Source: Haladaptatus sp. QDMS2 (lineage in GTDB: Archaea; Halobacteriota; Halobacteria; Halobacteriales; Halococcaceae). Taken from it: DNA of 64,000 nucleotides. The DNA is taken from the NCBI RefSeq assembly GCF_029338295.1, contig NZ_CP119792.1, positions 372,001 to 436,000 on the forward strand, given 5' to 3'. The number at the start of each line of letters is the position of its first letter. Positions within the stretch are counted from its first letter, which is position 1. Made by a program: the position numbers and the translations under genes. Shown here piece by piece: positions 1 through 64,000 of this stretch. Under the pieces are notes generated by a model. The model was not told the DNA's origin, did not search any database, and saw only the letters and a program-made list of their open reading frames with translations.

Positions 1-2938
1 CTGGGTGAAAGCCGTCCTGAAAGCCTACGATGCCGTGTTCCCCGGTCAGGACGGGGACGCGGAGCTCGTCGAGTTCCTCTCAGGAAAGGCTGCGCAGTAT
101 CCCGGGCTGGGGCCGAAAGACTCGCTTGCCGACGTGCGGCGGAACATCGAAGAAGGATTGCTCCAGCAGATTCTCCCCGCGATGAAGAACGCGCAGATTC
201 GCGGGAACTTCGGGAGTCACCAGACAACGCTCGCGCTCTCTGCGATTATCCAGGATATGCCAAACGGGTACACCGCAGACGCCCTCGACTTCCTGTTCCA
301 GGCCGGCGGCCTCGAATACGAGGACGACGGAACGCCGTGGGGCAACTGGTACATCTCCGGCGGTGACGTGCTCTCCTCGATTCTGACGAAGTTCGACCGC
401 GACGGCCATCCCTACGAGGGGAGCATCCACTACAACAGTCTCGTCGCGAGCGCGCTGCAGGGGACCGCGGATGCGCTGAACGGCTACGACGCCTACGAGG
501 GGGCAGACCTGTATCAGAACCCTATCTTCAAGCAGTCGTTCCAGACCCAACACCAGGTCACGTTCCTCAACAAGTTCGTCCCGAAGTACGGGGACAACGC
601 CGGGGCCGGCGAACCCGGCTTCGAGAACATGATCGGCGTTGACAACCTCGTGCGTGCCTACGACGTCTACGGTGGCGACGACCTCGCTCGCTGGATTTAC
701 CTCCGGAATCGCGAGTCCATGGACGGTCTTCGGCAGGGCATCTACAACGAGAACCCGAATTCGGTGAAAGCAGACATCGAGGCGATTCTGGAGGCGAAGG
801 GACCGCTCGACATCGGTAGTACACAACTAGCCGGACAGGGACTCACCGCGCTTCGGAGCGGTGAACCGGACGTTGGCCGCGCCGTCTGGACGTACTACGG
901 ACGCAACGGCTTTGGCCCCGACGCTGGCTACGGTGCGGGTCACACACACCGAGACACGCTCAACATCGGATTGTTCGGTCACGGACTAAATCTCTCACCC
1001 GACCTTGGCTATCCAGAGGAGACGGGTAATTGGCCAAAGCGATGGAACTGGACAGGGAACACCATCAGCCACAACACGGTTCTCGTGGACGAACAACGCC
1101 AGGACAAACAGTGGGTCTCGACACCCCGCCACTTCGACCACACAGACCGCGTCCAGTTGTTCGAAATCGACGCCGCGAACGTCTACCCACAGTGCGAGCA
1201 GTACGAGCGGACGACGGCGCAGGTGACCATCGACGACGAGAACTCCTACGTCGTGGACTTCTTCCGGGTCGATGGCGGCGACGACCACATTTTCAGTTTC
1301 CACGGCGGGACGGTTCCCACCGACCAATTCACCTACGAACTGAACGAGGGCGTCTCCGAGTTCGTGGTTCGAAACGGTGGCGGGTCGCTCGAAGCCTCCC
1401 GCGAGAAATCGTACTCGGGGATGTGGTCCACTCGCGTCCGCGACCCCTCGGGGGACGTTCACGACTGGCGCGGCCTCTCTGTCGACACAGGGACGAGCGA
1501 CGTGGACGTGTCCGTGAAAATCAACACAAGCGTCACCGGCTACAACGACTACTGGCACCACAACCACTCGGTGTACCTCGGACGCGACGGAGACGGCCGC
1601 CACGTCGTCGTCGGCGTCGGCAATCAGGCGGCAGACGACGACCCGCGAATGGGACTCTACTATCCCGAGGACAACACGTGGGGCGACCACAAATCGATTG
1701 CCGATTGGGAGAAAGCGACGTGGTACACGCTCAACGTGTCGAAGACCGGCACCAGCGTCGAGGTGTCGCTCGGAGACGAGAGCGGGACGACTCACGACGC
1801 GGGAGCCTTCACACTCCCGAGCGACACCGACGGCGCCGTCGGCGTCTTCGGCGGCATCGGGAAGGGACAGACTGGAGCGCTCTACTTCGACGACTTCGTC
1901 GCGAACGGGTCGGCCTACGACTTCTTCTCGACGAACTACACGGAGCAGGCGGGCATCGAGACAGCCGGCCTCGACCTCGTGGCGCAGAACGGCGGGACCT
2001 ACGCCGGAACGTCCGTTCCAAAGCCGGGATACGGCGAAGACACCACGTACAACGACGAGGTTGGAAACGGCTTCAACTACCTCTATAACGTCGAGCGCGA
2101 CGACGCGCCGGGCGAGTCGTTCGCCGTCGATTGGGACCTCGAAGACTACTGGGACGTGCTGGACGAACCGGCGGACGTCCATCTCCGGATGACCATGCTG
2201 ACCGACGTCGACGAGGTGGCCATCTGCAACGGTGACCCGCCACAGCGGTGGGGCAATCCGGAGACGTTCAAGTACGTGCTCGCCCGTCGGATGGGGAATG
2301 ACCTCTCGACGCAGTTCACCTCCGTCTTCGAGTCCTACGACGGTGAGCGACAGGTCGAATCCATCACCGAAGTTCCGGTTGCGAGCGACGACCCGACCGC
2401 ACGGGCGGTGAAAGTCGAACTCACGACCGGTCAGACCGACTACGTGGTGAGCGCGTCGAACCACGAACTGGAACACGCCGTCGGCGACGTGTTTAGCTTC
2501 GTCGGCGCGTTCGCTGTCTACTCGACCGACGTGGACGGAAGTCACGAACACGCCTACGTCCACGACGGGAAACTCCTCATCGCGGGCGGTGACCAGCTTA
2601 TTAACGAGTCACAAGGTCGAATCGAAGGCACAGTCGAGGACTTCACGCGCGATCTCTCGATGGAGAACGTCATCGACATCAAGACCACGTCCGGAAATAG
2701 TCGCCTCGCTGAGGCCGACGGCATGTGGATTTACGCGGACGCAGTCGAGATGCGAAACGGTGCATACGCGATTCGTGGCATCGAATCGGGCGACGCAAAC
2801 CGCGCCACCGTCGATATCGGCGAGCGAACGACGGTAAAGGAGTTTATCGACCCGAAAAATCCCGACGCTGGCTACGAGTACATACTCGAAGCGGGCGGTG
2901 AGTTCGTCATTCCACTCAGCGCCAGCTGGTCGGCCTGA
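1..2938 (+). CDS. Heparinase II/III-like polysaccharide lyase homologue with inserted lectin-like domain, 5' end outside window
   Basis: The reading frame is open to the left edge, so the first visible residues are internal. They align with about residue 305 of the complete paralogue at 19887-23600, so roughly 300 N-terminal residues (probably including a Tat signal) are missing. The visible part has the end of the alpha/alpha-toroid, then the heparinase II/III signature around 900-1090 (GHTHRDTLN, PDLGYPEETG, SHNTV), then a beta-sandwich C-terminus. Compared with the paralogue it carries an extra segment of about 215 residues (roughly nt 1311-1955) that looks like a concanavalin/LamG-type jelly roll (strand-rich, ending GALYFDDFVANGS). 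It lacks the different insert found in the paralogue. Family role: beta-elimination of uronate-containing polysaccharide; the actual substrate is unknown. Confidence 0.85.
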   Translation, partial: WVKAVLKAYDAVFPGQDGDAELVEFLSGKAAQYPGLGPKDSLADVRRNIEEGLLQQILPAMKNAQIRGNFGSHQTTLALSAIIQDMPNGYTADALDFLFQAGGLEYEDDGTPWGNWYISGGDVLSSILTKFDRDGHPYEGSIHYNSLVASALQGTADALNGYDAYEGADLYQNPIFKQSFQTQHQVTFLNKFVPKYGDNAGAGEPGFENMIGVDNLVRAYDVYGGDDLARWIYLRNRESMDGLRQGIYNENPNSVKADIEAILEAKGPLDIGSTQLAGQGLTALRSGEPDVGRAVWTYYGRNGFGPDAGYGAGHTHRDTLNIGLFGHGLNLSPDLGYPEETGNWPKRWNWTGNTISHNTVLVDEQRQDKQWVSTPRHFDHTDRVQLFEIDAANVYPQCEQYERTTAQVTIDDENSYVVDFFRVDGGDDHIFSFHGGTVPTDQFTYELNEGVSEFVVRNGGGSLEASREKSYSGMWSTRVRDPSGDVHDWRGLSVDTGTSDVDVSVKINTSVTGYNDYWHHNHSVYLGRDGDGRHVVVGVGNQAADDDPRMGLYYPEDNTWGDHKSIADWEKATWYTLNVSKTGTSVEVSLGDESGTTHDAGAFTLPSDTDGAVGVFGGIGKGQTGALYFDDFVANGSAYDFFSTNYTEQAGIETAGLDLVAQNGGTYAGTSVPKPGYGEDTTYNDEVGNGFNYLYNVERDDAPGESFAVDWDLEDYWDVLDEPADVHLRMTMLTDVDEVAICNGDPPQRWGNPETFKYVLARRMGNDLSTQFTSVFESYDGERQVESITEVPVASDDPTARAVKVELTTGQTDYVVSASNHELEHAVGDVFSFVGAFAVYSTDVDGSHEHAYVHDGKLLIAGGDQLINESQGRIEGTVEDFTRDLSMENVIDIKTTSGNSRLAEADGMWIYADAVEMRNGAYAIRGIESGDANRATVDIGERTTVKEFIDPKNPDAGYEYILEAGGEFVIPLSASWSA

Positions 2939-2963
2939 GAACTGCGAATTCACCCTGTCGGCG

Positions 2964-2968
2964 TTTTT
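2964..2968 (+). terminator. T5 tract after lyase-like gene
   Basis: A run of five T lies 26 nt after the stop codon in an otherwise GC-rich spacer. This is the minimal signal for archaeal intrinsic termination. Similar T5 tracts follow three other genes in this window. Confidence 0.35.
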
Positions 2969-3011
2969 CGGACGAATCTTCAAGACCCGTGCCTGCGAGG
3001 TACAAATTGAC

Positions 3012-3908
3012 ATGGCGAGCAAGCGCGAGCAGTATCTAGCGAACGCGGTGTACGACAAGGACGAACAGCCAGTCTCTACGCTCATCGACGCCCATACCCA
3101 CATCGGGCAGGTGCGCCAGTACGACCTCGGGGTGACGCCAGAGCGAATGATAGAGTACATGGACTCCCACGGCATCGACAAGGCGGTCCTGTTCCCGCTC
3201 GAATCGCCCGAGGGCTCTGCCTACCTTATCACCACGCGAGAGGTGCTCGCGGCCGCCTCCCGGTTCCCAGACCGATTCATCCCGTTCTGTTCTATCGACC
3301 CCCGGTCGCACCCCTACTACGACGAGTCGCGATTCGAGGACGCCATCGCGGAGTACGTGGACCTCGGCGCGCGCGGGTTCGGGGAACTCAAGTGTGGTCT
3401 CCCGGTTGACGACGAACGGATGCAGACGCTCTATCGAATTTGTGGCGAGCAGGACTTGCCCATCCTGATGCACATCGACGACCAGTGCTGTACGGACGAA
3501 CCCGGCCTTCCCGGCTTAGAGCGGATGGTCCAGCAGTATCCCGAGACCAATTTCATCCTGCACGCACCCGGCTGGTGGGTCCACATCTCTGCGGACGTCG
3601 AAGCGGGCGACCTCGGACGGTATCCAAAAGACCCCGTCGTGCGCGGGGGTCGGTGTGACGAACTGCTCTCCGAGTACGACAACCTGTACGCTGATTTCTC
3701 GATGGGGTCCGGGTTCAACGCGCTCACCCGTGACGAAGCGTACGGTCAGGAGTTCCTCTCACGCCACCACGAGAGCCTCATCTTCGGCTCTGATTACCTC
3801 TATCCCGGCCAGCCGGTGATGCAGTTTGGCTTCTTCGCCGAGTTCGACCTCTCGACCGACCAGTGGGAGAACATCTGCCATCGAAACATCGAATCACTCC
3901 TCCTGTAG
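3012..3908 (+). CDS. Amidohydrolase-2 family metal-dependent hydrolase
   Basis: A 298-residue TIM-barrel hydrolase. The HxH metal motif is at the start of the barrel (DAHTH, D26, H28, H30), followed by FCSIDPR, GFGELK, PILMHID, NFILHAPGWW and a late IFGSDYLYPG strand with the conserved Asp. This pattern fits the amidohydrolase-2 group (decarboxylases, lactonases, aminocarboxymuconate-type enzymes). I chose the ATG at 3012 because the open frame upstream overlaps the lyase-like gene and has no conserved look. It lies 73 nt downstream of the lyase-like gene on the same strand, so it may hydrolyse a lactone or sugar-acid derivative from the same pathway (inference). Confidence 0.85.
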   Translation: MASKREQYLANAVYDKDEQPVSTLIDAHTHIGQVRQYDLGVTPERMIEYMDSHGIDKAVLFPLESPEGSAYLITTREVLAAASRFPDRFIPFCSIDPRSHPYYDESRFEDAIAEYVDLGARGFGELKCGLPVDDERMQTLYRICGEQDLPILMHIDDQCCTDEPGLPGLERMVQQYPETNFILHAPGWWVHISADVEAGDLGRYPKDPVVRGGRCDELLSEYDNLYADFSMGSGFNALTRDEAYGQEFLSRHHESLIFGSDYLYPGQPVMQFGFFAEFDLSTDQWENICHRNIESLLL

Positions 3909-4671
3909 GGCAATTCGACCGCGAATTTTTCCGAACGACGGTCACACGCACCGACCACCGGAGAGCCAACGGTTTGACGGTACGAAACGGCTGCAGAGTT
4001 CCGAATGGGGCGGAAGATAAGCGGATCAGAGCTGCTCCCAGCTGCCGTGGCGCGTCGAAAAACAGCTTGCGAAAATGTCGGCGGTCAAACGACGGTGAGG
4101 AGCGTTCGTTTGGGGTAGCTAAACGGAATCGAAATTGGGCGCGAAGCTCGATGCCCTTCGGCCTCGTCGAGTGAGCGTCAAATCGAAGGGCAGGTGACCT
4201 GCTGCTATCGGTTTTTCGAGGGTGTCAAGACTCTGATTTTACATCTGTACGTTTGTAATGTTAATGTCGAGGTAAGAGCCATACATAGGGGCAGATATTG
4301 ACTGGTAAACACCCACATACGTTCCCAATTTGCCCGTCTAAGAGGGTTTGAAGGGTAGATACAACCGTTTCGAATATTGTTTAGTAATTCAAAACAGCAT
4401 ATCGTTCACCCGGATGGGTTCGAGGCGGCTGGCGACCAGCGCGATAGTCACAGACGAATAAATGGAGGTCGCGCCCGATTTATAATGATTAATGGCATCG
4501 TTTGTGTGGGGGAATCGAGAGGCTGTGTGCGTTTCGCGTTTCCAAACGATTATTGGAACGAGAGCGGTGAGTTGCCCGAATCGAGGGGAGCGGTCAGGAC
4601 GGCAAAACGCGGCGCATGACACGTGGCACCAAAATACATATATCGCCTTCTGTGAATTGTGCGTATAGCTG
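3909..4671. other. 763-nt intergenic region upstream of ABC importer 1
   Basis: No convincing gene. Composition becomes AT-richer towards the transporter. Visible items are a T5 tract right after the hydrolase stop (3926-3930), an inverted repeat TTCCAA/TTGGAA with a 7-nt spacer at 4539-4557, and a TATA-like element (about 4635-4643) some 33 nt before the permease start. The short open frames on both strands have poor codon character and no recognisable domains. Confidence 0.6.
3926..3930 (+). terminator. T5 tract after amidohydrolase gene
   Basis: Five T residues begin 18 nt after the stop codon, in a GC-rich background; candidate archaeal intrinsic terminator. Confidence 0.35.
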
Positions 4672-5694
4672 ATGAGGTACTACATCACCCGCATTGGGCA
4701 GGCAGTGTTCACCCTGTTCGCGGTCTTCACCATCTCGTTTTTCATGTACCGGCTGCTCCCCGGAGGGCCGGTCGAGGCGATGCGCCAGCAGATGGTATTG
4801 GAGGCCATGTCAACAGGCGGCGAGGTCGATATGCAGCGCATCAATCGACTCGTCGAGATATACACGGGCATCCAACCCACGGAACCGCTTTACGTACAAT
4901 ACTTCAACTACATCCGGGACATCGTGCTGTATCAGGACTTCGGGAAGTCCATCTGGAAAAACCAGCCGGTGTTCCAGATTCTGTTCACCGCGATGCCGTG
5001 GTCCGTGTTCGTGAGCATCTACGGGCTCCTGCTCGGCTTTACCACGAACATCCTGCTCGGGTCGCTGATGGCCTACAGAGAGGGGGGCCGATTCGACAAG
5101 ACGATGTCAATCGTGGCCACGATTTCCACCTCTGTTCCCTACTACGTCGCGGCAATCTTGATGCTCTCGTATCTCGCCTTCGAACTGGGCTGGTTCCCGA
5201 CCGGCGGGCGATACGACTCGCAACTCACCTCACCGGGATTCAACGTGCCGTTCATCGTGAGCGTCATCAGGCACGCCGCGTTGCCCATCCTCACCGGGTT
5301 CGTCGTCGGCTTTGGCGGCGGTGCACTCGCCATGCGCGGCAACAGCCTTCGCGTGATGGGTGAAGATTACATCCGTGTCGCCCAGTTGCGCGGACTGAGC
5401 GAGACGCGCATCGCGACGCGGTACGTGACGCGCAACGCCATCCTCCCGATGTACACCAGTCTGATGATTGGAATCGCGAGCATCTTCAGCAGTTCCATCA
5501 TCATGGAACAGATCTTCAACTACCCCGGTGTCGGCTGGTACACCTTCGGGGCAATCGAAAACCGCGACTACCCACTGCTGATGGGCGTGTTCATCTTCTT
5601 CACTGTCATCACGCTCATCGGAGTGTTGATAGCAGAGTTCACCTACGGGTTCATCGACCCACGGGCAAGCACCGGCGACAAGGAGACGTACTGA
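4672..5694 (+). CDS. ABC transporter permease, DppB/OppB type (importer 1)
   Basis: A 340-residue inner-membrane permease with the usual start (YYITRIGQAVFTLFAVFTISFFMYRLLPGGPVE), six predicted membrane segments and the EAA-like coupling loop (GEDYIRVAQLRGLSETRI). It ends FIDPRAS as DppB proteins do. Family members import oligopeptides or, in many archaea, oligosaccharides. It starts an apparent operon with the second permease 3 nt downstream and then a lipoprotein binding protein. The context of lyase-like genes and a glycosidase favours an oligosaccharide substrate (inference). The N-terminal half of the fused permease at 26257-28359 is its paralogue. Confidence 0.93.
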   Translation: MRYYITRIGQAVFTLFAVFTISFFMYRLLPGGPVEAMRQQMVLEAMSTGGEVDMQRINRLVEIYTGIQPTEPLYVQYFNYIRDIVLYQDFGKSIWKNQPVFQILFTAMPWSVFVSIYGLLLGFTTNILLGSLMAYREGGRFDKTMSIVATISTSVPYYVAAILMLSYLAFELGWFPTGGRYDSQLTSPGFNVPFIVSVIRHAALPILTGFVVGFGGGALAMRGNSLRVMGEDYIRVAQLRGLSETRIATRYVTRNAILPMYTSLMIGIASIFSSSIIMEQIFNYPGVGWYTFGAIENRDYPLLMGVFIFFTVITLIGVLIAEFTYGFIDPRASTGDKETY

Positions 5695-5697
5695 CCG

Positions 5698-6717
5698 ATG
5701 AGCAAAGACCCACAGCAACAAAGCAACAGAACGCAAACGAGCATCTTCGACCACGGTGGAGACTTCACCGGACAGACGAGCACTCGGTCAGAGCGCGCCT
5801 ACCGGCACGCAGACCAGTACGTCCTCGCGCCGATTCGCGTCGGCCTCACCGACTGGCGAATGCCCGTTGGCGGCATCATCGTCTGCTTTTTCATCCTGCT
5901 CGGGACGATCGGCGTCGACTACGTGCCTGCGCCGAAGACGAGCGACGGTGTGCCGAAAACTCCCGCGTTCGTCGATTGGGCCGTCCCGCTCGGCACGGAC
6001 AATCTGGGGCAGGGCGTGGCCAAACAACTGGTCCACGCGACGCCGGCCATGCTCAAGATGGCGCTCGCCGGGGCAATCGTCGCGACCGGCCTCGCCGTCA
6101 TCATCGGCACGGTTGCGGGGTACAAAGGCGGAACCGTCGATTCGGTGCTGATGACCCTCACTGACGTGGTGATGACCATTCCCGCACTCCCGCTAGTCAT
6201 CGTACTCGCGGCCATCTACCAGCCAAAAGACCCCTTCGTGGTGGGGATGATTCTCGCCATCGACAACTGGCCGGGCCTCGCCCGGGCGCTCCGGTCGCAG
6301 GTGCTCACCATCCGCGAGGAGTCCTACATCGAAGCGGCGCGGACGATGGGGATTTCCTCGCCGACGGTGCTCGGACGTGACATCGTCCCGCAGATGATGC
6401 CGTACATCCTCATCAACGCAGCAAACGCCGCCCGGACTGTCATCTTCGAGTCCGTCGCACTCTACTTCCTCGGCTTCCTGCCGTTCTCGACGTTCAACTG
6501 GGGCGTGATGCTGAACCTCGCCTACCAGGCCGGTGCGATGTCGAACATCGACCTGTTCGGCCACTGGCTAATCGCGCCGATGGTCACGCTCGCGGTGTTC
6601 TCGTTCGGACTCATCCTGTTCTCACAGGGCCTCGATCGCGTGTTCAACCCGCGACTGCGAGCGCGACACGCGAAAACGGTTTCGAGCGACGACCGAACCG
6701 ACATCAGCAGCGATTAG
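5698..6717 (+). CDS. ABC transporter permease, DppC/OppC type (importer 1)
   Basis: A 339-residue partner permease. It has a long hydrophilic N-terminus before the first membrane span (about residue 55), the DppC-type extracellular loop containing PLGTDNLGQ, and the cytoplasmic EAA loop (ESYIEAARTMGISSPTVLGRDIVPQ). The C-terminus ends DRVFNPRLRARH. It starts 3 nt after the DppB-type stop and should form the heterodimeric membrane channel with it. The C-terminal half of the 700-residue fused permease in the second importer aligns along its whole length. Confidence 0.93.
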   Translation: MSKDPQQQSNRTQTSIFDHGGDFTGQTSTRSERAYRHADQYVLAPIRVGLTDWRMPVGGIIVCFFILLGTIGVDYVPAPKTSDGVPKTPAFVDWAVPLGTDNLGQGVAKQLVHATPAMLKMALAGAIVATGLAVIIGTVAGYKGGTVDSVLMTLTDVVMTIPALPLVIVLAAIYQPKDPFVVGMILAIDNWPGLARALRSQVLTIREESYIEAARTMGISSPTVLGRDIVPQMMPYILINAANAARTVIFESVALYFLGFLPFSTFNWGVMLNLAYQAGAMSNIDLFGHWLIAPMVTLAVFSFGLILFSQGLDRVFNPRLRARHAKTVSSDDRTDISSD

Positions 6718-6800
6718 TCGGTTCGGGTTTTCCGTTCCGTCGCACCCTCCACCGGAAAGGAATTAATTTTCACATCCCAATGTCGTCAAAATAATAGAGT

Positions 6801-6808
6801 ATATATAC
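6801..6808 (+). promoter_or_regulatory. TATA box for binding protein gene
   Basis: ATATATAC lies about 30 nt before the ATG at 6834, which fits a leaderless or near-leaderless transcript and gives the binding protein its own promoter inside the operon. Extra binding-protein synthesis relative to permeases is common for ABC importers. Confidence 0.55.
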
Positions 6809-6833
6809 GTTAACATTGAACAATGCGGTGTAT

Positions 6834-8762
6834 ATGGACAGTGCTAGTAATACGACTCCGAGCGGACGGAAGCGAGACGTTTCTCGACGCACCTGGCTCC
6901 GTGGCCTCGGCGTCGCGGGAATCGGGGCAATCGCCGGCTGTAACGACACGGGACGGTCGGGTACCACAAACACTCAGACCGGTGACCCACCAACTAACGC
7001 GAATGGCGAACCGATGGAACCGGTCATCGACGAAATCATGGGTACCTCCGCGATTCCCGCCGACATCCAGTGGAATCCGTGGGCGACGCCGTGGTCCGGA
7101 AATCTCGCTGGATTCGCGATGGAGTACGGCGGGCTGTTAAGCGCGAAGGGCGAACTGATTCTCTCCGGGTTCGACGATTGGAGTTTCGACGGTGACGAGA
7201 ACGCACTCACAATCGTCCTCGACGAAGAGCTGAAAAACTGGAATGGTGACCGGTGGACAGCCTCCGACATGATGGCCTACTGGGGCGTCGTCCACCACCA
7301 GGCCCCCGAGTCGAGCCAGTGGGAGCAACTGGAAGTCGTGGACAAATCGACCGCGCGGTTCTACTACAAGGAACCGCAAAATCCCGACCTGCTCAAGAAC
7401 GTCGCGATTCACGGCTCAATCATCGGCTGGAACGAGGACATCTGGGGGCCGTGGGTCGACCGCTACAAGGACGCCGCAGACCAGGACGAACGCGACCAAA
7501 TTAGCAAGGAACTGGTCGAGACCATCATCCCACACAGCGAGTTCCAGGAGAAAGGGCTTGGCACGAGTCCGTACAAATTGGACGCCATCACCGAACAGGA
7601 GGTCATCTTCAAGCGGTGGGACGGCCACCGCCTCGCGGACGACATCGAAATCGAAACCATCCGACGGCCGTACGCGGCGAATCAGGCCCGCGAGGACGAA
7701 CTCATCACGAGCGACCAGGTGGACTTCGAGAACGGGCCGCTCAACCAGCGCTTCGAGGGGCAGGTGCCCGACTACATCCAGAACCTTACGACCTGGCAGG
7801 GCAAGTGGCTCATCAAGATGCTCATCAACTGGCGCAACCGCGAGTACCTCCAGGACGTGAACGTCCGCCGGGCGATGGCCGCCGTCATCGACACGGAGGC
7901 CGTCGCGACGAGCGTCGGATCGGGGAACCCCGTCAAGGTCCACTCCGGGATGGACTACGGGTTCACCGAGAAGTACGCTGGCAACCAGATGGACAAGTAC
8001 ATCGACTACGGTTCGAAGGCGGACTACGAACTCGCAGACGAGTACCTCGCGAAGTCGGGCTACTCGCGCGAAAACGGGACCGTCGTGGACGAGAACGGGG
8101 ACGAACTCGAAAAGCTTCGCTTCGTCGCGGGAACCGCGAAGTCGTGGTTCCTGCCGGCACAGGTCGCCTCCGCACAACTCAAGGAGTACGGGTTCAACGT
8201 CGAGTTCAACTCCGTCGAACGGGGGACGAAACTCGACATCGTCGAGAACAAGATGGGTGACTGGGACCTGAGCACCGAAAGCCACTACGCAGGCAGCACC
8301 TACCACCCAATCTCCTACTTCAACTGGGGGTCGTTCTGGGGCTGGCGACTGGCGAAAGGTCGGTTCGGCGCGGCCGCCGGGTCGAAACAACAACTTAGCG
8401 AGTGGCTCGACCAGGGTGAGGAGTTCTCGCCGTACAACGGCAAACCGCTCACGCCCGAGGTACCGACCGAAATCGGCGCACAGGACCTTTCCGGGGAGAC
8501 CAAGCGGGTCAACGTCTTCGAACTCTACGAGGAAGCCCACACGCCGATTTCACAGGAGCGAACGAACGAGATTATTCAGGACCTGAGCTGGGCGTGGAAC
8601 TTCTACGTTCCGGACATCGACCTGTACAACGCCCAGCAGGGCTGTTGGGCAGACACGAAGAACTTCGATTGGCCGGACGACGAGACGGTTCTCCAGATCG
8701 TCAACGGCGGCGGGCCCGGCTACTGCGTCCAACACGGACTCACGAAGTACAACTACAAATGA
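6834..8762 (+). CDS. ABC transporter substrate-binding lipoprotein, family 5 (importer 1)
   Basis: A 642-residue family-5 (DppA/OppA-like) solute receptor. The N-terminus has a Tat motif (SRRTWLRG) followed by a hydrophobic stretch and a lipobox ending IAGC, so it should be exported folded and lipid-anchored. The body has the family-5 layout, including the region where the peptide or sugar is enclosed (VNVRRAMAAVIDTE). I chose ATG 6834 because a good TATA box sits at leaderless distance; an in-frame TTG and GTG lie upstream. Peptide-type receptors of this family often bind oligosaccharides in archaea, and the neighbouring lyase and arabinofuranosidase genes support that here (inference). Confidence 0.92.
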   Translation: MDSASNTTPSGRKRDVSRRTWLRGLGVAGIGAIAGCNDTGRSGTTNTQTGDPPTNANGEPMEPVIDEIMGTSAIPADIQWNPWATPWSGNLAGFAMEYGGLLSAKGELILSGFDDWSFDGDENALTIVLDEELKNWNGDRWTASDMMAYWGVVHHQAPESSQWEQLEVVDKSTARFYYKEPQNPDLLKNVAIHGSIIGWNEDIWGPWVDRYKDAADQDERDQISKELVETIIPHSEFQEKGLGTSPYKLDAITEQEVIFKRWDGHRLADDIEIETIRRPYAANQAREDELITSDQVDFENGPLNQRFEGQVPDYIQNLTTWQGKWLIKMLINWRNREYLQDVNVRRAMAAVIDTEAVATSVGSGNPVKVHSGMDYGFTEKYAGNQMDKYIDYGSKADYELADEYLAKSGYSRENGTVVDENGDELEKLRFVAGTAKSWFLPAQVASAQLKEYGFNVEFNSVERGTKLDIVENKMGDWDLSTESHYAGSTYHPISYFNWGSFWGWRLAKGRFGAAAGSKQQLSEWLDQGEEFSPYNGKPLTPEVPTEIGAQDLSGETKRVNVFELYEEAHTPISQERTNEIIQDLSWAWNFYVPDIDLYNAQQGCWADTKNFDWPDDETVLQIVNGGGPGYCVQHGLTKYNYK

Positions 8763-9037
8763 CAGTCTCCCCGCCTTGACGGGCGAGGAGTCCCACGTTG
8801 GGATGTTCTGGTATACGACGTGTCGCACTCGAATACCTGCTCGGGATTGCTGCTACCGACTTCGGCTTTGTATGTGAGCAGCCAGGTGAAGTGGTCGAAC
8901 ACTCACCTGCCGAGGCCCAAACCGCACAATCAAGTTCTACTGCCAAGGACTATCAGAACCCGGAGAATGAGTGTCGCAATCCCGAGAACTCCGAGAGACG
9001 GGTCAAACGGTAGCGATCTGCGTTCTGCTGGTCGCAT
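8763..9037. other. Intergenic region with imperfect hairpin, possible IS200/IS605-type remnant
   Basis: Directly after the binding-protein stop there is an imperfect 9-10 bp hairpin (CTCCCCGCC at about 8767, CGGGCGAGGAG at about 8780). It may simply terminate transcription. Its shape also recalls the right ends of haloarchaeal IS200/IS605-type elements. The following 230 nt contain no convincing gene and read poorly in all frames, which would fit a decayed element. I cannot confirm the remnant without a database search. Confidence 0.3.
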
Positions 9038-9046
9038 TATTTAATA
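9038..9046 (+). promoter_or_regulatory. TATA box for GH51 gene
   Basis: TATTTAATA is centred about 27 nt before the ATG at 9069, the distance expected for a leaderless haloarchaeal transcript. Confidence 0.6.
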
Positions 9047-9068
9047 CGGTGCTGGGACGAAATTCCCC

Positions 9069-11234
9069 ATGACTCGGTACTATCGCCACGAGGAGGGAGC
9101 ATCGGGAACCGCCGTCGTGGAGCTGCAACCTGAGATCCGAAGCGAGGCGACTATCGACCCGAACCTGTACGGAAAGTTCGCCGAGCACCTCGGCTGGAAC
9201 ATCGACCATGGGATGGAGGCACAGCTTCTCTACAACCCGACGTTCGGTCGGTGGCGATTCCGGACGAAGAACGCGACCGAAGACGGTGGCTACGTCGGCA
9301 CGACTGACCCGAAACACCGTCGCGCGATGATCGAAAGTCACGCCGCTCACCTCGACTTTCCAGCAGCGGAGGAACTCGAATCAGCTGTCGCCGACGGACT
9401 TGCTTTCTGGTGGATGCGGTTAACTGGGGGCACGGACGAGGTGGTGGTCAGCCCTGACGTTGGCCCTCACGGGAACCGAGCCCAGCGGGTCGAGATTCGA
9501 AACGCTTCACCGGAGGCGGCACGTGGAATCTTCCAGTGGCTGTATCTCCCCCTGCAACGTACCACCGTGTACGAATACTCGATCACGGCACGCGCCAGAA
9601 CAGGCACGAAAGCGACGCTGACACTCGGGCTCTCTCTGGTCGACGAGGACGGAGTGCCGACGACTAAGCTCGCATCCGACGCGGTCACCGTTCGTGACGA
9701 GTGGTCGACCGTCGATGGCCGACTCGGGGTGCCGCCAGCTAAAGAGCCCGAACCGGACGGCCTCCTCGCAGTCACCATCTCGGCCACGGCTGACTGCAAC
9801 GTCGTGATAGACCGCGCACTCCTCTATCCAGACGATCACGTTGGTGGTGCCGACCCGGACGTCGTCGGGTTCTTGCGTGAGTCGAAACTCCCGTTGTTAC
9901 GCTGGCCGGGCGGGAATTTCGTCTCCGACTATGATTGGCGGGACGGTATCGGTCCGAAGGCCGAACGGCCGACGACCGCCAACCCCGCATGGGGCGGTGT
10001 CGAGCCGAACCTCTTCGGCACCGACGAGTTCGTCGCGTTTTGCGATGCAGTTGGCTGTGAACCGCTCATTTGCCTCAACGCTGGGACTGGCACAGCCGCT
10101 GAAGCGGCCGCGTGGGTGACTTACTGCAACAGTGACGCCGACGAGACAGCATTGGGTGCACTCCGGGCCGCCCACGGATACGAGGAGCCGTTCGACGTGA
10201 AATACTGGGAAATCGGAAACGAACTCTACGGCAGATGGCAGCCCCATTGGACGACCCCGGACGGGTACGTGGACAGGTACCAGCGGTTTCGGGAGGCGAT
10301 CCTCGCAGCCGACCCGGGGGTTACGGTGCTCACCTGCGGCGCAGACCCCGACTGGAACGAGCACCTGATCGCGGAAGGGGGGACGGATATCCGAACGATC
10401 GCGACCCACATCCTCGCGGGGCCGACCGTGCCGGACGACGTTGACAGAAACGACTTCTACCACGCGCTGATGGGGTACACTGAACAACTGCGCGAGAGAC
10501 ATGCCGAGCTGGTAGCCGAAATGCGCGCAGCCGGAATCGAAGACCCACACTACGCCATCACGGAACTCCAGCTTATCCCCTTCCTCGAGTCGGACCGCGG
10601 GACGCACGTGCTCCCACCGCCGTGGCGGGGAAGTCGACATCACCCAGCTACCGCGGAACTCCCGGGAAAAAAGACCATCGCGGAGGCAATCTTCGATGCG
10701 TGCATCATCCACGACTGCATACGCAGCGAAGGCGTCGCGGAACTGGTGACCCACTCCGCAACGGTCAATCACGGCGGCGGCCTTCAGAAACACAGAGAAC
10801 GCGTCTGGGCGGACCCGTGTCACTACGGTCACGCGATGGGAGCCGTCCTGTTCGAAAAGCAGCCACTCGGTGTGACGGTGACCTGCGAAACCGTCTCTAC
10901 CGATCGGCCCTTCGACGCCATCGAGTCCGTCTCCGACCTCCCTGTTCTCGACGCGCTCGCGGCAGTCGACGAGGACGAACTGGCCGTGATGCTCGTCCAT
11001 CGTGGCAGCGGCGTCGGCGACGTGGAGACGACGCTCGACCTCGCCGGACTCGTCCAGGACGGGACAGCGGCCGTAACGACAATCGACGCGGAGACGATGC
11101 ACGCGGAGAACACGCTCGAGAATCCCACTCGGATCGCTCCCCGGACGACGACCCGGCCTGTTCGAGGGGATGAGGTTGTGGTCACGGTTCCCGAATATGG
11201 GCTCGTCCAGGTCGTCGTCACAGGGAAAGAGTGA
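9069..11234 (+). CDS. GH51-family alpha-L-arabinofuranosidase
   Basis: A 721-residue glycosidase. The N-terminal strand has the GH51 opening (LYGKFAEHLG), then a carbohydrate-binding-like beta domain (about 110-250), then a (beta/alpha)8 barrel with LLRWPGGNFVSDYDWRDGIGP. The acid/base Glu is E385 in YWEIGNELYG and the likely nucleophile is E499 in ITELQL. A C-terminal beta-sandwich closes the protein. No signal peptide is visible, so it acts on imported arabinose-decorated (or related furanoside) oligosaccharides in the cytoplasm. It sits between the permease/receptor genes and the ATPase genes of importer 1. Activities other than arabinofuranosidase occur in GH51, so substrate is an inference. 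Confidence 0.92.
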   Translation: MTRYYRHEEGASGTAVVELQPEIRSEATIDPNLYGKFAEHLGWNIDHGMEAQLLYNPTFGRWRFRTKNATEDGGYVGTTDPKHRRAMIESHAAHLDFPAAEELESAVADGLAFWWMRLTGGTDEVVVSPDVGPHGNRAQRVEIRNASPEAARGIFQWLYLPLQRTTVYEYSITARARTGTKATLTLGLSLVDEDGVPTTKLASDAVTVRDEWSTVDGRLGVPPAKEPEPDGLLAVTISATADCNVVIDRALLYPDDHVGGADPDVVGFLRESKLPLLRWPGGNFVSDYDWRDGIGPKAERPTTANPAWGGVEPNLFGTDEFVAFCDAVGCEPLICLNAGTGTAAEAAAWVTYCNSDADETALGALRAAHGYEEPFDVKYWEIGNELYGRWQPHWTTPDGYVDRYQRFREAILAADPGVTVLTCGADPDWNEHLIAEGGTDIRTIATHILAGPTVPDDVDRNDFYHALMGYTEQLRERHAELVAEMRAAGIEDPHYAITELQLIPFLESDRGTHVLPPPWRGSRHHPATAELPGKKTIAEAIFDACIIHDCIRSEGVAELVTHSATVNHGGGLQKHRERVWADPCHYGHAMGAVLFEKQPLGVTVTCETVSTDRPFDAIESVSDLPVLDALAAVDEDELAVMLVHRGSGVGDVETTLDLAGLVQDGTAAVTTIDAETMHAENTLENPTRIAPRTTTRPVRGDEVVVTVPEYGLVQVVVTGKE

Positions 11235-11277
11235 GAGACGGTGTCCGCCGGAGACGACCGATGGTCGTTCGTCACAG

Positions 11278-11511
11278 TCACTTCGGCTGGCATCGCCGCA
11301 ACAAGCCGCCAGTGACCGCGCCGACGACGGCGACGGAGATGAGGTCGAGAATCACGATGACGTAGGTTGCAGAATCGGGTTCGACGACGGTGAGCGAGAT
11401 GAGCAAAAGCGGGAGCATGACCCCACAGAGGCCAAAGACGGCCCAGAGCGCGGATTCGTGGGCGCAGAGATTGTCGAACACCACCGCGCGGAAGCCTCGG
11501 TTCATGCTCAT
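11278..11511 (-). CDS. Small two-TM membrane protein with VEPDSA motif
   Basis: A 77-residue protein with two hydrophobic segments (about 22-42 and 48-70) separated by VEPDSATY, ending in LLRRCQPK. Function not recognised. A paralogue of 73 residues at 38708-38929 keeps the VEPDSA.Y loop and the LRRC end. Each copy lies on the minus strand beside the ATPase genes of one ABC importer, so the pair seems to have duplicated with the transport modules. Confidence 0.7.
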   Translation of the reverse strand: MSMNRGFRAVVFDNLCAHESALWAVFGLCGVMLPLLLISLTVVEPDSATYVIVILDLISVAVVGAVTGGLLRRCQPK

Positions 11512-11563
11512 CGACTACACGGCTGGGCATGTAAAACGTGCTGTCGACTGGCGCAGACGGGAG

Positions 11564-11932
11564 TTAGGCTTCGAAGTCGTCGGGAAGCGTCCCCTTCCCG
11601 TCCCAGATGGCCTGCAGAAGCGAGGCGAAGAACGTAGTTCGCTCGGGATACTCGCCCTGTGGGGGCGTCGTCATGGGTTTCGCCGCGAGCGCCTCGACGA
11701 ATTCGCCGGGGTAGTCCATCGAGGCGAGCGTCTCAGCGACGTCGAAGCGCATCGTGTTGTCCTCGTCTAAGTCGAGCCACGACGCGACGTTCGCTCGTTC
11801 GTCGTAGGTGACGGCGTACGTCTCGCCGCCGAGCAGCGTCTCGATGTCAGCGAGGTCGCCGACCCGAAGTTTGCCATCGTCTCGTTCGACGTACACCGTT
11901 CCGTCCTCGAGTACCGTGTCGTATCGATCCAT
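11564..11932 (-). CDS. Conserved acidic haloarchaeal protein, function unknown
   Basis: A 122-residue soluble acidic protein starting MDRYDTVLEDGTVYVE. The first half looks like a small beta domain and the second like a helical tail (FDVAETLASMDYPGEFVEAL). I chose ATG 11932 because the in-frame upstream extension is arginine/serine-rich and overlaps the divergent gene at 12020. No membrane segment or signal. I do not recognise the family; it resembles lineage-specific haloarchaeal hypotheticals. Confidence 0.65.
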   Translation of the reverse strand: MDRYDTVLEDGTVYVERDDGKLRVGDLADIETLLGGETYAVTYDERANVASWLDLDEDNTMRFDVAETLASMDYPGEFVEALAAKPMTTPPQGEYPERTTFFASLLQAIWDGKGTLPDDFEA

Positions 11933-12019
11933 CGTGGCTACACTGGAGGGGCGGACGCCATAAGCGTACTGTCCTGCGCTAGCACAACACTTAGATGGGA
12001 GTTTCTCGTTAGTAATGAC

Positions 12020-12289
12020 ATGGCATGGAATACGACACCCGCCGGACGCAGTGAAAGCGCCGGGTTGGTAGAGCGAGTCGTGGTGGCGCTCAGGCGCTCG
12101 TTTTTTCTCTCGTTCGCGACCTTCGGGGCGTTCCTCCTCGCACTCGGCTACACGTTCGAGTTGCTGTGGATGGTCGGCTACCCGGTCGAGGACGGCATCA
12201 TCGCGGGAATGTTGGCCATCTGGGGAGCCACCGCGCTCTTCATCGGTGGCATCGGGTACGGCGTGTTGCGCTACTTGCGAAATTACTGA
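12020..12289 (+). CDS. Small two-TM membrane protein
   Basis: An 89-residue protein with a polar, Thr/Ser-rich N-terminus and two membrane spans (about 32-52 and 58-80), ending in a basic tail. It is 54 nt upstream of the ATPase pair of importer 1 and may be cotranscribed. No recognised function. It belongs to a set of five short two-span proteins scattered among the transporter genes of this locus. Confidence 0.6.
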   Translation: MAWNTTPAGRSESAGLVERVVVALRRSFFLSFATFGAFLLALGYTFELLWMVGYPVEDGIIAGMLAIWGATALFIGGIGYGVLRYLRNY

Positions 12290-12343
12290 TGACGGGACAA
12301 CAATTATTGACACAGACGAAGAAACCAACACCCGAAGCAATGA

Positions 12344-13480
12344 GTGATGTTGTCAGTGGCCATGGGTGCCGACCCGCCGCCACAGTCGAATCCGTCCGAG
12401 GTGAATCGAGTGGCGCATAACCAGCGGTCGCGGACGGCGAGTCGCACGTCAGGGGATACCATCCTCGAACTGCGCGATGTGACGGTGCAGTTCGACATGG
12501 ACCGTGGGCAATCGCGCGTCCTCGACAGCGTGAGCATGGACATCTATCGGGAGGAGATTCTCGGTATCGTCGGCGAGTCGGGGTCGGGGAAGTCGATGCT
12601 CGCCGCCGCCCTGTTAGACGCCGTCGTCGCACCCGGGATGGTGGAGGGAGACATCACCTACTACCCGCGAAACGGCGACCCGGTGGACGTGCTCAACCTT
12701 CGCAAAGACGAGTTGAAGAAGCTCCGATGGAACGAAATCTCGATGGTGTTCCAGGGGGCGATGAGTTCGTTCAATCCGACGATGAAGATTCGCGGCCACT
12801 TTGAGGAGACGATTCACGCCCATCGGGCGAGCTACGGAGAGCGGATGGAACACGCCTATCAGCTCCTCTCAGACCTCTATCTCGACCCGGAGCGCGTGAT
12901 GGACGCCTACCCACACGAACTCTCGGGTGGGATGAAACAGCGGGCGCTCATCGCCCTCAGCCTGCTGCTCGAACCTGAGGTGCTGGTGATGGACGAACCC
13001 ACCGCCGCTCTCGACCTGCTCATGCAGCGGTCGATTCTCACCCTGCTCGCAGACCTCCAGGAGAACTACGACCTCACCGTCGTGTTCATCACCCACGACC
13101 TGCCGCTTGTCGCGGGGCTGGCAGACCGCCTCGGCGTGATGTACGCCTTCGACTTCGTGGAGTACGGACCTTCCGCAGACGTCGTCGAGAAGGCGGCCCA
13201 TCCCTACACCCGGGCACTGCTCCGATCGGTGCCGAGCGTTGACTCCTCGCTCGACGAGATGCGCCCCATCGAGGGGGAGGCCCCCGACCCGGTGAACGTC
13301 CCGTCGGGATGTTCGTACCATCCCAGGTGTCCGCTCGCGGACGACCACTGCGTCCAGAACGACCCACCCTTCGGCGACGTTGGGGCCGACCACGAGGCGG
13401 CGTGCTTCTATCCGACGGAGTCGCGTGAATCCATCGAGTACAGCCTGCTCACCGACGTAGAGGGGGTGCAAAATCCGTGA
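12344..13480 (+). CDS. ABC transporter ATPase, DppD/OppD type (importer 1)
   Basis: A 378-residue ATPase. Walker A is GESGSGKS (about 77-84), the signature is LSGGMKQ, Walker B is VLVMDEPTAALD and the H-loop His is in FITHDLP. The C-terminal oligopeptide-transporter domain has four spaced Cys (CSYHPRC, HC, AACF), like those reported to bind an Fe-S cluster in some DppD proteins. Start choice is GTG 12344 or ATG 12347. It is separated from its permeases by 5.6 kb with GH51 between, but a second ATPase overlaps its end, and no other orphan permease is nearby. Confidence 0.92.
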   Translation: MMLSVAMGADPPPQSNPSEVNRVAHNQRSRTASRTSGDTILELRDVTVQFDMDRGQSRVLDSVSMDIYREEILGIVGESGSGKSMLAAALLDAVVAPGMVEGDITYYPRNGDPVDVLNLRKDELKKLRWNEISMVFQGAMSSFNPTMKIRGHFEETIHAHRASYGERMEHAYQLLSDLYLDPERVMDAYPHELSGGMKQRALIALSLLLEPEVLVMDEPTAALDLLMQRSILTLLADLQENYDLTVVFITHDLPLVAGLADRLGVMYAFDFVEYGPSADVVEKAAHPYTRALLRSVPSVDSSLDEMRPIEGEAPDPVNVPSGCSYHPRCPLADDHCVQNDPPFGDVGADHEAACFYPTESRESIEYSLLTDVEGVQNP

Positions 13481-14610
13481 GTCGGAAGCCACTCGTCTCC
13501 CTCGACGACGTCGAGGTTCACTTCCAGACCGACAGCATTCTGGACCGGGTATTCAAACACGAGCAGTCAGTCGTGAAGGCAGTCGACGGCGTCTCCCTCG
13601 ACATTTACGAGGAGGACGTGGTCGCGCTCGTCGGCGAATCCGGCTGTGGGAAAACCACGCTCGGGAAGACGGCGATTGGCCTTCAGCGCCCGACCGGCGG
13701 GGCAGTCAAATATCGCGGCCAGGACGTCTGGCAGGCCAAAGACGGAGCCGACCCAGACATCGAATACGAGGAGATTCGTCGGTCGTTGCAAATCATCCAC
13801 CAGGACCCCGGGAGTTCGCTGAACTCGAATCGCACCGTCCTCTCCTGTTTGTCGGACCCACTCAAACGGTGGCAACCCGACATGGCCGCGGACGAACGCG
13901 AGTACCACATCCACCGCCTCTTAGAACGCGTGGGCATGAAGCCAGCAGAGGACTACGCAGGACGCTTCCCGCATCAGCTCTCGGGCGGGGAGAAACAGCG
14001 CGTCGTGCTCATCCGTTCCATGCTGATGGAACCGGACCTCATCCTCGCAGACGAGGCCGTCTCCGCGCTCGACGTGAGTCTTCGCGTCGAGATGATGGAC
14101 CTCATGCTCGAACTGCAAGACATCGTGCAAACGTCGTTCCTGTTCATCGCCCACGACCTCTCGAACGCACGGTATCTGGCGGCGAAAGCAGACGGGCGTA
14201 TCGGCATCATGTATCTCGGTAAACTCGTCGAGATTGGCCCGGCAGACGAGGTGCTCGCGAACCCACAGCACCCCTACACGAAGGTGCTCATGTGGGCGAC
14301 GCCGCCGCTCGACCCCGAACTAGCGCGGAAGGCCCAGCGCACGAACCCACCGGTCAGAGAAATCGATATCCCGGACCCGAAGAATCCGCCGAGTGGCTGT
14401 CGGTTCCACAACCGCTGTCCGGAAGCCAGAGAGGCCTGTAAACGGCAGACACCGACGCTCATCGCGACCGACGAAGCGACGCAGGCGGCGTGTTTCAGAC
14501 TCGACGAACACCACGAGTACTGGCAAAGCGCGCCACTCGACAGCGAGTCCGCGTCGGAGTTCGAGGCACTCGACGACGCGGACGGGACGGCCGTCGGCGG
14601 CGACGACTGA
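13477..14610 (+). CDS. ABC transporter ATPase, DppF/OppF type (importer 1)
   Basis: A 377-residue ATPase that starts at a GTG overlapping the DppD-type stop by 4 nt (GTGA), so translation is probably coupled. Walker A GESGCGKTT, signature LSGGEKQ and Walker B ILADEAVSALD are intact, and the four-Cys C-terminal domain (CRFHNRC, AC, AACF) is present. It pairs with the preceding ATPase to energise importer 1. A 144-nt stretch (13600-13743) is almost identical, with only three differences, to the same part of the paralogue at 37577-38686, while flanking parts have diverged, which looks like local gene conversion. Confidence 0.92.
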   Translation: MSRKPLVSLDDVEVHFQTDSILDRVFKHEQSVVKAVDGVSLDIYEEDVVALVGESGCGKTTLGKTAIGLQRPTGGAVKYRGQDVWQAKDGADPDIEYEEIRRSLQIIHQDPGSSLNSNRTVLSCLSDPLKRWQPDMAADEREYHIHRLLERVGMKPAEDYAGRFPHQLSGGEKQRVVLIRSMLMEPDLILADEAVSALDVSLRVEMMDLMLELQDIVQTSFLFIAHDLSNARYLAAKADGRIGIMYLGKLVEIGPADEVLANPQHPYTKVLMWATPPLDPELARKAQRTNPPVREIDIPDPKNPPSGCRFHNRCPEAREACKRQTPTLIATDEATQAACFRLDEHHEYWQSAPLDSESASEFEALDDADGTAVGGDD

Positions 14611-14798
14611 GGCTGGCACGGCCCTTCGAAGATTGCTCCTTTCCATACAGCTAATATCGAATCGTTCACAGGTTCACGGGTGGAGTGCCCTATCCGAGAT
14701 GTATCACATACAGCAGCCGAGCCGACCCGACCTGCCCTCCCCGAACTGTAACCGTCGAACCGGCGCGGTGACGCGCCAGAGAGGAGCGGTGTTGCCCG

Positions 14799-16694
<1,896 letters not shown>

Positions 16695-16727
16695 GTGCGT
16701 GAGCACGCACCAGCAGAGAGGGAAGGG

Positions 16728-18266
16728 TCAGTTGGGAATGTCGAGGCCGAGTCTGCGATACTGATTTTCCGGCACGTTCAGTTCCGCGAGTGCCTCGTTC
16801 AGTAACGACCGCATCCGTGATTCGGTCGCGCTGTCCGTGCCCACGAGATCGGTGGTCTGTTCGGGGTCACGCTGCGTGTCGAACAGCATGGGCGTGTCCT
16901 GTCGGGCAAAGGATGGCCCCGAATACCGCCAGACGGGACAGTCGGTGAACGAGAGGAACTGGCCCGATTCTGCGTCCTGTTTGGGGTCGAGCGGTTTGAA
17001 GTTGCCTCGTGGGTTCATCATCGACGTCGAGTGGCAGACGGCGTCGACCGACTCGTCGCATGGGTGGAAGTAGGTGTACCGGCCGTCGGTGACGTTGACG
17101 CTCGACCCCCAGTAGCCGTAAAGCGCCCAGTCGCGGTGGGCATCGCGAGCGCCGGTGAGCAACGGGTGAAAACTTCGACTGTGGGCGTGGGCTCGAATCG
17201 GTGCGTCGAGGGCGTCGAGAATCGTCGCGTAGAGGTCGACCGCGGTGGTGAGCGCATCGACCCGCTCGCCGTTGTGCGCACCGTCGGGATACCACACCAG
17301 CAGGGGCGTCCGCGCGATGACGTCGTAAAGCGGCGCGCGCGGTTTCCCAATCCAGCCGTGTTCGCCGAGATAGTGGCCGTGGTCGGCCGTCACGACGACC
17401 ATCGTGTCGTCCCACGCCTCAATTTCGTCGAGTGCATCGAGAACGCGTCCGAACCAGCGGTCGACCATCGTCACCTTGCCGGCGAACTGCGAGCGGACGA
17501 ACGCGAGTTCGCGGCCGGACAGTTCTGCGAGTCCTTCGTCGACACGACCGTAGTGGGGCCAGAAGGTCAGCTCCGGGTCGCGTGGGTCCTCCTCCGTGTA
17601 CATTGAGGCGTAGGGTTCGGGGCAGTGGAACGGTTCGTGAACGTCGAAGCTATCGACGTAGGTGAACCACGAGTCCCAGTCGCGGTTCTCGCGGAGCCAT
17701 CGGGCCGTGAAGTCGAACACCTTCGGCGCGAAAAAGTCGGCCTCGTCGGTCTGGTCGAAGCGGGAGACGTTGCGGGCGTACTGCGCCCGGTTGATGTATT
17801 CGAGGCCGTCGGCCGGCCAGCGGTCGGGGTCGGTGGTCTGACGGAGGAGGGCCTCGTCTTCGGGAATTCGAGGGGCCGTCCGCCAGGCGTCCGCCTCGTG
17901 GCCGCGGATGAACTCGAAGCCGTGGAAGTCCTCGTAGTAGCCGTGGGCCCCGTGCTGGAAGTAATGGTAGTGGTCGGTGACGAGTTGGGTCAGCACGTCC
18001 GCCTCGCGGGCCGCCCGCGGAAGGGTGACGTCGTAGGCTTCGACCGGTCCCCACGGCCGCCAGAGGAAGTCTTTGACCCCTGTGAGCCACTCCCGGCGGG
18101 CCGGCATGCACGCGAGACTGCCGACGTAGTGGCTGTCGAAGACGGCCGCGCGCTCGGCGAATCGGTCGAGATTGTCCGTTTGGACGTCGAATTCGACCGA
18201 CCGGCCTCCATAGCAGGTGAGGAAGTGTCGCGAGAGGCTATCGATGGAGATGAACAGGACGTTCAT
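16728..18266 (-). CDS. Type I sulfatase, Cys-type
   Basis: A 512-residue alkaline-phosphatase-superfamily sulfatase. It begins with MNVLFISIDSLSRHFL (metal Asp), and has the sulfatase consensus CMPARREWLTG with Cys53 as the residue converted to formylglycine. VVTADHGHYLGEHGW provides the second metal site. No signal peptide, so it is probably cytoplasmic and acts on imported sulfated oligosaccharides. ATG 18266 gives an N-terminus that matches the family and overlaps the stop of the small gene upstream by 4 nt (ATGA), so the two are translationally coupled. An in-frame extension upstream is not conserved in character. Confidence 0.92.
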   Translation of the reverse strand: MNVLFISIDSLSRHFLTCYGGRSVEFDVQTDNLDRFAERAAVFDSHYVGSLACMPARREWLTGVKDFLWRPWGPVEAYDVTLPRAAREADVLTQLVTDHYHYFQHGAHGYYEDFHGFEFIRGHEADAWRTAPRIPEDEALLRQTTDPDRWPADGLEYINRAQYARNVSRFDQTDEADFFAPKVFDFTARWLRENRDWDSWFTYVDSFDVHEPFHCPEPYASMYTEEDPRDPELTFWPHYGRVDEGLAELSGRELAFVRSQFAGKVTMVDRWFGRVLDALDEIEAWDDTMVVVTADHGHYLGEHGWIGKPRAPLYDVIARTPLLVWYPDGAHNGERVDALTTAVDLYATILDALDAPIRAHAHSRSFHPLLTGARDAHRDWALYGYWGSSVNVTDGRYTYFHPCDESVDAVCHSTSMMNPRGNFKPLDPKQDAESGQFLSFTDCPVWRYSGPSFARQDTPMLFDTQRDPEQTTDLVGTDSATESRMRSLLNEALAELNVPENQYRRLGLDIPN

Positions 18267-18463
18267 GGCTCCGTCACTCCGACCGACCGCAGGATTTCGG
18301 CGTGCGTTTCCCCCGTATAGAGCGTTCCGTCGACCGCCAACATCGCCGACTCGTAACAGCGTCCACATTCCCAGAGACAGGGCCGCGCTTCGCACACCGT
18401 GGGCAACGAACCGCGCACCGCACGCGGGACGTTGTCGATGCAGTACTCGATGAGGTCTGGCAT
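18263..18463 (-). CDS. Small Cys-rich protein, DUF1450-like
   Basis: A 66-residue protein with five Cys in its first 36 residues (EYC, TVC, ARPC, WECGRC) and a GETHAEI tail. This resembles DUF1450/YuzB-type proteins, which have been linked to Fe-S or redox roles without firm biochemistry. Start ATG 18463 is preferred; an ATG at 18490 is also in frame. Its stop overlaps the start of the downstream Cys-type sulfatase (ATGA), an arrangement that suggests coordinated synthesis. It could serve sulfatase maturation or simply be a redox protein; both are inference. Confidence 0.65.
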   Translation of the reverse strand: MPDLIEYCIDNVPRAVRGSLPTVCEARPCLWECGRCYESAMLAVDGTLYTGETHAEILRSVGVTEP

Positions 18464-18557
18464 GTGAACGGCTACCAGTGCAAGGTGCATATAGCTGTGC
18501 GTCAGGGTCCGGGCGACCGGGAGATTGATTGAAGTATCTTCAATCCGTTGACTGGTT

Positions 18558-19802
18558 ATGGATTGGTCGAACGAAGAGGCGGCGACCGGTCGGTGGACCC
18601 GGCTGGCGACCCGCCTCGAACAGCTCGGGCCGGCGCTCGTCCTCGCCGCCGTCGTCGTCGGGCCCGGGAGTATCGCACTGAGTACCATCGCCGGCAGCCT
18701 CTACGGCTACCAGTTACTCTGGGTGCCCGTCGTCGCGACGACGTTCATGATCGTGTACACCTGGATGGCCGCCCGAATCGGGCTGGTCACCGGCAAGACG
18801 CTGTTTCAGGCGACGCGCGAGCGGTTCGGAGCCACAGTTGCCACCCTCGGCGGCCTCGCGGGCTTCCTCACGATTCTGGCGTTTCAGGCCGGAAACACGG
18901 CGGGAATCGCCTTCGCCGCGAACGCGCTGTTTGGCTTTGACGTCCGCCTCTGGGCGTTGCTGTTCACCGCCGTCGCCTTCGGCTTCGTGCTGTTACCGAA
19001 CCTCTACGACAAACTCGAACTGCTCGTCAAGGTCGTCGTCAGCGTCATGCTCGTCTCGTTCGTCGGCACGCTCGCGCTCGTGGGCATCGACTTGCAGGCG
19101 GCGGCCGCCGGCCTCGTTCCCGGCTTTCCCGACCGGGCGAGCATCTTCCTGACACTCGGGATGGCAGCCACGACGTTCTCCATCGCGGCGGCGGTCTACC
19201 AAACCCACCTCATGCGCGAAAAGGAGTGGGGTCCAGAGCGTCTCGGCGTCGAGGGTGCAGACACCGTCATTGGCATCGCCCTCCTCGGCGGCATCGCGAT
19301 GGTCGTCCTGCTCACGAGCGCGAGCGTCATCCACGGGACGGGCGACGCCGTATTCTCGGCACAGGCGATGGCGAGTCAACTCGAACCACTCGCCGGGCCG
19401 GGCGCGTTCTACCTGTTCACGATTGGCTTTTTCTTCGCGAGTCTCTCCTCGCTCGTGGTGAACGCGCTCATCGGGGCGACGCTCCTCGTGGACGGCCTCG
19501 GCAAATCGCCAGCGATGGACGGCCGCCCGGTCAAACAGTGGACGGGCGTGGCGATGGCGGTGGGACTCGCCGTCGTGGTGCTGTTCGGTGGGTCCCCCGT
19601 CGAACTCCTCCGCGTCGCCCAGGGGCTCGCAATCGTCGCGTTCCCAATCCTCGGCTTTCTGGTCCTCGCGCTCGCCAACAGCGAGCGCCTCATGGGCGAC
19701 CACACGAACGGAACAGTCGTCAACGCTCTCGGCGCGCTCGGCTATCTCGTCATCGTCGCCATCGTGGGGAACTACCTGCGTGAAGTGGTCACCGCACTCT
19801 GA
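18558..19802 (+). CDS. Divergent Nramp-family transporter
   Basis: A 414-residue protein with about eleven membrane segments and overall Nramp layout. The two metal-site motifs of classical Nramps are not kept: the first-span DPGN is GPGS (35-38) and the sixth-span MPH segment reads TTFSIAAAVYQ (about 202-212). Membership of an Nramp-related, non-canonical subgroup is therefore likely, and the substrate may not be Mn2+ or Fe2+. It is divergent from the DUF1450-like/sulfatase pair, with about 95 nt between starts, and followed by the large secreted lyase-like gene. Confidence 0.8.
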   Translation: MDWSNEEAATGRWTRLATRLEQLGPALVLAAVVVGPGSIALSTIAGSLYGYQLLWVPVVATTFMIVYTWMAARIGLVTGKTLFQATRERFGATVATLGGLAGFLTILAFQAGNTAGIAFAANALFGFDVRLWALLFTAVAFGFVLLPNLYDKLELLVKVVVSVMLVSFVGTLALVGIDLQAAAAGLVPGFPDRASIFLTLGMAATTFSIAAAVYQTHLMREKEWGPERLGVEGADTVIGIALLGGIAMVVLLTSASVIHGTGDAVFSAQAMASQLEPLAGPGAFYLFTIGFFFASLSSLVVNALIGATLLVDGLGKSPAMDGRPVKQWTGVAMAVGLAVVVLFGGSPVELLRVAQGLAIVAFPILGFLVLALANSERLMGDHTNGTVVNALGALGYLVIVAIVGNYLREVVTAL

Positions 19803-19849
19803 ACACGGCGATAGCTCGGTGACGGAGGTTGTCAACGAGAATTGATTGG

Positions 19850-19858
19850 ATAAATATA
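19850..19858 (+). promoter_or_regulatory. TATA box for large lyase-like gene
   Basis: ATAAATATA is centred about 33 nt before the ATG at 19887, inside a short AT-rich spacer. It gives the large lyase-like gene its own promoter with a very short leader. Confidence 0.55.
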
Positions 19859-19886
19859 AGGTATCGGGGCAGTTCATTGTTTGTGA

Positions 19887-22800
19887 ATGTCACGCAATAG
19901 CAATGGTGATTTCGACACTGACCAGCCCGCCGAACCGACGACCGACACCAGGCCGCCGTCGTCTATTCATCGACGCTCGTTTCTCGCGGCGACAGGGGTG
20001 CTTTCGCTCGGCGCGCTCGTGCCAGCTGCTTCGTCCGTGGGTGCGGCGGAACCCGCGGACACGCTGAACGCGAAGACGCGAACCACCATCTGGACCGCGG
20101 CGATGCGCGAGAACGCCCGCCGCAACATCGACCGTTACGAGTGGGCGCGCGGGGAGCGAGACAGCGCCGTGGCGCTCGCAGACGATTATTTGGACCGATA
20201 CAGTTTGGACGACCTCTGGAGCCTCGTCACTTCCCAGAAGATTCCGCGCTCGGGCGGGACGCGCGGGGAGCGAAGCGCCCTTGGGGGCATCTCCGACCCG
20301 GGGACGACCCGAGCGTGGAAGATGATTTCCGCAGACGGCTACACCCTGCCGACCAACGACTTCGCCGCCTACCGCGAGAGCGGCCTCGACGACCGTGGGA
20401 TGTTCGACCCGACGCTCGCCGACGACTCGTTGCTTGTGAACGAAGAACACCCCGAGATGGGCGAGGGCTGGGGCGTCGACGACGGGTACGGCTGGATTGA
20501 CGAAGCCGGCGACATCATGGGCCCAGGGACGCGACTGAACCTCGTCGCCTATTACAATCACTGGCACGTCTGGCGGCCCGGGGGGATATTGCGCATCGTC
20601 CGCGCACTTTCCCGGGCCTACCTGTTCACCGGCGAGCAGCGCTACGCGCGGGCCGGGACAGTCCTGCTCGACCGCATCGCCGACGTGTACCCCGAAATGA
20701 CCATCGCGGACTACCAGCAACCAGACTACTGGAACAACCACGGCGGCCGACAGACCGGGAAGGTCATCGGCGGTGGGTGGGAACCGAATCTGGTTCGGGA
20801 CATCCTGCGGGCGTACGACGCCTTCTTCCCCGGACAGGAGGGAGATGCTGAACTCGTCACCTTCCTCCAGTCGAAAGTCGAGCAGTATCCCGGACTCTCC
20901 GCGAAAGATTCGGTCGAGAAGATTCGTTCGAATATCGAGGACGGCTTCGTCAGGCAGATGCTCCCGGCGGCGAAGAACTCACAACTCGTCCTCACCCGGG
21001 GTCAACTCAGCACGGTTGCCATCTCCGCCCGCGTCCTCGACGAGCCAGACGGCTACACGAGAGACGCCCTCGACTACATCTATCGCCCCGGCGAGGAGAA
21101 GTTCGTCGGCGACGTGTGGAACGAGGAACCGGAAAACTGGATTACGACGGGCGGCAACATTCTCGCGCCGCTCGTCGATTCGGTGGACAGAGACGGATAC
21201 TTCAACGAGACGGCTCCGCTCTACAACAGTATCCGACAGAGTTCCATCCGGCAGGTCGCAGACGTGCTCAAGGGCTACGATGCCTTCTCGGGGTCCGACC
21301 TCTACCAGCACCCGAAGTTCAGACAGACGCTGCTCCAGAACGCCCACCTCATCCTGCTCGACCAGCACACGCCGGAACTCGGCGATACCCACGTCCAGGA
21401 GTCGGGCAACTATCTGAACAAGGCGAGCATCACGAACGGCTTCGACCTGACCGGAGACGACATCTACGCCCAACTCTGGTACTACCTGAATGGAGATACG
21501 ACGACCGGCATCCGCGGCGGCATCTTCGAGTCGGAACCGGAAACTGTCGGTGACCAGGTGCAGGAAATCATCGACGCCGATGGGCCACTCGACCTCCCGA
21601 GCGTGAACCTCGCGGGATACGGCTTTGCCGCACTGCGCGACGGGAAAAACTACCTCATGCGGGACATCGGCGCGGTGCAGTACGACTTCCTCTCGGTGCC
21701 CATCGTCGAGAGTTCAGTCGGGACGAAACGTTTCGAAGGCAGCGGCGTGATTCAACTGGAAGCCTACGACGCAGGCGAGCACATCACCTTCGAGGTGGAG
21801 GTGGCTGACGCAGACAGCTACGCCCTCGAATTCACCTATTTCGAGGCGACGAGTTACGGCATCTACGACGTGCTCGTCGATGGGGAAGTCGTGGGCCGCC
21901 ACGACTTCTACTCCCCGCAATCGGGGATGCACGGCGAGTTCGACCGGTTCGCAGCCGACGTGAACCTCTCCACAGGAACCCACACCATCACCTTCCGAAA
22001 CGTCGGCAAGCATCCCGACTCCTCGAACTACAAGTTCGCGGTCGGCAAACTGCGCCTGCTCGACCCTGCGGCACAGGAGGCGCTCGCCGAAGTCGAGGAG
22101 AAGGGCAACGCGAAACGCGCCGTCTGGCTCTACTACGGCCGAAACAGCCTCGGCGCGGGTGGCACGTTCCACTCTCACCGCGACACGCTGAACCTCGGCG
22201 TCGCGGCCCACCAACTCGAAGTCTCCCCCGACCTCGGCTACCCGGAGGAGACGGGCCACTGGCCGAAACGACTCAACTGGACGGCGAACACGGTGAGCCA
22301 CAACACCGTCACTGTAGACGAAGAAACGCAGCACTCTGCCTGGTCCGGCCTGCCCCGACACTTCGACGGGGGCGACGAACGCGTCCAACTCGTCGACGTC
22401 GAAGCGCCCGAAGTGTACCCGCAGACCGACGAATACCGCCGAACGACGGCGCTCGTGAACGTGGACGACCAGCGGTCATACGCGGTCGATTTCTTCCGCA
22501 TCGTCGGCGGCGACGACCACGTGTTCAGCTTCCACGGCTGGGTCGGCGACGTGGAGACGACGGGTCTCAGCCTCACCCAGCAAGCAGGCGGATCCTACGC
22601 GGGCGAAACCGTTCCATTCGCAGACCCCACCTACAACGAGACGGTTGGAAGCGGCTTCAACTACCTCGACAACGTCGCTCGCGACGACGATCCAGCCACG
22701 AAGGTGAGCGTAGACTGGGACATCGAAGACTACTGGGGCGTCCGAGCAACCGACGCGGATATTCGCCTTCGCCTCACCTCATTCGGCCCGTTCGACGAGG

Positions 22801-23600
22801 TGGCGCTCGCGGACGGCCACCCGCCACAGCGCGAAGGGAACCCTGACCACCTTCGCTACGCCCTGCTCAGGCGGTCTGGAACCGCGCTCGAAAGCACGTT
22901 CGCGTCACTCATCGAACCCTACGAAGGCGAGCGATTCGTCCAGTCGGTCGAGGAAGTCCCCGCCGTCCCCGAAGACGAGACGAACGGGACGGCGCGAGCT
23001 CTCAAAGTCACATTGACGACGGGGCGAACCGACTACGTCGTCTTCACGACGGCTCCGCAAACGACTCACACGGTGGACGAGACGTTCGACTTCCGCGGAT
23101 TCTTCGGCCTGTACTCGACGGAAAACGGTGAGTCCGAGTACGCCTACGTCAACGACGGCACCCACCTCGAACCGCTCGGGGAGAAGCCACTCATCAACCA
23201 GCCCGCGGGCCGCGTCCGCGGGTTCGTCGAGGAGTTCACGAAGGGAATGAAATTCGACAACGAACTCGTCGTCCGCGTGGCCGACCGCTACCAGAACAGA
23301 ATCGACGACATCTCGGGGTGGGCGTTCGTCGATAACGACGGCAGCGGCGGGTGGCGAGGCGACGACGACCCCGAGACGCCCATCTGGGGGCGCGGCAAGC
23401 GCGGCCTCGGAAACGGGGCGTACGAAATCAAAGGCGTGAGCGAGCGAGCGGAGAATCTCGTCACCCTCGACGTGGGCGACCAGACATTCGTCCGGCAGTT
23501 CGAAGACCCGGACCAGCTCGAAGCCGGCGGCTACGAGTACATCGTCGAAGCGGGCGACGACGTGCTCATCCCACTCACCGCTGTCTGGAGTCGGGACTGA
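19887..23600 (+). CDS. Secreted heparinase II/III-like polysaccharide lyase homologue with CBM-like insert
   Basis: A 1237-residue protein with a Tat signal (HRRSFLAATG, then a hydrophobic stretch to about residue 55) and no lipobox, so it is secreted free or cell-associated. Residues about 60-600 form the helical toroid. Residues about 610-730 are a beta-rich module (FEGSGVIQLEAYD ... THTITFRNVG) resembling CBM6/CBM35-type carbohydrate-binding domains. The heparinase II/III signature follows (FHSHRDTLN, PDLGYPEETG, SHNTVTVDE), then beta-sandwich domains. The paralogue at 1-2938 lacks this module but has another insert at a different point. Likely role: extracellular beta-elimination of a uronate polysaccharide. 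Confidence 0.9.
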   Translation: MSRNSNGDFDTDQPAEPTTDTRPPSSIHRRSFLAATGVLSLGALVPAASSVGAAEPADTLNAKTRTTIWTAAMRENARRNIDRYEWARGERDSAVALADDYLDRYSLDDLWSLVTSQKIPRSGGTRGERSALGGISDPGTTRAWKMISADGYTLPTNDFAAYRESGLDDRGMFDPTLADDSLLVNEEHPEMGEGWGVDDGYGWIDEAGDIMGPGTRLNLVAYYNHWHVWRPGGILRIVRALSRAYLFTGEQRYARAGTVLLDRIADVYPEMTIADYQQPDYWNNHGGRQTGKVIGGGWEPNLVRDILRAYDAFFPGQEGDAELVTFLQSKVEQYPGLSAKDSVEKIRSNIEDGFVRQMLPAAKNSQLVLTRGQLSTVAISARVLDEPDGYTRDALDYIYRPGEEKFVGDVWNEEPENWITTGGNILAPLVDSVDRDGYFNETAPLYNSIRQSSIRQVADVLKGYDAFSGSDLYQHPKFRQTLLQNAHLILLDQHTPELGDTHVQESGNYLNKASITNGFDLTGDDIYAQLWYYLNGDTTTGIRGGIFESEPETVGDQVQEIIDADGPLDLPSVNLAGYGFAALRDGKNYLMRDIGAVQYDFLSVPIVESSVGTKRFEGSGVIQLEAYDAGEHITFEVEVADADSYALEFTYFEATSYGIYDVLVDGEVVGRHDFYSPQSGMHGEFDRFAADVNLSTGTHTITFRNVGKHPDSSNYKFAVGKLRLLDPAAQEALAEVEEKGNAKRAVWLYYGRNSLGAGGTFHSHRDTLNLGVAAHQLEVSPDLGYPEETGHWPKRLNWTANTVSHNTVTVDEETQHSAWSGLPRHFDGGDERVQLVDVEAPEVYPQTDEYRRTTALVNVDDQRSYAVDFFRIVGGDDHVFSFHGWVGDVETTGLSLTQQAGGSYAGETVPFADPTYNETVGSGFNYLDNVARDDDPATKVSVDWDIEDYWGVRATDADIRLRLTSFGPFDEVALADGHPPQREGNPDHLRYALLRRSGTALESTFASLIEPYEGERFVQSVEEVPAVPEDETNGTARALKVTLTTGRTDYVVFTTAPQTTHTVDETFDFRGFFGLYSTENGESEYAYVNDGTHLEPLGEKPLINQPAGRVRGFVEEFTKGMKFDNELVVRVADRYQNRIDDISGWAFVDNDGSGGWRGDDDPETPIWGRGKRGLGNGAYEIKGVSERAENLVTLDVGDQTFVRQFEDPDQLEAGGYEYIVEAGDDVLIPLTAVWSRD

Positions 23601-23673
23601 GGGCGGAGGCGTCCCCACCTTCCGAACGACCGCGACGCAAGCATACAAGTACCAGTTGTGAGTATGACAACAT

Positions 23674-24732
23674 ATGACAGCTGTTACTGTCGCCTTCATC
23701 GGTACCGGACCGAATCCAGAGAATCCGCAGTGGGGAACCAGTGCGGCGATGGCCTACCGCCACGCCCGCGCCTACGACCACCTCGACCAGTGTACACTCG
23801 TCGCCTGCGCCGACCTCGTCCGCGACCACGCCGAAGCTTTCGCCGAGGAGTTCGGCTTCGACGCCGTCTACGAGGACTACGGCGAGATGCTCCGCAAGGT
23901 ACAGCCGGACATCGTAAGCGTCTGTACGCCGGTGCCGACCCACGCGCCCATCGTCACCGACGTCGCGGCGAGCGGCCACGTCCGCGCCATCCACTGCGAA
24001 AAACCGATGGCGAGTGTCTGGAAGGACTGCGAGGAGATGGCCGCCGTGTGCGACGAACACGACGTACAGCTCTCGTTCAACCACCAGCGCCGATACGCAG
24101 AAGAGACGGAGACGACGAAACGACTGCTCGACGACGGCGAACTCGGGGACATCGAACGGTTCGAAATCGGCGGCCTCAACCTCTTCGACTTCGGCAGCCA
24201 CCTCATCGACCTCTGTAACTACTTCAACGGCGAACGCCCCGCCGAGTGGGCGCTTTGCCAAATCGACTACACGGAGGAGAATGTCCGCTACGGGACGCAC
24301 AACGAGAACCGCGCGCTCGCGAGTTGGGCGTACGAAAACGGCGTCAACGCACTGCTCGCGAGTGGAAGCGACGCGGACCTCGTCGACTGCCTCGTCCGCG
24401 TGTGCTGTACCGGCGGAACGGTCGAACTGTGGCCGGACGACGGCGAGGCGACCATGCGCGTCCGCCGAACCGGCGAGGAAGCGTTCGAGGAGTACGAGTG
24501 CGACGAGCGCCAAATGATTCTCGGCGCAATCGAAGACGTGGTCACCAGCCTGCAGGACGGCACAGAACCCCTCGTCTCCGCGGCGAACGTGCTGAACGCG
24601 AACGAGATTATCTTCGGCTGCTGGGAGTCGGTCAGACAGCACGGGCGCGTCGAATTCCCGATCGACATCGACGACAACCCGCTCGAATCGATGGTCGAAG
24701 ACGGGACTTTCACGCCTGCTCCCAAGAAGTGA
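23674..24732 (+). CDS. Gfo/Idh/MocA-family NAD(P)-dependent oxidoreductase
   Basis: A 352-residue enzyme with an N-terminal Rossmann fold (VAFIGTGPNPENPQWG) and the EKP motif (HCEKPMA) whose Lys110 is the family's catalytic lysine. The C-terminal alpha/beta domain follows. The family oxidises or reduces sugars, inositols and sugar acids. It is 73 nt downstream of the large secreted lyase-like gene. The gene at 24758-25834, tail-to-tail with it, is a paralogue with the same unusual loop after the glycine motif, so the two may act on consecutive or related sugar intermediates. Confidence 0.9.
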   Translation: MTAVTVAFIGTGPNPENPQWGTSAAMAYRHARAYDHLDQCTLVACADLVRDHAEAFAEEFGFDAVYEDYGEMLRKVQPDIVSVCTPVPTHAPIVTDVAASGHVRAIHCEKPMASVWKDCEEMAAVCDEHDVQLSFNHQRRYAEETETTKRLLDDGELGDIERFEIGGLNLFDFGSHLIDLCNYFNGERPAEWALCQIDYTEENVRYGTHNENRALASWAYENGVNALLASGSDADLVDCLVRVCCTGGTVELWPDDGEATMRVRRTGEEAFEEYECDERQMILGAIEDVVTSLQDGTEPLVSAANVLNANEIIFGCWESVRQHGRVEFPIDIDDNPLESMVEDGTFTPAPKK

Positions 24733-24757
24733 GTTGCGAGCTGAGGTGAATCGACGG

Positions 24758-25834
24758 TCAGCGAGAGTGCGACGGTGACTGAAGTTGGCGCTCGCCCGAT
24801 TCGACGAGTTCGGCGAGTGCATTGCCCTCGGTTTCGAGCGGAAGGTCGATGCGACCCCGTCGCTTCGCAGACTCCCAGACGGCGAAGACGAGTTCCGTCG
24901 CTCGCATCCCATTTTCGGCGCGAAGGGACGACGGCGTCCCCGAGCGATACGATTCGACCACGTCCCGCAGGGCGACTTGCTGGCCGTTCATTGGCGGGAC
25001 GTCGAGGGCCTTCCAGCCGCCGTTGTCACAGTGGAGGACGCGCACCGTCGGGTCCTCCCAGAAGCGAATTTCGACGCGCGCCTCGCTCGTGAGCAGGCGC
25101 AGTTGCGGGCCGAGCACCTCGCTCGCGTGCTCGCCGGTCGCCGCGAGACCCGACACGCCCGAGTCGTACATCCAGAGGGCGAGGCCCTGGTCTTCGCTGT
25201 GCATGTCGGTGTACCACACGTTTTCGGTGCGGTAATCGACCTGTCCGAGCACCCACGAGACGGGCGTGTCGCCCGCGAAGTAGTTCGCGAGGTCGATGTT
25301 GTGGATGCCGGTTTGCATCAAGTCCGCACGCGAGACTTCGACGCGTTCGAGGCGGCCGAGGTCGCCGCTGTCGAGGAGGTTTTTGACGGCTTTGACCGCC
25401 GGACGGCCGCGATTCTGGAAGTTGAACGTGAGCGCGACGTCCGCCTGCCGACAGGCCTCGACGATGCGCTTGCAGGCACCCCACGTCGGGGCGATGGGTT
25501 TCTCGCAGTGAATCGCGCCGACAGCATCGCTCGCAAGGCAGTCTTCGACGAGCGGTTCGTGGGTCTGGGGCGGCGTGCAGATGCTCACGAGGTCTACGTC
25601 CATCGACGCGAGCAGTTCCGCGTGGTCGGTGAACACGGCCGATTCGGGGAGGTCGAATTCGTCAGCGAAGGCAGCCGCGTTCTCGGCGTCGATGTCGGCA
25701 CATCCGACGACGTGACAACCTTCGACGGCTCGGTAGGCGTGAGCGTGGCGGTAGCCCATCGAATAGCCCTTGTCGTCTCGCGTCTCGTCCGGAGCGGGGC
25801 CGGTCCCGATAATTCCGACTCTGGTGGAAGGCAT
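24758..25834 (-). CDS. Gfo/Idh/MocA-family NAD(P)-dependent oxidoreductase
   Basis: A 358-residue paralogue of the convergent neighbour. It has the Rossmann motif VGIIGTGPAPDETRDDKG, a catalytic EKP (HCEKPIA, Lys112) and the same MGYRHAHAY helix after the dinucleotide loop. I chose ATG 25834; the 16 residues upstream in frame are not family-like. The two genes are separated by 25 nt at their 3' ends. Substrate cannot be read from sequence; sugar or sugar-acid oxidation is expected from the locus. Confidence 0.9.
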   Translation of the reverse strand: MPSTRVGIIGTGPAPDETRDDKGYSMGYRHAHAYRAVEGCHVVGCADIDAENAAAFADEFDLPESAVFTDHAELLASMDVDLVSICTPPQTHEPLVEDCLASDAVGAIHCEKPIAPTWGACKRIVEACRQADVALTFNFQNRGRPAVKAVKNLLDSGDLGRLERVEVSRADLMQTGIHNIDLANYFAGDTPVSWVLGQVDYRTENVWYTDMHSEDQGLALWMYDSGVSGLAATGEHASEVLGPQLRLLTSEARVEIRFWEDPTVRVLHCDNGGWKALDVPPMNGQQVALRDVVESYRSGTPSSLRAENGMRATELVFAVWESAKRRGRIDLPLETEGNALAELVESGERQLQSPSHSR

Positions 25835-25901
25835 CGTTATCGACTGGTCGTCGTCCAGCGTGAAATAACCCCCTGAAGGCACTAGCCGGGAAGGCAGTCG
25901 A

Positions 25902-26171
25902 TTAGAGCCGGCGAATCAACGTGTAGGTTCCCACGAGCGAGAGCGCGAGGCTACCGATGATGACGGCGAGCGCACCGATGAGGCCGGCGACGTGTCTGAG
26001 CCCGGTCTCGCCGGGGGGAGCGGGGCCGGCAATCGTGCCGATGACGAAGCCAGTCACCAGCAACACGAGTTCGAAGACGAGGAACGCCGAGAGCAGTTTG
26101 TGCTCGGCCAGTGTGGCGAGCAGGCCGCTCGAACGTGGCGCGTTCGTGGCCGTCTGCGTAGAGTTCGACAT
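25902..26171 (-). CDS. Small two-TM membrane protein
   Basis: An 89-residue protein with a polar N-terminus and two hydrophobic spans (about 28-48 and 60-84), ending TYTLIRRL. It lies 85 nt downstream of the fused permease on the same strand and could be the last gene of that operon. No recognised domain. Its place mirrors that of other short two-span proteins near the importers in this window. Confidence 0.6.
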   Translation of the reverse strand: MSNSTQTATNAPRSSGLLATLAEHKLLSAFLVFELVLLVTGFVIGTIAGPAPPGETGLRHVAGLIGALAVIIGSLALSLVGTYTLIRRL

Positions 26172-26256
26172 ACTTGCATATCCAGCCGGGAGAGCATAAG
26201 TACTGTGTTACCGTGGACCACCACACAGCCAAAAAAAGGAAGCGCGACCGGGCCGG

Positions 26257-28359
26257 TCAGTGCTCTGCGACCGTGTCTGGGGTCGTCTTCATGTGCCGCG
26301 CCCTGATGCGCGGGTTGAAGATGCGGTCCATGCCTTGACCGAACAGGATGAGCCCGAGCGAGAACACCACGATGGTCAGGATTGGGACCAGAATCCAGTG
26401 GACGGCGTTCATGTTGTACCACGTCGCAGACGAGTAGGCGCTCTGAAGCATCACGCCCCAATTCGCCGTCGAGTAGGGCAGAATGCCGAGGAAGTAGAGT
26501 GCCACCGAGGAGATGATGACGCTGCGAGCACGGCCCACGAAGTTCACCATCACGAGCGGCATCAGGTTCGGGATGATGTCGATGAACAGGATGCGCGGCG
26601 TGGACAGTTGCATCGTCCGAGAGGCTTCGACGTAGGACTTGTTGCGAAGCGTCAACACCTGCGAGCGAAGCGCCCGGGCGAAGCCAGCCCAGCCGTTGAT
26701 GGTGAGGATGATACCGACGACGAACGGATCGCGCGGCTGGAGCAGCGTCGAGATGACGATGATGAGCGGCAGGCCGGGAATCGTCATCAGGATGTCTGCA
26801 ATCGTCATCATCGCCCGGTCGATGGACCCACCGGCGTAGCCAGCGAACACGCCCCAAATGAGGGACATTCCGGTGGCGAACACGGCTCCACCGACGACCA
26901 TCTTGAGCATCGCGGGCGTCGCGTGAACCGTCTGGGCGAACAGGCTCTCGCCGAGGTCAGAGGTGCCAAGCGGATACTCCATGGTCTGGAACGGCTGGAG
27001 CAACACCGGCCCCTTGCCCGCTTCTGGCGGGGCGACGACGAGGACGCCGACGGTGCCCATCAACACGAACACCGTGATGATGCTGAGCCCGACGAGCGCC
27101 CGCCAGTCCTTGCTGATGACGCGGAAGGTGGTGAGCACTTTCTCGTCGAACGCCCGCCAGTACTGCTCCCGGCGGGAAAGCGACGTTCCCGAAACTGCGG
27201 TGAACGGCGACCCGGCGTCCGGCGTTTCGATGCCGCCATTCGACGCCTTGCGCGAGTCAGGTTCGTCCGCGCTGGTGGAGACCGCCGACACGAGACCGTC
27301 GCGAATCCCGCGGACGAATCGAACGAGTGATTCGAGCGAGATGCCGCCGCCGTAGGACTCGCGGGTGGAGCTGCTGCCCGCCCGTGGGTCGACGAACCCG
27401 TACGTGAGGTCCGCGATGTAGACACCGACGATGACGCCGATCGTGATGAACAGGAACGACCCCATCATGAGGGGATAGTCGCGAGCGCTCACCGCCTCGA
27501 ACATGTAGTAGCCGATGCCGGGGTAGTTAAACAGCGTCTCCAGGATAATCGACCCACCGAACAGCGACCCGATGGAAATCATCATGCTCGTGTACATCGG
27601 GAGGATGGCGTTGCGGCCGACGTATCGCGTCGAGATGATGCCGTCTGGCAACCCGCGCAGGCGGGCGACGCGGAGGTAATCCTCCCCGAGGACGCTGATG
27701 CTGTTCCCGCGCATTCCGAGGGCGATGCCGCCGATACCGGTGATGACCAGCGAGAGAATCGGCAGCGCGCTGTGCTCGATGATGGTCAGGATGAACGGGA
27801 GGGTGAATCCCGGTTCCGCGTGCGCGCCGACCCGGCCGCCGATGGGGAACCAGTCGGTCGAGTACGAGAAAATCCAGAGCATCACCACCGCAAAGACGTA
27901 GTAGGGAACCGATTCGATGAGAATCCAGGAGATGGAGGAGGCCACGTCGAAGCGCCCGCCTTCCTTGTACGCCATCGCCGCGCCGTAGGCGATGCCGATG
28001 GAGAAGATGATGACCATCGACACTGCAGAGAGGTAGATGGTCCATGGCAACGCCTGGATGATGATATCGAGTACTGGTTCCTGATACCAGATGGAGATGC
28101 CGAGGTCACCCTGAAGCATCGAGGACATGTACGAGATGTACTGGACGTGGAGTGGCTGGTCGGGCCGCAGATTCGTGTAGGACTCCATCATCACGTTGAG
28201 TTGCTGGGGGTCGATGTCCTGGTTCATCATCTTCGCCATGAAGTAGTCCTCTGGTCCCCCGGGCATCCACCGAACCATCACGAAGGTGAAGGAGATGACG
28301 CTGAACAGCGTCACGATGGCTTGGACCGTCCGACTGAGTAGATATCTATTCGAAGGCAT
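26257..28359 (-). CDS. Fused DppB-DppC ABC transporter permease (importer 2)
   Basis: A 700-residue protein formed by two complete permeases in tandem. Residues about 1-340 are DppB-type (RTVQAIVTLFSVISFTFVMVRWMPGGPED; coupling loop GEDYLRVARLRGLPDGI; end FVDPRAG). Residues about 385-700 are DppC-type (NKSYVEASRTMQLSTPRILFIDIIPN; end DRIFNPRIRARH). A polar linker of about 45-60 residues rich in Ser, Gly and Asp joins them, and no stop or start interrupts the frame. One chain would supply both channel halves. It follows the binding-protein gene by 63 nt on the same strand. DppB and DppC are normally separate, as in importer 1 at 4672-6717. Confidence 0.92.
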   Translation of the reverse strand: MPSNRYLLSRTVQAIVTLFSVISFTFVMVRWMPGGPEDYFMAKMMNQDIDPQQLNVMMESYTNLRPDQPLHVQYISYMSSMLQGDLGISIWYQEPVLDIIIQALPWTIYLSAVSMVIIFSIGIAYGAAMAYKEGGRFDVASSISWILIESVPYYVFAVVMLWIFSYSTDWFPIGGRVGAHAEPGFTLPFILTIIEHSALPILSLVITGIGGIALGMRGNSISVLGEDYLRVARLRGLPDGIISTRYVGRNAILPMYTSMMISIGSLFGGSIILETLFNYPGIGYYMFEAVSARDYPLMMGSFLFITIGVIVGVYIADLTYGFVDPRAGSSSTRESYGGGISLESLVRFVRGIRDGLVSAVSTSADEPDSRKASNGGIETPDAGSPFTAVSGTSLSRREQYWRAFDEKVLTTFRVISKDWRALVGLSIITVFVLMGTVGVLVVAPPEAGKGPVLLQPFQTMEYPLGTSDLGESLFAQTVHATPAMLKMVVGGAVFATGMSLIWGVFAGYAGGSIDRAMMTIADILMTIPGLPLIIVISTLLQPRDPFVVGIILTINGWAGFARALRSQVLTLRNKSYVEASRTMQLSTPRILFIDIIPNLMPLVMVNFVGRARSVIISSVALYFLGILPYSTANWGVMLQSAYSSATWYNMNAVHWILVPILTIVVFSLGLILFGQGMDRIFNPRIRARHMKTTPDTVAEH

Positions 28360-28422
28360 GTGGGTATCGTTGGGTTAGGTTGAATCGTTCGGGAACCGAT
28401 AAATACGTGCGGGGTAGCTGGG

Positions 28423-30261
28423 TTACTTCGACTTCGCCTGTAACTTCCCTTCGCGAATCATCTCGCGAGTCATCACGCCGTAGCGCGTGCCATTGTATTC
28501 GTCCTTGTTCGGGTAGTTCCAGGCGTCGCTGGTGACGACCTGCTGGCGCGTCTCGTGGGAGACGGGGATGACGAACATATTCTGGTTGAACACCCAGCCC
28601 AGTTCCGTGATGAGTTCGGCCTCTTTGTCGCCGCTCGCCTTCTGCAGGGCGGAAATCTTCTCACGATAATCGACGGTCTGGAGGTCGCCGTTCGGGTCGC
28701 CAATCGGGTACGGCGCTTGCACTTCAACCTCAGAGAGGCGGTTCCAGGCCGGGCCGCTCGTCTCGCCGCTGTAGAGGAACTTGTAGTCGTAGTACGGAAG
28801 CGGATTCCACCGCTCACCGAACGCCCAGCTCGCGATGGTCCAGTCGCCCTCGCGGTAGCGCTTCCAGTAGGTGGAGGCATCAGAGACTTTCATCTCCGCG
28901 TTGATGCCGAAGTCGTTCAGTTGCTGGACCGCGATGGTCGATTCTTTGATGCGGTCCTGTGAGTTCGAGTCGACTGGCAAGACGAGGTTCCACTCGTCGC
29001 CGTTTGGCATGTACACGGAGTCGTCTTCGACAGAAAAGCCAGCATTCTCTAAGTGTTGAGTCGCCTTCTCTGTGTCTGGTTCGTAGGTGGAGAATTTGTC
29101 GAGCGTGTCAGCAGGAATATAGCTTTCCGTGACTGAATCTGGCATTCCAGTGAAATGAGTGACGGGCGTTGCAACGAAGTTAGACGCCTTCGCCATCTGC
29201 TGTTGGTCCAGGATGTAGTTGAGCGCCATCCGGACGTCGCGGTTGCCGTAGACGTCGTCGTTCATCATGAACATGATGGCGTTGCCGCCGAACTTCGGCG
29301 TAATCCAGGCGTCGTGGTGGTCCGGCAGTCCCTCTAAGAACTCGTTGGACATCGCCCACACCTCGGCGTCGAGTTTGTCTGCCTTGAGCAGCGACATGAG
29401 GGCGTTCGCGTCACGGACGATCTGGTACTCGAGTGAGTAGTTCAGGTTGTCCGCGTTCGGGTAGTGTTCGTTCGGCTCCATGAGGACGAACTGGTTGTTG
29501 AACTCCGACATCTTGAACGGCCCACTCGTCTTCGCGTGGAGGTCCTCCATCGAACTGTCCCACGGATTGATGGTGAGTTCCTGGAGTTCCTTCTGGATGG
29601 CCTTCGTCTCGTCTTCGGAACTCGCTTCGTCGAAGCGTTTCGCGTAGTCGCCGTAGAGCGACTCGGGCGTGCTCGCGGCCGAAATCAGGAACTCCATGCC
29701 GAGGATGTTCCTGCTCGTATCGGGGGCAGTGAGTGAGATTTCGACGGTCCGGTCGTCAGTCGCCTCGATGGAGTCGAACAGTTCGCCGACACCATACTCC
29801 ATGCCTTTGAGAATCTTGTAGTGGGTGGCGAAGTCGTGTGCCGTAATCGGGTCACCGCTCGCCCACCCGTAGGAATCCGACATCGTGACCGTCAAGATAC
29901 CGTCAGCGACGGAGAACTCCTCTGCGATACGCGGGAGGAACTCGCCAGTTTGGGGGTTAAACTGCATGTACCGGTCGATGGCGATGGCCGAAATCTCCCC
30001 ACCCTTTCGCTGCGGATTGTAGCCGTTCATCCCCCACGAATTCTTCTCGAAAGGCATGTTCGGATTCGACGCCATGGTGAGTTTGTTGTCCATGACACTA
30101 TCACCACCACCACCAGTGCCAGTGCCAGTGGTGTTACCGGGGTCATCCGTGCTGGTACACCCCGCGACCGCCCCGGCAAGGCCAGTGGCTGCCGTCAGCC
30201 TGAGCAGTCGGCGGCGGGAGATAGCATCGTCGCTCGTACGGAGAGTTCGCTCGTGCGCCAT
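28423..30261 (-). CDS. ABC transporter substrate-binding lipoprotein, family 5 (importer 2)
   Basis: A 612-residue family-5 receptor with a Tat motif (ISRRRLLRLT), a hydrophobic stretch and a lipobox ending VAGC, followed by a Gly/Thr-rich spacer typical of haloarchaeal surface lipoproteins. The body has the usual receptor layout (DVRMALNYILDQQQMAKA). It is paralogous to the receptor at 6834-8762 but clearly diverged. It is the first gene of the importer 2 operon. A TATA-like TTAATATG lies about 25-30 nt upstream of the start on the minus strand, giving a leaderless transcript. Confidence 0.92.
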   Translation of the reverse strand: MAHERTLRTSDDAISRRRLLRLTAATGLAGAVAGCTSTDDPGNTTGTGTGGGGDSVMDNKLTMASNPNMPFEKNSWGMNGYNPQRKGGEISAIAIDRYMQFNPQTGEFLPRIAEEFSVADGILTVTMSDSYGWASGDPITAHDFATHYKILKGMEYGVGELFDSIEATDDRTVEISLTAPDTSRNILGMEFLISAASTPESLYGDYAKRFDEASSEDETKAIQKELQELTINPWDSSMEDLHAKTSGPFKMSEFNNQFVLMEPNEHYPNADNLNYSLEYQIVRDANALMSLLKADKLDAEVWAMSNEFLEGLPDHHDAWITPKFGGNAIMFMMNDDVYGNRDVRMALNYILDQQQMAKASNFVATPVTHFTGMPDSVTESYIPADTLDKFSTYEPDTEKATQHLENAGFSVEDDSVYMPNGDEWNLVLPVDSNSQDRIKESTIAVQQLNDFGINAEMKVSDASTYWKRYREGDWTIASWAFGERWNPLPYYDYKFLYSGETSGPAWNRLSEVEVQAPYPIGDPNGDLQTVDYREKISALQKASGDKEAELITELGWVFNQNMFVIPVSHETRQQVVTSDAWNYPNKDEYNGTRYGVMTREMIREGKLQAKSK

Positions 30262-30368
30262 GCATGATAGTTATTGACCAACATATTAACCATTTCCCAA
30301 AGTGAAATAATTCAAGAAGTAAATATATGAGTAAAAGGAACCTGTTGGAGGTGCGGACAGTCACCTGG

Positions 30369-31799
30369 CTACAGGGAGGCCGGATCGCTGACCTGTTCGA
30401 GCGACGTTCCGTCGCTAAATCCCTCCGGACGGTCTTCGAGCCGTGAGACCAGCCGACTGCGCCAGCGTTCGAGGGTCTCCGCGTTCTCCGGTTGCGTTGA
30501 GAGGTCTATCTCTTCACCGGGGTCTTCGGCCAAGTCGAACAGCAACTCCTCGCCGGTGACGGGGTTCCAGACGTACTTCGTGGTCGCATCGACGAGGTAG
30601 TGCATCGCGTTGTCGTCGTGGTAGATAGGCCCGTGTTCGCCGTGGTAGAACTCGCGCCACGGGGCATCGGGGTCGGTCGAAAGTGCTCCAAGGTCGCGAC
30701 CCTCCACGGACGGCGGGATATCGGCACCGGCGGCGGACAGCAGCGTCGGCATGACGTCTTCGAGGCCGACGGGTTCCTCGACGAATCGCCGCTGGGAGGT
30801 TGCCATCGACTCGGGAAATCGAAGGATGAGCGGGACCCGAGCGGAGCCCTCGTATGCGTAGGTCTTTCGCCAGAGGAGGTGGTCGCCGAGCATGTCACCG
30901 TGGTCTGAGAAGAAGACGACGACGGTATTCTGGAGTTCGCCACGCACTTCGAGGTCCCTGAGGAGTCGGTTTATCTGGTGGTCGACGTGCGTAATCGAGC
31001 CGTAGTAGCCAGCCCGGGCGCGCTGTTCGACCGTCGCGGGCAGGTCGGCACACCACGCGCTCGGTTTGGGATGGTCGGGAACGTACCCCCCGTAGACGCG
31101 CTCCGCCCAGTCGCCCCGGTAGGGGCCGGGCAGGTTCCGGTCTGCGTACATGTCCCAGTAGGGCTGGGGCGCGTCGAACGGCTGGTGGGGTCGAACGTAC
31201 GAAACGGTGTGGAAGAACGGGCGCGTCGGGTCGCGTTTCTCGAAAAATTCGAGCGCGCGGTTCGTCGTCCACGTCGTCGGATGGAGCGATTCGTCGAGGT
31301 GCCACGGGCGGGGGTCCCACGAGTTACGGCCGATTCCGTGGGCGGTTTCACTCGAATTACCGCCGGTTTGCCGGTCGAGCCACGCCGAGTAATCGTCCGC
31401 CTCGCCCGCCAATCCCGCGTGGAGGACGATATGTTCGAAGCCGAAGTGGTTGCGCTGTGGCAGCGAGTGGGTCTTGCCGGTCAGTCGCGTCTGGTAGCCA
31501 GCGGCGGTGAGTAATTCCGGCAGCGTGTTCGCGAACGACCACGGTTCTGTCGTCCAGTTCGGACACCCGTTCGTCGCGGGCGTCTGGCCGGTCCAGAGAC
31601 ATCGCCGTGCTGGAATCGACGACGGTGCGGGGGTGTACGCGCGACTGAACAACGTCCCCGTCGCCGCGAGGTGGTTCAGGTTCGGGGTGTGAACGACCGG
31701 TTCCCCGGCCCCGTCGTGGGGTGTTGCGGGGTCCGCACCGATGGTGTCGCCTCGCTGCTGGTCGGTCATCAGCAACAGGATGTTCGGACGGTCAGGCAT
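30369..31799 (-). CDS. Type I sulfatase, Ser-type
   Basis: A 476-residue sulfatase that starts PNILLLMTDQQRGD (metal Asp pair) and has the consensus SIPARRCLWTG with Ser61 in place of the usual Cys. The second metal site is FFSDHGDMLGDH and the substrate-binding Lys region is LTGKTH. Without a signal peptide it should be cytoplasmic. Ser-type sulfatases are matured by radical-SAM (anSME-type) enzymes in characterised bacteria, whereas Cys-type enzymes can use FGE; neither maturase is visible here. It is upstream of importer 2 on the same strand, and downstream of the cytoplasmic lyase-like gene. Confidence 0.92.
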   Translation of the reverse strand: MPDRPNILLLMTDQQRGDTIGADPATPHDGAGEPVVHTPNLNHLAATGTLFSRAYTPAPSSIPARRCLWTGQTPATNGCPNWTTEPWSFANTLPELLTAAGYQTRLTGKTHSLPQRNHFGFEHIVLHAGLAGEADDYSAWLDRQTGGNSSETAHGIGRNSWDPRPWHLDESLHPTTWTTNRALEFFEKRDPTRPFFHTVSYVRPHQPFDAPQPYWDMYADRNLPGPYRGDWAERVYGGYVPDHPKPSAWCADLPATVEQRARAGYYGSITHVDHQINRLLRDLEVRGELQNTVVVFFSDHGDMLGDHLLWRKTYAYEGSARVPLILRFPESMATSQRRFVEEPVGLEDVMPTLLSAAGADIPPSVEGRDLGALSTDPDAPWREFYHGEHGPIYHDDNAMHYLVDATTKYVWNPVTGEELLFDLAEDPGEEIDLSTQPENAETLERWRSRLVSRLEDRPEGFSDGTSLEQVSDPASL

Positions 31800-31849
31800 A
31801 CTTCACTGCTCACAGGTGGGCGTAATAATTCTTTACCGGAAGCCGAGGG

Positions 31850-33751
31850 TTACTGGTGCTCGATGGCCAGTCGAACGCGCGCTTGGCCATCGGTTGCTGA
31901 CGTGGTGAATCGAGCACGCCACACGTCCGGGAAGTCCGCGGGCGGGAATCGACGCTCCGTCTTGTCGATGTTTCCCTCCAGTCGCTCGACCGACCGCTCG
32001 ACCGCGTTAGCACTCGTCACGGTCGCCGACCTGGTTTCGCCGACGATGCGAACACCGCCGTCGAATGGTTCGATGGGGAAGTAGGAGACGAGCACCGACG
32101 TCAGGGTTGCGTCCGATTCGTCGAATCTCGCCGTGTCTTCGAGGGTCAACAGACCCGGCTCCGTGCGGGAAAGCGAAAAGCGACGGCGGAGCGCCGCGAG
32201 GCCGGCCGCACGCGGGTAACAGGCAGTAAGGTCGAGTTCGAACACCGACTCGCTGTCGGTCGTCGCACATCGCTCGACGGTCGCGGCGTGTTCCTCCCCG
32301 ACCATCTGCTCGTGGCCGTTTACGTACGGAACCGAGTGCCCGAGTGACCGAGCGGCGAGGTACTCGTATCGCCGGTCGGTGAAGTAGTAGTTGTCGTAAG
32401 TGTGCGCGCCGAGGTCCGTGAGCAGCGACTCGCCTCCAACGTGGTACACGAACGACCCGCAGTCGTTGTGGTTGTGCGATTCGCCGTTGTGTCCGCCCTT
32501 CGCGGCGACGACGAGCGCGGACTCGTCGGCCGGGTCACACCGGGCGAACCACCACCCGTGCCCGGACAGCAATCTGCTGGTCAGGTGGTTCGACGGCGGA
32601 ACCTCCGGTTCACTGTCGGGACACCAACAGAGCGTTCTAATGGATTTCGAGAACGGACGAATCGTCTCTGCGAGCGGCGGTGTGCGGTCCGCAGCCTGAA
32701 ACGCCCGCCAGCCCAGCGCCGCGAGGCGTGGGAGGTCGAATCGGTCGCCAAGCCAACATGCGAGATACGGTTCGACGGCGTGAGTTTCGTCCGCGTCCGA
32801 GAACGCCGGGTAGCGGCCCGGGCGCAGCGCGATGCGAACGGGATACTGCGCGATTTCGCGCACCACCGGCGGTGTGAGCAGCGATAGTTCCCCGGCCGTC
32901 CGGGTCTCCAGCGTCGCCGCGAGTTGGACGTAGTTCTCGAAGCCGTAATTCCAGTAGCCGATTCCTTCGGGCGTACAGCCATCTGCGTCGAACGACTGGA
33001 TGTAGTGGTCCAGATTCGCCACCGCACGCGAGACGAGGCTGGCACGGCGGTCGAGGTCACTTTCGAGGTACATCGCGGCCATCCCGACGCCGGCGTTGCA
33101 GACGGCGTTCCAGTTGTTCGCCGGGGGACGCATCCACCACATTTCGCGCCGTTCGAAGGGCTGGAACACACGCCGGTCTACTTCGGTGCGGATTCGAGAC
33201 CGGAGCGCGGGGTGGAGCTCGTCACCCAGGACGTAATCGACCTCGCCAAGGAGTTTCGCGATTTCGGCCGGTCGCAGGGCGACGTTTCGCGAGGCAGGCG
33301 GGGCATCGACCGGGAGACCGTCACAACGCTCGCCTTCAGCGAGATTCGCGGGGTGGAGCCAGGTCGTCTGTTCGCAGAGCGCCCACGCATAGTCGAGAAT
33401 CGTCGCGGTAAATCGGCCGTCCCGTTCTAAACACGCCGCGAGCACCAGCGTCGAGAGGGCTTGCATGCGGTCGAGCATCGGTCGCATCACCGCCTTCTGT
33501 GAGACTCGCTCGTCCTCGTGATAGGCGAGGTACTGACTGGCCGGATACGCGGGAACGGGTTCGCCCACGAAGTCCGCCGCCGCATCGATGTGGGAGTCCG
33601 CGAGCGACCGGGTGTGCTGGCCGGTACGAAGCGACTCCCAGACGCTAGCCGCTTCGTACTGAGGAACGGAGAATACGCGATCGGCCGACTCGAACGCTCG
33701 GCGAATGACGGCTGCGTTCCAGTCGCGGGGTGGATACGCGTGGTCAGTCAT
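31850..33751 (-). CDS. Heparinase II/III-family protein, predicted cytoplasmic oligosaccharide lyase
   Basis: A 633-residue protein without signal peptide. The N-terminal helical toroid has NWNAVCNAGVGMAA (about 211) and DGCTPEGIGYWNYG. The beta-sandwich has the family's SHNHNDCGSF strand (about 422) and the LGHSVPYVNG segment. This resembles PL12/PL15/PL17-like oligo-lyases, which finish imported uronate oligosaccharides. It differs from the two giant secreted proteins in length and lacks inserted binding modules. It shares a direction with the Ser-type sulfatase and importer 2 and overlaps the preceding small membrane gene by 8 nt, so an operon of transport, sulfatase and lyase is likely. 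Confidence 0.88.
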   Translation of the reverse strand: MTDHAYPPRDWNAAVIRRAFESADRVFSVPQYEAASVWESLRTGQHTRSLADSHIDAAADFVGEPVPAYPASQYLAYHEDERVSQKAVMRPMLDRMQALSTLVLAACLERDGRFTATILDYAWALCEQTTWLHPANLAEGERCDGLPVDAPPASRNVALRPAEIAKLLGEVDYVLGDELHPALRSRIRTEVDRRVFQPFERREMWWMRPPANNWNAVCNAGVGMAAMYLESDLDRRASLVSRAVANLDHYIQSFDADGCTPEGIGYWNYGFENYVQLAATLETRTAGELSLLTPPVVREIAQYPVRIALRPGRYPAFSDADETHAVEPYLACWLGDRFDLPRLAALGWRAFQAADRTPPLAETIRPFSKSIRTLCWCPDSEPEVPPSNHLTSRLLSGHGWWFARCDPADESALVVAAKGGHNGESHNHNDCGSFVYHVGGESLLTDLGAHTYDNYYFTDRRYEYLAARSLGHSVPYVNGHEQMVGEEHAATVERCATTDSESVFELDLTACYPRAAGLAALRRRFSLSRTEPGLLTLEDTARFDESDATLTSVLVSYFPIEPFDGGVRIVGETRSATVTSANAVERSVERLEGNIDKTERRFPPADFPDVWRARFTTSATDGQARVRLAIEHQ

Positions 33752-33962
33752 AGTGCGACGATGCGTCCGGGTCTGTGATGCGCTCGATTCGCGGGGCGAT
33801 GCTGTAGTTGTAGTAGAAGACCCAGAACACGGAGACGACAGCGGCGGGAGCGACGATGAGCGCGGGCGACAGGTCGGTGAACAGTTTCTCTACGTACACC
33901 CCGGAGATGACCGCACCGAGGGTGTACATGTACCGAACGAAGTCACTTCGGGTGACGTCCAT
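33744..33962 (-). CDS. Small two-TM membrane protein
   Basis: A 72-residue protein with two membrane segments (about 10-28 and 32-52) and a charged C-terminus. The ATG at 33962 is chosen because the in-frame region upstream is a non-hydrophobic, low-quality extension. Its 3' end overlaps the start of the cytoplasmic lyase-like gene by 8 nt, suggesting translational coupling. Function unknown. Confidence 0.6.
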   Translation of the reverse strand: MDVTRSDFVRYMYTLGAVISGVYVEKLFTDLSPALIVAPAAVVSVFWVFYYNYSIAPRIERITDPDASSHYD

Positions 33963-34422
33963 GTTCCGAACGTTTGCGAACGAGTGACAAAGTTCTTTGC
34001 CCAGCGACCGTCGGCCATCGGGCGATTCGCCCGGCGGAAGTGGTCGAGACGTGAATTCTGACCAACTGTTTTGTATCACAAAATTCTCGATGAGGATGCC
34101 ACAGACAAGCGTCTCAGCGTCTCTCTGGGTCGGCGCGTCAGACAACCACCCATGCAGATTCATGTACGATTACAGCCCTATGTCTGTAACGGACGACCGC
34201 ACAGCCACAGCGGGTAGTGTTTTGTATTATCAAACGATTTTGCCTGGTAGGCAGTCGTCCCTCGCAGCACGTCGCTACGACGCTCGGTGTGAACGCGGCA
34301 GCCGGGGGTCGAATAGGGTGTGGCCGAGAACCGACCGACACGGGCCTGTGATTCGGCGTGACGAAACGCGCCGACCGTCAGTCGAACCAACACTTATGGC
34401 GATAGCCCGCCCCACCACGGCC
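33963..34422. other. Divergent intergenic region with palindromic elements
   Basis: About 460 nt between divergent genes. It contains a 15-nt palindrome TTTTGTATCACAAAA (34069-34083) and a related TTTTGTATTATCAAA (34220-34234) 151 nt away, which look like paired operator sites. A TATA-like CTTATG at 34394-34399 serves the acetyltransferase gene. No gene is supported; the open frame that crosses it is an extension of the downstream gene. Confidence 0.5.
34069..34083. promoter_or_regulatory. Palindromic operator candidate TTTTGTATCACAAAA
   Basis: Perfect 6-bp arms TTTTGT/ACAAAA with a 3-nt centre. It lies about 107 nt upstream of the minus-strand small membrane gene start. A weaker copy with the same left arm is at 34220-34234. 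The regulator is unknown; no regulator gene is adjacent. Confidence 0.4.
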
Positions 34423-35550
34423 ATGGTGACAGTTGAGGGGCCGCGACTCGCGACGGCGGACGACTTCCCCGGTATCCACGACCTCGTAGACCGGGCGTTT
34501 CACAAGGAGCGCGGGGGAATGGCCGCCCGCATCCCGACGTGTTACGACGAGCAGTTTCCAGAACACCACGCCGTCATCTGTGAGGAGGGTGCAGTCGTCG
34601 CGCACGCGGCGGCCGTCCCGGAAACGCTGGTCGTCGGCGACGGCGATCTCGCCTGTCGCGGCATCGGCGGGGTCTCTACGGAGCCGGACTGTCGCGGCAA
34701 GGGCTACATGAGCGACCTCATGGAGTTCTGGCTGGACCGCGCCGACGCGGCGCTCTTCGAACTCGGAGGCGACCGCCAACGGTACGGTCGGTTCGGCTGG
34801 GAAGACGGCGGGCGAGAACTCCGGTATCGCATCACCGAACGGTCGCTGTCCGCCGCTGAAACCGCCGCTGAGACCGCCGCCGAGGGTCGTGCCTACACCG
34901 CGGGCACCGACCTCGAAACCCTTCGTGGGGTCCACGAGGCAGAACCGCTCCGCGTGAAGCGAACCCGACGAACGAGCGAGCGGTTGTTCGGCAAACGCGG
35001 CGTCGAGACACTTGTGGTCGATGCTGACGACCCATCCTACCTCTGCGTGGACCGCGAGCGTCGCGAGGCAAACGTCGTGGAGTTCGGCGGAACCGAAGCG
35101 GGAGTCCGCGCCCTCTTACAGACCGTGTTCGCGCAATTCGACATCGACTCGCTGACCGTTCGAACGCCGCCGACCCACCGGTTGAATCCACTGTTCCACG
35201 AGGTGTCTTCGGTGTGGACCACTGCCCCGCTCCGAAAGGTGAACGTCCGTGACCTCGGGGCGGTGCTCGCGGCATTTCAGCCACAGATGACAGCTCGCCT
35301 CTCCCGTCACGACGTCGAACCGGAGACCGTGAGCCTCGCCATCGAGGGCGAAGAGGGCGTCGAGTTGCAGTACGAGGGTGCGCTTTCTATCTCGCAGACT
35401 GACGACCCCGACATCACGCTCGGGCGGCGCAAACTGACGACGGTGCTGTTCGGCGAACCGTCACAGGGTGCGACAGTGCGGCGGCGGTCTCCGCTGCTCG
35501 AAGCGGCGTGCCCGCTCACCTATTTCGTCTGGCCGAGCGAACGGGTTTGA
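34423..35550 (+). CDS. GNAT acetyltransferase, Eis-like two-domain
   Basis: A 375-residue protein with an N-terminal GNAT fold. The acetyl-CoA loop region is GVSTEPDCRGKGYMSDLMEFW (about 85-105) and a second GNAT-like/sterol-carrier-like part follows, the layout of Eis-type N-acetyltransferases. Start ATG 34423 is favoured over ATG 34396 because a TATA-like CTTATG lies about 27 nt upstream, which would make 34396 part of the promoter. The substrate is unknown. It is next to a second, smaller GNAT gene. Confidence 0.8.
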   Translation: MVTVEGPRLATADDFPGIHDLVDRAFHKERGGMAARIPTCYDEQFPEHHAVICEEGAVVAHAAAVPETLVVGDGDLACRGIGGVSTEPDCRGKGYMSDLMEFWLDRADAALFELGGDRQRYGRFGWEDGGRELRYRITERSLSAAETAAETAAEGRAYTAGTDLETLRGVHEAEPLRVKRTRRTSERLFGKRGVETLVVDADDPSYLCVDRERREANVVEFGGTEAGVRALLQTVFAQFDIDSLTVRTPPTHRLNPLFHEVSSVWTTAPLRKVNVRDLGAVLAAFQPQMTARLSRHDVEPETVSLAIEGEEGVELQYEGALSISQTDDPDITLGRRKLTTVLFGEPSQGATVRRRSPLLEAACPLTYFVWPSERV

Positions 35551-35590
35551 GCGTCGATAGTTTTAGTTACTATCGCGGAGAAGTGAACCT

Positions 35591-36436
35591 ATGTTAGAGA
35601 TTACCAGGCTTCGGAGCGCCGATATTCAGGCCAGCCATCGGCTCTCTGCGAGTGCTGGCTGGAATCAGGTACAAACGGACTGGGAACGATTGTTGGCGCT
35701 CTCCCCCGATGGATGTTTCTGTGGGCGGACGGACGGGGAATTGGTCGGTACGACCTGCGTCGTCACCTACGCCGACGAACTCAGTTGGATTGGGATGGTT
35801 CTGGTTGACGAATCCCACCAGGCGAACGGCTACGGCACGGCGCTATTCGAACGCGGCCTCGAACACGCCCTCGATAGCGGGACCAACAGCATCGGTCTCG
35901 ACACGAACGACGCGGGTGCAGATGTGTTCCGGCAGTTTGGCTTTCGAGAGACCGCCACAATCGAACGCTGGCACGGCAACCTGGGGACGGTAGAGACCCC
36001 CCACGACGCGACGATTCTCTCACCGGCACAGATTGCAGACCTCTACGAACTCGACGAGGAACACCTCGGTATCGACCGCAGCGCACTGCTCTCCTCGCTG
36101 CTCTCTGGAATCGGCGTCTCGGGAATCGGCGTGTACGACCAACCGGGTGAGTTGGCCGCCTACGCCATTCTTCGCCCCGGCAAGGTCCATCCGCAGGTCG
36201 GTCCCGTCGTCGCACCGGACGCAGATTCCTTCTCTGCGCTGTTGAATCAGGTCACGTCGATTCTCGCGGACCCGCGAATCATCATCGATACGCTTCCCGA
36301 AGCCACGATTCGGTCCCGACTCGATGCCCACGGACTCGCCCCAATACGGGAGTTCTCCCGGATGACCTATGAATCAGACCAGTCGCTGCTCGCAGACGGC
36401 GACGTTCGTGCGGTGGCTGGCGTGGAGTGGGGGTAA
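35591..36436 (+). CDS. GNAT acetyltransferase with C-terminal accessory domain
   Basis: A 281-residue protein. The GNAT core is residues about 1-130, with the acetyl-CoA loop VDESHQANGYGTALFERGLEHA and GADVFRQFGFRE. The C-terminal 140 residues resemble the accessory domain found in YitH-like GNAT proteins. It follows the Eis-like gene by 40 nt and is followed by the ATPase pair of importer 2. Whether it acetylates amino sugars or small molecules cannot be read from sequence. Confidence 0.85.
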   Translation: MLEITRLRSADIQASHRLSASAGWNQVQTDWERLLALSPDGCFCGRTDGELVGTTCVVTYADELSWIGMVLVDESHQANGYGTALFERGLEHALDSGTNSIGLDTNDAGADVFRQFGFRETATIERWHGNLGTVETPHDATILSPAQIADLYELDEEHLGIDRSALLSSLLSGIGVSGIGVYDQPGELAAYAILRPGKVHPQVGPVVAPDADSFSALLNQVTSILADPRIIIDTLPEATIRSRLDAHGLAPIREFSRMTYESDQSLLADGDVRAVAGVEWG

Positions 36437-36515
36437 CCGTGTCGGGTGAAAACCTATATACAATCCCGGTTGAATTTCCGTATCATCACGAACTCACTCC
36501 CCGCACCTACTGCCC

Positions 36516-37580
36516 ATGAATCTGAATGACCAAACCCACGCGACACACGACCGCACGCGAGACACAATCCTCGAAGTGCGCAACGCGAGCGTCTCGTTCG
36601 ATATGGACCGCGGCAAATCCAAAGTTCTGGACGACGTCTCGTTCGACATCCACAGAGAGGAAATCCTCGGCATCGTCGGCGAGTCGGGATCGGGAAAATC
36701 GATGTTCGCCGCCGCCCTGTTAGACGCCGTCGTCGAACCCGGCGTGCTGACCGGCGAAATTACGTACTACCCCGAATCCGGCGACCCGATTGACGTGCTC
36801 AACTTCTCCCCGAAAGAGCTGAAGAAGTTCCGCTGGGAACAAGTCTCGATGGTGTTCCAGGGGGCGATGAGTTCGTTCAACCCCACCATCAGCATTCGGG
36901 CGCACTTCAAAGAGACGCTCAAAGCCCACAACGCAGACCAGAGCGAGGGGATGGAGCGGGCCCACGACCTGCTCGCTGACCTCTATCTCGACCCGGAGCG
37001 CGTCCTCGATTCGTATCCCCACGAACTCTCGGGTGGGATGCAACAGCGAACTCTCATCGCCCTGAGTCTCGTCCTCGACCCCGAGGTGCTGGTGATGGAC
37101 GAACCCACCGCCGCCCTCGACCTGCTCATGCAGCGGTCGATTCTGAAACTGCTCCAGGAAGTCCAGCAGAAGTACGAATTGACCATCATCTTCATCACCC
37201 ACGACCTGCCGTTGGTCGCAGAACTCGCGGACCGTCTCGCGGTGATGTACGCCTTCGAGTTCTGTGAAGCCGGACCGACCGACGATATCGTCCGTAACGC
37301 GGCCCACCCCTACACGCGGGCGCTGCTGAATTCGACGCCGAATCTCGACGCGCCAATCGACCAGATGCGCGCCATCGAGGGGTCGAGTCCGGACCCGGTA
37401 AACGTCCCCGTCGGGTGTTCGTACAACCCGCGGTGTGAACTCGCAACCGCGAAGTGCCGCGAACAGAACCCGTCGTACCAGTCGGTGACTTCTGACCACG
37501 TCGCCACCTGCTTCTACTGGGAGGAAGCACGCGAAGAGATTCCACTGAGTCTTGCAGCGAATCCGGAGGGAAGCAAATGA
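36516..37580 (+). CDS. ABC transporter ATPase, DppD/OppD type (importer 2)
   Basis: A 354-residue ATPase with Walker A GESGSGKSM, signature LSGGMQQ, Walker B VLVMDEPTAALD and an H-loop (FITHDLP). The C-terminal domain has four spaced Cys (CSYNPRC, KC, ATCF). A TATA-like CTATATAC at 36454-36461 gives a leader of about 30 nt. It is paralogous to 12344-13480; several motif patches (for example around 12976-13037 and 37083-37144) are almost identical at the DNA level. It is divergent from its proposed permease and receptor genes. Confidence 0.92.
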   Translation: MNLNDQTHATHDRTRDTILEVRNASVSFDMDRGKSKVLDDVSFDIHREEILGIVGESGSGKSMFAAALLDAVVEPGVLTGEITYYPESGDPIDVLNFSPKELKKFRWEQVSMVFQGAMSSFNPTISIRAHFKETLKAHNADQSEGMERAHDLLADLYLDPERVLDSYPHELSGGMQQRTLIALSLVLDPEVLVMDEPTAALDLLMQRSILKLLQEVQQKYELTIIFITHDLPLVAELADRLAVMYAFEFCEAGPTDDIVRNAAHPYTRALLNSTPNLDAPIDQMRAIEGSSPDPVNVPVGCSYNPRCELATAKCREQNPSYQSVTSDHVATCFYWEEAREEIPLSLAANPEGSK

Positions 37581-38686
37581 GCACCGACCAACCTGTCCTC
37601 TCGCTCGAAGACGTCGAAGTCCACTTCGAGAAAGAACGCGGCTTCCTGAGCGCGTTCACCGACCCGGCGACGGTGAAGGCCGTCGATGGCGTCTCACTGG
37701 ACATTTACGAGGAGGACGTGGTCGCGCTCGTCGGCGAATCCGGCTGTGGGAAAACCACGCTCGGGAAGACGGCGATTGGCCTTCAGCGACCGACTGGCGG
37801 GGCGGTCAAATATCGCGGCCAGGACGTCTGGCAGGCCAAAGACCGCACGGGCGACGTGGAGATTCCGCACGTGGACATCCGCAGAGCCCTGCAAATCGTC
37901 CATCAGGACCCGGGAAGTTCGCTCAACCCCTACCGGAAGGTCAAGAAAAGTCTCGAAGAACCGCTGAAGCGGTGGCACCGGGACCTGAACCACGAGGACC
38001 GTGAAGTGCGCATCCTCGGGATGCTCGAAACCGTCGGCATGAGCCCGCCACAGGACTACGCGAACCGCTACCCACACCAGCTCTCGGGCGGGGAGAAACA
38101 GCGCGTCGCACTCATCCGAGCACTGCTCATGAATCCCGACGTGATTCTCGCGGACGAGGCCGTCTCAGCGCTCGACGTGTCCCTCCGGGTGGACATGATG
38201 AACCTCATGCTCGACCTCCAACTCCACTTCAACACGTCGTTCCTGTTCATCGCCCACGACCTCTCGAACGCCCGCTACATCGTGGAGAAAGCCGGCGGGC
38301 GCATCGGCATCATGTACCTCGGACGACTCGTCGAAATCGGGCCGCCCGAACAAATTCTGAACAACCCACAACACCCGTACACCAAGGCGCTGCGGTGGGC
38401 TTCGCCGACGCTCGACCCGGACAACGTCGCCACGGGCGAGCTGCCGATGCGGAAAATCGACATTCCTGACCCGGTGAACCCGCCGAGTGGCTGTCGGTTC
38501 CACACGCGGTGTCCGGAAGCGCGGGAGATTTGCACCCGCCAGTCGCCGGCGCTCAGCGACAGCCCCGACGCGCCGAACCAGCAGGCGGCGTGCTTCCGGG
38601 TCGAAGATGACCACGAGTACTGGAATAGCGAACCACTCCCAGCGGAGACGGAACTCGACGCGCCCGCAGAAACGCAGTCCGATTGA
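37577..38686 (+). CDS. ABC transporter ATPase, DppF/OppF type (importer 2)
   Basis: A 369-residue ATPase whose ATG overlaps the DppD-type stop by 4 nt (ATGA). Walker A GESGCGKTT, signature LSGGEKQ, Walker B ILADEAVSALD and the four-Cys C-terminal domain (CRFHTRC, IC, AACF) are intact. It is paralogous to 13477-14610; nt 37700-37843 differ from nt 13600-13743 at only three positions including synonymous sites, which looks like gene conversion or a recent local duplication event. Confidence 0.92.
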   Translation: MSTDQPVLSLEDVEVHFEKERGFLSAFTDPATVKAVDGVSLDIYEEDVVALVGESGCGKTTLGKTAIGLQRPTGGAVKYRGQDVWQAKDRTGDVEIPHVDIRRALQIVHQDPGSSLNPYRKVKKSLEEPLKRWHRDLNHEDREVRILGMLETVGMSPPQDYANRYPHQLSGGEKQRVALIRALLMNPDVILADEAVSALDVSLRVDMMNLMLDLQLHFNTSFLFIAHDLSNARYIVEKAGGRIGIMYLGRLVEIGPPEQILNNPQHPYTKALRWASPTLDPDNVATGELPMRKIDIPDPVNPPSGCRFHTRCPEAREICTRQSPALSDSPDAPNQQAACFRVEDDHEYWNSEPLPAETELDAPAETQSD

Positions 38687-38707
38687 GGGCGGGCGTTTCG
38701 AACGCGG

Positions 38708-38929
38708 TCAGAATTCGCGACTTCGACACCGGCGCAGCATGTAGCCCGACACCGCCACCAGCGGCACGACGAGCGCGACGTTCAGCATGCTGACGTAGTA
38801 ACTCGCAGAGTCGGGTTCGACGAGGGCGAGCGAGACGGCGAGCAAGACGAGTAAGACGACGCTTATCGTGAAGGCAACCTGCCAGAGCGCAGGATTCCCA
38901 CAGACGAAATCCCAGAATTCCTCGCGCAT
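38708..38929 (-). CDS. Small two-TM membrane protein with VEPDSA motif
   Basis: A 73-residue paralogue of 11278-11511: two membrane spans (about 18-38 and 46-64) with VEPDSASY between them and a YMLRRC end. It is convergent with the ATPase pair of importer 2, with 21 nt between stops. Function unknown; retention beside both importers suggests a link to transport. Confidence 0.7.
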   Translation of the reverse strand: MREEFWDFVCGNPALWQVAFTISVVLLVLLAVSLALVEPDSASYYVSMLNVALVVPLVAVSGYMLRRCRSREF

Positions 38930-39004
38930 GTCCCACCAGTCGGGGCATCCCGAGTTAAACGTTGGCGTGTCGGATGCGTGAACACCGTTGTGAAAAACGA
39001 CCGT

Positions 39005-39433
39005 CTATTGTGGACACGCACCCGGACCCTCGGTCGAGGAACCCGACGCGATGCCCGTCTCGCCGTCGGGCGCGGTCGTGACGAATTCGATTGTACAGCC
39101 AGCTTCGTGAGCGTCGTCCCCGGTGTAGTCTGCCGTCAAAGTCGCGTCGCCGGTTGAAACGCTAACGAGGTACGTCGCCGGGTCTGCGGACCAGGCGGGT
39201 TCGACAACCTGCTTCGTCTCTGCATCGAGCGTTAACGATTCGGTGGCGACCTGCTCGTCGTCGCGCTCGACGACGAGGCGGTAGTCGTGGGCCTCGTCGT
39301 CCATGTTCTGGACGTGCAGTTCGCCGAGCGTCGCGCCCTGCGAACTGGTGGTCAGGCTACCGAGACAACCTGCCGTGCAGGCGAGCGACCCGGCGGCGAG
39401 CAGCGTCCGGCGCGTGAGTCGGGAGGGGACCAT
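39005..39433 (-). CDS. Tat-exported lipoprotein, function unknown
   Basis: A 142-residue protein with TRRTLLAAG, a hydrophobic run and a lipobox ending TAGC, followed by a small beta-sandwich-like domain (GELHVQNMDDEAHDYRLVVE). This is the typical layout of short haloarchaeal surface lipoproteins with an immunoglobulin-like fold. It is on its own on the minus strand. No substrate or partner can be named. Confidence 0.75.
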   Translation of the reverse strand: MVPSRLTRRTLLAAGSLACTAGCLGSLTTSSQGATLGELHVQNMDDEAHDYRLVVERDDEQVATESLTLDAETKQVVEPAWSADPATYLVSVSTGDATLTADYTGDDAHEAGCTIEFVTTAPDGETGIASGSSTEGPGACPQ

Positions 39434-39525
39434 ATCACCGCGTTCTCAGCAGCAGTTTGTAACGGTTCGCATCGCGGAAGGTTGGACGGAGTAACACTTA
39501 CTACCACGGCACATGATTCTCACCC

Positions 39526-40131
39526 ATGCGAGATGGTCCTGTTAGTGACACGCAGCCTGAGCGCGCCGACCGGCGAGCGCGCCAAGACCCGAAGAGTTCT
39601 GCCAACCGATTGGTCGCCCGGCGCGACCCGGTCCCACAATCAGAGAGCGGGTTGCTCTCCCGGGATTACCAGCCCCGACACGGCGGTCCGGAACTCATCA
39701 CCTCCTGGCCCCTCGGCCCCGCGCCGGGGCAGACCGAACCGGGGAACGTCGATTGGGAGGTTACAGAATCGTCGTGGGTGCAACTCCAGCGCAACCTCAC
39801 GGTGAATCACTTTCTCGGCCCCATCGAGTACACCAAGATTTACGCCGGTGTCAGGGGGCGAGCGCGGGTCGAAGGTGGAGGGACGCTCTCGCTGCGACTC
39901 GAACCGCTCCACCTCGAAGGCGACGAGTACGAGACGACGATTACGCTCACGAACGTCGCGGACGAACCGTTCATGACGCCGATGGTGGAGTTCACGCCGG
40001 ATCGCCGCGATTACAGAGAGCACTCGTTCATCGGCCGCGAGATGTACGGCGGGTACGTCCTCTCGGCGAAGGTCGAGGACGGAATCGGCTACCTCGACCA
40101 GGGAACCGGCGTCCACCTCTGGAGTGAGTGA
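39526..40131 (+). CDS. Hypothetical beta-rich protein
   Basis: A 201-residue soluble protein. The first 50 residues are polar and Arg/Pro-rich; the remainder is strand-rich (ELITSWPLGP, GRARVEGGGTLSLRLEPL, YETTITLTNVADEPFMTPMVEF). No signal peptide. Its stop lies 2 nt before the ATG of the metallophosphoesterase-like gene, so they are likely cotranscribed. I do not recognise the family. Confidence 0.65.
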   Translation: MRDGPVSDTQPERADRRARQDPKSSANRLVARRDPVPQSESGLLSRDYQPRHGGPELITSWPLGPAPGQTEPGNVDWEVTESSWVQLQRNLTVNHFLGPIEYTKIYAGVRGRARVEGGGTLSLRLEPLHLEGDEYETTITLTNVADEPFMTPMVEFTPDRRDYREHSFIGREMYGGYVLSAKVEDGIGYLDQGTGVHLWSE

Positions 40132-40133
40132 CG

Positions 40134-40988
40134 ATGCAGACGATTGGCCTCCTCTACGACCTGCACATCTGTATCGGGCGGTACGAGTACGAAGACGAGC
40201 GCGTCCAACACGCCGCCATCGAGAAACTGAACGAGGTGGGCGTCGACTGGACGCTTGCCGGTGGCGACCTGCGACTGCTCTCGCCATGGGAGGAAGAGAC
40301 CGAGTGGGGCGAGTGGCACGGCGACCCCGACGACGCCTTCTACCCCAGTGAGTTCGGGCGGGCGAAGGAACTGTTGGACGACAAACTGGAGAGCGACTAC
40401 TACGTCATCCGCGGGAACAACGAGCGACCGATGAGCGCCTACCGAAAACACTTCCCCGAAGACGAGTTCCCGCTCTGGTTCCACTTCGAGGCGGATGGGG
40501 CGCGATACGTCTTCCTCGATTCCAACCCCCACGAGGGCTACCACCCACTCACGGAGATTCAGAACTTCGTGACGGCCCCGCAAATCTCCATGCTCGAACG
40601 GCTCATGGACGAAGACCCCGAGATTCCGACGTTCGTGTTCTGCCACGCGCCGCTGTGTAAGCACACCGAACTGGACGACAACTGGGAGACGAAATCGAAG
40701 CCGTACTTCTTCGTCCTCAACTACCAGGCGGTCCAGAGCGTGCTCGCCCGGGGCAACACCGTGCTTGTCAACACCGGCCACTACTACTACGACCACGGCC
40801 GCGGGAGCAAGGTCGAAAACGGCATCGAATTCGTCCTCGCACGCCACCTGAGCCACATGTCCGAGGAAGCCGATTACGGCGGCGACGTGCGCTGGATGAA
40901 CGTCGATACCGAGAACCGAACCGCCGAGGTCTGGTACTACGACGTCGGCGCGGACGAGGAAGGCATCCTGACCGAGACGAGCTGGTAA
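40134..40988 (+). CDS. Divergent metallophosphoesterase-like protein
   Basis: A 284-residue calcineurin-fold protein. The scaffold of the family is recognisable: DLHI (D9, H11), GGDLR (D45), RGNNE (94-97), CHAPL and NTGHYYYDH. Two catalytic signatures are altered: the GNH(D/E) histidine is Asn96, and the final GHxH is GHYYYDH. It may have a changed metal centre or act on an unusual substrate. I chose ATG 40134 rather than an in-frame GTG at 40128 that overlaps the upstream stop. The FAH-family gene follows 67 nt later. Confidence 0.75.
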   Translation: MQTIGLLYDLHICIGRYEYEDERVQHAAIEKLNEVGVDWTLAGGDLRLLSPWEEETEWGEWHGDPDDAFYPSEFGRAKELLDDKLESDYYVIRGNNERPMSAYRKHFPEDEFPLWFHFEADGARYVFLDSNPHEGYHPLTEIQNFVTAPQISMLERLMDEDPEIPTFVFCHAPLCKHTELDDNWETKSKPYFFVLNYQAVQSVLARGNTVLVNTGHYYYDHGRGSKVENGIEFVLARHLSHMSEEADYGGDVRWMNVDTENRTAEVWYYDVGADEEGILTETSW

Positions 40989-41002
40989 TTCGGCCACGCG
41001 AA

Positions 41003-41007
41003 TTTTT
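41003..41007 (+). terminator. T5 tract after metallophosphoesterase-like gene
   Basis: Five T residues 15 nt after the stop codon; candidate archaeal intrinsic terminator separating this gene from the FAH-family gene. Confidence 0.35.
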
Positions 41008-41055
41008 CCAGCCCACCCAAAGAGTATTGACCGTCCTACGTGATACTCAGTTGAG

Positions 41056-41790
41056 ATGCGAACAGTGAGATTTCGTGACCACACCGGTCACGTTCGGACT
41101 GGCGAGTGGACCGACCACGGCATTCGAACCGCGAGCAGAGAGTACGACCCCGAGTCGGTAGACATTCTGCCCCCCTGTGAACCGACGAAAATCGTCTGTC
41201 AGGCAGGCGGCTATCAGGACCACCGCGACGAGAGTGGCCGCGATATGCCAGCGCGCCCTGACTTCTTCCTCAAGGGGCCGAACACCGTCGCCGGCCACGA
41301 GGACGTCGTCGAACTGCCGCCCGGCAAGGAGACGGTTCACTTCGAGGCGGAGTTCGCCGTCGTCATCGACAAACAGTGCAAGGCCGTGAGCGAAGACGAG
41401 GCGATGGACTACGTGCGGGGCTTTACCTGCGTAAACGACATCTCGAATCGCGACGACCAGCGGGCGGAGCAAAACTGGGTGCGCGGGAAGGCGTTCGATT
41501 CCTCGCTGCCGATGGGGCCGGTGCTCGCCACGCCCGACGAGGTGCCCGCGGACGCCCGCCTCCAGTTGCGACAGAACGGTGAAGTGAAACAGGAGACGAC
41601 CCGCGACATGCTCATCTTCACCGTCCCGGAACTCATCGCGGAGATAACCAAACTCATCACGCTCGAACCCGGCGACGTCATCGCGACAGGGACGCCGTTT
41701 GGCCCCGGCCCGCTCGCAGACGGTGACGTGGTCGAAGTCGAGTTCGAGGGCGTCGGCACGCTCACGAACTACGTCGAATCCCAGAACTGA
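41056..41790 (+). CDS. Fumarylacetoacetate hydrolase (FAH) family protein
   Basis: A 244-residue enzyme with the C-terminal FAH fold. The metal ligands are E97 and E99 in HFEAEFAVV, with ND in CVNDISNRDDQ, and the conserved PELI, TGTP and LADGD segments follow. In sugar-acid pathways, members act as keto-deoxy-sugar-acid dehydratases or 2,4-diketo-acid hydrolases. The setting here, next to dehydratase-like genes, fits such a role, but the precise reaction is not decided by sequence. Confidence 0.9.
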   Translation: MRTVRFRDHTGHVRTGEWTDHGIRTASREYDPESVDILPPCEPTKIVCQAGGYQDHRDESGRDMPARPDFFLKGPNTVAGHEDVVELPPGKETVHFEAEFAVVIDKQCKAVSEDEAMDYVRGFTCVNDISNRDDQRAEQNWVRGKAFDSSLPMGPVLATPDEVPADARLQLRQNGEVKQETTRDMLIFTVPELIAEITKLITLEPGDVIATGTPFGPGPLADGDVVEVEFEGVGTLTNYVESQN

Positions 41791-41828
41791 ACGGTCGAAA
41801 GCGGACGTACGGGGACGATTGTACCCGG

Positions 41829-42813
41829 TCAGTACGTCGCTTCGATCAAGCCTTTCATGTAGCCGATGGCGAACAGCCGACCCTTCGACTCGTAGCCAGC
41901 GGACTCGTTCTTTTCACCGGACATCGTTGGGACGTGGTCCGGACGAGCTGGGCCGTCGAATCCGATGTCGCGGTAGGCCTCCATCGCCGCGTGCATGTTC
42001 GTCGGGCCGTCGTCCTGCCAGACCTCGACGAGGGTCTCTGCGTCGCCCTTGATGTCGCGGAAGTGGACGAACGAGATGTCGTCGCCGAAGTGGCGAATCG
42101 TCTCTGGGATGTCCGCGCCCATGGCGACGAAGTTCCCCTGACAGAAGTTCACGCTGTTCGCCTCGCTCGGGTAGATGTCGAGCATGCGGTCGTACGCCTC
42201 GACGCTCGTCATGATGCGGGGCATCCCACGGACGGGGCTGAGCGGCGGGTCGTCGGGGTGCATCGAGAGACGCACGCCCGCGTCCTCCGCGACGGGGACG
42301 GCACGTTCGAGGAAGTATTCGAGGTTCTCCCAGAGGTCCTCCTCGGTGACGCCGTCGTAGGGAACCGGCGGGCCACGTTGCATCTGTTCGTGATCGTAGG
42401 CGGTGGTCCACGACCCGCCGCGGGTCGGGAAGGTCGTCGTCGTGCGAAGCCACCAGAAGTGGGTCATCCAACTGTAACAGAGAATGGGAATGTCGAGTTG
42501 CCCCATCGTCTCGACGAACTCACAGAAGCGGTCGATTTCCTCGTCGCGCCCGTCGAGGCCGAGCCGCGTCGTGTCCGTGAGCGGCGTCCCCGCCTCGATG
42601 ACGCCCACGTCGAGGCCGGTCTCCTCGAACGAATTTTTCAGCCGGAGGAGGTCGTCGAACTCCCACGGCGTGTCGCCGCGTCGTCCGTTTTCGACCTGAC
42701 TCATGTAGGGATGGATGACTGCCTGTTCGACGCCGATTTCTGCGGCGAGGTCCCACCGCTCGTCACGCTTCGCTGGAAGCGCCAGTGCTGTCTTGATAGT
42801 CCTTCAACTCCAC
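41829..42813 (-). CDS. Mannonate dehydratase-like protein with apparent frameshift near the 5' end
   Basis: The main frame (from ATG 42704) encodes 291 residues of a UxuA-type TIM barrel: WEFDDLLRLKN, CYSWMTHFWW, LSMHPDDPP, NFCQGNF, FVHFRDIKG. It lacks the first strand. The same frame stays open to 42803 and encodes a clearly conserved N-terminus (TALALPAKRDERWDLA, then GVEQAVIHPY) but has no start codon. Another frame has GTG at 42813 (VELK), 24-27 nt after a TATA-like element. Removing one G of the GG at 42801-42802 joins the two. So this is either a real frameshifted gene or a sequence error. Expected reaction: D-mannonate to 2-keto-3-deoxygluconate. Confidence 0.8.
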
Positions 42814-42836
42814 TGACACCGACGGGAGTGTGGTAG

Positions 42837-42844
42837 ATTATTGT
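42837..42844 (-). promoter_or_regulatory. TATA-like element for mannonate dehydratase gene
   Basis: On the minus strand AATAATC-like sequence is centred about 27 nt before the GTG at 42813, the distance expected for a leaderless start. It supports 42813 as the original translation start rather than ATG 42704. Confidence 0.45.
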
Positions 42845-42868
42845 TTCGGCGAGCGAGGCGGAACAACG

Positions 42869-42876
42869 CTTAATAC
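42869..42876 (+). promoter_or_regulatory. TATA box for PIG-L gene
   Basis: CTTAATAC is centred about 25 nt before the ATG at 42898, fitting leaderless transcription. It is back-to-back with the promoter of the divergent mannonate dehydratase gene. Confidence 0.55.
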
Positions 42877-42897
42877 GCCGTTGGGTGATGCAAACGC

Positions 42898-43599
42898 ATG
42901 CACCTGTTAGCGATAGTTGCGCATCCAGACGATGCGGACATCTTCTGTGGAGGAACCCTCGCGAAACACGCTGCCCGCGGCGACGAGGTTACCATCGCCT
43001 ACATGACGCGGGGAGAGTACGGCGGGTTCGACACGACGGAGGCTGAAGTTGCGGAAACGCGCGAAGCGGAGGCGCTCGCGGCCGCGGAGACGCTCGGCGC
43101 AAGCGCAACCTTCCTCGGATTCGAAGACGGGCGGGTGACCTACTCGCTCGAAAATCGACTTCGCATGGTCGAGACGATTCGCGAGCACCGCCCGGACCTC
43201 GTCCTCACCCACTTTCGCGACGACATGCACCCAGACCACCGCGCGACGTCGCGCCTCGTCACCGACGCCTACTACATGGCGGCGTTACCATTGGTCGAGA
43301 CGGACCACGACCCGTGGGAACCGGACAACGTCTACTACTTCGGCAAGCCAACCTCGTCGTTCGAACCCGACGTCGCCGTGGACATCACCGAGTTTCAATC
43401 CCAGAAGGAAGAGGCGATTCTCGAGCACGAATCGCAGGTCGAGTGGCTCGCCGCCCACGGTGGCATCGACGCCGAGTTCGAGGGGCTCGTAGAGGACACA
43501 CGGGCAAGTGCACGGACCTTTGGCCGCGTTCACGGCGCGGGGTACGCAGAGGGGTTCTCGTCGCTGCACAAATCGGCCAGACAGTTCCTCGGCGAGTAG
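42898..43599 (+). CDS. PIG-L (LmbE-like) deacetylase
   Basis: A 233-residue enzyme with the PIG-L zinc motif AHPDD (H9-D12) and the second metal motif HPDH (111-114). Family members deacetylate N-acetylglucosamine-containing conjugates. No signal peptide. In this locus it could remove N-acetyl groups from amino-sugar units of imported oligosaccharides (inference). It is transcribed alone, divergent from the mannonate dehydratase-like gene. Confidence 0.9.
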   Translation: MHLLAIVAHPDDADIFCGGTLAKHAARGDEVTIAYMTRGEYGGFDTTEAEVAETREAEALAAAETLGASATFLGFEDGRVTYSLENRLRMVETIREHRPDLVLTHFRDDMHPDHRATSRLVTDAYYMAALPLVETDHDPWEPDNVYYFGKPTSSFEPDVAVDITEFQSQKEEAILEHESQVEWLAAHGGIDAEFEGLVEDTRASARTFGRVHGAGYAEGFSSLHKSARQFLGE

Positions 43600-43985
43600 C
43601 ATAGAATATGGCCAACAACACACAACAGAGTTGTCGTTGTTGACACGGACTGATTGTCAGTTCAGAAAATGAGGAGAACGTGAAAGACCAGTTTTCGTCG
43701 TGTTGACGTTGAGCCAAACTTAGACATGACGGAGGTTTTTCGAAGAATCGAGAACAGAAGCGAATGAAAATTATTTAACATGCGGATAGTGTGTCACTCT
43801 TGCCTGGTTCGAGAATTGATGTGAAAACACGAGAGGAGTGTATTAATAGCACAATTCTCGAAGGTAGTGAAGGGTCCATGCCAGTGAGAACCTTCGGGGT
43901 GTCAAACCGGATGGTCACCACCCCGAGAGGGCAGTCCTCGCGCGACCGGAATCGAATGCGTCGGTGTGCGTCGCCAGATTGACTC
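43600..43985. other. AT-rich intergenic region with long-spacer inverted repeat
   Basis: 386 nt between convergent genes. It has an 11-bp perfect inverted repeat, TTCGAGAATTG at 43808-43818 and its complement at 43852-43862, with a 33-nt spacer. Local composition is AT-richer than the flanks. A short open frame (43791-43982) has no recognisable features. Convergent gene ends need a terminator region, but a long-spacer dyad of this kind may instead be a small RNA hairpin or remnant of a mobile element. Confidence 0.4.
43808..43862. repeat. 11-bp inverted repeat, 33-nt spacer
   Basis: Arms TTCGAGAATTG and CAATTCTCGAA are perfectly complementary. Lying between converging genes, the structure could form a stem-loop in either transcript. 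Confidence 0.5.
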
Positions 43986-45191
43986 TCAGAGGTGGTGAGA
44001 GAGGCGGTCTGCGACGTATTCGGCCTCCTCGTCCGTGAGACACATCGGATTGATGGTGAACGCGGCGTCGGCAAGGGAGTCAGCGCCGACGAAAATTCGC
44101 GGCGTTTCACGACGGAGCGCGCTTACAAGGTCTGTGGCGTCCGTTTCCGCACTCGAGGCATCGACAGTAACGAGAATTTCGGGGGCGACGGCCACTTTCT
44201 GCCCGCCAGTCACCTCGTAGGTAACACCGTCGAGGGTGTCGAGGGTCTCGGTGAAGATGTCGATGCGGGCGTTCCACTCCCGTTGGAGTTCGGCCGTGTC
44301 CTCCTCCATGAACAGCTCTAGCGCCCGAATGAGTCCGACGAGTTCCTCCTTCCCAACTTTGAGCGAGCGCCCGATTCCCTGGCGTGGGACTCCGTATAGT
44401 TTCATACGGTTTATCAAGTCAGTTGGCGGTTCCCAGACTTCGGCTGCGGCATGCATGTCCAGGTGTTGGAGGGCAGCCGATTCGATGAGGGCTGCCCGAC
44501 CAGCGAGGATGCCTGTCGACTGCGGGCCGCGAATCGCCTTCCCCCCACTGAAGACGACCAGGTCCGCCCCGAGGTCGACGAACCGCGAGAGGTTGCGCTT
44601 TGGCGGGAGTTCGGCCGCTGCGTCCACGATGACCGGCACATCGTGGTCGTGAGCGATTTCGACCACCGTTTCGAGGTCTGGCGTGGTGTACTCCTTCTGG
44701 ACGTAGGCGACCGCAGCAGTGTCCTCACCGATGGCGGCTTCGATTTCCCACGGTTCGGTATTCGCAGCCCCCGTCCCCAGGTAGTGGTCGTTCGTCCCGA
44801 CGTCCACGATGGTCGCCCCAGCAGCCCGGAGCGCGTGGTCGTAGCCGGTTCGATGGGTGCGCGGCATCACGATTTCGTCGGCAACACCCGTCGTGTCCGG
44901 GAGCTGGGCCATGACGCCGAGGTCGTCGCCTGCGATACAGGCCGCCGCGCCGAGCAACATCGCCGCAGACGCGCCGCTCGCGACGTATCCCGCCTCCGCA
45001 TTCGTACACTCCTGGATGAGCGTACTCGCTCGGGCTTGCAAATCCGAGATGCGAACGAAGTCTTCGGCGGCACGGGCCATCGCCTCAACTGCCTCCGGGC
45101 GAATTCGGCTGCCGCCGATGCGCGTTTTCGTGCCAGTGGCGTTTACGACACGGGGGACGCCGAGGTCGTCGTAGATAGAAGTTCCTGACAT
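43986..45191 (-). CDS. SelA-like PLP-dependent enzyme
   Basis: A 401-residue fold-type I PLP enzyme with PRVVNATG at the N-terminus, VDAAAELPP for the cofactor Asp, and the Schiff-base lysine in VVFSGGKAIRGPQ (Lys218). This is the SelA/DgaE-like group, which includes L-seryl-tRNA(Sec) selenium transferase and D-glucosaminate-6-phosphate ammonia-lyase. No selenocysteine genes are visible, so an amino-sugar-acid lyase role is more plausible in this setting (inference). I chose ATG 45191; a GTG three codons upstream is also in frame. Confidence 0.85.
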   Translation of the reverse strand: MSGTSIYDDLGVPRVVNATGTKTRIGGSRIRPEAVEAMARAAEDFVRISDLQARASTLIQECTNAEAGYVASGASAAMLLGAAACIAGDDLGVMAQLPDTTGVADEIVMPRTHRTGYDHALRAAGATIVDVGTNDHYLGTGAANTEPWEIEAAIGEDTAAVAYVQKEYTTPDLETVVEIAHDHDVPVIVDAAAELPPKRNLSRFVDLGADLVVFSGGKAIRGPQSTGILAGRAALIESAALQHLDMHAAAEVWEPPTDLINRMKLYGVPRQGIGRSLKVGKEELVGLIRALELFMEEDTAELQREWNARIDIFTETLDTLDGVTYEVTGGQKVAVAPEILVTVDASSAETDATDLVSALRRETPRIFVGADSLADAAFTINPMCLTDEEAEYVADRLSHHL

Positions 45192-45513
45192 GGAGTTCAC
45201 ATCTTACGGTCACGGGCGGTCCCGATAAGTTCGGGGGTCGTGGGCGATCCCGACCATCAATGAGTGGTGGTGTCTACGAGCCCACGGGACAGTTCACAAA
45301 TGTATCAGTCCGAACCGGCAACCGGTGCCGCCTCATTCGCCAAACCAGCATATTGCGGCGACGGCCACTGGACTTATGCATACCATAGTAAAATAAGTAG
45401 AATCAGTACTGAACTCCAATGGATATGGAACGCGTCGAAAAACTGGGAAGGGCTTTCCGCCAGAGGGGCGGCGGAAAAACGTCTGTTTTGAGACATATTC
45501 TCGGTGGGAACTG
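45192..45513. other. 322-nt divergent intergenic region
   Basis: Between the divergent SelA-like and phosphodiesterase-like genes. It contains a GC-rich stem (about 45454-45476) and AT-rich patches near 45385-45400 and 45489-45500 that could be promoter elements. No gene is supported. Confidence 0.5.
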
Positions 45514-47148
45514 ATGACGGGCAACGTAGATGTCCTGTTGATCGGTATCGATGCTGGATGTCTCCCCGTATTCGAGCGGTTGTACGAGGATGACGTCATT
45601 CCGAACATACAATCTATCTGTGAGGAAGGGGCCGCAGCACCGCTCGAATCACAGATTCCACCCTGGACTCCGAGCGCCTGGCCGTCGATGTACACCGGCG
45701 TCAACCCCGGAAAGCACGGCGTCTGTGGCTTCGTCACCTACGACGGTTACGACTTCCGCGTGGTCAGCGGAACAGATGTAGAAGAGCTGTCACTCTGGTC
45801 GCTCCTCGACCAGCACGAAAAGAGCAGCGTCGTGGTCAACGTTCCGGTGACCCACCCGCCAGAGGAATTCGACGGGGCGCTCATTCCTGGATTCATCGGG
45901 CCGGAGAACCCGAAGTGTCACCCAGAGGGACTGCTCGACGAGGTACGAGACGCCATCGGCGAGTACAAAGTCTATCCATCCTACGCGCGCGACGATTCTA
46001 CCTTTAGCGACGCGCAGAAGATGGAAGAGTACACTTCACTCGTCCGGATGCGCGGCGAGGCGTTTCGCTACCTCGCAGACAAGCACGAACCCGACTTTGG
46101 CTTCGTCCAGTTCCAGAAACCGGACACCGTCTTCCACGAATTCGAAGGCGACTGGGACAAGGTCCGAACCGTCTACGAGGAGACCGACCGCCAGATTGGC
46201 AAGGTTCTCGAGGCGTGTGAACCGAACACTGTGTTCATCGCGAGCGACCACGGGATGGGTCCCTACGACAAGTACGAGTTCCGCGTAAACGAGTTCCTGC
46301 GCGACGAGGGCTACGTGAAATCGCGGAAGGGCGGCAAGGGGATGCCGTCGTGGAATCCGATTCAGGAGGAACTGCGCTCTGGCAAAGACACCCGGACGTG
46401 GGAGCCAAACACCCTTGAACGCGCCGCGGCGACCGTCGCGAGATTCGGCCTCACCGCCTCGAAGATTCGTGCCGGCCTTGAAAAGGTCGGCCTCGCGGAA
46501 ATCGCAAAACAGTACGCCCCGAAGAACGTCGCCCGGACCGCGAACGAACAGGTCGACTTCCCGAAATCGACTGCATACATGCGCGCTCGCACCGAGCTTG
46601 GCGTCCGCATCAACCTGGAAGGCAGGGACCCAGCCGGCGTCGTCCCACAGGAAAACTACGACGAGGTGCGCGAAGAGTTAATCGAGAAACTCAGTGCGGT
46701 CAGAACCCCAGACGACGAACCTGTCTTCGGCGAAGTCGCGCCCCGAGAGAAGTACTTCCACGGGAAGAACGCGGACAACGCCCCCGACATCGTGACGATT
46801 CCGAACGACATGGGTCATTTCCTGTCCGCCCAGTTGCTCGGAGACTACTTCGCTCCGCCGACCGAACCGTGGAATCACAAGATGGACGGTATCGTCGCCG
46901 CGAAAGGTGCGGGAATCGACGTCGACGCCATGCCCGCCCGGGCCCACCTCTTCGACGTGGCTCCGACCATCATGTCCGCGCTGGGCGTCCCCTACAGCGA
47001 CCGAATGGACGGCACCGTAATTCCCGTCGTCCCCGACGTCGGTTCGGAGACGTATCCGGAGTACGACGAACAGGCCGAAGCCGCGGTGAGCGACCAGGAG
47101 GAAGCCGACGTAGAAGAGCGGTTGGCTGACCTCGGCTACATGCAGTGA
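45514..47148 (+). CDS. Type I phosphodiesterase / alkaline-phosphatase-superfamily hydrolase
   Basis: A 544-residue protein with the metal Asp in LIGIDAG (D13), a Thr nucleophile candidate in PPWTPSAWPSMYTG (T52) and the second metal site in IASDHGMG. This is the nucleotide-pyrophosphatase/phosphodiesterase-like group, not a sulfatase, since the CxPxR motif is absent. The substrate may be a phosphodiester in a glycoconjugate or polymer. No signal peptide. It is the last catabolic-type gene before the replication region and is convergent with the parA operon. Confidence 0.85.
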   Translation: MTGNVDVLLIGIDAGCLPVFERLYEDDVIPNIQSICEEGAAAPLESQIPPWTPSAWPSMYTGVNPGKHGVCGFVTYDGYDFRVVSGTDVEELSLWSLLDQHEKSSVVVNVPVTHPPEEFDGALIPGFIGPENPKCHPEGLLDEVRDAIGEYKVYPSYARDDSTFSDAQKMEEYTSLVRMRGEAFRYLADKHEPDFGFVQFQKPDTVFHEFEGDWDKVRTVYEETDRQIGKVLEACEPNTVFIASDHGMGPYDKYEFRVNEFLRDEGYVKSRKGGKGMPSWNPIQEELRSGKDTRTWEPNTLERAAATVARFGLTASKIRAGLEKVGLAEIAKQYAPKNVARTANEQVDFPKSTAYMRARTELGVRINLEGRDPAGVVPQENYDEVREELIEKLSAVRTPDDEPVFGEVAPREKYFHGKNADNAPDIVTIPNDMGHFLSAQLLGDYFAPPTEPWNHKMDGIVAAKGAGIDVDAMPARAHLFDVAPTIMSALGVPYSDRMDGTVIPVVPDVGSETYPEYDEQAEAAVSDQEEADVEERLADLGYMQ

Positions 47149-47161
47149 GCCGATCTCAACG

Positions 47162-47166
47162 TTTTT
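47162..47166 (+). terminator. T5 tract after phosphodiesterase-like gene
   Basis: Five T residues 13 nt after the stop codon, between convergent genes; candidate archaeal intrinsic terminator. Confidence 0.35.
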
Positions 47167-47196
47167 CGAACAGGCGGTAGAATTCTTCGAGCCGAT

Positions 47197-47586
47197 TTAG
47201 AGGTCTTCGAGCAGCGCCTTGATATCTGCCGCAGACGCCCCATCGAGCGTCTCGATGCCATACTGGATAAGCAGCGGGAAGAAATGGCGGTTCTTCTCGA
47301 AGTCCGCATCGAACTCGTATTCGTACTGCGCCTTCGCTACTGTGTACACCCGTTCGAGTTCCTTCTTCTGACTCTCTGGAAGGTACATGTAGGTCCCAAC
47401 CTGTTCTTCCTTCACCGAACTCTGTTCGGGGACAGCCGTCTCGTCCGGTTTTGACGGTTCGGCCGGTTCGGACTGATTTGCGGCGTCGTCCGTTTCGCCC
47501 TCTTCGTCCGGTTCGACCGTCTGAACTCGCTCTTTGGCCGCTCTGCGCCGCGTCCTGAGTCGGTTCGCCCGGCTGTCATCGCTCAT
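47197..47586 (-). CDS. Small partner protein of ParA, candidate centromere-binding protein
   Basis: A 129-residue protein with a basic N-terminus (about 8-20), a long acidic low-complexity middle (about 25-60) and a compact C-terminal domain (YMYLPESQKKELERVYTVAKAQYEYEF). Its ATG overlaps the parA stop by 4 nt. This position and shape match the second genes of haloarchaeal parA operons, which may replace ParB. No helix-turn-helix is obvious by eye. Binding to the nearby iterons is inference. Confidence 0.7.
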   Translation of the reverse strand: MSDDSRANRLRTRRRAAKERVQTVEPDEEGETDDAANQSEPAEPSKPDETAVPEQSSVKEEQVGTYMYLPESQKKELERVYTVAKAQYEYEFDADFEKNRHFFPLLIQYGIETLDGASAADIKALLEDL

Positions 47587-48377
47587 GCTTTGACCTCCAC
47601 GAAGCCATACTCTTCGTCGAGACCCTCTGCGACGGCGAGGAATGCGTCGAACATGTCGCTCTCAGGGTTGTACTCGATGAGCGAGACACCGGATTCGAGC
47701 GCCTTCTGGACGTCTGCCCGCTCGCGGACCTCGTAAACCGGGATGTCCGGGAACGCGGCGTTGATCCACTCGACCATCTCGTTTGCCTGGTTCTTGCGCA
47801 CGTCGATGCGGTTGATGACGACGCCGCGTTCGACGATGTCGATTTCGTAGTCGAGTTCGAGCGCTTCGACGTGGTCGAACAGGAGTTCGAACGCCCGCTT
47901 GCTCGTGGACTCTGCGAGCGCCGGGATGAGGACGTTCTGCGTGGCGTAGAGGGCGTTGTCCATCAGGTTGCCGAGGTTCGGCGGGCAGTCGACGATGATG
48001 TAGTCGTAGTCCTCCTCTACGGCCTCGAGCAGGAGGTCTAACTGCTCGCCACTTCGTCGCGACAGGGTGAGCTCCGGCTCTGCGGCCGTCATGTCGATGT
48101 TCGACGGGATGACGTCCATCTCCGGGTGCTCGCGGATGATGTCGTTGATGACCTCGCGCTGTTCTGGGTTAGTGAGGCAGTCGAAGAGCGTCGGTGGTTC
48201 GTCCTCGTAAGCCTCCATCAGGCCGAGATTCTCGGTCGCGTTCCCCTGTGGGTCTAAGTCCACGAACAGGACGTCGTGGCCGCGGTGGTTCAGCGCGCCC
48301 GCGACGTTGATAGCCACGGTCGTCTTGCCCACACCGCCTTTTTGATTTGAGACGCAGAGTTTGGCCGGGTTGCTCAT
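47583..48377 (-). CDS. parA: ParA-family partition ATPase
   Basis: A 264-residue ParA/Soj-type ATPase with the deviant Walker A KGGVGKTT (13-20), the switch I region DLDPQGNAT, and Walker B IIVDCPP. It drives segregation of the replicon. It is a two-gene operon with the 129-residue protein overlapping its end. ATG 48377 is supported by a TATA box at 48401-48409 on the minus strand, with an 18-nt inverted repeat between the TATA box and start that should be the autoregulatory operator. Confidence 0.93.
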   Translation of the reverse strand: MSNPAKLCVSNQKGGVGKTTVAINVAGALNHRGHDVLFVDLDPQGNATENLGLMEAYEDEPPTLFDCLTNPEQREVINDIIREHPEMDVIPSNIDMTAAEPELTLSRRSGEQLDLLLEAVEEDYDYIIVDCPPNLGNLMDNALYATQNVLIPALAESTSKRAFELLFDHVEALELDYEIDIVERGVVINRIDVRKNQANEMVEWINAAFPDIPVYEVRERADVQKALESGVSLIEYNPESDMFDAFLAVAEGLDEEYGFVEVKA

Positions 48378-48393
48378 ACAAACTGGTTTGTAT
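48376..48393. promoter_or_regulatory. Inverted-repeat operator over the parA start
   Basis: Arms ATACAAAC and GTTTGTAT flank a 2-nt centre. The element begins at the parA start codon and extends towards the TATA box (48401-48409), so a bound protein would block transcription initiation. The half-site ATACAAAC recurs as direct repeats upstream at 48562 and 48589. Confidence 0.65.
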
Positions 48394-48400
48394 ATCCAAA

Positions 48401-48409
48401 TGATATAAA
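48401..48409 (-). promoter_or_regulatory. TATA box for parA
   Basis: On the minus strand TTTATATCA is centred about 28 nt before the parA ATG, the distance for a leaderless transcript. Confidence 0.6.
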
Positions 48410-48561
48410 GGTATGTCAGACGGAAGGTGCTGCCCCAAACTCACAAACATGGCGAAAAACCCATTTTGAGCGTCTAAGAGTGGGGAGTACGGCGAAATGA
48501 TTCGAGGACCGAGTGCCGAAAGTCTGGTTCCAGATATGAGAGTGCCTAAGCTATCACAGAC

Positions 48562-48606
48562 ATACAAACTATCCAAGCGGGACAAACAATACAAACTGAG
48601 CAAACT
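48562..48606 (+). repeat. ACAAACT iterons upstream of parA
   Basis: ATACAAACT at 48562-48570 and 48589-48597 (27 nt apart), then GCAAACT at 48600-48606. The sequence matches the half-site of the parA operator. Similar iterons occur at 53787-53821 beyond orc1. Confidence 0.55.
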
Positions 48607-48821
48607 ATTCGAAAAGGACGAGACAGTACATCGAAGTTGCACATCCTGCAAAGTTCAGCCGCCCAAGCCAACCCAACCAGCCAAGCGAACAAAGCGAGAT
48701 TGGGCGTTTGATACGCCTCGACTGTGCGAGCGATTTTTTCCTTCTCAGACGCGTTGTACGGTCCAGATTTTCTCAGTGGTCGAGCCGAATACGGTAGGGA
48801 TGGTTCCAGTGGGCATATCGT

Positions 48822-48869
48822 ATCTTACCAAACAATGATGGGCTGTCGATTCGAAATGTTAGGTAAGAT
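48822..48869. repeat. Long dyad 1: 13-bp arms, 22-nt spacer
   Basis: Arms at 48822-48834 (ATCTTACCAAACA) and 48857-48869 (TGTTAGGTAAGAT) are complementary with one mismatch. The element spans the start region of the gene at 48868. A second dyad with the same arm sequence and the same 22-nt spacer is at 51793-51842 in the origin. Confidence 0.6.
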
Positions 48870-49218
48870 GGCGAACGAACCACCAGACGCACCTGAGGAG
48901 ATTCCGACCTACATCCGCGAGGGACTCGACCGCCAGGATCGCAACTCTCTCGAAAAGATTGTCGAGTACTGTGAGGCCCGAATCGGGTGGCTTGCAGCGA
49001 AGCCCGTCACCGAGACGACACAGTTGGACGCTGCGGACGATGAGTTAGTCGAGGTTTCTCAGGAGCAAAGCGGGACGGTCGTCATCAAGAAGGTCACCTG
49101 CGGAAAGTCTGGATGTCGCTGTACGCGCGGTCACCTTCACGGTCCGTACAAGTACGTCGTCACGAGACGCGGAGATTCGCTCCATTGGGACTACAGAGGG
49201 GCAGTTTCTTCGGAATAA
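48868..49218 (+). CDS. Small zinc-ribbon-like protein (DUF6788-like)
   Basis: A 116-residue protein (ATG 48868; ATGs at 48835, 48838 and 48856 are also in frame) with an N-terminal helical region and a C-terminal CGKSGCRCTRGHLHGPY motif followed by a beta hairpin (YKYVVTRRGDSLHWDYRG). This Cys/His arrangement resembles DUF6788-type proteins found near mobile or plasmid genes. Function is unknown. A dyad overlaps its start, so it may be autoregulated. It lies between parA and the origin. Confidence 0.7.
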   Translation: MANEPPDAPEEIPTYIREGLDRQDRNSLEKIVEYCEARIGWLAAKPVTETTQLDAADDELVEVSQEQSGTVVIKKVTCGKSGCRCTRGHLHGPYKYVVTRRGDSLHWDYRGAVSSE

Positions 49219-49236
49219 CAGCGGAAACAGTGGTGT
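49218..49236 (+). repeat. ORB-like repeat (a)
   Basis: ACAGCGGAAACAGTGGTGT, the leftmost of fifteen ORB-like repeats. It begins at the end of the zinc-ribbon-like gene, 1.5 kb away from the main cluster. Confidence 0.65.
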
Positions 49237-49381
49237 TGGCTGTGTGCAAGACAGCGCCTGGTCGTTTGATAAACCATATGTCGAGATATGAAGTGTGGAG
49301 CGGGTGTGGAAGAACAGTTTTTGGATTGGTCGCGATAAGTTGAGGTTCGGGCAGGGATAGAGGTTCAGTAGTGGTAAAGGT

Positions 49382-50551
49382 TCAGGTACCTGGTGGGTGT
49401 TCCTCCAGCGCGGACTCGTCTGGTTCACAGCCCCACCCTGGTTCGGTCGAAAGCTGTAGCTTCCCGTCGCGATACGTCGGTGCGGTGGTGAACAGGTCAA
49501 CGTCCCAGGCGAGGCGGTCGATATCGGTTTCCATGATTCTAAGATTGGGGATGGCGGCCGCGAGGTGCGCGTTCATGAACGTCGCGAGATGGCCGTAGTA
49601 GTTGTGGGGTGCGACGTGATACTGGTGAGCGTCGGCCATCGATGCAATTTTCGTGGATTGCTGAATCCCGTTCCAAAGTGCGTCGATGATGACCACGTCC
49701 ATCGACTGCTCCCGGAAGAACGACACGAACGACTCGTGAGGGACCAGTGCCTCACAGGAACTGATGGGATGTGGACTCGCCCGCCGGACGTCAGCGAGCG
49801 CCTTCGCATCCGGCATATCGATTTCGACCCAGAACAAGTCGAAGTCGGCGAGTTCCCGGAGCAGCCGGATGTAGCCCTCTGGTTTCATGTTGTAGTTGAG
49901 GTCGAGAAGGATGTCCACGTCGGGACCGGCACCCTCGTGGAGCGCTTCGAGGTAATCTCTCTGGGCTGCCAATTGGTCGGCCTCGATGGTCAGCGACGGA
50001 TGGAACGGCCCACCGAATCCGGGTCGCCACCCCTGGGGTTCGTCGCCACGGAAGTCGAAGATGTTCGTCTTCAGTGCCGTGAACTGACTGTCGCGCACCT
50101 CCTCACCGAGTGCTCGCACGTCCTCAAGGCTCTCTACCGGGTCATAATACTCTGGATAGTTGATGCGGTACGTTCCACAGTGCGACCAATAAACCGGAAT
50201 TTCGTCGCGAACCGCCCCACCCAGCAGGTCTACACAGGGGACACCGAGTTCTTTCGCCTTCGCGTCTAAGAGCGCGTTCTCAATCGCGCCAAGCGCCATC
50301 GCCCCGACGCCGGTATAGGATTGTCGCACTCGAGGGATGAGCTTCGCTCGGATGCGCTCGATTGCCATCACCGATTTGCCGACGACCACGTCGGCCATGT
50401 CCTCGATTATCGTGGTGATACCCGTGGCACCCAGATTCTCGTCGTATTCACTCCACCCCACCACCCCCTCTGTGGTGGTTACCCGAACGAAGTGATAGTT
50501 GCGCCAGCCGGCGTTGCAATGTCTCGTTTCTACGGACTGGATCGTGCTCAT
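49382..50551 (-). CDS. Enolase-superfamily (mandelate racemase/muconate-lactonizing type) sugar-acid dehydratase-like protein
   Basis: A 389-residue enolase-superfamily enzyme. The N-terminal capping domain is followed by the barrel with K in FTALKTNIF, metal ligands in ILLDLNYN, WVEIDMP and SSCEALVP, and a late His in VAPHNYYGH. This fits D-galactonate- or related sugar-acid-dehydratase groups rather than enolase. I chose ATG 50551 (in-frame TTG at 50560). It is a metabolic gene embedded between parA and the origin core, probably part of the same sugar-acid pathway as the genes left of parA. Confidence 0.88.
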   Translation of the reverse strand: MSTIQSVETRHCNAGWRNYHFVRVTTTEGVVGWSEYDENLGATGITTIIEDMADVVVGKSVMAIERIRAKLIPRVRQSYTGVGAMALGAIENALLDAKAKELGVPCVDLLGGAVRDEIPVYWSHCGTYRINYPEYYDPVESLEDVRALGEEVRDSQFTALKTNIFDFRGDEPQGWRPGFGGPFHPSLTIEADQLAAQRDYLEALHEGAGPDVDILLDLNYNMKPEGYIRLLRELADFDLFWVEIDMPDAKALADVRRASPHPISSCEALVPHESFVSFFREQSMDVVIIDALWNGIQQSTKIASMADAHQYHVAPHNYYGHLATFMNAHLAAAIPNLRIMETDIDRLAWDVDLFTTAPTYRDGKLQLSTEPGWGCEPDESALEEHPPGT

Positions 50552-50719
50552 TGTACACAATTAACATGGATGAGGTCGTGGCCCATTATTGTATGCACAT
50601 TCCACCCTCCTTGCTGGTAGTGAAGGTCCCCGCAAACAGACGGAGTTCCGGGCGACAGGAGTTGTACGGTGACAGCGTACGAGAACAGAGAGTGATGGGA
50701 TGGAAAACCAGAATACGAA

Positions 50720-50738
50720 ACAACGGAAACACCGGTGT
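50720..50738 (+). repeat. ORB-like repeat (b)
   Basis: ACAACGGAAACACCGGTGT; plus orientation, second half degenerate. Confidence 0.6.
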
Positions 50739-50752
50739 CTGACGCACGAAAG

Positions 50753-50771
50753 ACAACGGAAACAGTGGTGT
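50753..50771 (+). repeat. ORB-like repeat (c)
   Basis: ACAACGGAAACAGTGGTGT; plus orientation, 33 nt after repeat b. Confidence 0.65.
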
Positions 50772-50854
50772 GGAGTTTACCGAACAAATCAAGAGACTAT
50801 ACTGAAAGATGATGTAGAAATCGGGGGCAGGAATGATGCAAATTTGACCCACTC

Positions 50855-50873
50855 ACACCACCATTTCCGCTGT
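50855..50873 (-). repeat. ORB-like repeat (d)
   Basis: Minus orientation, ACAGCGGAAATGGTGGTGT on that strand. Confidence 0.65.
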
Positions 50874-50916
50874 TTCTGTCGAGACTGAGGAACGGACTCG
50901 GGATTGTGGTGGTGGG

Positions 50917-50945
50917 AGACCCTCCCACCCCACTATTTCCGCTGT
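50917..50945 (-). repeat. Left arm of 29-bp inverted ORB pair (e)
   Basis: On the minus strand the first 19 nt read ACAGCGGAAATAGTGGGGT, followed by a G-rich extension. All 29 nt are identical to the plus strand at 51232-51260. The G-rich tail is typical of origin recognition boxes. Confidence 0.8.
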
Positions 50946-51053
50946 CTTTTTGTGAGAGAGTGGGTGGGAAGAGGAAGGGGACTGAAGACGGAAGATCGAG
51001 AGGTGAAACGAGACGGCACGGAAAAGAAATCCCCAACAGCTGATCGAACATCA

Positions 51054-51087
51054 CTAGCCAACTAGACGAACCCTAGCTAGTGTCTAG
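51054..51087. other. Cluster of five CTAG tetramers
   Basis: CTAG occurs at 51054, 51062, 51073, 51077 and 51084. CTAG is usually rare in haloarchaeal genomes. The cluster is immediately left of the AT palindrome in the origin core. Confidence 0.6.
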
Positions 51088-51104
51088 CTTAACTTACTAA
51101 ACAC

Positions 51105-51133
51105 ACAACTAATTTATTAATTAAATAAGTTGT
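51105..51133. other. AT-rich palindrome, candidate DNA-unwinding element
   Basis: A 29-nt near-palindrome with ACAACT/AGTTGT ends and an almost pure A/T centre (12 of 14 positions pair). It is between the two inverted 29-bp ORBs, where duplex unwinding would be expected. Confidence 0.65.
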
Positions 51134-51231
51134 TAGTTCCCTACCACAGTTGTGGTTGGATGTTTTGTGTTATAAAACTATCGCTCTTAGAAAGGTCCCC
51201 GCTCACAACCCCCTCTCCCTTCTCCAAGATA

Positions 51232-51260
51232 ACAGCGGAAATAGTGGGGTGGGAGGGTCT
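51232..51260 (+). repeat. Right arm of 29-bp inverted ORB pair (f)
   Basis: Starts ACAGCGGAAATAGTGGGGT and continues into a G-rich tail; perfect inverted copy of 50917-50945, with 286 nt between the arms. Confidence 0.8.
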
Positions 51261-51274
51261 TTATATTAAAACAA

Positions 51275-51293
51275 ACATCGGAAACACCACTCC
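51275..51293 (+). repeat. Degenerate ORB-like repeat (g)
   Basis: ACATCGGAAACACCACTCC keeps only the CGGAAAC core. Confidence 0.35.
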
Positions 51294-51325
51294 CACAACA
51301 CCTTATAAAAAACCAATCAAACGAA

Positions 51326-51344
51326 ACAGCGGAAACGGCGGTGT
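51326..51344 (+). repeat. ORB-like repeat (h)
   Basis: ACAGCGGAAACGGCGGTGT; plus orientation. Confidence 0.65.
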
Positions 51345-51510
51345 ACACGTTCCCTCCTCCCGTCTAACTCGCTTTGTCCGGTGCTAATTCCTTCCTTGTT
51401 TCATTTTTCACGCTACTTCAGTTGTTTCTCTGGTTCGACTCCATATTCCAGGTTACCTAGCCACCGTTCTCGACCACGACAGCCCATCGTACTCCGCTCC
51501 GAACAATCCG

Positions 51511-51529
51511 ACACCACCATTTCCGTTGT
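51511..51529 (-). repeat. ORB-like repeat (i)
   Basis: Minus orientation, ACAACGGAAATGGTGGTGT on that strand. Confidence 0.65.
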
Positions 51530-51792
51530 TTTCGAGCGTTGGATTACCATGGCAATACCGGTCAAATCCATCCAACTTCACCCCAACCTCTCCAACCTCA
51601 ACCAAACTTCACCAATTCCAATTGAACCTCGCTTATCCTCGATTCCACACTCACACATCTCCCATTCGCTATCCTGCACGCTCCCTCATACCGTATCCTG
51701 AACCCTCTCTCACTCGTGATTGTCCTGTATTTCGATGTTCACACACCGAGCAACTGTCCTGGAGGTCTTTCAGCTTCCAGTTGTCGACCGAG

Positions 51793-51842
51793 CGTCTTAC
51801 CAAACAGATGAGAATATTGACGTTCGAATGTTTGGTAAGACG
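51793..51842. repeat. Long dyad 2: 14-bp perfect arms, 22-nt spacer
   Basis: Arms CGTCTTACCAAACA (51793-51806) and TGTTTGGTAAGACG (51829-51842). The arm sequence and spacer length match dyad 1 at 48822-48869. Confidence 0.7.
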
Positions 51843-51950
51843 GGATTGTCGAACCATCAATTTTTGCGCTCCACTCCTCGAACAGCCTTCGTCGACCGAG
51901 CGGTTGATTCAATCAATTCGCGTGAAAATACAGGACGCTGACTCGATGAA

Positions 51951-51969
51951 ACAACGGAAATTGTGGTGT
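51951..51969 (+). repeat. ORB-like repeat (j)
   Basis: ACAACGGAAATTGTGGTGT; plus orientation. Confidence 0.65.
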
Positions 51970-52065
51970 TGCTTCACAGAGTTACGCTCGAAAAATCCGC
52001 CTCGAACCGTCCGACTCGAACCATCCGGCTGGTCTGAGTACACATTCGCGTCCTGTGGAAATCAA

Positions 52066-52084
52066 ACAGCGGAAACGGTGGGGA
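52066..52084 (+). repeat. ORB-like repeat (k)
   Basis: ACAGCGGAAACGGTGGGGA, with a G-rich end as in the inverted pair; followed at 52089 by a TTTATAAATAA stretch. Confidence 0.65.
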
Positions 52085-52106
52085 GTGAGTTTATAAATAA
52101 ACAATG

Positions 52107-52125
52107 ACTTCGGAAACGCTGGTCC
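52107..52125 (+). repeat. Degenerate ORB-like repeat (l)
   Basis: ACTTCGGAAACGCTGGTCC, just upstream of the orc1 TATA box. Confidence 0.4.
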
Positions 52126-52130
52126 TCCTC

Positions 52131-52140
52131 CATATATAAA
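52131..52140 (+). promoter_or_regulatory. TATA box for orc1/cdc6
   Basis: CATATATAAA lies about 42 nt before the ATG at 52178, placing the transcription start near 52160, inside ORB-like repeat m. Confidence 0.6.
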
Positions 52141-52148
52141 CGAATCCG

Positions 52149-52167
52149 ACAGCGGAAACAACGGACG
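52149..52167 (+). repeat. ORB-like repeat (m) over the orc1 transcription start
   Basis: ACAGCGGAAACAACGGACG. It is located between the orc1 TATA box and start codon, so binding of Orc1 could repress its own gene. Confidence 0.55.
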
Positions 52168-52177
52168 CCATAGTTTT

Positions 52178-53452
52178 ATGTACGCTGTTATCGAACAGTA
52201 TGGCAACGTGACATCCTTCAGCTTCGAGCGGGACGATTCCCTCTACAAAAACCGTGACGCGCTGCTTGAGGAGTACACACCCGAAGAGCTGGTCGGTCGT
52301 GACGAAGAACTCGAGGAATTCCACGCTGCGCTGCAACCGGTCATCAACGGCGAAGCACCGTCGAACATCTTCCTGTACGGGAAAAGTGGGGTCGGAAAGA
52401 CTGCGGCAACCCGATTTCTCCTCTCACAGCTCAGAAACGACGTCGAGCGATACGAGGACGTCACGCTCAACGTCATCGAGGTCAATTGCGACGGGCTCAA
52501 TTCGAGTTACCAGGTCGCCGTCCGACTCGTGAACACGCTTCGCGACCCGGCGAACCACATCAGCAACACTGGCTATCCGCAGGCGCAGGTGTACTCGTAC
52601 CTCTGGGACGAACTCGACAGCCTCGGTGGAACCATCTTGCTCGTCTTAGACGAGGTAGACCACATCAGAGACAACTCAATCTTATACCAGATTCCGCGCG
52701 CGCGAAGTAACGGGTACCTCACGAACTCGCGCATCGGCATCATCGGTATCAGCAACGACCTGTCGTTCCGTGATTCGCTCTCTGCGAAGGTCCGGTCGTC
52801 GCTCTGTGAGAAGGAAGTCTCTTTCCCGCCGTACGACGCGAACGAACTCCAGTCAGTGCTCCGTCAGCGCGAAAAAGTCGCCTTCCACCCGGACGTTCTC
52901 TCAGACGACGTCATTCCACTCTGTGCGGCCTACGGTGCACAGGACGCGGGTGACGCTCGCCAGGCCCTCGACCTCTTGCTCGAAGCCGGGGACCTCGCTC
53001 GAAAAGATGGAGCGGAGAAAATCACCGTCCAACACGTCAAAGACGCCCGCGAGAAATTAGAACGCGACCGTATCGTCGACGGCGTCTCGGAACTCACCCA
53101 GCACGCACGACTCATTCTCTATGCGCTTGCTTCGCTCGACGCAGAGGACGAAACCCCAGTTCGGTCGCGTCAGATACGCCCGCGCTACGAACAGCTTTGT
53201 GACCAAATTTCGACGGAACCGCTCACCAGCCGTCGGATGCGCGACCACCTCGCCGACCTCTCGATGCTCGGAATCGTCACCTCGATCGAGAAGAACGAGG
53301 GGATGTCGGGCGGGAAGTATCGTGAACACTCGCTGAAACAGGACCTGCAGGTGGTGCTCTCTGCGCTCACCGATACCATCGAATTCGTTGGTACCCACGA
53401 GAGTATCAAGCGGTACCATCAGCCAACGCTCGACGAAGCCGTTCGGAAGTAA
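52178..53452 (+). CDS. orc1: Orc1/Cdc6 replication initiator
   Basis: A 424-residue AAA+ origin-binding protein. The Walker A motif is GKSGVGKT (68-75), Walker B is LLVLDEVD (154-161), sensor 1 is GISND, and the C-terminal winged-helix domain (about 325-420) includes SRQIRPRYEQL and the GMSGGKYREHSL wing. It should bind the ORB-like repeats around it and start replication. An in-frame GTG at 52208 is an alternative start. Its promoter contains an ORB-like repeat, so autoregulation is likely. Confidence 0.95.
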   Translation: MYAVIEQYGNVTSFSFERDDSLYKNRDALLEEYTPEELVGRDEELEEFHAALQPVINGEAPSNIFLYGKSGVGKTAATRFLLSQLRNDVERYEDVTLNVIEVNCDGLNSSYQVAVRLVNTLRDPANHISNTGYPQAQVYSYLWDELDSLGGTILLVLDEVDHIRDNSILYQIPRARSNGYLTNSRIGIIGISNDLSFRDSLSAKVRSSLCEKEVSFPPYDANELQSVLRQREKVAFHPDVLSDDVIPLCAAYGAQDAGDARQALDLLLEAGDLARKDGAEKITVQHVKDAREKLERDRIVDGVSELTQHARLILYALASLDAEDETPVRSRQIRPRYEQLCDQISTEPLTSRRMRDHLADLSMLGIVTSIEKNEGMSGGKYREHSLKQDLQVVLSALTDTIEFVGTHESIKRYHQPTLDEAVRK

Positions 53453-53496
53453 CACGTTCTGAGACACCGTCGATAGCCGTTCCCACGTGCGAATCG

Positions 53497-53515
53497 ACAC
53501 CACTATTTCCGCTGT
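53497..53515 (-). repeat. ORB-like repeat (n)
   Basis: Minus orientation, ACAGCGGAAATAGTGGTGT on that strand; 45 nt after the orc1 stop. Confidence 0.65.
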
Positions 53516-53686
53516 TTTCCCGCCAGGAGAGCAGACAGTAACCCTCGGGGCTACAATCTGAGCGACCCTGTCACTCAGATTCAAACCTATCCAAAACGTC
53601 CAAACCAAATTCGCTATCTTCTGCTGGCGACGGGGTGAACGGTGCAACCCCATCCTCGAGAGCCGGTTCTGCAATCACGTGGCTGA

Positions 53687-53705
53687 ACACCACCATTTCC
53701 GCTGT
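53687..53705 (-). repeat. ORB-like repeat (o)
   Basis: Minus orientation, ACAGCGGAAATGGTGGTGT on that strand; identical to repeat d. Confidence 0.65.
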
Positions 53706-53786
53706 TTTCAGGGCGACGGCCCGTGCGACATCCTCGGCCCAACGAACGATGGTCGAACAAACAAACCAGCCATACTCTCCAAGCTT

Positions 53787-53821
53787 CACAAACTGTACAA
53801 ACTGAAAAAACCATCCAAACT
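53787..53821 (+). repeat. ACAAACT iterons downstream of orc1
   Basis: CACAAACT at 53787-53794, TACAAACT at 53796-53803 and CCAAACT at 53815-53821. They share the 7-mer with the iterons and operator near parA about 5 kb away. Confidence 0.5.
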
Positions 53822-53902
53822 ATCAGCTTGCTATTGCATCCCGTTCTGTAAACAGCCGCCGACAACTCGAAATATGAGAGAACCACCGTTCTAAACGTAC
53901 TG

Positions 53903-53945
53903 CGTACTGGGATGTTGAACCCACGTACTGGGATGTTGGACCCAG
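53903..53945 (+). repeat. Tandem direct repeat, about 21-22 nt unit
   Basis: Two adjacent copies of a unit containing GTACTGGGATGTTG followed by RACCCA. A third partial GTACTG precedes them. It is at the edge of the origin region. Confidence 0.55.
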
Positions 53946-54027
53946 GACAAAAACGGGATAGAAAACGGGAGACCGGAATTCAGGGCAAATTAATCCACAG
54001 ACAGACGTGTAATAAAATCTTTGGTCG

Positions 54028-54531
54028 TCAGTCGAATGCGCCCGACGTGGAGAGGTCGACGCTCTGAAGCGTGTCGAGGCTGTAGTTGTTGAAGGGATTC
54101 GGTTCGTTTTTGATGGTGGTGATGACGAACTTCGAACTCGTTCGACTCACGCCGTCGACGGCTTCGTAGGAGTTAATCAGCCGACTGACGAACTGGCTGT
54201 TTGGCAGGTGAGCGATAACGACGAAGTCCGTGTCGCCCATCGTGAAGTAGACGCCGGAGACGCCCTCGATGGCCGCGAGTTTTTCGCCGGTGGTCTTCTG
54301 ATAATCCTCCTCGTACTCGGCCATCACTTCGGTGATGACGGTGATACCGAGACCCGCCTCCGTCAAATCGACGTCGTAGAGGTCGTTTTTCAGGATGCCA
54401 GCCTCCCGGAGCTTCCCAAGTCGGTAGTGAACCGTCGATTTCGGAACGCCCGTCTCTGCGGCAATCTGTTTCGGACTCGGGTCGCCGAGTTCGAACAGGA
54501 CCTTCAGAATCTCGATGTCTCGCTCATCCAT
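54028..54531 (-). CDS. Lrp/AsnC-family transcriptional regulator
   Basis: A 167-residue regulator with an N-terminal winged helix (MDERDIEILKVL, PSPKQIAAETGVPKSTVHYRLGKL) and a C-terminal RAM-type ligand domain (VSGVYFTMGDTDFVVIAHL). ATG 54531 is chosen because the 39 in-frame residues upstream are Arg-rich and non-conserved. It is divergent from a branched-chain-amino-acid-type ABC operon and is the obvious candidate to regulate it in response to an amino acid. Confidence 0.88.
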   Translation of the reverse strand: MDERDIEILKVLFELGDPSPKQIAAETGVPKSTVHYRLGKLREAGILKNDLYDVDLTEAGLGITVITEVMAEYEEDYQKTTGEKLAAIEGVSGVYFTMGDTDFVVIAHLPNSQFVSRLINSYEAVDGVSRTSSKFVITTIKNEPNPFNNYSLDTLQSVDLSTSGAFD

Positions 54532-54794
54532 CCTCACAGACCCCCGCGCTCGGCGGCGACGCGCTGACCGCCCTCCATTACTAGCGTTCCGTCGGGGACT
54601 GAGAGCCCATCCCTCACCGAGGCGACGCCACGTTGCAAAGCAGTCCATTTAATGACAGCACAGTTGACCAAGCAGGAATCCTGCTCGGTATCGGTAGTCA
54701 CCATGTTTGATAACACCTCACACTCTGGCTATTTACCTATTGTCCATCGCCAAACGATTATTTTGGATTATATCTCGAAAGTTTAAGTGATTTT

Positions 54795-54812
54795 GAATGT
54801 GGGCCAACATTC
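54795..54812. promoter_or_regulatory. Inverted-repeat operator candidate, Lrp-type
   Basis: Arms GAATGT and ACATTC around GGGCCA, directly upstream of the TATA box of the ABC operon, where a bound Lrp-type regulator could activate or block TBP/TFB. Confidence 0.45.
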
Positions 54813-54820
54813 TCAAAAAA

Positions 54821-54829
54821 CTTAAATAG
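54821..54829 (+). promoter_or_regulatory. TATA box for branched-chain-type ABC operon
   Basis: CTTAAATAG centred about 25 nt before the ATG at 54850; leaderless spacing. Confidence 0.6.
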
Positions 54830-54849
54830 CTGGTGTTTGATTTCCGACT

Positions 54850-56142
54850 ATGGTACGAGATAACAATAATCGGGGACGCAATCGGCGGGCGTTCCTTCGG
54901 GCAACGGGTGCAGGTATCGCGGCAGCGTCACTTGCAGGGTGTGTTCGGGGACTCGGTGGCGGAGACGGTGGCAGCGGCGGGCTCAAAATCGGGTTTTACG
55001 GGCCATTCTCCGGTCCCGCGTCGAACATCGGTGAACAGAAACAGAACGCAGCGAAGTTGGCCGCAGACTTAATCAATGAAGACGGCGGCGTCCACGGCGA
55101 GGACATCGAACTCGCGTTCGGTGACTCCGAGTCGAAACCGGCAAGTGGACGCAACGAGGTCAACCGCCTCATCCAGGAAGAAGGCGTCGACATCGTCGGC
55201 GGGGGCTTCCACAGCGACGTCGCGTTGACCACCGTCGAGGTGACGAACCAACACGAGGTCCCTCAGATTATCGACGAATCGGTGTCGAGCGCCATCGTCG
55301 AGAAGATCAACGAAAACGAACTGTGGAACGCGTTCAAGACGGCACCGCCGTCCGAGGCGTACGCAGTCGGCTGGAAACAGCTCATCTCGCAGCTTCAGGA
55401 ACAGGAAGTCGGCTACTTCCCGTACGAGAAAAAACGCATCGCGCTCATCGGCGAGGACACCTCCTACGGCCTGTCCATCATGGACCTGATGGAAGAACAG
55501 ATGGCTGAAATTGGCTGGGAGGTCATCTCCGAAGACGAAGTGGGCCTCGATGAGACGAACTTCACGTCCCTGCTCTCTCGCATCAAGGACAACGACCCGG
55601 ACATCGTCTGGGGCGTCCAGACGTCGTCGTCGGGGTCGGGCAATCTGGCCAAGCAGTTCGCAGAGACTGGATTCGAGGAGACGCACTTCTTCCACAACTA
55701 CGGGCTCACCATCGACGAAGCCCGGGAGACGGCCGGCAGTGCGGCGGACGGCGCGATTACCCTGATGAACGCCGGTCGAGTCGACAAACTGCTCGAAGAA
55801 CGCGGCGCGCTCTCTGCATGGGACGAGCAGTACGACATGCAGTTCACCGGCAGTGCCGCGCTCTCCTTCCAGAACGTGCTGGTCATCGCGGAGTACGCGA
55901 AAGCCTTCGACAGCCTCGAGGCGTTCCGTAACGCGAGCATCGACGAGTGGGCGAGCACCGTCATCGACCACGACCCCATCAAGGGCGGCACCGGGTACAT
56001 CGACTTCCAGGACAACCACCAGGCTGCGTGGGGTTCGACGGAAACGCAGTCCGCACTCGGCTACCAGGTCGTCGACGGCGAACTGAACTTCGTCTGGCCG
56101 GAAGAACTCGCCGCAGACGAGTTCGACGAGAGTCTCTACTGA
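54850..56142 (+). CDS. Branched-chain-amino-acid-type ABC substrate-binding lipoprotein
   Basis: A 430-residue type I periplasmic-binding-fold receptor. A Tat-like motif (NRRAFLRATG) and a lipobox ending LAGC anchor it outside the membrane. The ligand domain begins KIGFYGPFSGPASNIGEQ and has IVGGGFHSDVALTTVEV. Members bind branched-chain amino acids, amides, urea or aromatic acids. It is the first gene of a five-gene Liv-type operon and is followed by an M20 peptidase gene, so acylated amino acids or peptides are possible substrates (inference). Confidence 0.92.
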   Translation: MVRDNNNRGRNRRAFLRATGAGIAAASLAGCVRGLGGGDGGSGGLKIGFYGPFSGPASNIGEQKQNAAKLAADLINEDGGVHGEDIELAFGDSESKPASGRNEVNRLIQEEGVDIVGGGFHSDVALTTVEVTNQHEVPQIIDESVSSAIVEKINENELWNAFKTAPPSEAYAVGWKQLISQLQEQEVGYFPYEKKRIALIGEDTSYGLSIMDLMEEQMAEIGWEVISEDEVGLDETNFTSLLSRIKDNDPDIVWGVQTSSSGSGNLAKQFAETGFEETHFFHNYGLTIDEARETAGSAADGAITLMNAGRVDKLLEERGALSAWDEQYDMQFTGSAALSFQNVLVIAEYAKAFDSLEAFRNASIDEWASTVIDHDPIKGGTGYIDFQDNHQAAWGSTETQSALGYQVVDGELNFVWPEELAADEFDESLY

Positions 56143-56192
56143 ACTAATGGCTTCACACGAACTGCCTACGAACCAGCGAGGGGGTCGCCGCC

Positions 56193-56903
56193 GTGAGTAG
56201 CCTGCTCTCTACGGCGAACCTCACCAAGTCGTTCGGCGGTATCACCGCCGTAGACGACCTCAACATCGAGATACACGATGGGGAACTCGTCGGCCTTATC
56301 GGGCCCAACGGGGCGGGGAAATCCACGACGCTCAACCTCATCACGGGGTTTCTGTCGCCGACGAGCGGCACGATTCGCTTCGATGGCGACGACGTGACCA
56401 AAGGCAAACCCCACGACCTTTCGAGTCGCGGCATCGGTCGCACGTTCCAGATTTCGAAGCCGTTTGGCCGGCTTTCGGTCTTCGAGAACATGCTCGTCCC
56501 GAACGTCCCCGTGGGTCCGGCTGAACAGGAAGCACGCGCTCGCGAACTGCTCTCGGAACTCAACCTCGATGCAGTCGTCGAGAATCGGGCGGATGCACTC
56601 AGCGGTGGGCAGAAGAAACTGCTCGAACTCGCACGCGTGTTGATGCTCGAACCCGACCTGATTCTGTTAGACGAACCCGCGGCGGGCGTCAATCCGGCGC
56701 TCATGGACGACATCATGGCCGACATCCAACGCATCAACGACCGAGGGACGGCACTCGTCGTCATCGAACACGACATGACCGTCATCAGAGAACTTTGCGA
56801 ACGCGTCATCGTGATGAACGCCGGCCACAAGGTGATGTCCGGGACGTTCGACGAGATCCAGGCGGACGAGCGCGTCCGCGAAGCGTACCTCGGGGGTGCG
56901 TGA
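56193..56903 (+). CDS. ABC transporter ATPase, LivG type
   Basis: A 236-residue ATPase with Walker A GPNGAGKST, signature LSGGQKK and Walker B LILLDEPAAGVNP, plus the family-typical segment RTFQISKPFGRLSVFENM. GTG 56193 is the start. It lies between the receptor and LivF-type genes with a 1-nt gap to the latter and should pair with it in the Liv-type complex. Confidence 0.92.
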   Translation: MSSLLSTANLTKSFGGITAVDDLNIEIHDGELVGLIGPNGAGKSTTLNLITGFLSPTSGTIRFDGDDVTKGKPHDLSSRGIGRTFQISKPFGRLSVFENMLVPNVPVGPAEQEARARELLSELNLDAVVENRADALSGGQKKLLELARVLMLEPDLILLDEPAAGVNPALMDDIMADIQRINDRGTALVVIEHDMTVIRELCERVIVMNAGHKVMSGTFDEIQADERVREAYLGGA

Positions 56904-56904
56904 A

Positions 56905-57624
56905 ATGTCACTCATCTCTCTCGACAACGTGGACGCGGGCTACGGCGAGAATCAGGTGCTCCACGGCGTCACCCTCGACGTGGAACCCGACCGCGTAAAC
57001 TGCATCATCGGCCCGAACGGCTCGGGGAAATCGACGCTCCTCAAGACCATCTGCGGACTCGTCGACGTCTGGAGCGGGAGTCTCTCGATTCAGGGAACCG
57101 ACGTAACCGGTGCCCACCCGCGGACCGTCATCGAACAGGGTGCAGTCCTGCTCCCCCAGGGGGGCAACGTCTTCCCCGACATGACGGTCGAAGAGAACCT
57201 GCGGATGGGTGGCTTTCTCACGGACGACAGCGACGTACTCGCCCAGCGGTTCGAGGACGTCTACGAGATGTTCCCGGTGTTAGAAGAGCGAAAATCCCAG
57301 CGTGCGGGCCAGATGAGCGGAGGCCAGCAGATGATGGTCGCCTTCGGGCGGTCGCTGATGGCAGACCCCGACATTCTCCTGTTAGACGAACCAAGCGCGG
57401 GACTCGCCCCCGACCTCGTGGCGAACGTCTTCGAGGAGATCGAACGTCTCAAAGACCGAGGTCGGAACATGGTCATCATCGAGCAGAACGTCCGCAAGGT
57501 GCTCGACATCGCGGAGTACGTCTACGTGTTAGACCAGGGGACGTGCGTCTTCGAGGGCGCGACCGAAGAACTGCGCGGCGAAGACGAAATCATGGATATG
57601 TACATCGGAGAACGCCACGGATGA
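56905..57624 (+). CDS. ABC transporter ATPase, LivF type
   Basis: A 239-residue ATPase with Walker A GPNGSGKST, signature MSGGQQM and Walker B ILLLDEPSAGLAP, and the LivF-type VLLPQGGNVFPDMTVEENL. ATG 56905 is preferred over an in-frame GTG at 56896 that overlaps the LivG-type end. Second ATPase of the importer. Confidence 0.92.
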   Translation: MSLISLDNVDAGYGENQVLHGVTLDVEPDRVNCIIGPNGSGKSTLLKTICGLVDVWSGSLSIQGTDVTGAHPRTVIEQGAVLLPQGGNVFPDMTVEENLRMGGFLTDDSDVLAQRFEDVYEMFPVLEERKSQRAGQMSGGQQMMVAFGRSLMADPDILLLDEPSAGLAPDLVANVFEEIERLKDRGRNMVIIEQNVRKVLDIAEYVYVLDQGTCVFEGATEELRGEDEIMDMYIGERHG

Positions 57625-57669
57625 GCGAGCACTGCACGGATACCCCAGGCGGACGCGGAGGGCCACACC

Positions 57670-58545
57670 GTGGTTAGTGGGAGCCTCGTCGCCCAGCAGG
57701 TGGTAAACGGCCTCCTGTTCGGCGGCCAACTCGCGCTCATCGCCGTGGGTCTCACCCTCATCTGGGGGGTCGCCCGCGTTCTCAACTTCGCACACGGCGC
57801 GCTGTTCATGATTGGCGGCTACGTCGGCTTCTTCGGCCTCCAGTGGACGGGCAACCTCGTAGTCGCCATCGTCCTCGCGACCGTCGTAGTGTTCGTCGTC
57901 GGCTGGCTCATCGAGTCCGTCTTCGTCGAACCGCTCAGGGGCCGCGAGGAGTTCGACATCGCCTCGATGGTCATCACGCTCGGTCTCGCCATTTTCGTCG
58001 AGAACACGCTGCTCGTCGGCCTCGGCTCACAGCGCCGGACGTTCCCGCAGTTGCTCGACGCCGTCTGGAACGTCGGCGGCATCACGATAAGTGCCCAGCG
58101 CCTGCTCATCTTCCTGATTTCGGTCACGGCGCTCGGCGCGCTGTTCGCCGTCATCTTCTACACGAAACTCGGCCTCGCGGTCCGGGCCGTCTCCCAGGAC
58201 AGCGACACGGCGCTATTGATGGGCGTCCGCCCCGAGCGCGTCTACGCGTTCACGTTTGGCGGCAGTGCAGCACTCGCCGGGCTCGCCGGCGTGTTGCTCG
58301 CACCGCTCTACACCATCTACCCCTCCGTGGGCTGGAGCCCGTTCCTGCTCGCGTTCATCGTCGTGATGGTCGGCGGATTGGGCAGCGTCAGAGGGACCCT
58401 CGTCGCGGCGCTCGCGCTCGCAGTCATCCGCAGTATCACCACCATCTGGGTGGCGAGCGAGACGGCCATGGTCGTCCTGTTCGTCATCATGGTCGCCGTG
58501 CTCGTCGTCGCTCCTGACGGCATCGGGGGGTGGCTCGAAGCATGA
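57670..58545 (+). CDS. ABC transporter permease, LivH type
   Basis: A 291-residue membrane permease with about eight spans. It has the LivH start (GLLFGGQLALIAVGLTLIWGVARVLNFAHGAL) and the coupling segment GLAVRAVSQDSDTALLMGVRPERVYAFTF. Start is GTG 57670. Its end overlaps the next permease by 4 nt. It forms the membrane channel with the LivM-type protein. Confidence 0.92.
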   Translation: MVSGSLVAQQVVNGLLFGGQLALIAVGLTLIWGVARVLNFAHGALFMIGGYVGFFGLQWTGNLVVAIVLATVVVFVVGWLIESVFVEPLRGREEFDIASMVITLGLAIFVENTLLVGLGSQRRTFPQLLDAVWNVGGITISAQRLLIFLISVTALGALFAVIFYTKLGLAVRAVSQDSDTALLMGVRPERVYAFTFGGSAALAGLAGVLLAPLYTIYPSVGWSPFLLAFIVVMVGGLGSVRGTLVAALALAVIRSITTIWVASETAMVVLFVIMVAVLVVAPDGIGGWLEA

Positions 58546-59534
58546 ACGGCGACTCGCTCCGCGTGACCCTCGGTCGCGTCGGTCGTCGGCTTCGCGAGGA
58601 CGCGAAAACCCGCAACGGAAAACTCTTCCTCGCGGGGGCGACCCTTTCGTTGCTCGCCCCGGCGATTCTCACGAGCTACGCGCTCGAGATATTCATGCAG
58701 TTGTTCATCGTCGTGTTGCTCGTCGGTAGCTGGATTTTCATCGCGGGCTACTTCGGCATCTTCACGTTCGCTCACGCGGCCCTCTACGGGGTCGGCGCCT
58801 ACGCCGCCGTGTTGCTCGCGGGCGAACTCGGCGTTCCGCCGTTGCTCACTATCTTCGTGGGTGGGCTGGCCGCCGTCGTGTTTTGCCTGCCCATCGCCTA
58901 CCCCGTGTTGCGCCTGCAGGGTGCCTACGTGGGAATGGTGACGCTCGCGTACGCGGAGATTATCTACCGTGGAACCATCATCTTCCGCGACGTGACCGGC
59001 GGGCCGACCGGCTACTCGGGCTTCCCGGCGTTGTTCGGCGGCGACCGCCTCGTGATGTACTACTTCGTGCTCGTGACGGTGGCGGCGTTCATGTTGCTCC
59101 AGTACGGTTTGCTCGTCAACCGCTTCGGGCTGGTCGCACGGGCGATACGTGAATCCGAGGACGCGGCCCAGATGCTCGGGAACAACGTCTCTCGGTACAA
59201 GCTCACGGGCTTCGTCATCGGTTCCGGTATCGCAGGCATCGCCGGGGCGTTGCAGGCGTACACGATTCTCATCATGTCGCCGCCAGTGCTCGAACTCACG
59301 CAGATGATCGAAATCATGGCGATGGGCATCATCGGCGGCCCCCGCACCCTCGGCGGTGCGGTGTTCGGCGGCCTCGCAGTGTTTGGCCTCGCGGAGGTCC
59401 TCCGCGGTCTCGGGGAAATTCGACTCATCATCTGGGGTGCGATGCTCGTCATCGTGACCCTATATTTCCCCGACGGCATCGCAGAAAGCACGCTCAACCT
59501 CAAGTCGCGGCTCAAGGAGTTGGTAGACCGGTAG
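58542..59534 (+). CDS. ABC transporter permease, LivM type
   Basis: A 330-residue permease with about nine spans; LivM features include FGIFTFAHAALYGVGAYAAVLL and the coupling loop RAIRESEDAAQMLGNNVSRYKLTGF. ATG 58542 overlaps the LivH-type stop (ATGA), so the permeases are translationally coupled. Confidence 0.92.
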   Translation: MNGDSLRVTLGRVGRRLREDAKTRNGKLFLAGATLSLLAPAILTSYALEIFMQLFIVVLLVGSWIFIAGYFGIFTFAHAALYGVGAYAAVLLAGELGVPPLLTIFVGGLAAVVFCLPIAYPVLRLQGAYVGMVTLAYAEIIYRGTIIFRDVTGGPTGYSGFPALFGGDRLVMYYFVLVTVAAFMLLQYGLLVNRFGLVARAIRESEDAAQMLGNNVSRYKLTGFVIGSGIAGIAGALQAYTILIMSPPVLELTQMIEIMAMGIIGGPRTLGGAVFGGLAVFGLAEVLRGLGEIRLIIWGAMLVIVTLYFPDGIAESTLNLKSRLKELVDR

Positions 59535-59612
59535 GGAGTCGCAGCTTGCAGCACCGCCCGCCGCCCTCGGCGAACTAACTCCGTTTCACCCTAACCCAAC
59601 TTTCGACGTACA

Positions 59613-60902
59613 ATGACCGACAAACAGGCCGTCTGGAACCGAATCGAATCGAACGAAGAACACCTGCTCGACCTCGTGTCGAGTCTCGTCTCCACCCCGA
59701 CCGTGACCGGCGACGAAACCCCCGGCCAGCAGGTCGTCATCGAGGAACTCGAAGCGCTGGGCCTCGAACCTGACGTCTGGGAACCATCGGCTGCCGACTT
59801 GGAAGGCCACGAAGGCTACTTCGAAACCTCGTCGTACGACGCGGTCGGCTACGAGGGCAGAGAGAACGTCGCCACCCGAATCGAGGGCGGCGACGGCCCC
59901 ACGCTCACGCTCGGGGGCCACATGGACGTCGTCGACGTTACCGAGAGCGAGTGGGAGCGCGACCCGTGGGCGCTCACCCAGGAAGACGAAACGCTCTACG
60001 GTCGCGGCGTCGCCGACATGAAAGGTGGCCTCGCGGCGATTCTGCTCGCGATTCGCGCGCTCCGCGAGGAAGGCGTCGAACTGGGCGGCGACCTCATCTT
60101 CCAGAGCACTATCGAGGAAGAAGACGGCGGCGTCGGCGGGGCGCTCTCCGTGCTAGAACGTGGCTACGTCCCGGACGCCGCGGCCATCGCCGAACCGTTC
60201 AACGTTCCGAACATCGGTATCGCGAGCGCCGGCGTGATGTACTTCGAAGTAAACGTCCCCGGCAAGAGCGTCCACGCGGCGTGGGGTCACGAGGGCGTAA
60301 ACGCTATCGGCAACGCGATTCCGATCTACGAGGCGCTCGAGGACCTCGACAGTCGCCGCAAGGCGAACATCGACTACGAACCGGCCTATCGCGCCGACCC
60401 GTCGCTCGAAGGAAACGTGACGAACATCAACGTCGGCATGATCGAATCGGGCGACTGGCCCTCGACGCTCCCGTCGAAGGCCATCCTCAAAGGCCGCGTC
60501 GGGTGGCCACCCGGTGAGACTCGCGAGGACGTGCGCCAGCAAATCGAGGAGACCATCGCGGAGGCCGCGGCGGACCACGAGTTCCTCGCCGAGCACCCAC
60601 CGGAAATCACGTGGTTCGGCTGGCAGGCGATGCCCCACGAGATTTCCCCGGACGAAGCGATTGCACAGCTCGCGCTCGACAATGCAGAGGAAGTGACCGG
60701 GCGAACCGGGTCGTTCGTCGGCGGGAACGCCGCGCTCGACGAGCGATTCTACGCGCTCTACTACGACGTTCCCGCCGTCTCGGTTGGGCCGCAGGGCTGG
60801 AATCTCCACGGCGCGGACGAGCACACGACGGTGCCGGCACTCATCGAAACCGCGAAGACCATCGCCGGGCTGGCGATGGACTACTGCGGCGTAGAGAACT
60901 GA
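59613..60902 (+). CDS. M20-family metallopeptidase (ArgE/DapE/carboxypeptidase G2-like)
   Basis: A 429-residue enzyme with the M20 metal motif LGGHMDVVD (H103, D105), bridging Asp in GRGVADMKGG, and the catalytic/metal Glu pair in STIEEEDGGVGG. A dimerisation-type domain (about 200-310) is in the middle. The family hydrolyses N-acyl amino acids, dipeptides or related amides. It lies 78 nt after the LivM-type gene on the same strand, so it probably processes the imported compound. Confidence 0.9.
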   Translation: MTDKQAVWNRIESNEEHLLDLVSSLVSTPTVTGDETPGQQVVIEELEALGLEPDVWEPSAADLEGHEGYFETSSYDAVGYEGRENVATRIEGGDGPTLTLGGHMDVVDVTESEWERDPWALTQEDETLYGRGVADMKGGLAAILLAIRALREEGVELGGDLIFQSTIEEEDGGVGGALSVLERGYVPDAAAIAEPFNVPNIGIASAGVMYFEVNVPGKSVHAAWGHEGVNAIGNAIPIYEALEDLDSRRKANIDYEPAYRADPSLEGNVTNINVGMIESGDWPSTLPSKAILKGRVGWPPGETREDVRQQIEETIAEAAADHEFLAEHPPEITWFGWQAMPHEISPDEAIAQLALDNAEEVTGRTGSFVGGNAALDERFYALYYDVPAVSVGPQGWNLHGADEHTTVPALIETAKTIAGLAMDYCGVEN

Positions 60903-60923
60903 CCGCCTCGGCACCTCGTCGCG

Positions 60924-61364
60924 TTAGAGAAACTGCTTCAGGTAATCGACGGTCGATTCGACGCCTGACCCGTCTTCTTTCAACTCCTGTTTGTCGGCGG
61001 CCGCACTCGCCGCTTCGTCCGTGACCTGTGTTTCAGGTTCGGCCGTCGACTCCTCGTCTTCCTCGGTGAGGTGGGCCTGTGCTTGCTCGTAGGCTTTTTC
61101 GTTCATCGTCAGCGTCTTGAACGACAGGTCGATGCGCTCGCTCTTGTAGCGATACGCGCCCTGCTGGTGGATGGTGACCTTCCCGAAGTTGTCAACCGAC
61201 ACCGCGTGCGTCCCGCGAAACGACGGCGTCTCGACGTGGACTTCACTGTCCGTTACCTTCACCGCGACGACCGGTTCGTTTCTGAGAATAGCTTTCGCGA
61301 GCGTCTGGGCCTGGTCTCTGTCACCGTGTGTGAGTAACTGCCCGAAGCGCTCGTCGAAATTCAT
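60924..61364 (-). CDS. Conserved haloarchaeal protein, function unknown
   Basis: A 146-residue soluble protein. The N-terminal 95 residues form a compact domain (MNFDERFGQLLTHGDRDQAQTLAKAI, then strand-rich VKVTDSEVHVETPSFRGTHAV) and the C-terminus is acidic and disordered-looking. ATG 61364 is chosen over an in-frame ATG at 61415 because a TATA-like CTTATCC (plus-strand 61386-61392) sits about 25 nt upstream on the minus strand. Confidence 0.7.
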   Translation of the reverse strand: MNFDERFGQLLTHGDRDQAQTLAKAILRNEPVVAVKVTDSEVHVETPSFRGTHAVSVDNFGKVTIHQQGAYRYKSERIDLSFKTLTMNEKAYEQAQAHLTEEDEESTAEPETQVTDEAASAAADKQELKEDGSGVESTVDYLKQFL

Positions 61365-61385
61365 TAGTTGGTAGATGTCACCCGA

Positions 61386-61392
61386 GGATAAG
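61386..61392 (-). promoter_or_regulatory. TATA-like element for the gene ending at 60924
   Basis: CTTATCC on the minus strand, about 25 nt before ATG 61364; decides the start choice there. Confidence 0.4.
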
Positions 61393-61499
61393 ACACTTCC
61401 GTACGTGTACTTCACGTGATATGATGTGACCGAAGCGACAGGAGGTGGCCGGGAGCTGGAGTGTGAGATTGGGTCACGTCCACCTCCCGAACTCTTTTG

Positions 61500-61513
61500 A
61501 CTAACTGGTTAGT
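61500..61513. promoter_or_regulatory. TetR-type operator
   Basis: Palindrome ACTAAC-TG-GTTAGT, 16 nt upstream of the TetR start, matching the common haloarchaeal 'TTGACTAACTGGTTAGT' type of TetR site. Autorepression of the TetR-MATE operon is expected. Confidence 0.65.
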
Positions 61514-61529
61514 AAGTTCGACCAACTGA

Positions 61530-62114
61530 ATGACTGCAGAGACCAAAGAACAGATTCTGGAGGCGACCCATCAGGCGATTTGCGCCCACGGATACGCCGA
61601 TTTGACGATGCAGCGAATCGCCGACCACTCGGCGCTCACGACCGCGGCGATACACTATCACTTCGACACGAAAGAGGAGTTGCTGAACGCATTCTTAGAC
61701 CACCTGCTCGCCCGCTTCGAGGACCGATTGGTCTGTGAGGCCCGCGACCCCCGCGAGCGACTCACGTCGTTCCTCGACGCCATTTTCATCTCACCTGCGG
61801 AAGGGCCGACCAGCGTGTCCATCGCCCTGATGGAACTCAAAGCACAGGCTCCCCACCACGAGGCCTACCGCGCCAAACTCCTCGAGATGGACGAGCGGAT
61901 GCGTGCAATCCTCACCGACGCCATCGAGGACGGCATCGAGGCGGGCTACTTCGCCGACGTCGACGCCGCCTCGGTCGCTCGATTCGTCCTCACCGTCATC
62001 AACGGCGCGCACGCCCGTCACGTCGCGCTCGACGAACCGCCGATAGAAACCGACCGGGACCTGCGAGCGTACCTCGCCCAGCGACTGGACTGGACCCCGG
62101 AGGCGGTTGTGTGA
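61530..62114 (+). CDS. TetR/AcrR-family transcriptional repressor
   Basis: A 194-residue regulator with the N-terminal TetR helix-turn-helix (KEQILEATHQAICAHGYADLTMQRIADHSALTTAAIHYHF) and a helical ligand domain. Its stop overlaps the MATE start (GTGA), so the regulator and the pump are cotranscribed. The operator at 61500-61513 lies between the promoter and the start. Confidence 0.92.
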   Translation: MTAETKEQILEATHQAICAHGYADLTMQRIADHSALTTAAIHYHFDTKEELLNAFLDHLLARFEDRLVCEARDPRERLTSFLDAIFISPAEGPTSVSIALMELKAQAPHHEAYRAKLLEMDERMRAILTDAIEDGIEAGYFADVDAASVARFVLTVINGAHARHVALDEPPIETDRDLRAYLAQRLDWTPEAVV

Positions 62115-63559
62115 AGCTTTTCAAGGGACAGAGCGAACTCGAACTGACCGAGGGTGGCATCGTCGAACCACTGGTTTATCTCTCGCTACCCATCGTCATC
62201 ACGAATCTGATGCAGACGGCGTACAACCTCGCCGACACCTTCTGGCTCGGTCAGTACTCCACTGAAGCCCTCGCGGCAATCTCCTTTGGCTTCCCGATGG
62301 TGTTCCTACTCATCTCGCTTGGCATGGGTCTGTCCGTCGCGGGCAGCGTCCTCGTCGCCCAGCACACGGGGGCCGGCGAGACGGAGGAAGCGGAGTACGC
62401 CGCTTCTCAGACGGTAAGTTTCGCGTTCATCGCGTCGATTATCCTCGGCGCGATTGGTTACCCGTTGGTTCGCCCGTTCCTCGCGTTCCTCGGGGCATCA
62501 CCGGAGGTGCTGCCCGGCGCGACAGCCTACATGCAGGTCATCTCGCTCGGCCTGCCGTTCATGTTCGGGTTTTTCATCTTCATCTCGCTGATGCGCGGAG
62601 CGGGGGACACCATCACACCAATGGTCGTCATGTTCGGCACCGTCGTCGTGAACGTGGTTCTGGACCCCTTTCTCATCAATGGGTGGGCGTTCTTTCCGGA
62701 ACTGGGGATTCAGGGCGCAGCCATCGCGACGGTGTTCTCCCGGAGCCTCGCCATGGTGGTCGGCCTCGCAATCATGGTCTCGGGAACGAGGGGCATCCAG
62801 ATTCACCTCGCGGACATGAAACCGGACTTCACCTACCTCCGGAAAATCGTCCGCATCGGGATTCCGGCGAGCATCGAGGGCACGGGCCGGGCACTCTCGG
62901 TCAACGCGATGTTGCTCATCGTCGGCATGTTCGCGACGCCCGTCGTCGCCGCCTTCGGTATCGGCGTGCGCGTTTTCTCGGTAATTTTCATGCCCGCTAT
63001 CGCGGTGGCCCGCGGCGTCGAAACCATGACTGGCCAGAACATCGGCGCGGGGCGCTACGACCGTGCAGAGGAGGCGAACTACATTGCGGCGAAGGGAACG
63101 TTCGTCATCCTCTCGCTGGTCGGTGTCCTCATCTTCCTGTTCCCGACGCCCATCGTCGCCGTGTTCACGGACGACCCGCTCGTGCTCGCTGAGGGGAGTA
63201 CGTTCCTCCGGTACGTCGCACTCTCCTTTGGCTTCACTGGCATCATGCGTGCGTTTACGGGTGGCTTTCGTGGCGCTGGCAAGACGCTCGTCGCGGCGAC
63301 CATCTCGATTCTCGCGCTCGGAGGGATTCGCCTGCCGGTCGCCTACGTCGCCTCGCAGTTCCGGTTCTCGCTCCCCCTGATTCCGACCGACGCCATCTTC
63401 GGCGTCCGCGGTATCTGGGTGGCGTTTTTCGTCTCGAACGTCACCGGGGCGCTCATCGCGTGGGCGTGGTTCTCACGAGGGACCTGGCGCGAGACGAACG
63501 TTCGCGGGTCGCCCGACGCCGGCCCACCGGACGTGGACGCGACCATTTCCGACGACTGA
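62111..63559 (+). CDS. MATE-family efflux transporter
   Basis: A 482-residue protein with twelve predicted membrane segments in two repeats (first repeat start IVEPLVYLSLPIVITNLMQTAYNLADTFWLG, second repeat near 260-300, RIGIPASIEGTGRALSVN). MATE pumps export cationic compounds using Na+ or H+. It begins with a GTG overlapping the TetR stop by 4 nt. Confidence 0.93.
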   Translation: MKLFKGQSELELTEGGIVEPLVYLSLPIVITNLMQTAYNLADTFWLGQYSTEALAAISFGFPMVFLLISLGMGLSVAGSVLVAQHTGAGETEEAEYAASQTVSFAFIASIILGAIGYPLVRPFLAFLGASPEVLPGATAYMQVISLGLPFMFGFFIFISLMRGAGDTITPMVVMFGTVVVNVVLDPFLINGWAFFPELGIQGAAIATVFSRSLAMVVGLAIMVSGTRGIQIHLADMKPDFTYLRKIVRIGIPASIEGTGRALSVNAMLLIVGMFATPVVAAFGIGVRVFSVIFMPAIAVARGVETMTGQNIGAGRYDRAEEANYIAAKGTFVILSLVGVLIFLFPTPIVAVFTDDPLVLAEGSTFLRYVALSFGFTGIMRAFTGGFRGAGKTLVAATISILALGGIRLPVAYVASQFRFSLPLIPTDAIFGVRGIWVAFFVSNVTGALIAWAWFSRGTWRETNVRGSPDAGPPDVDATISDD

Positions 63560-63641
63560 CCTCTCACCTCTCTATCCCTTCATCGCTGAAGATGTCTCTC
63601 AACTGAAACGCTCAAGAGGTGAGCGAGAGTAGGGCGAGATA

Positions 63642-64000
63642 ATGCAGTGGGAACCCGACCGCGGCCTCCAATATCGCATGGCCGTCGCCCTCGTCTTGCT
63701 CGCCCTGATGCCCCTCGCCTTCGTTACTGCCATGAGCCTCGCGATTTCGTACATCGTCGTTCCGCTCGCCGAACTCCTCCTCGAAACCCAGATTGCCTGG
63801 CGGTTCACCGTAAGCTTGCCACTCGTCCTCGTGTTGACGGTCGGTGGTCTCGCATTTCAGTTCCTGTTCGGCGACCGCCTCGCGCTTCACTCGATTGGCG
63901 CCCGCCGCGTCGAACGCGCCGACTACCCGGAGGTGTACGCCCGCCTCGACCGCCTCTCGACGCAGGCCGTCCTCCCGACGCCACGCCTCGCGGTGGCCCC
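63642..64000 (+). CDS. M48-family (HtpX-like) membrane peptidase, 3' end outside window
   Basis: The first 119 codons of a gene that continues past the right edge. Two membrane spans (about 13-38 and 52-74) and the segment FQFLFGDRLALHSIGARRVERADYPEVYARLDRLSTQAVLPTPRLAV match the N-terminus of haloarchaeal HtpX-like proteases. The HExxH zinc motif would lie outside the window. Start ATG 63642. Confidence 0.82.
   Translation, partial: MQWEPDRGLQYRMAVALVLLALMPLAFVTAMSLAISYIVVPLAELLLETQIAWRFTVSLPLVLVLTVGGLAFQFLFGDRLALHSIGARRVERADYPEVYARLDRLSTQAVLPTPRLAVA

Follow-up and report, generated by a model that had tools for sequence, protein, structure and literature searches.

The closest described relative of the locus examined here is oriP of the Haloarcula hispanica plasmid pHH400, which replicates autonomously, cannot be deleted and, as judged by marker frequency, is the only site at which replication of the plasmid starts (PMC3528665, PMC3936714). 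H. hispanica oriC1 depends on its G-strings, and its activity is enhanced by a G-rich inverted repeat located immediately inside the ORBs (PMC3936714). The papers on the H. hispanica origins (PMC3528665, PMC3936714) make no mention of the tetramer CTAG. Clusters of CTAG upstream of orc1/cdc6 genes in haloarchaea were described by Blow et al. 2016 (PMC4752239), who saw them at several origins of a single genome, found that they correlate with an orphan methyltransferase and proposed a role in replication. In H. volcanii, a raised CTAG density was seen at oriC2 only, and deletion of the methyltransferase genes caused no growth defect (PMC5867850). The role of this nearly universal haloarchaeal enzyme is an acknowledged open question (PMC6471742, PMC10609329), and a 2023 survey described its precise function as unresolved (PMC10609329).

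Here we compare with these systems a locus of Haladaptatus sp. QDMS2. The window, by which we mean the whole stretch of DNA analysed, comprises 64,000 nucleotides (positions 372001-436000) of contig C2, a 598 kb megaplasmid in a genome of 3.88 Mb and three contigs. Judging from its sequence, the locus very likely (probability about 0.92) forms the core of the origin from which this megaplasmid is replicated in an Orc1/Cdc6-dependent manner. What is new here is the placement of CTAG, which lies in the middle of the core, between the ORBs and beside the candidate unwinding element, and does so in a proven plasmid origin as well. We found no earlier statement of this placement in the literature searched, which is not proof of absence.

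Architecture of the putative origin core

The putative core is bounded by two 29-nt arms, at 50917-50945 (- strand) and 51232-51260 (+ strand), that are exact reverse complements of each other and allow no further extension. Each arm consists of an ORB with an extended G-string, and the left arm reads ACAGCGGAAATAGTGGGGTGGGAGGGTCT on the - strand. Between the arms lie 286 nt (50946-51231) with 56% AT, in a window of ~60% GC overall. The original prediction had described identical, inverted 29-bp arms enclosing 286 nt, and its coordinates proved exact on recheck. The general ORB accounts for ~20 nt of each arm; the G-rich extension GGGGTGGGAGGGTCT, present in both inner arms and common to this inner pair only, supplies the halophile-specific G-string at the ORB ends. 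In 239 mononucleotide-shuffled regions, no inverted pair at 18/20 identity with a comparable gap was found.

The inverted symmetry of the arms runs further inwards at lower identity, giving 66-nt arms that are 74% complementary. The sequence and this 66-nt-arm repeat together define an inner imperfect inverted repeat, with a G-rich left half at 50952-50980 and a C-rich right half at 51197-51225 (both given on the + strand), and the left half resembles the G-rich repeat that acts as an enhancer at H. hispanica oriC1 (PMC3936714). Near the middle of the core is an AT-rich palindrome (51105-51133), a candidate duplex-unwinding element. It had been predicted as a 29-nt palindrome and is indeed present, though imperfect, with 12/14 pairs; in strain DYSN1, read from the alignment, 13/14 positions pair. 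Among 1000 dinucleotide shuffles of the 286-nt core, 5 reached its score. Folded as a single strand, the core is not exceptional (z -1.35).

Beside the palindrome, at 51054-51087, are five copies of CTAG, a normally rare methylation target; they would be substrates of the orphan m4C CTAG methyltransferase discussed below. As predicted, all five fall within 34 nt (starts at 51054, 51062, 51073, 51077 and 51084), and they make up 5 of the window's 19 CTAG. None of 1000 dinucleotide-preserving shuffles of the 286-nt core produced five CTAG in 34 nt.

The inner pair belongs to a larger ORB family. With a matrix built from ten copies, for which Markov controls peak at 13.6 bits, we found 12 ORB sites scoring 28-39 bits across 49217-53706 (~4.5 kb), the next best site in the window reaching 16 bits; one perfect inverted pair among these 12 flanks the AT-rich element. 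When all 3.88 Mb of the genome were searched with a consensus, those 12 ORBs matched exactly and no exact match was obtained elsewhere. To the left of the inner pair are ORBs at 50719-50743 (+, 29.8 bits) and 50752-50776 (+, 33.5 bits), and the pair itself is bracketed by an outer left ORB at 50850-50874 (-, 36.4 bits) and an outer right ORB at 51325-51349 (+, 28.6 bits). Further to the right are sites at 51506-51530 (-, 38.5 bits), 51950-51974 (+, 33.4 bits) and 52065-52089 (+, 32.2 bits), the last of which carries a GGGG tail and lies upstream of orc, and two more follow downstream of orc at 53492-53516 (-, 38.2 bits) and 53682-53706 (-, 30.1 bits). An outlying ORB is located at the end of a DUF6788 gene (49217-49241, +, 34.8 bits). 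A second inverted pair, with 19/20 identity and a 417-nt gap, spans 51511-51969.

The initiator gene, its neighbours and strand composition

Directly adjacent to the putative origin, ~0.9 kb from the core, is an orc1/cdc6 initiator gene at 52178-53452 on the + strand. Its 424-aa product matches TIGR02928 with 449 bits (cut-off 181) and contains a Cdc6 lid and a Cdc6_C C-terminal winged helix; the RefSeq start in Haladaptatus sp. YSMS36 corresponds to ~52208. The protein is identical to those of strains YSMS36 and DYSN1; in YSMS36, the 1.8 kb preceding orc has the same sequence as here. The RefSeq annotation of both strains has no gene between a mandelate-racemase-like gene and orc, and none between origin and orc. 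Between core and orc, at 51793-51842, lies a 14-bp inverted repeat (CGTCTTACCAAACA ... TGTTTGGTAAGACG) that is perfect, has a loop of 22 nt and is unaltered in DYSN1.

On the same replicon backbone, ~2.5 kb left of the core, a ParA-type partition ATPase is encoded at 47583-48377 (-). It overlaps by 4 nt a downstream 129-aa ORF (47197-48377 for the two together), which has no Pfam or NCBIfam match and is possibly a centromere-binding partner. Elsewhere on C2, Cdc6_C matches occur at 4.7, 110 and 574 kb. The opposite ends of the contig (C2:1-9000 and C2:570000-579000) both bear orc, and their CTAG and ORF spacings coincide at a constant offset, which suggests a long duplication or assembly redundancy.

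Skew over C2 was computed from sampled stretches. Over 436 kb of the 598 kb, with gaps interpolated, cumulative AT skew is maximal at 426 kb, with the origin at 423 kb, and its amplitude was reached by 0/2000 permutations, a procedure that ignores gene-orientation effects. Keto skew has its C2 minimum at 430 kb, and AT and keto skew both mark a shift in strand composition at the origin. GC skew over C2 is weaker; taken alone it peaks at 486 kb and is not decisive.

Orthologous plasmid origins

The Orc protein is 60.8% identical to Cdc6K, the initiator of pHH400. The pHH400 region upstream of orc contains an inverted pair, TCCCACCCCACTTTGTCCGC / TCCCACCCCACTATGTCCGC, with 19/20 identity and a 318-nt gap in which seven CTAG are found. 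The two origins share an orthologous initiator, an inverted pair of ORBs whose G-string is the same (TCCCACCCCACT...), an AT-rich core and CTAG inside it. They differ in the ORB core, which is TTGTCCGC / ATGTCCGC in pHH400 and ATTTCCGC here, and in the distance from pair to orc, 104-461 bp in pHH400 versus 0.92-1.26 kb here.

A G-tailed inverted pair lies upstream of orc in 10 of the 12 further orthologous plasmids that we examined. The same arrangement is seen in plasmids of H. marismortui (pNG700, 4 CTAG), Halomicrococcus gelatinilyticus (2 CTAG) and Haladaptatus caseinilyticus (3 CTAG). Five Halorussus plasmids (L215-L217, L219, L221) carry an orthologous G-tailed inverted pair around a core with 0-1 CTAG, and these origins offer natural counter-examples for testing what the CTAG cluster does. 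In Hfx. mediterranei the pair is present and encloses no CTAG, and in the Haladaptatus salinisoli plasmid no inverted pair was found upstream of orc.

Haloarchaeal chromosomal origins of the oriC1 (Orc1/Cdc6A) type likewise have an inverted G-tailed ORB pair and an AT-rich centre, many with CTAG clusters, but they use another ORB sequence family and another Orc. An inner G-rich inverted repeat like that of the megaplasmid is found both in H. hispanica oriC1 and in the chromosomal oriC1 of the Haladaptatus genome itself.

Origin, regulatory array or dormant locus

The adjacent orc1/cdc6 gene, an ORB family exclusive to this spot, the skew extremum and an architecture conserved with a proven orthologous origin in pHH400 together argue that the locus is an origin, and on these grounds the original prediction of an origin core with inverted G-tailed ORBs is supported. 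The ORB family could be read differently, as a regulatory or titration array for orc, with another inverted pair, closer to orc or located downstream of it, as the real core. An ORB-dense region does repress initiation at H. hispanica oriC2 (PMC3936714), and further ORBs are indeed found here at 51506-52089 and 53492-53706, besides the second pair at 51511-51969. However, the extended G-string, inner G-rich repeat, AT palindrome and CTAG cluster occur only at the 50917/51260 pair, and it is a G-string pair with an enclosed CTAG cluster that marks the pHH400 oriP core, which makes the array very improbable.

It is, by our estimate, very improbable that the origin is dead or dormant while another orc locus drives replication of C2. 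Dormant origins are reportedly known in haloarchaea, and the other Cdc6_C matches on C2 provide candidates. Yet this is where the skew extremum lies, and CTAG triplets are absent from the other C2 orc loci. In addition, orc has an intact frame, and two other strains carry an almost unaltered core. An active origin core at 50917-51260 remains the preferred reading; the placement of CTAG aside, it is an ordinary, well-preserved megaplasmid origin.

By analogy with the Orc/Cdc6 literature, Orc1 from the neighbouring gene would bind the ORBs, with its AAA+ domain contacting the G-strings. Two inward-facing Orc1 complexes at the perfect pair would then open the AT-rich centre and load MCM, while the outer and downstream ORBs would modulate or titrate Orc1.

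CTAG clusters and the methyltransferase of the Haladaptatus genome

Throughout the genome, at least three CTAG within ~50 nt occur at four places, three of which lie beside an orc gene, one per replicon. Such triplets are almost confined to orc loci, and at the megaplasmid origin CTAG is enriched in the non-coding DNA beside orc. The cluster in the megaplasmid core is inside the inverted pair; in contrast, the five CTAG at the chromosomal oriC1 lie just outside the best inverted pair of that origin, between its right ORB and a third ORB. The third contig, C3, has four CTAG that are enclosed by its ORB pairs and adjoin an AT tract. The C3 origin (L051:2665-3210) is downstream of its orc and has another ORB family (ACACCGNTTTTCCGTTGTAA), of which five copies stand to the left and two to the right. 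Chance as a source of the megaplasmid cluster is ruled out by the shuffles and the genome-wide search. The original prediction had called the cluster an unusual extra, which it is not: such clusters recur at haloarchaeal origins and had been published before (Blow et al. 2016, PMC4752239).

The genome contains one PF01555 methyltransferase gene, on the chromosome (L049:1435-2472), flanked on one side by a TFB-like gene and on the other by a probable aroD (3-dehydroquinate dehydratase) gene, both read from their translations. Aligned over 94% of its length, its product shares 50% identity with the methyltransferase of the Methanothermobacter plasmid pFZ1, which adjoins an MjaI-family nuclease and which we take to be M.MthZI. 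M.MthZI is a plasmid-encoded CTAG enzyme (PMC6471742). No MjaI-type nuclease is located beside the Haladaptatus gene and none was found in the genome, so the methyltransferase counts as a CTAG-type orphan, its activity on CTAG being inferred from homology. Orthologues at 56% identity or more are present in 20/29 genomes of the class, a Halorussus genome among them.

CTAG at orc loci across haloarchaeal genomes

We surveyed 120 orc loci in 23 genomes, comparing CTAG with seven other palindromes of equal composition. In genomes with the enzyme, CTAG climbs upstream of orc from ~0.5/kb to 1.6-2.0/kb, with no such change in the seven other palindromes; in genomes lacking it the rise is smaller, to 1.4/kb in one bin. 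Inverted pairs were then detected without reference to CTAG (at least 18/20 identity, gap 80-450). Since some of these pairs may not be origins, the densities refer to candidate cores: in 50 enzyme-positive pairs CTAG amounts to 5.96/kb inside versus 1.90/kb in the 300-nt flanks, and in 29 enzyme-negative pairs to 2.08/kb inside versus 1.24/kb in the flanks. Relative to a first-order model, the observed/expected ratio is 1.57 inside and 0.99 in the flanks, compared with 0.84 and 0.62 for the negatives. Taken genome by genome, core density has a median of 8.4/kb in the 14 positive and 1.4/kb in the 9 negative genomes (Mann-Whitney p = 0.005, a significance inflated by relatedness because the negatives come from three genera only). 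Within cores, 87% of CTAG fall in the central 60%. CTAG spacing showed no convincing helical phase (resultant 0.23, n=43).

A strict rule, by which presence of the methyltransferase would mean presence of a CTAG cluster, is rejected on account of the Halorussus orthologues with 0-1 CTAG and of clusters in some methyltransferase-negative genomes; the enzyme is neither sufficient for a cluster, as Halorussus demonstrates, nor strictly necessary. CTAG clusters near orc in enzyme-lacking genomes (L162, L191, L176) are in some cases on secondary replicons, and such replicons were possibly acquired recently from enzyme-positive hosts. Replacement of CTAG by GATC was not seen in enzyme-lacking genomes, in whose cores GATC is not enriched. 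The view of the CTAG excess as a mere by-product of AT-rich intergenic DNA is only partly true: some of the excess is accounted for by composition, yet the other palindromes with identical composition do not behave in this way.

Discussion

The cluster may plausibly act through methylation. The chromosome-encoded orphan methyltransferase would m4C-methylate the CTAG cluster at the melting centre, and, more speculatively, hemimethylation after replication would change melting or protein binding and so limit re-initiation. In favour of a CTAG step are the triplets at orc on each replicon, a core enrichment that tracks the methyltransferase and the single M.MthZI-like orphan enzyme. Against the methylation step are the Halorussus origins with 0-1 CTAG, although a Halorussus genome has the enzyme, the origin clusters of some enzyme-lacking genomes and the lack of a growth defect in the H. 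volcanii methyltransferase deletion (PMC5867850). We consider this step tentative and rather unlikely.

It is quite possible, on the other hand, that the cluster, as distinct from the origin, is unrelated to methylation and reflects either relaxed CTAG avoidance in AT-rich non-coding DNA or a use of CTAG as kinkable or meltable steps. Modelling composition does remove part of the excess over coding DNA, leaving the ratios of 1.57 in cores and 0.99 in flanks, and the mismatches between enzyme and cluster in both directions fit such an explanation. It does not account for the lack of a comparable core enrichment in the seven other same-composition palindromes, for the dependence of per-genome core density on methyltransferase status, or for five CTAG in 34 nt, which shuffles never produced.

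In its broadest form, the methylation proposal would make CTAG at the melting centre an archaeal epigenetic initiation switch acting on every replicon, with hemimethylation altering unwinding or Orc/MCM loading; we regard this as doubtful. We know of no SeqA counterpart or other hemimethylation reader for archaeal CTAG, and of no demonstrated replication phenotype.

The clusters of Blow et al. agree with those described here in lying upstream of orc, in recurring at several origins of one genome and in correlating with an orphan methyltransferase. Their resolution was 500 bp around the gene, whereas CTAG is here resolved to the middle of an ORB-flanked core and tied to a proven plasmid origin. 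This finer placement, mid-core and sevenfold in the proven pHH400 oriP, makes the open question of the enzyme's role amenable to a small mutational test with defined targets, in a system that is tractable. As in E. coli oriC, with its GATC sites and Dam/SeqA, a cluster of targets of an orphan methyltransferase is found inside the origin; unlike the m6A GATC of E. coli, the predicted modification here is m4C CTAG, and the machinery is archaeal Orc/MCM. If the switch exists, it would be an evolutionarily independent counterpart of GATC/SeqA control.
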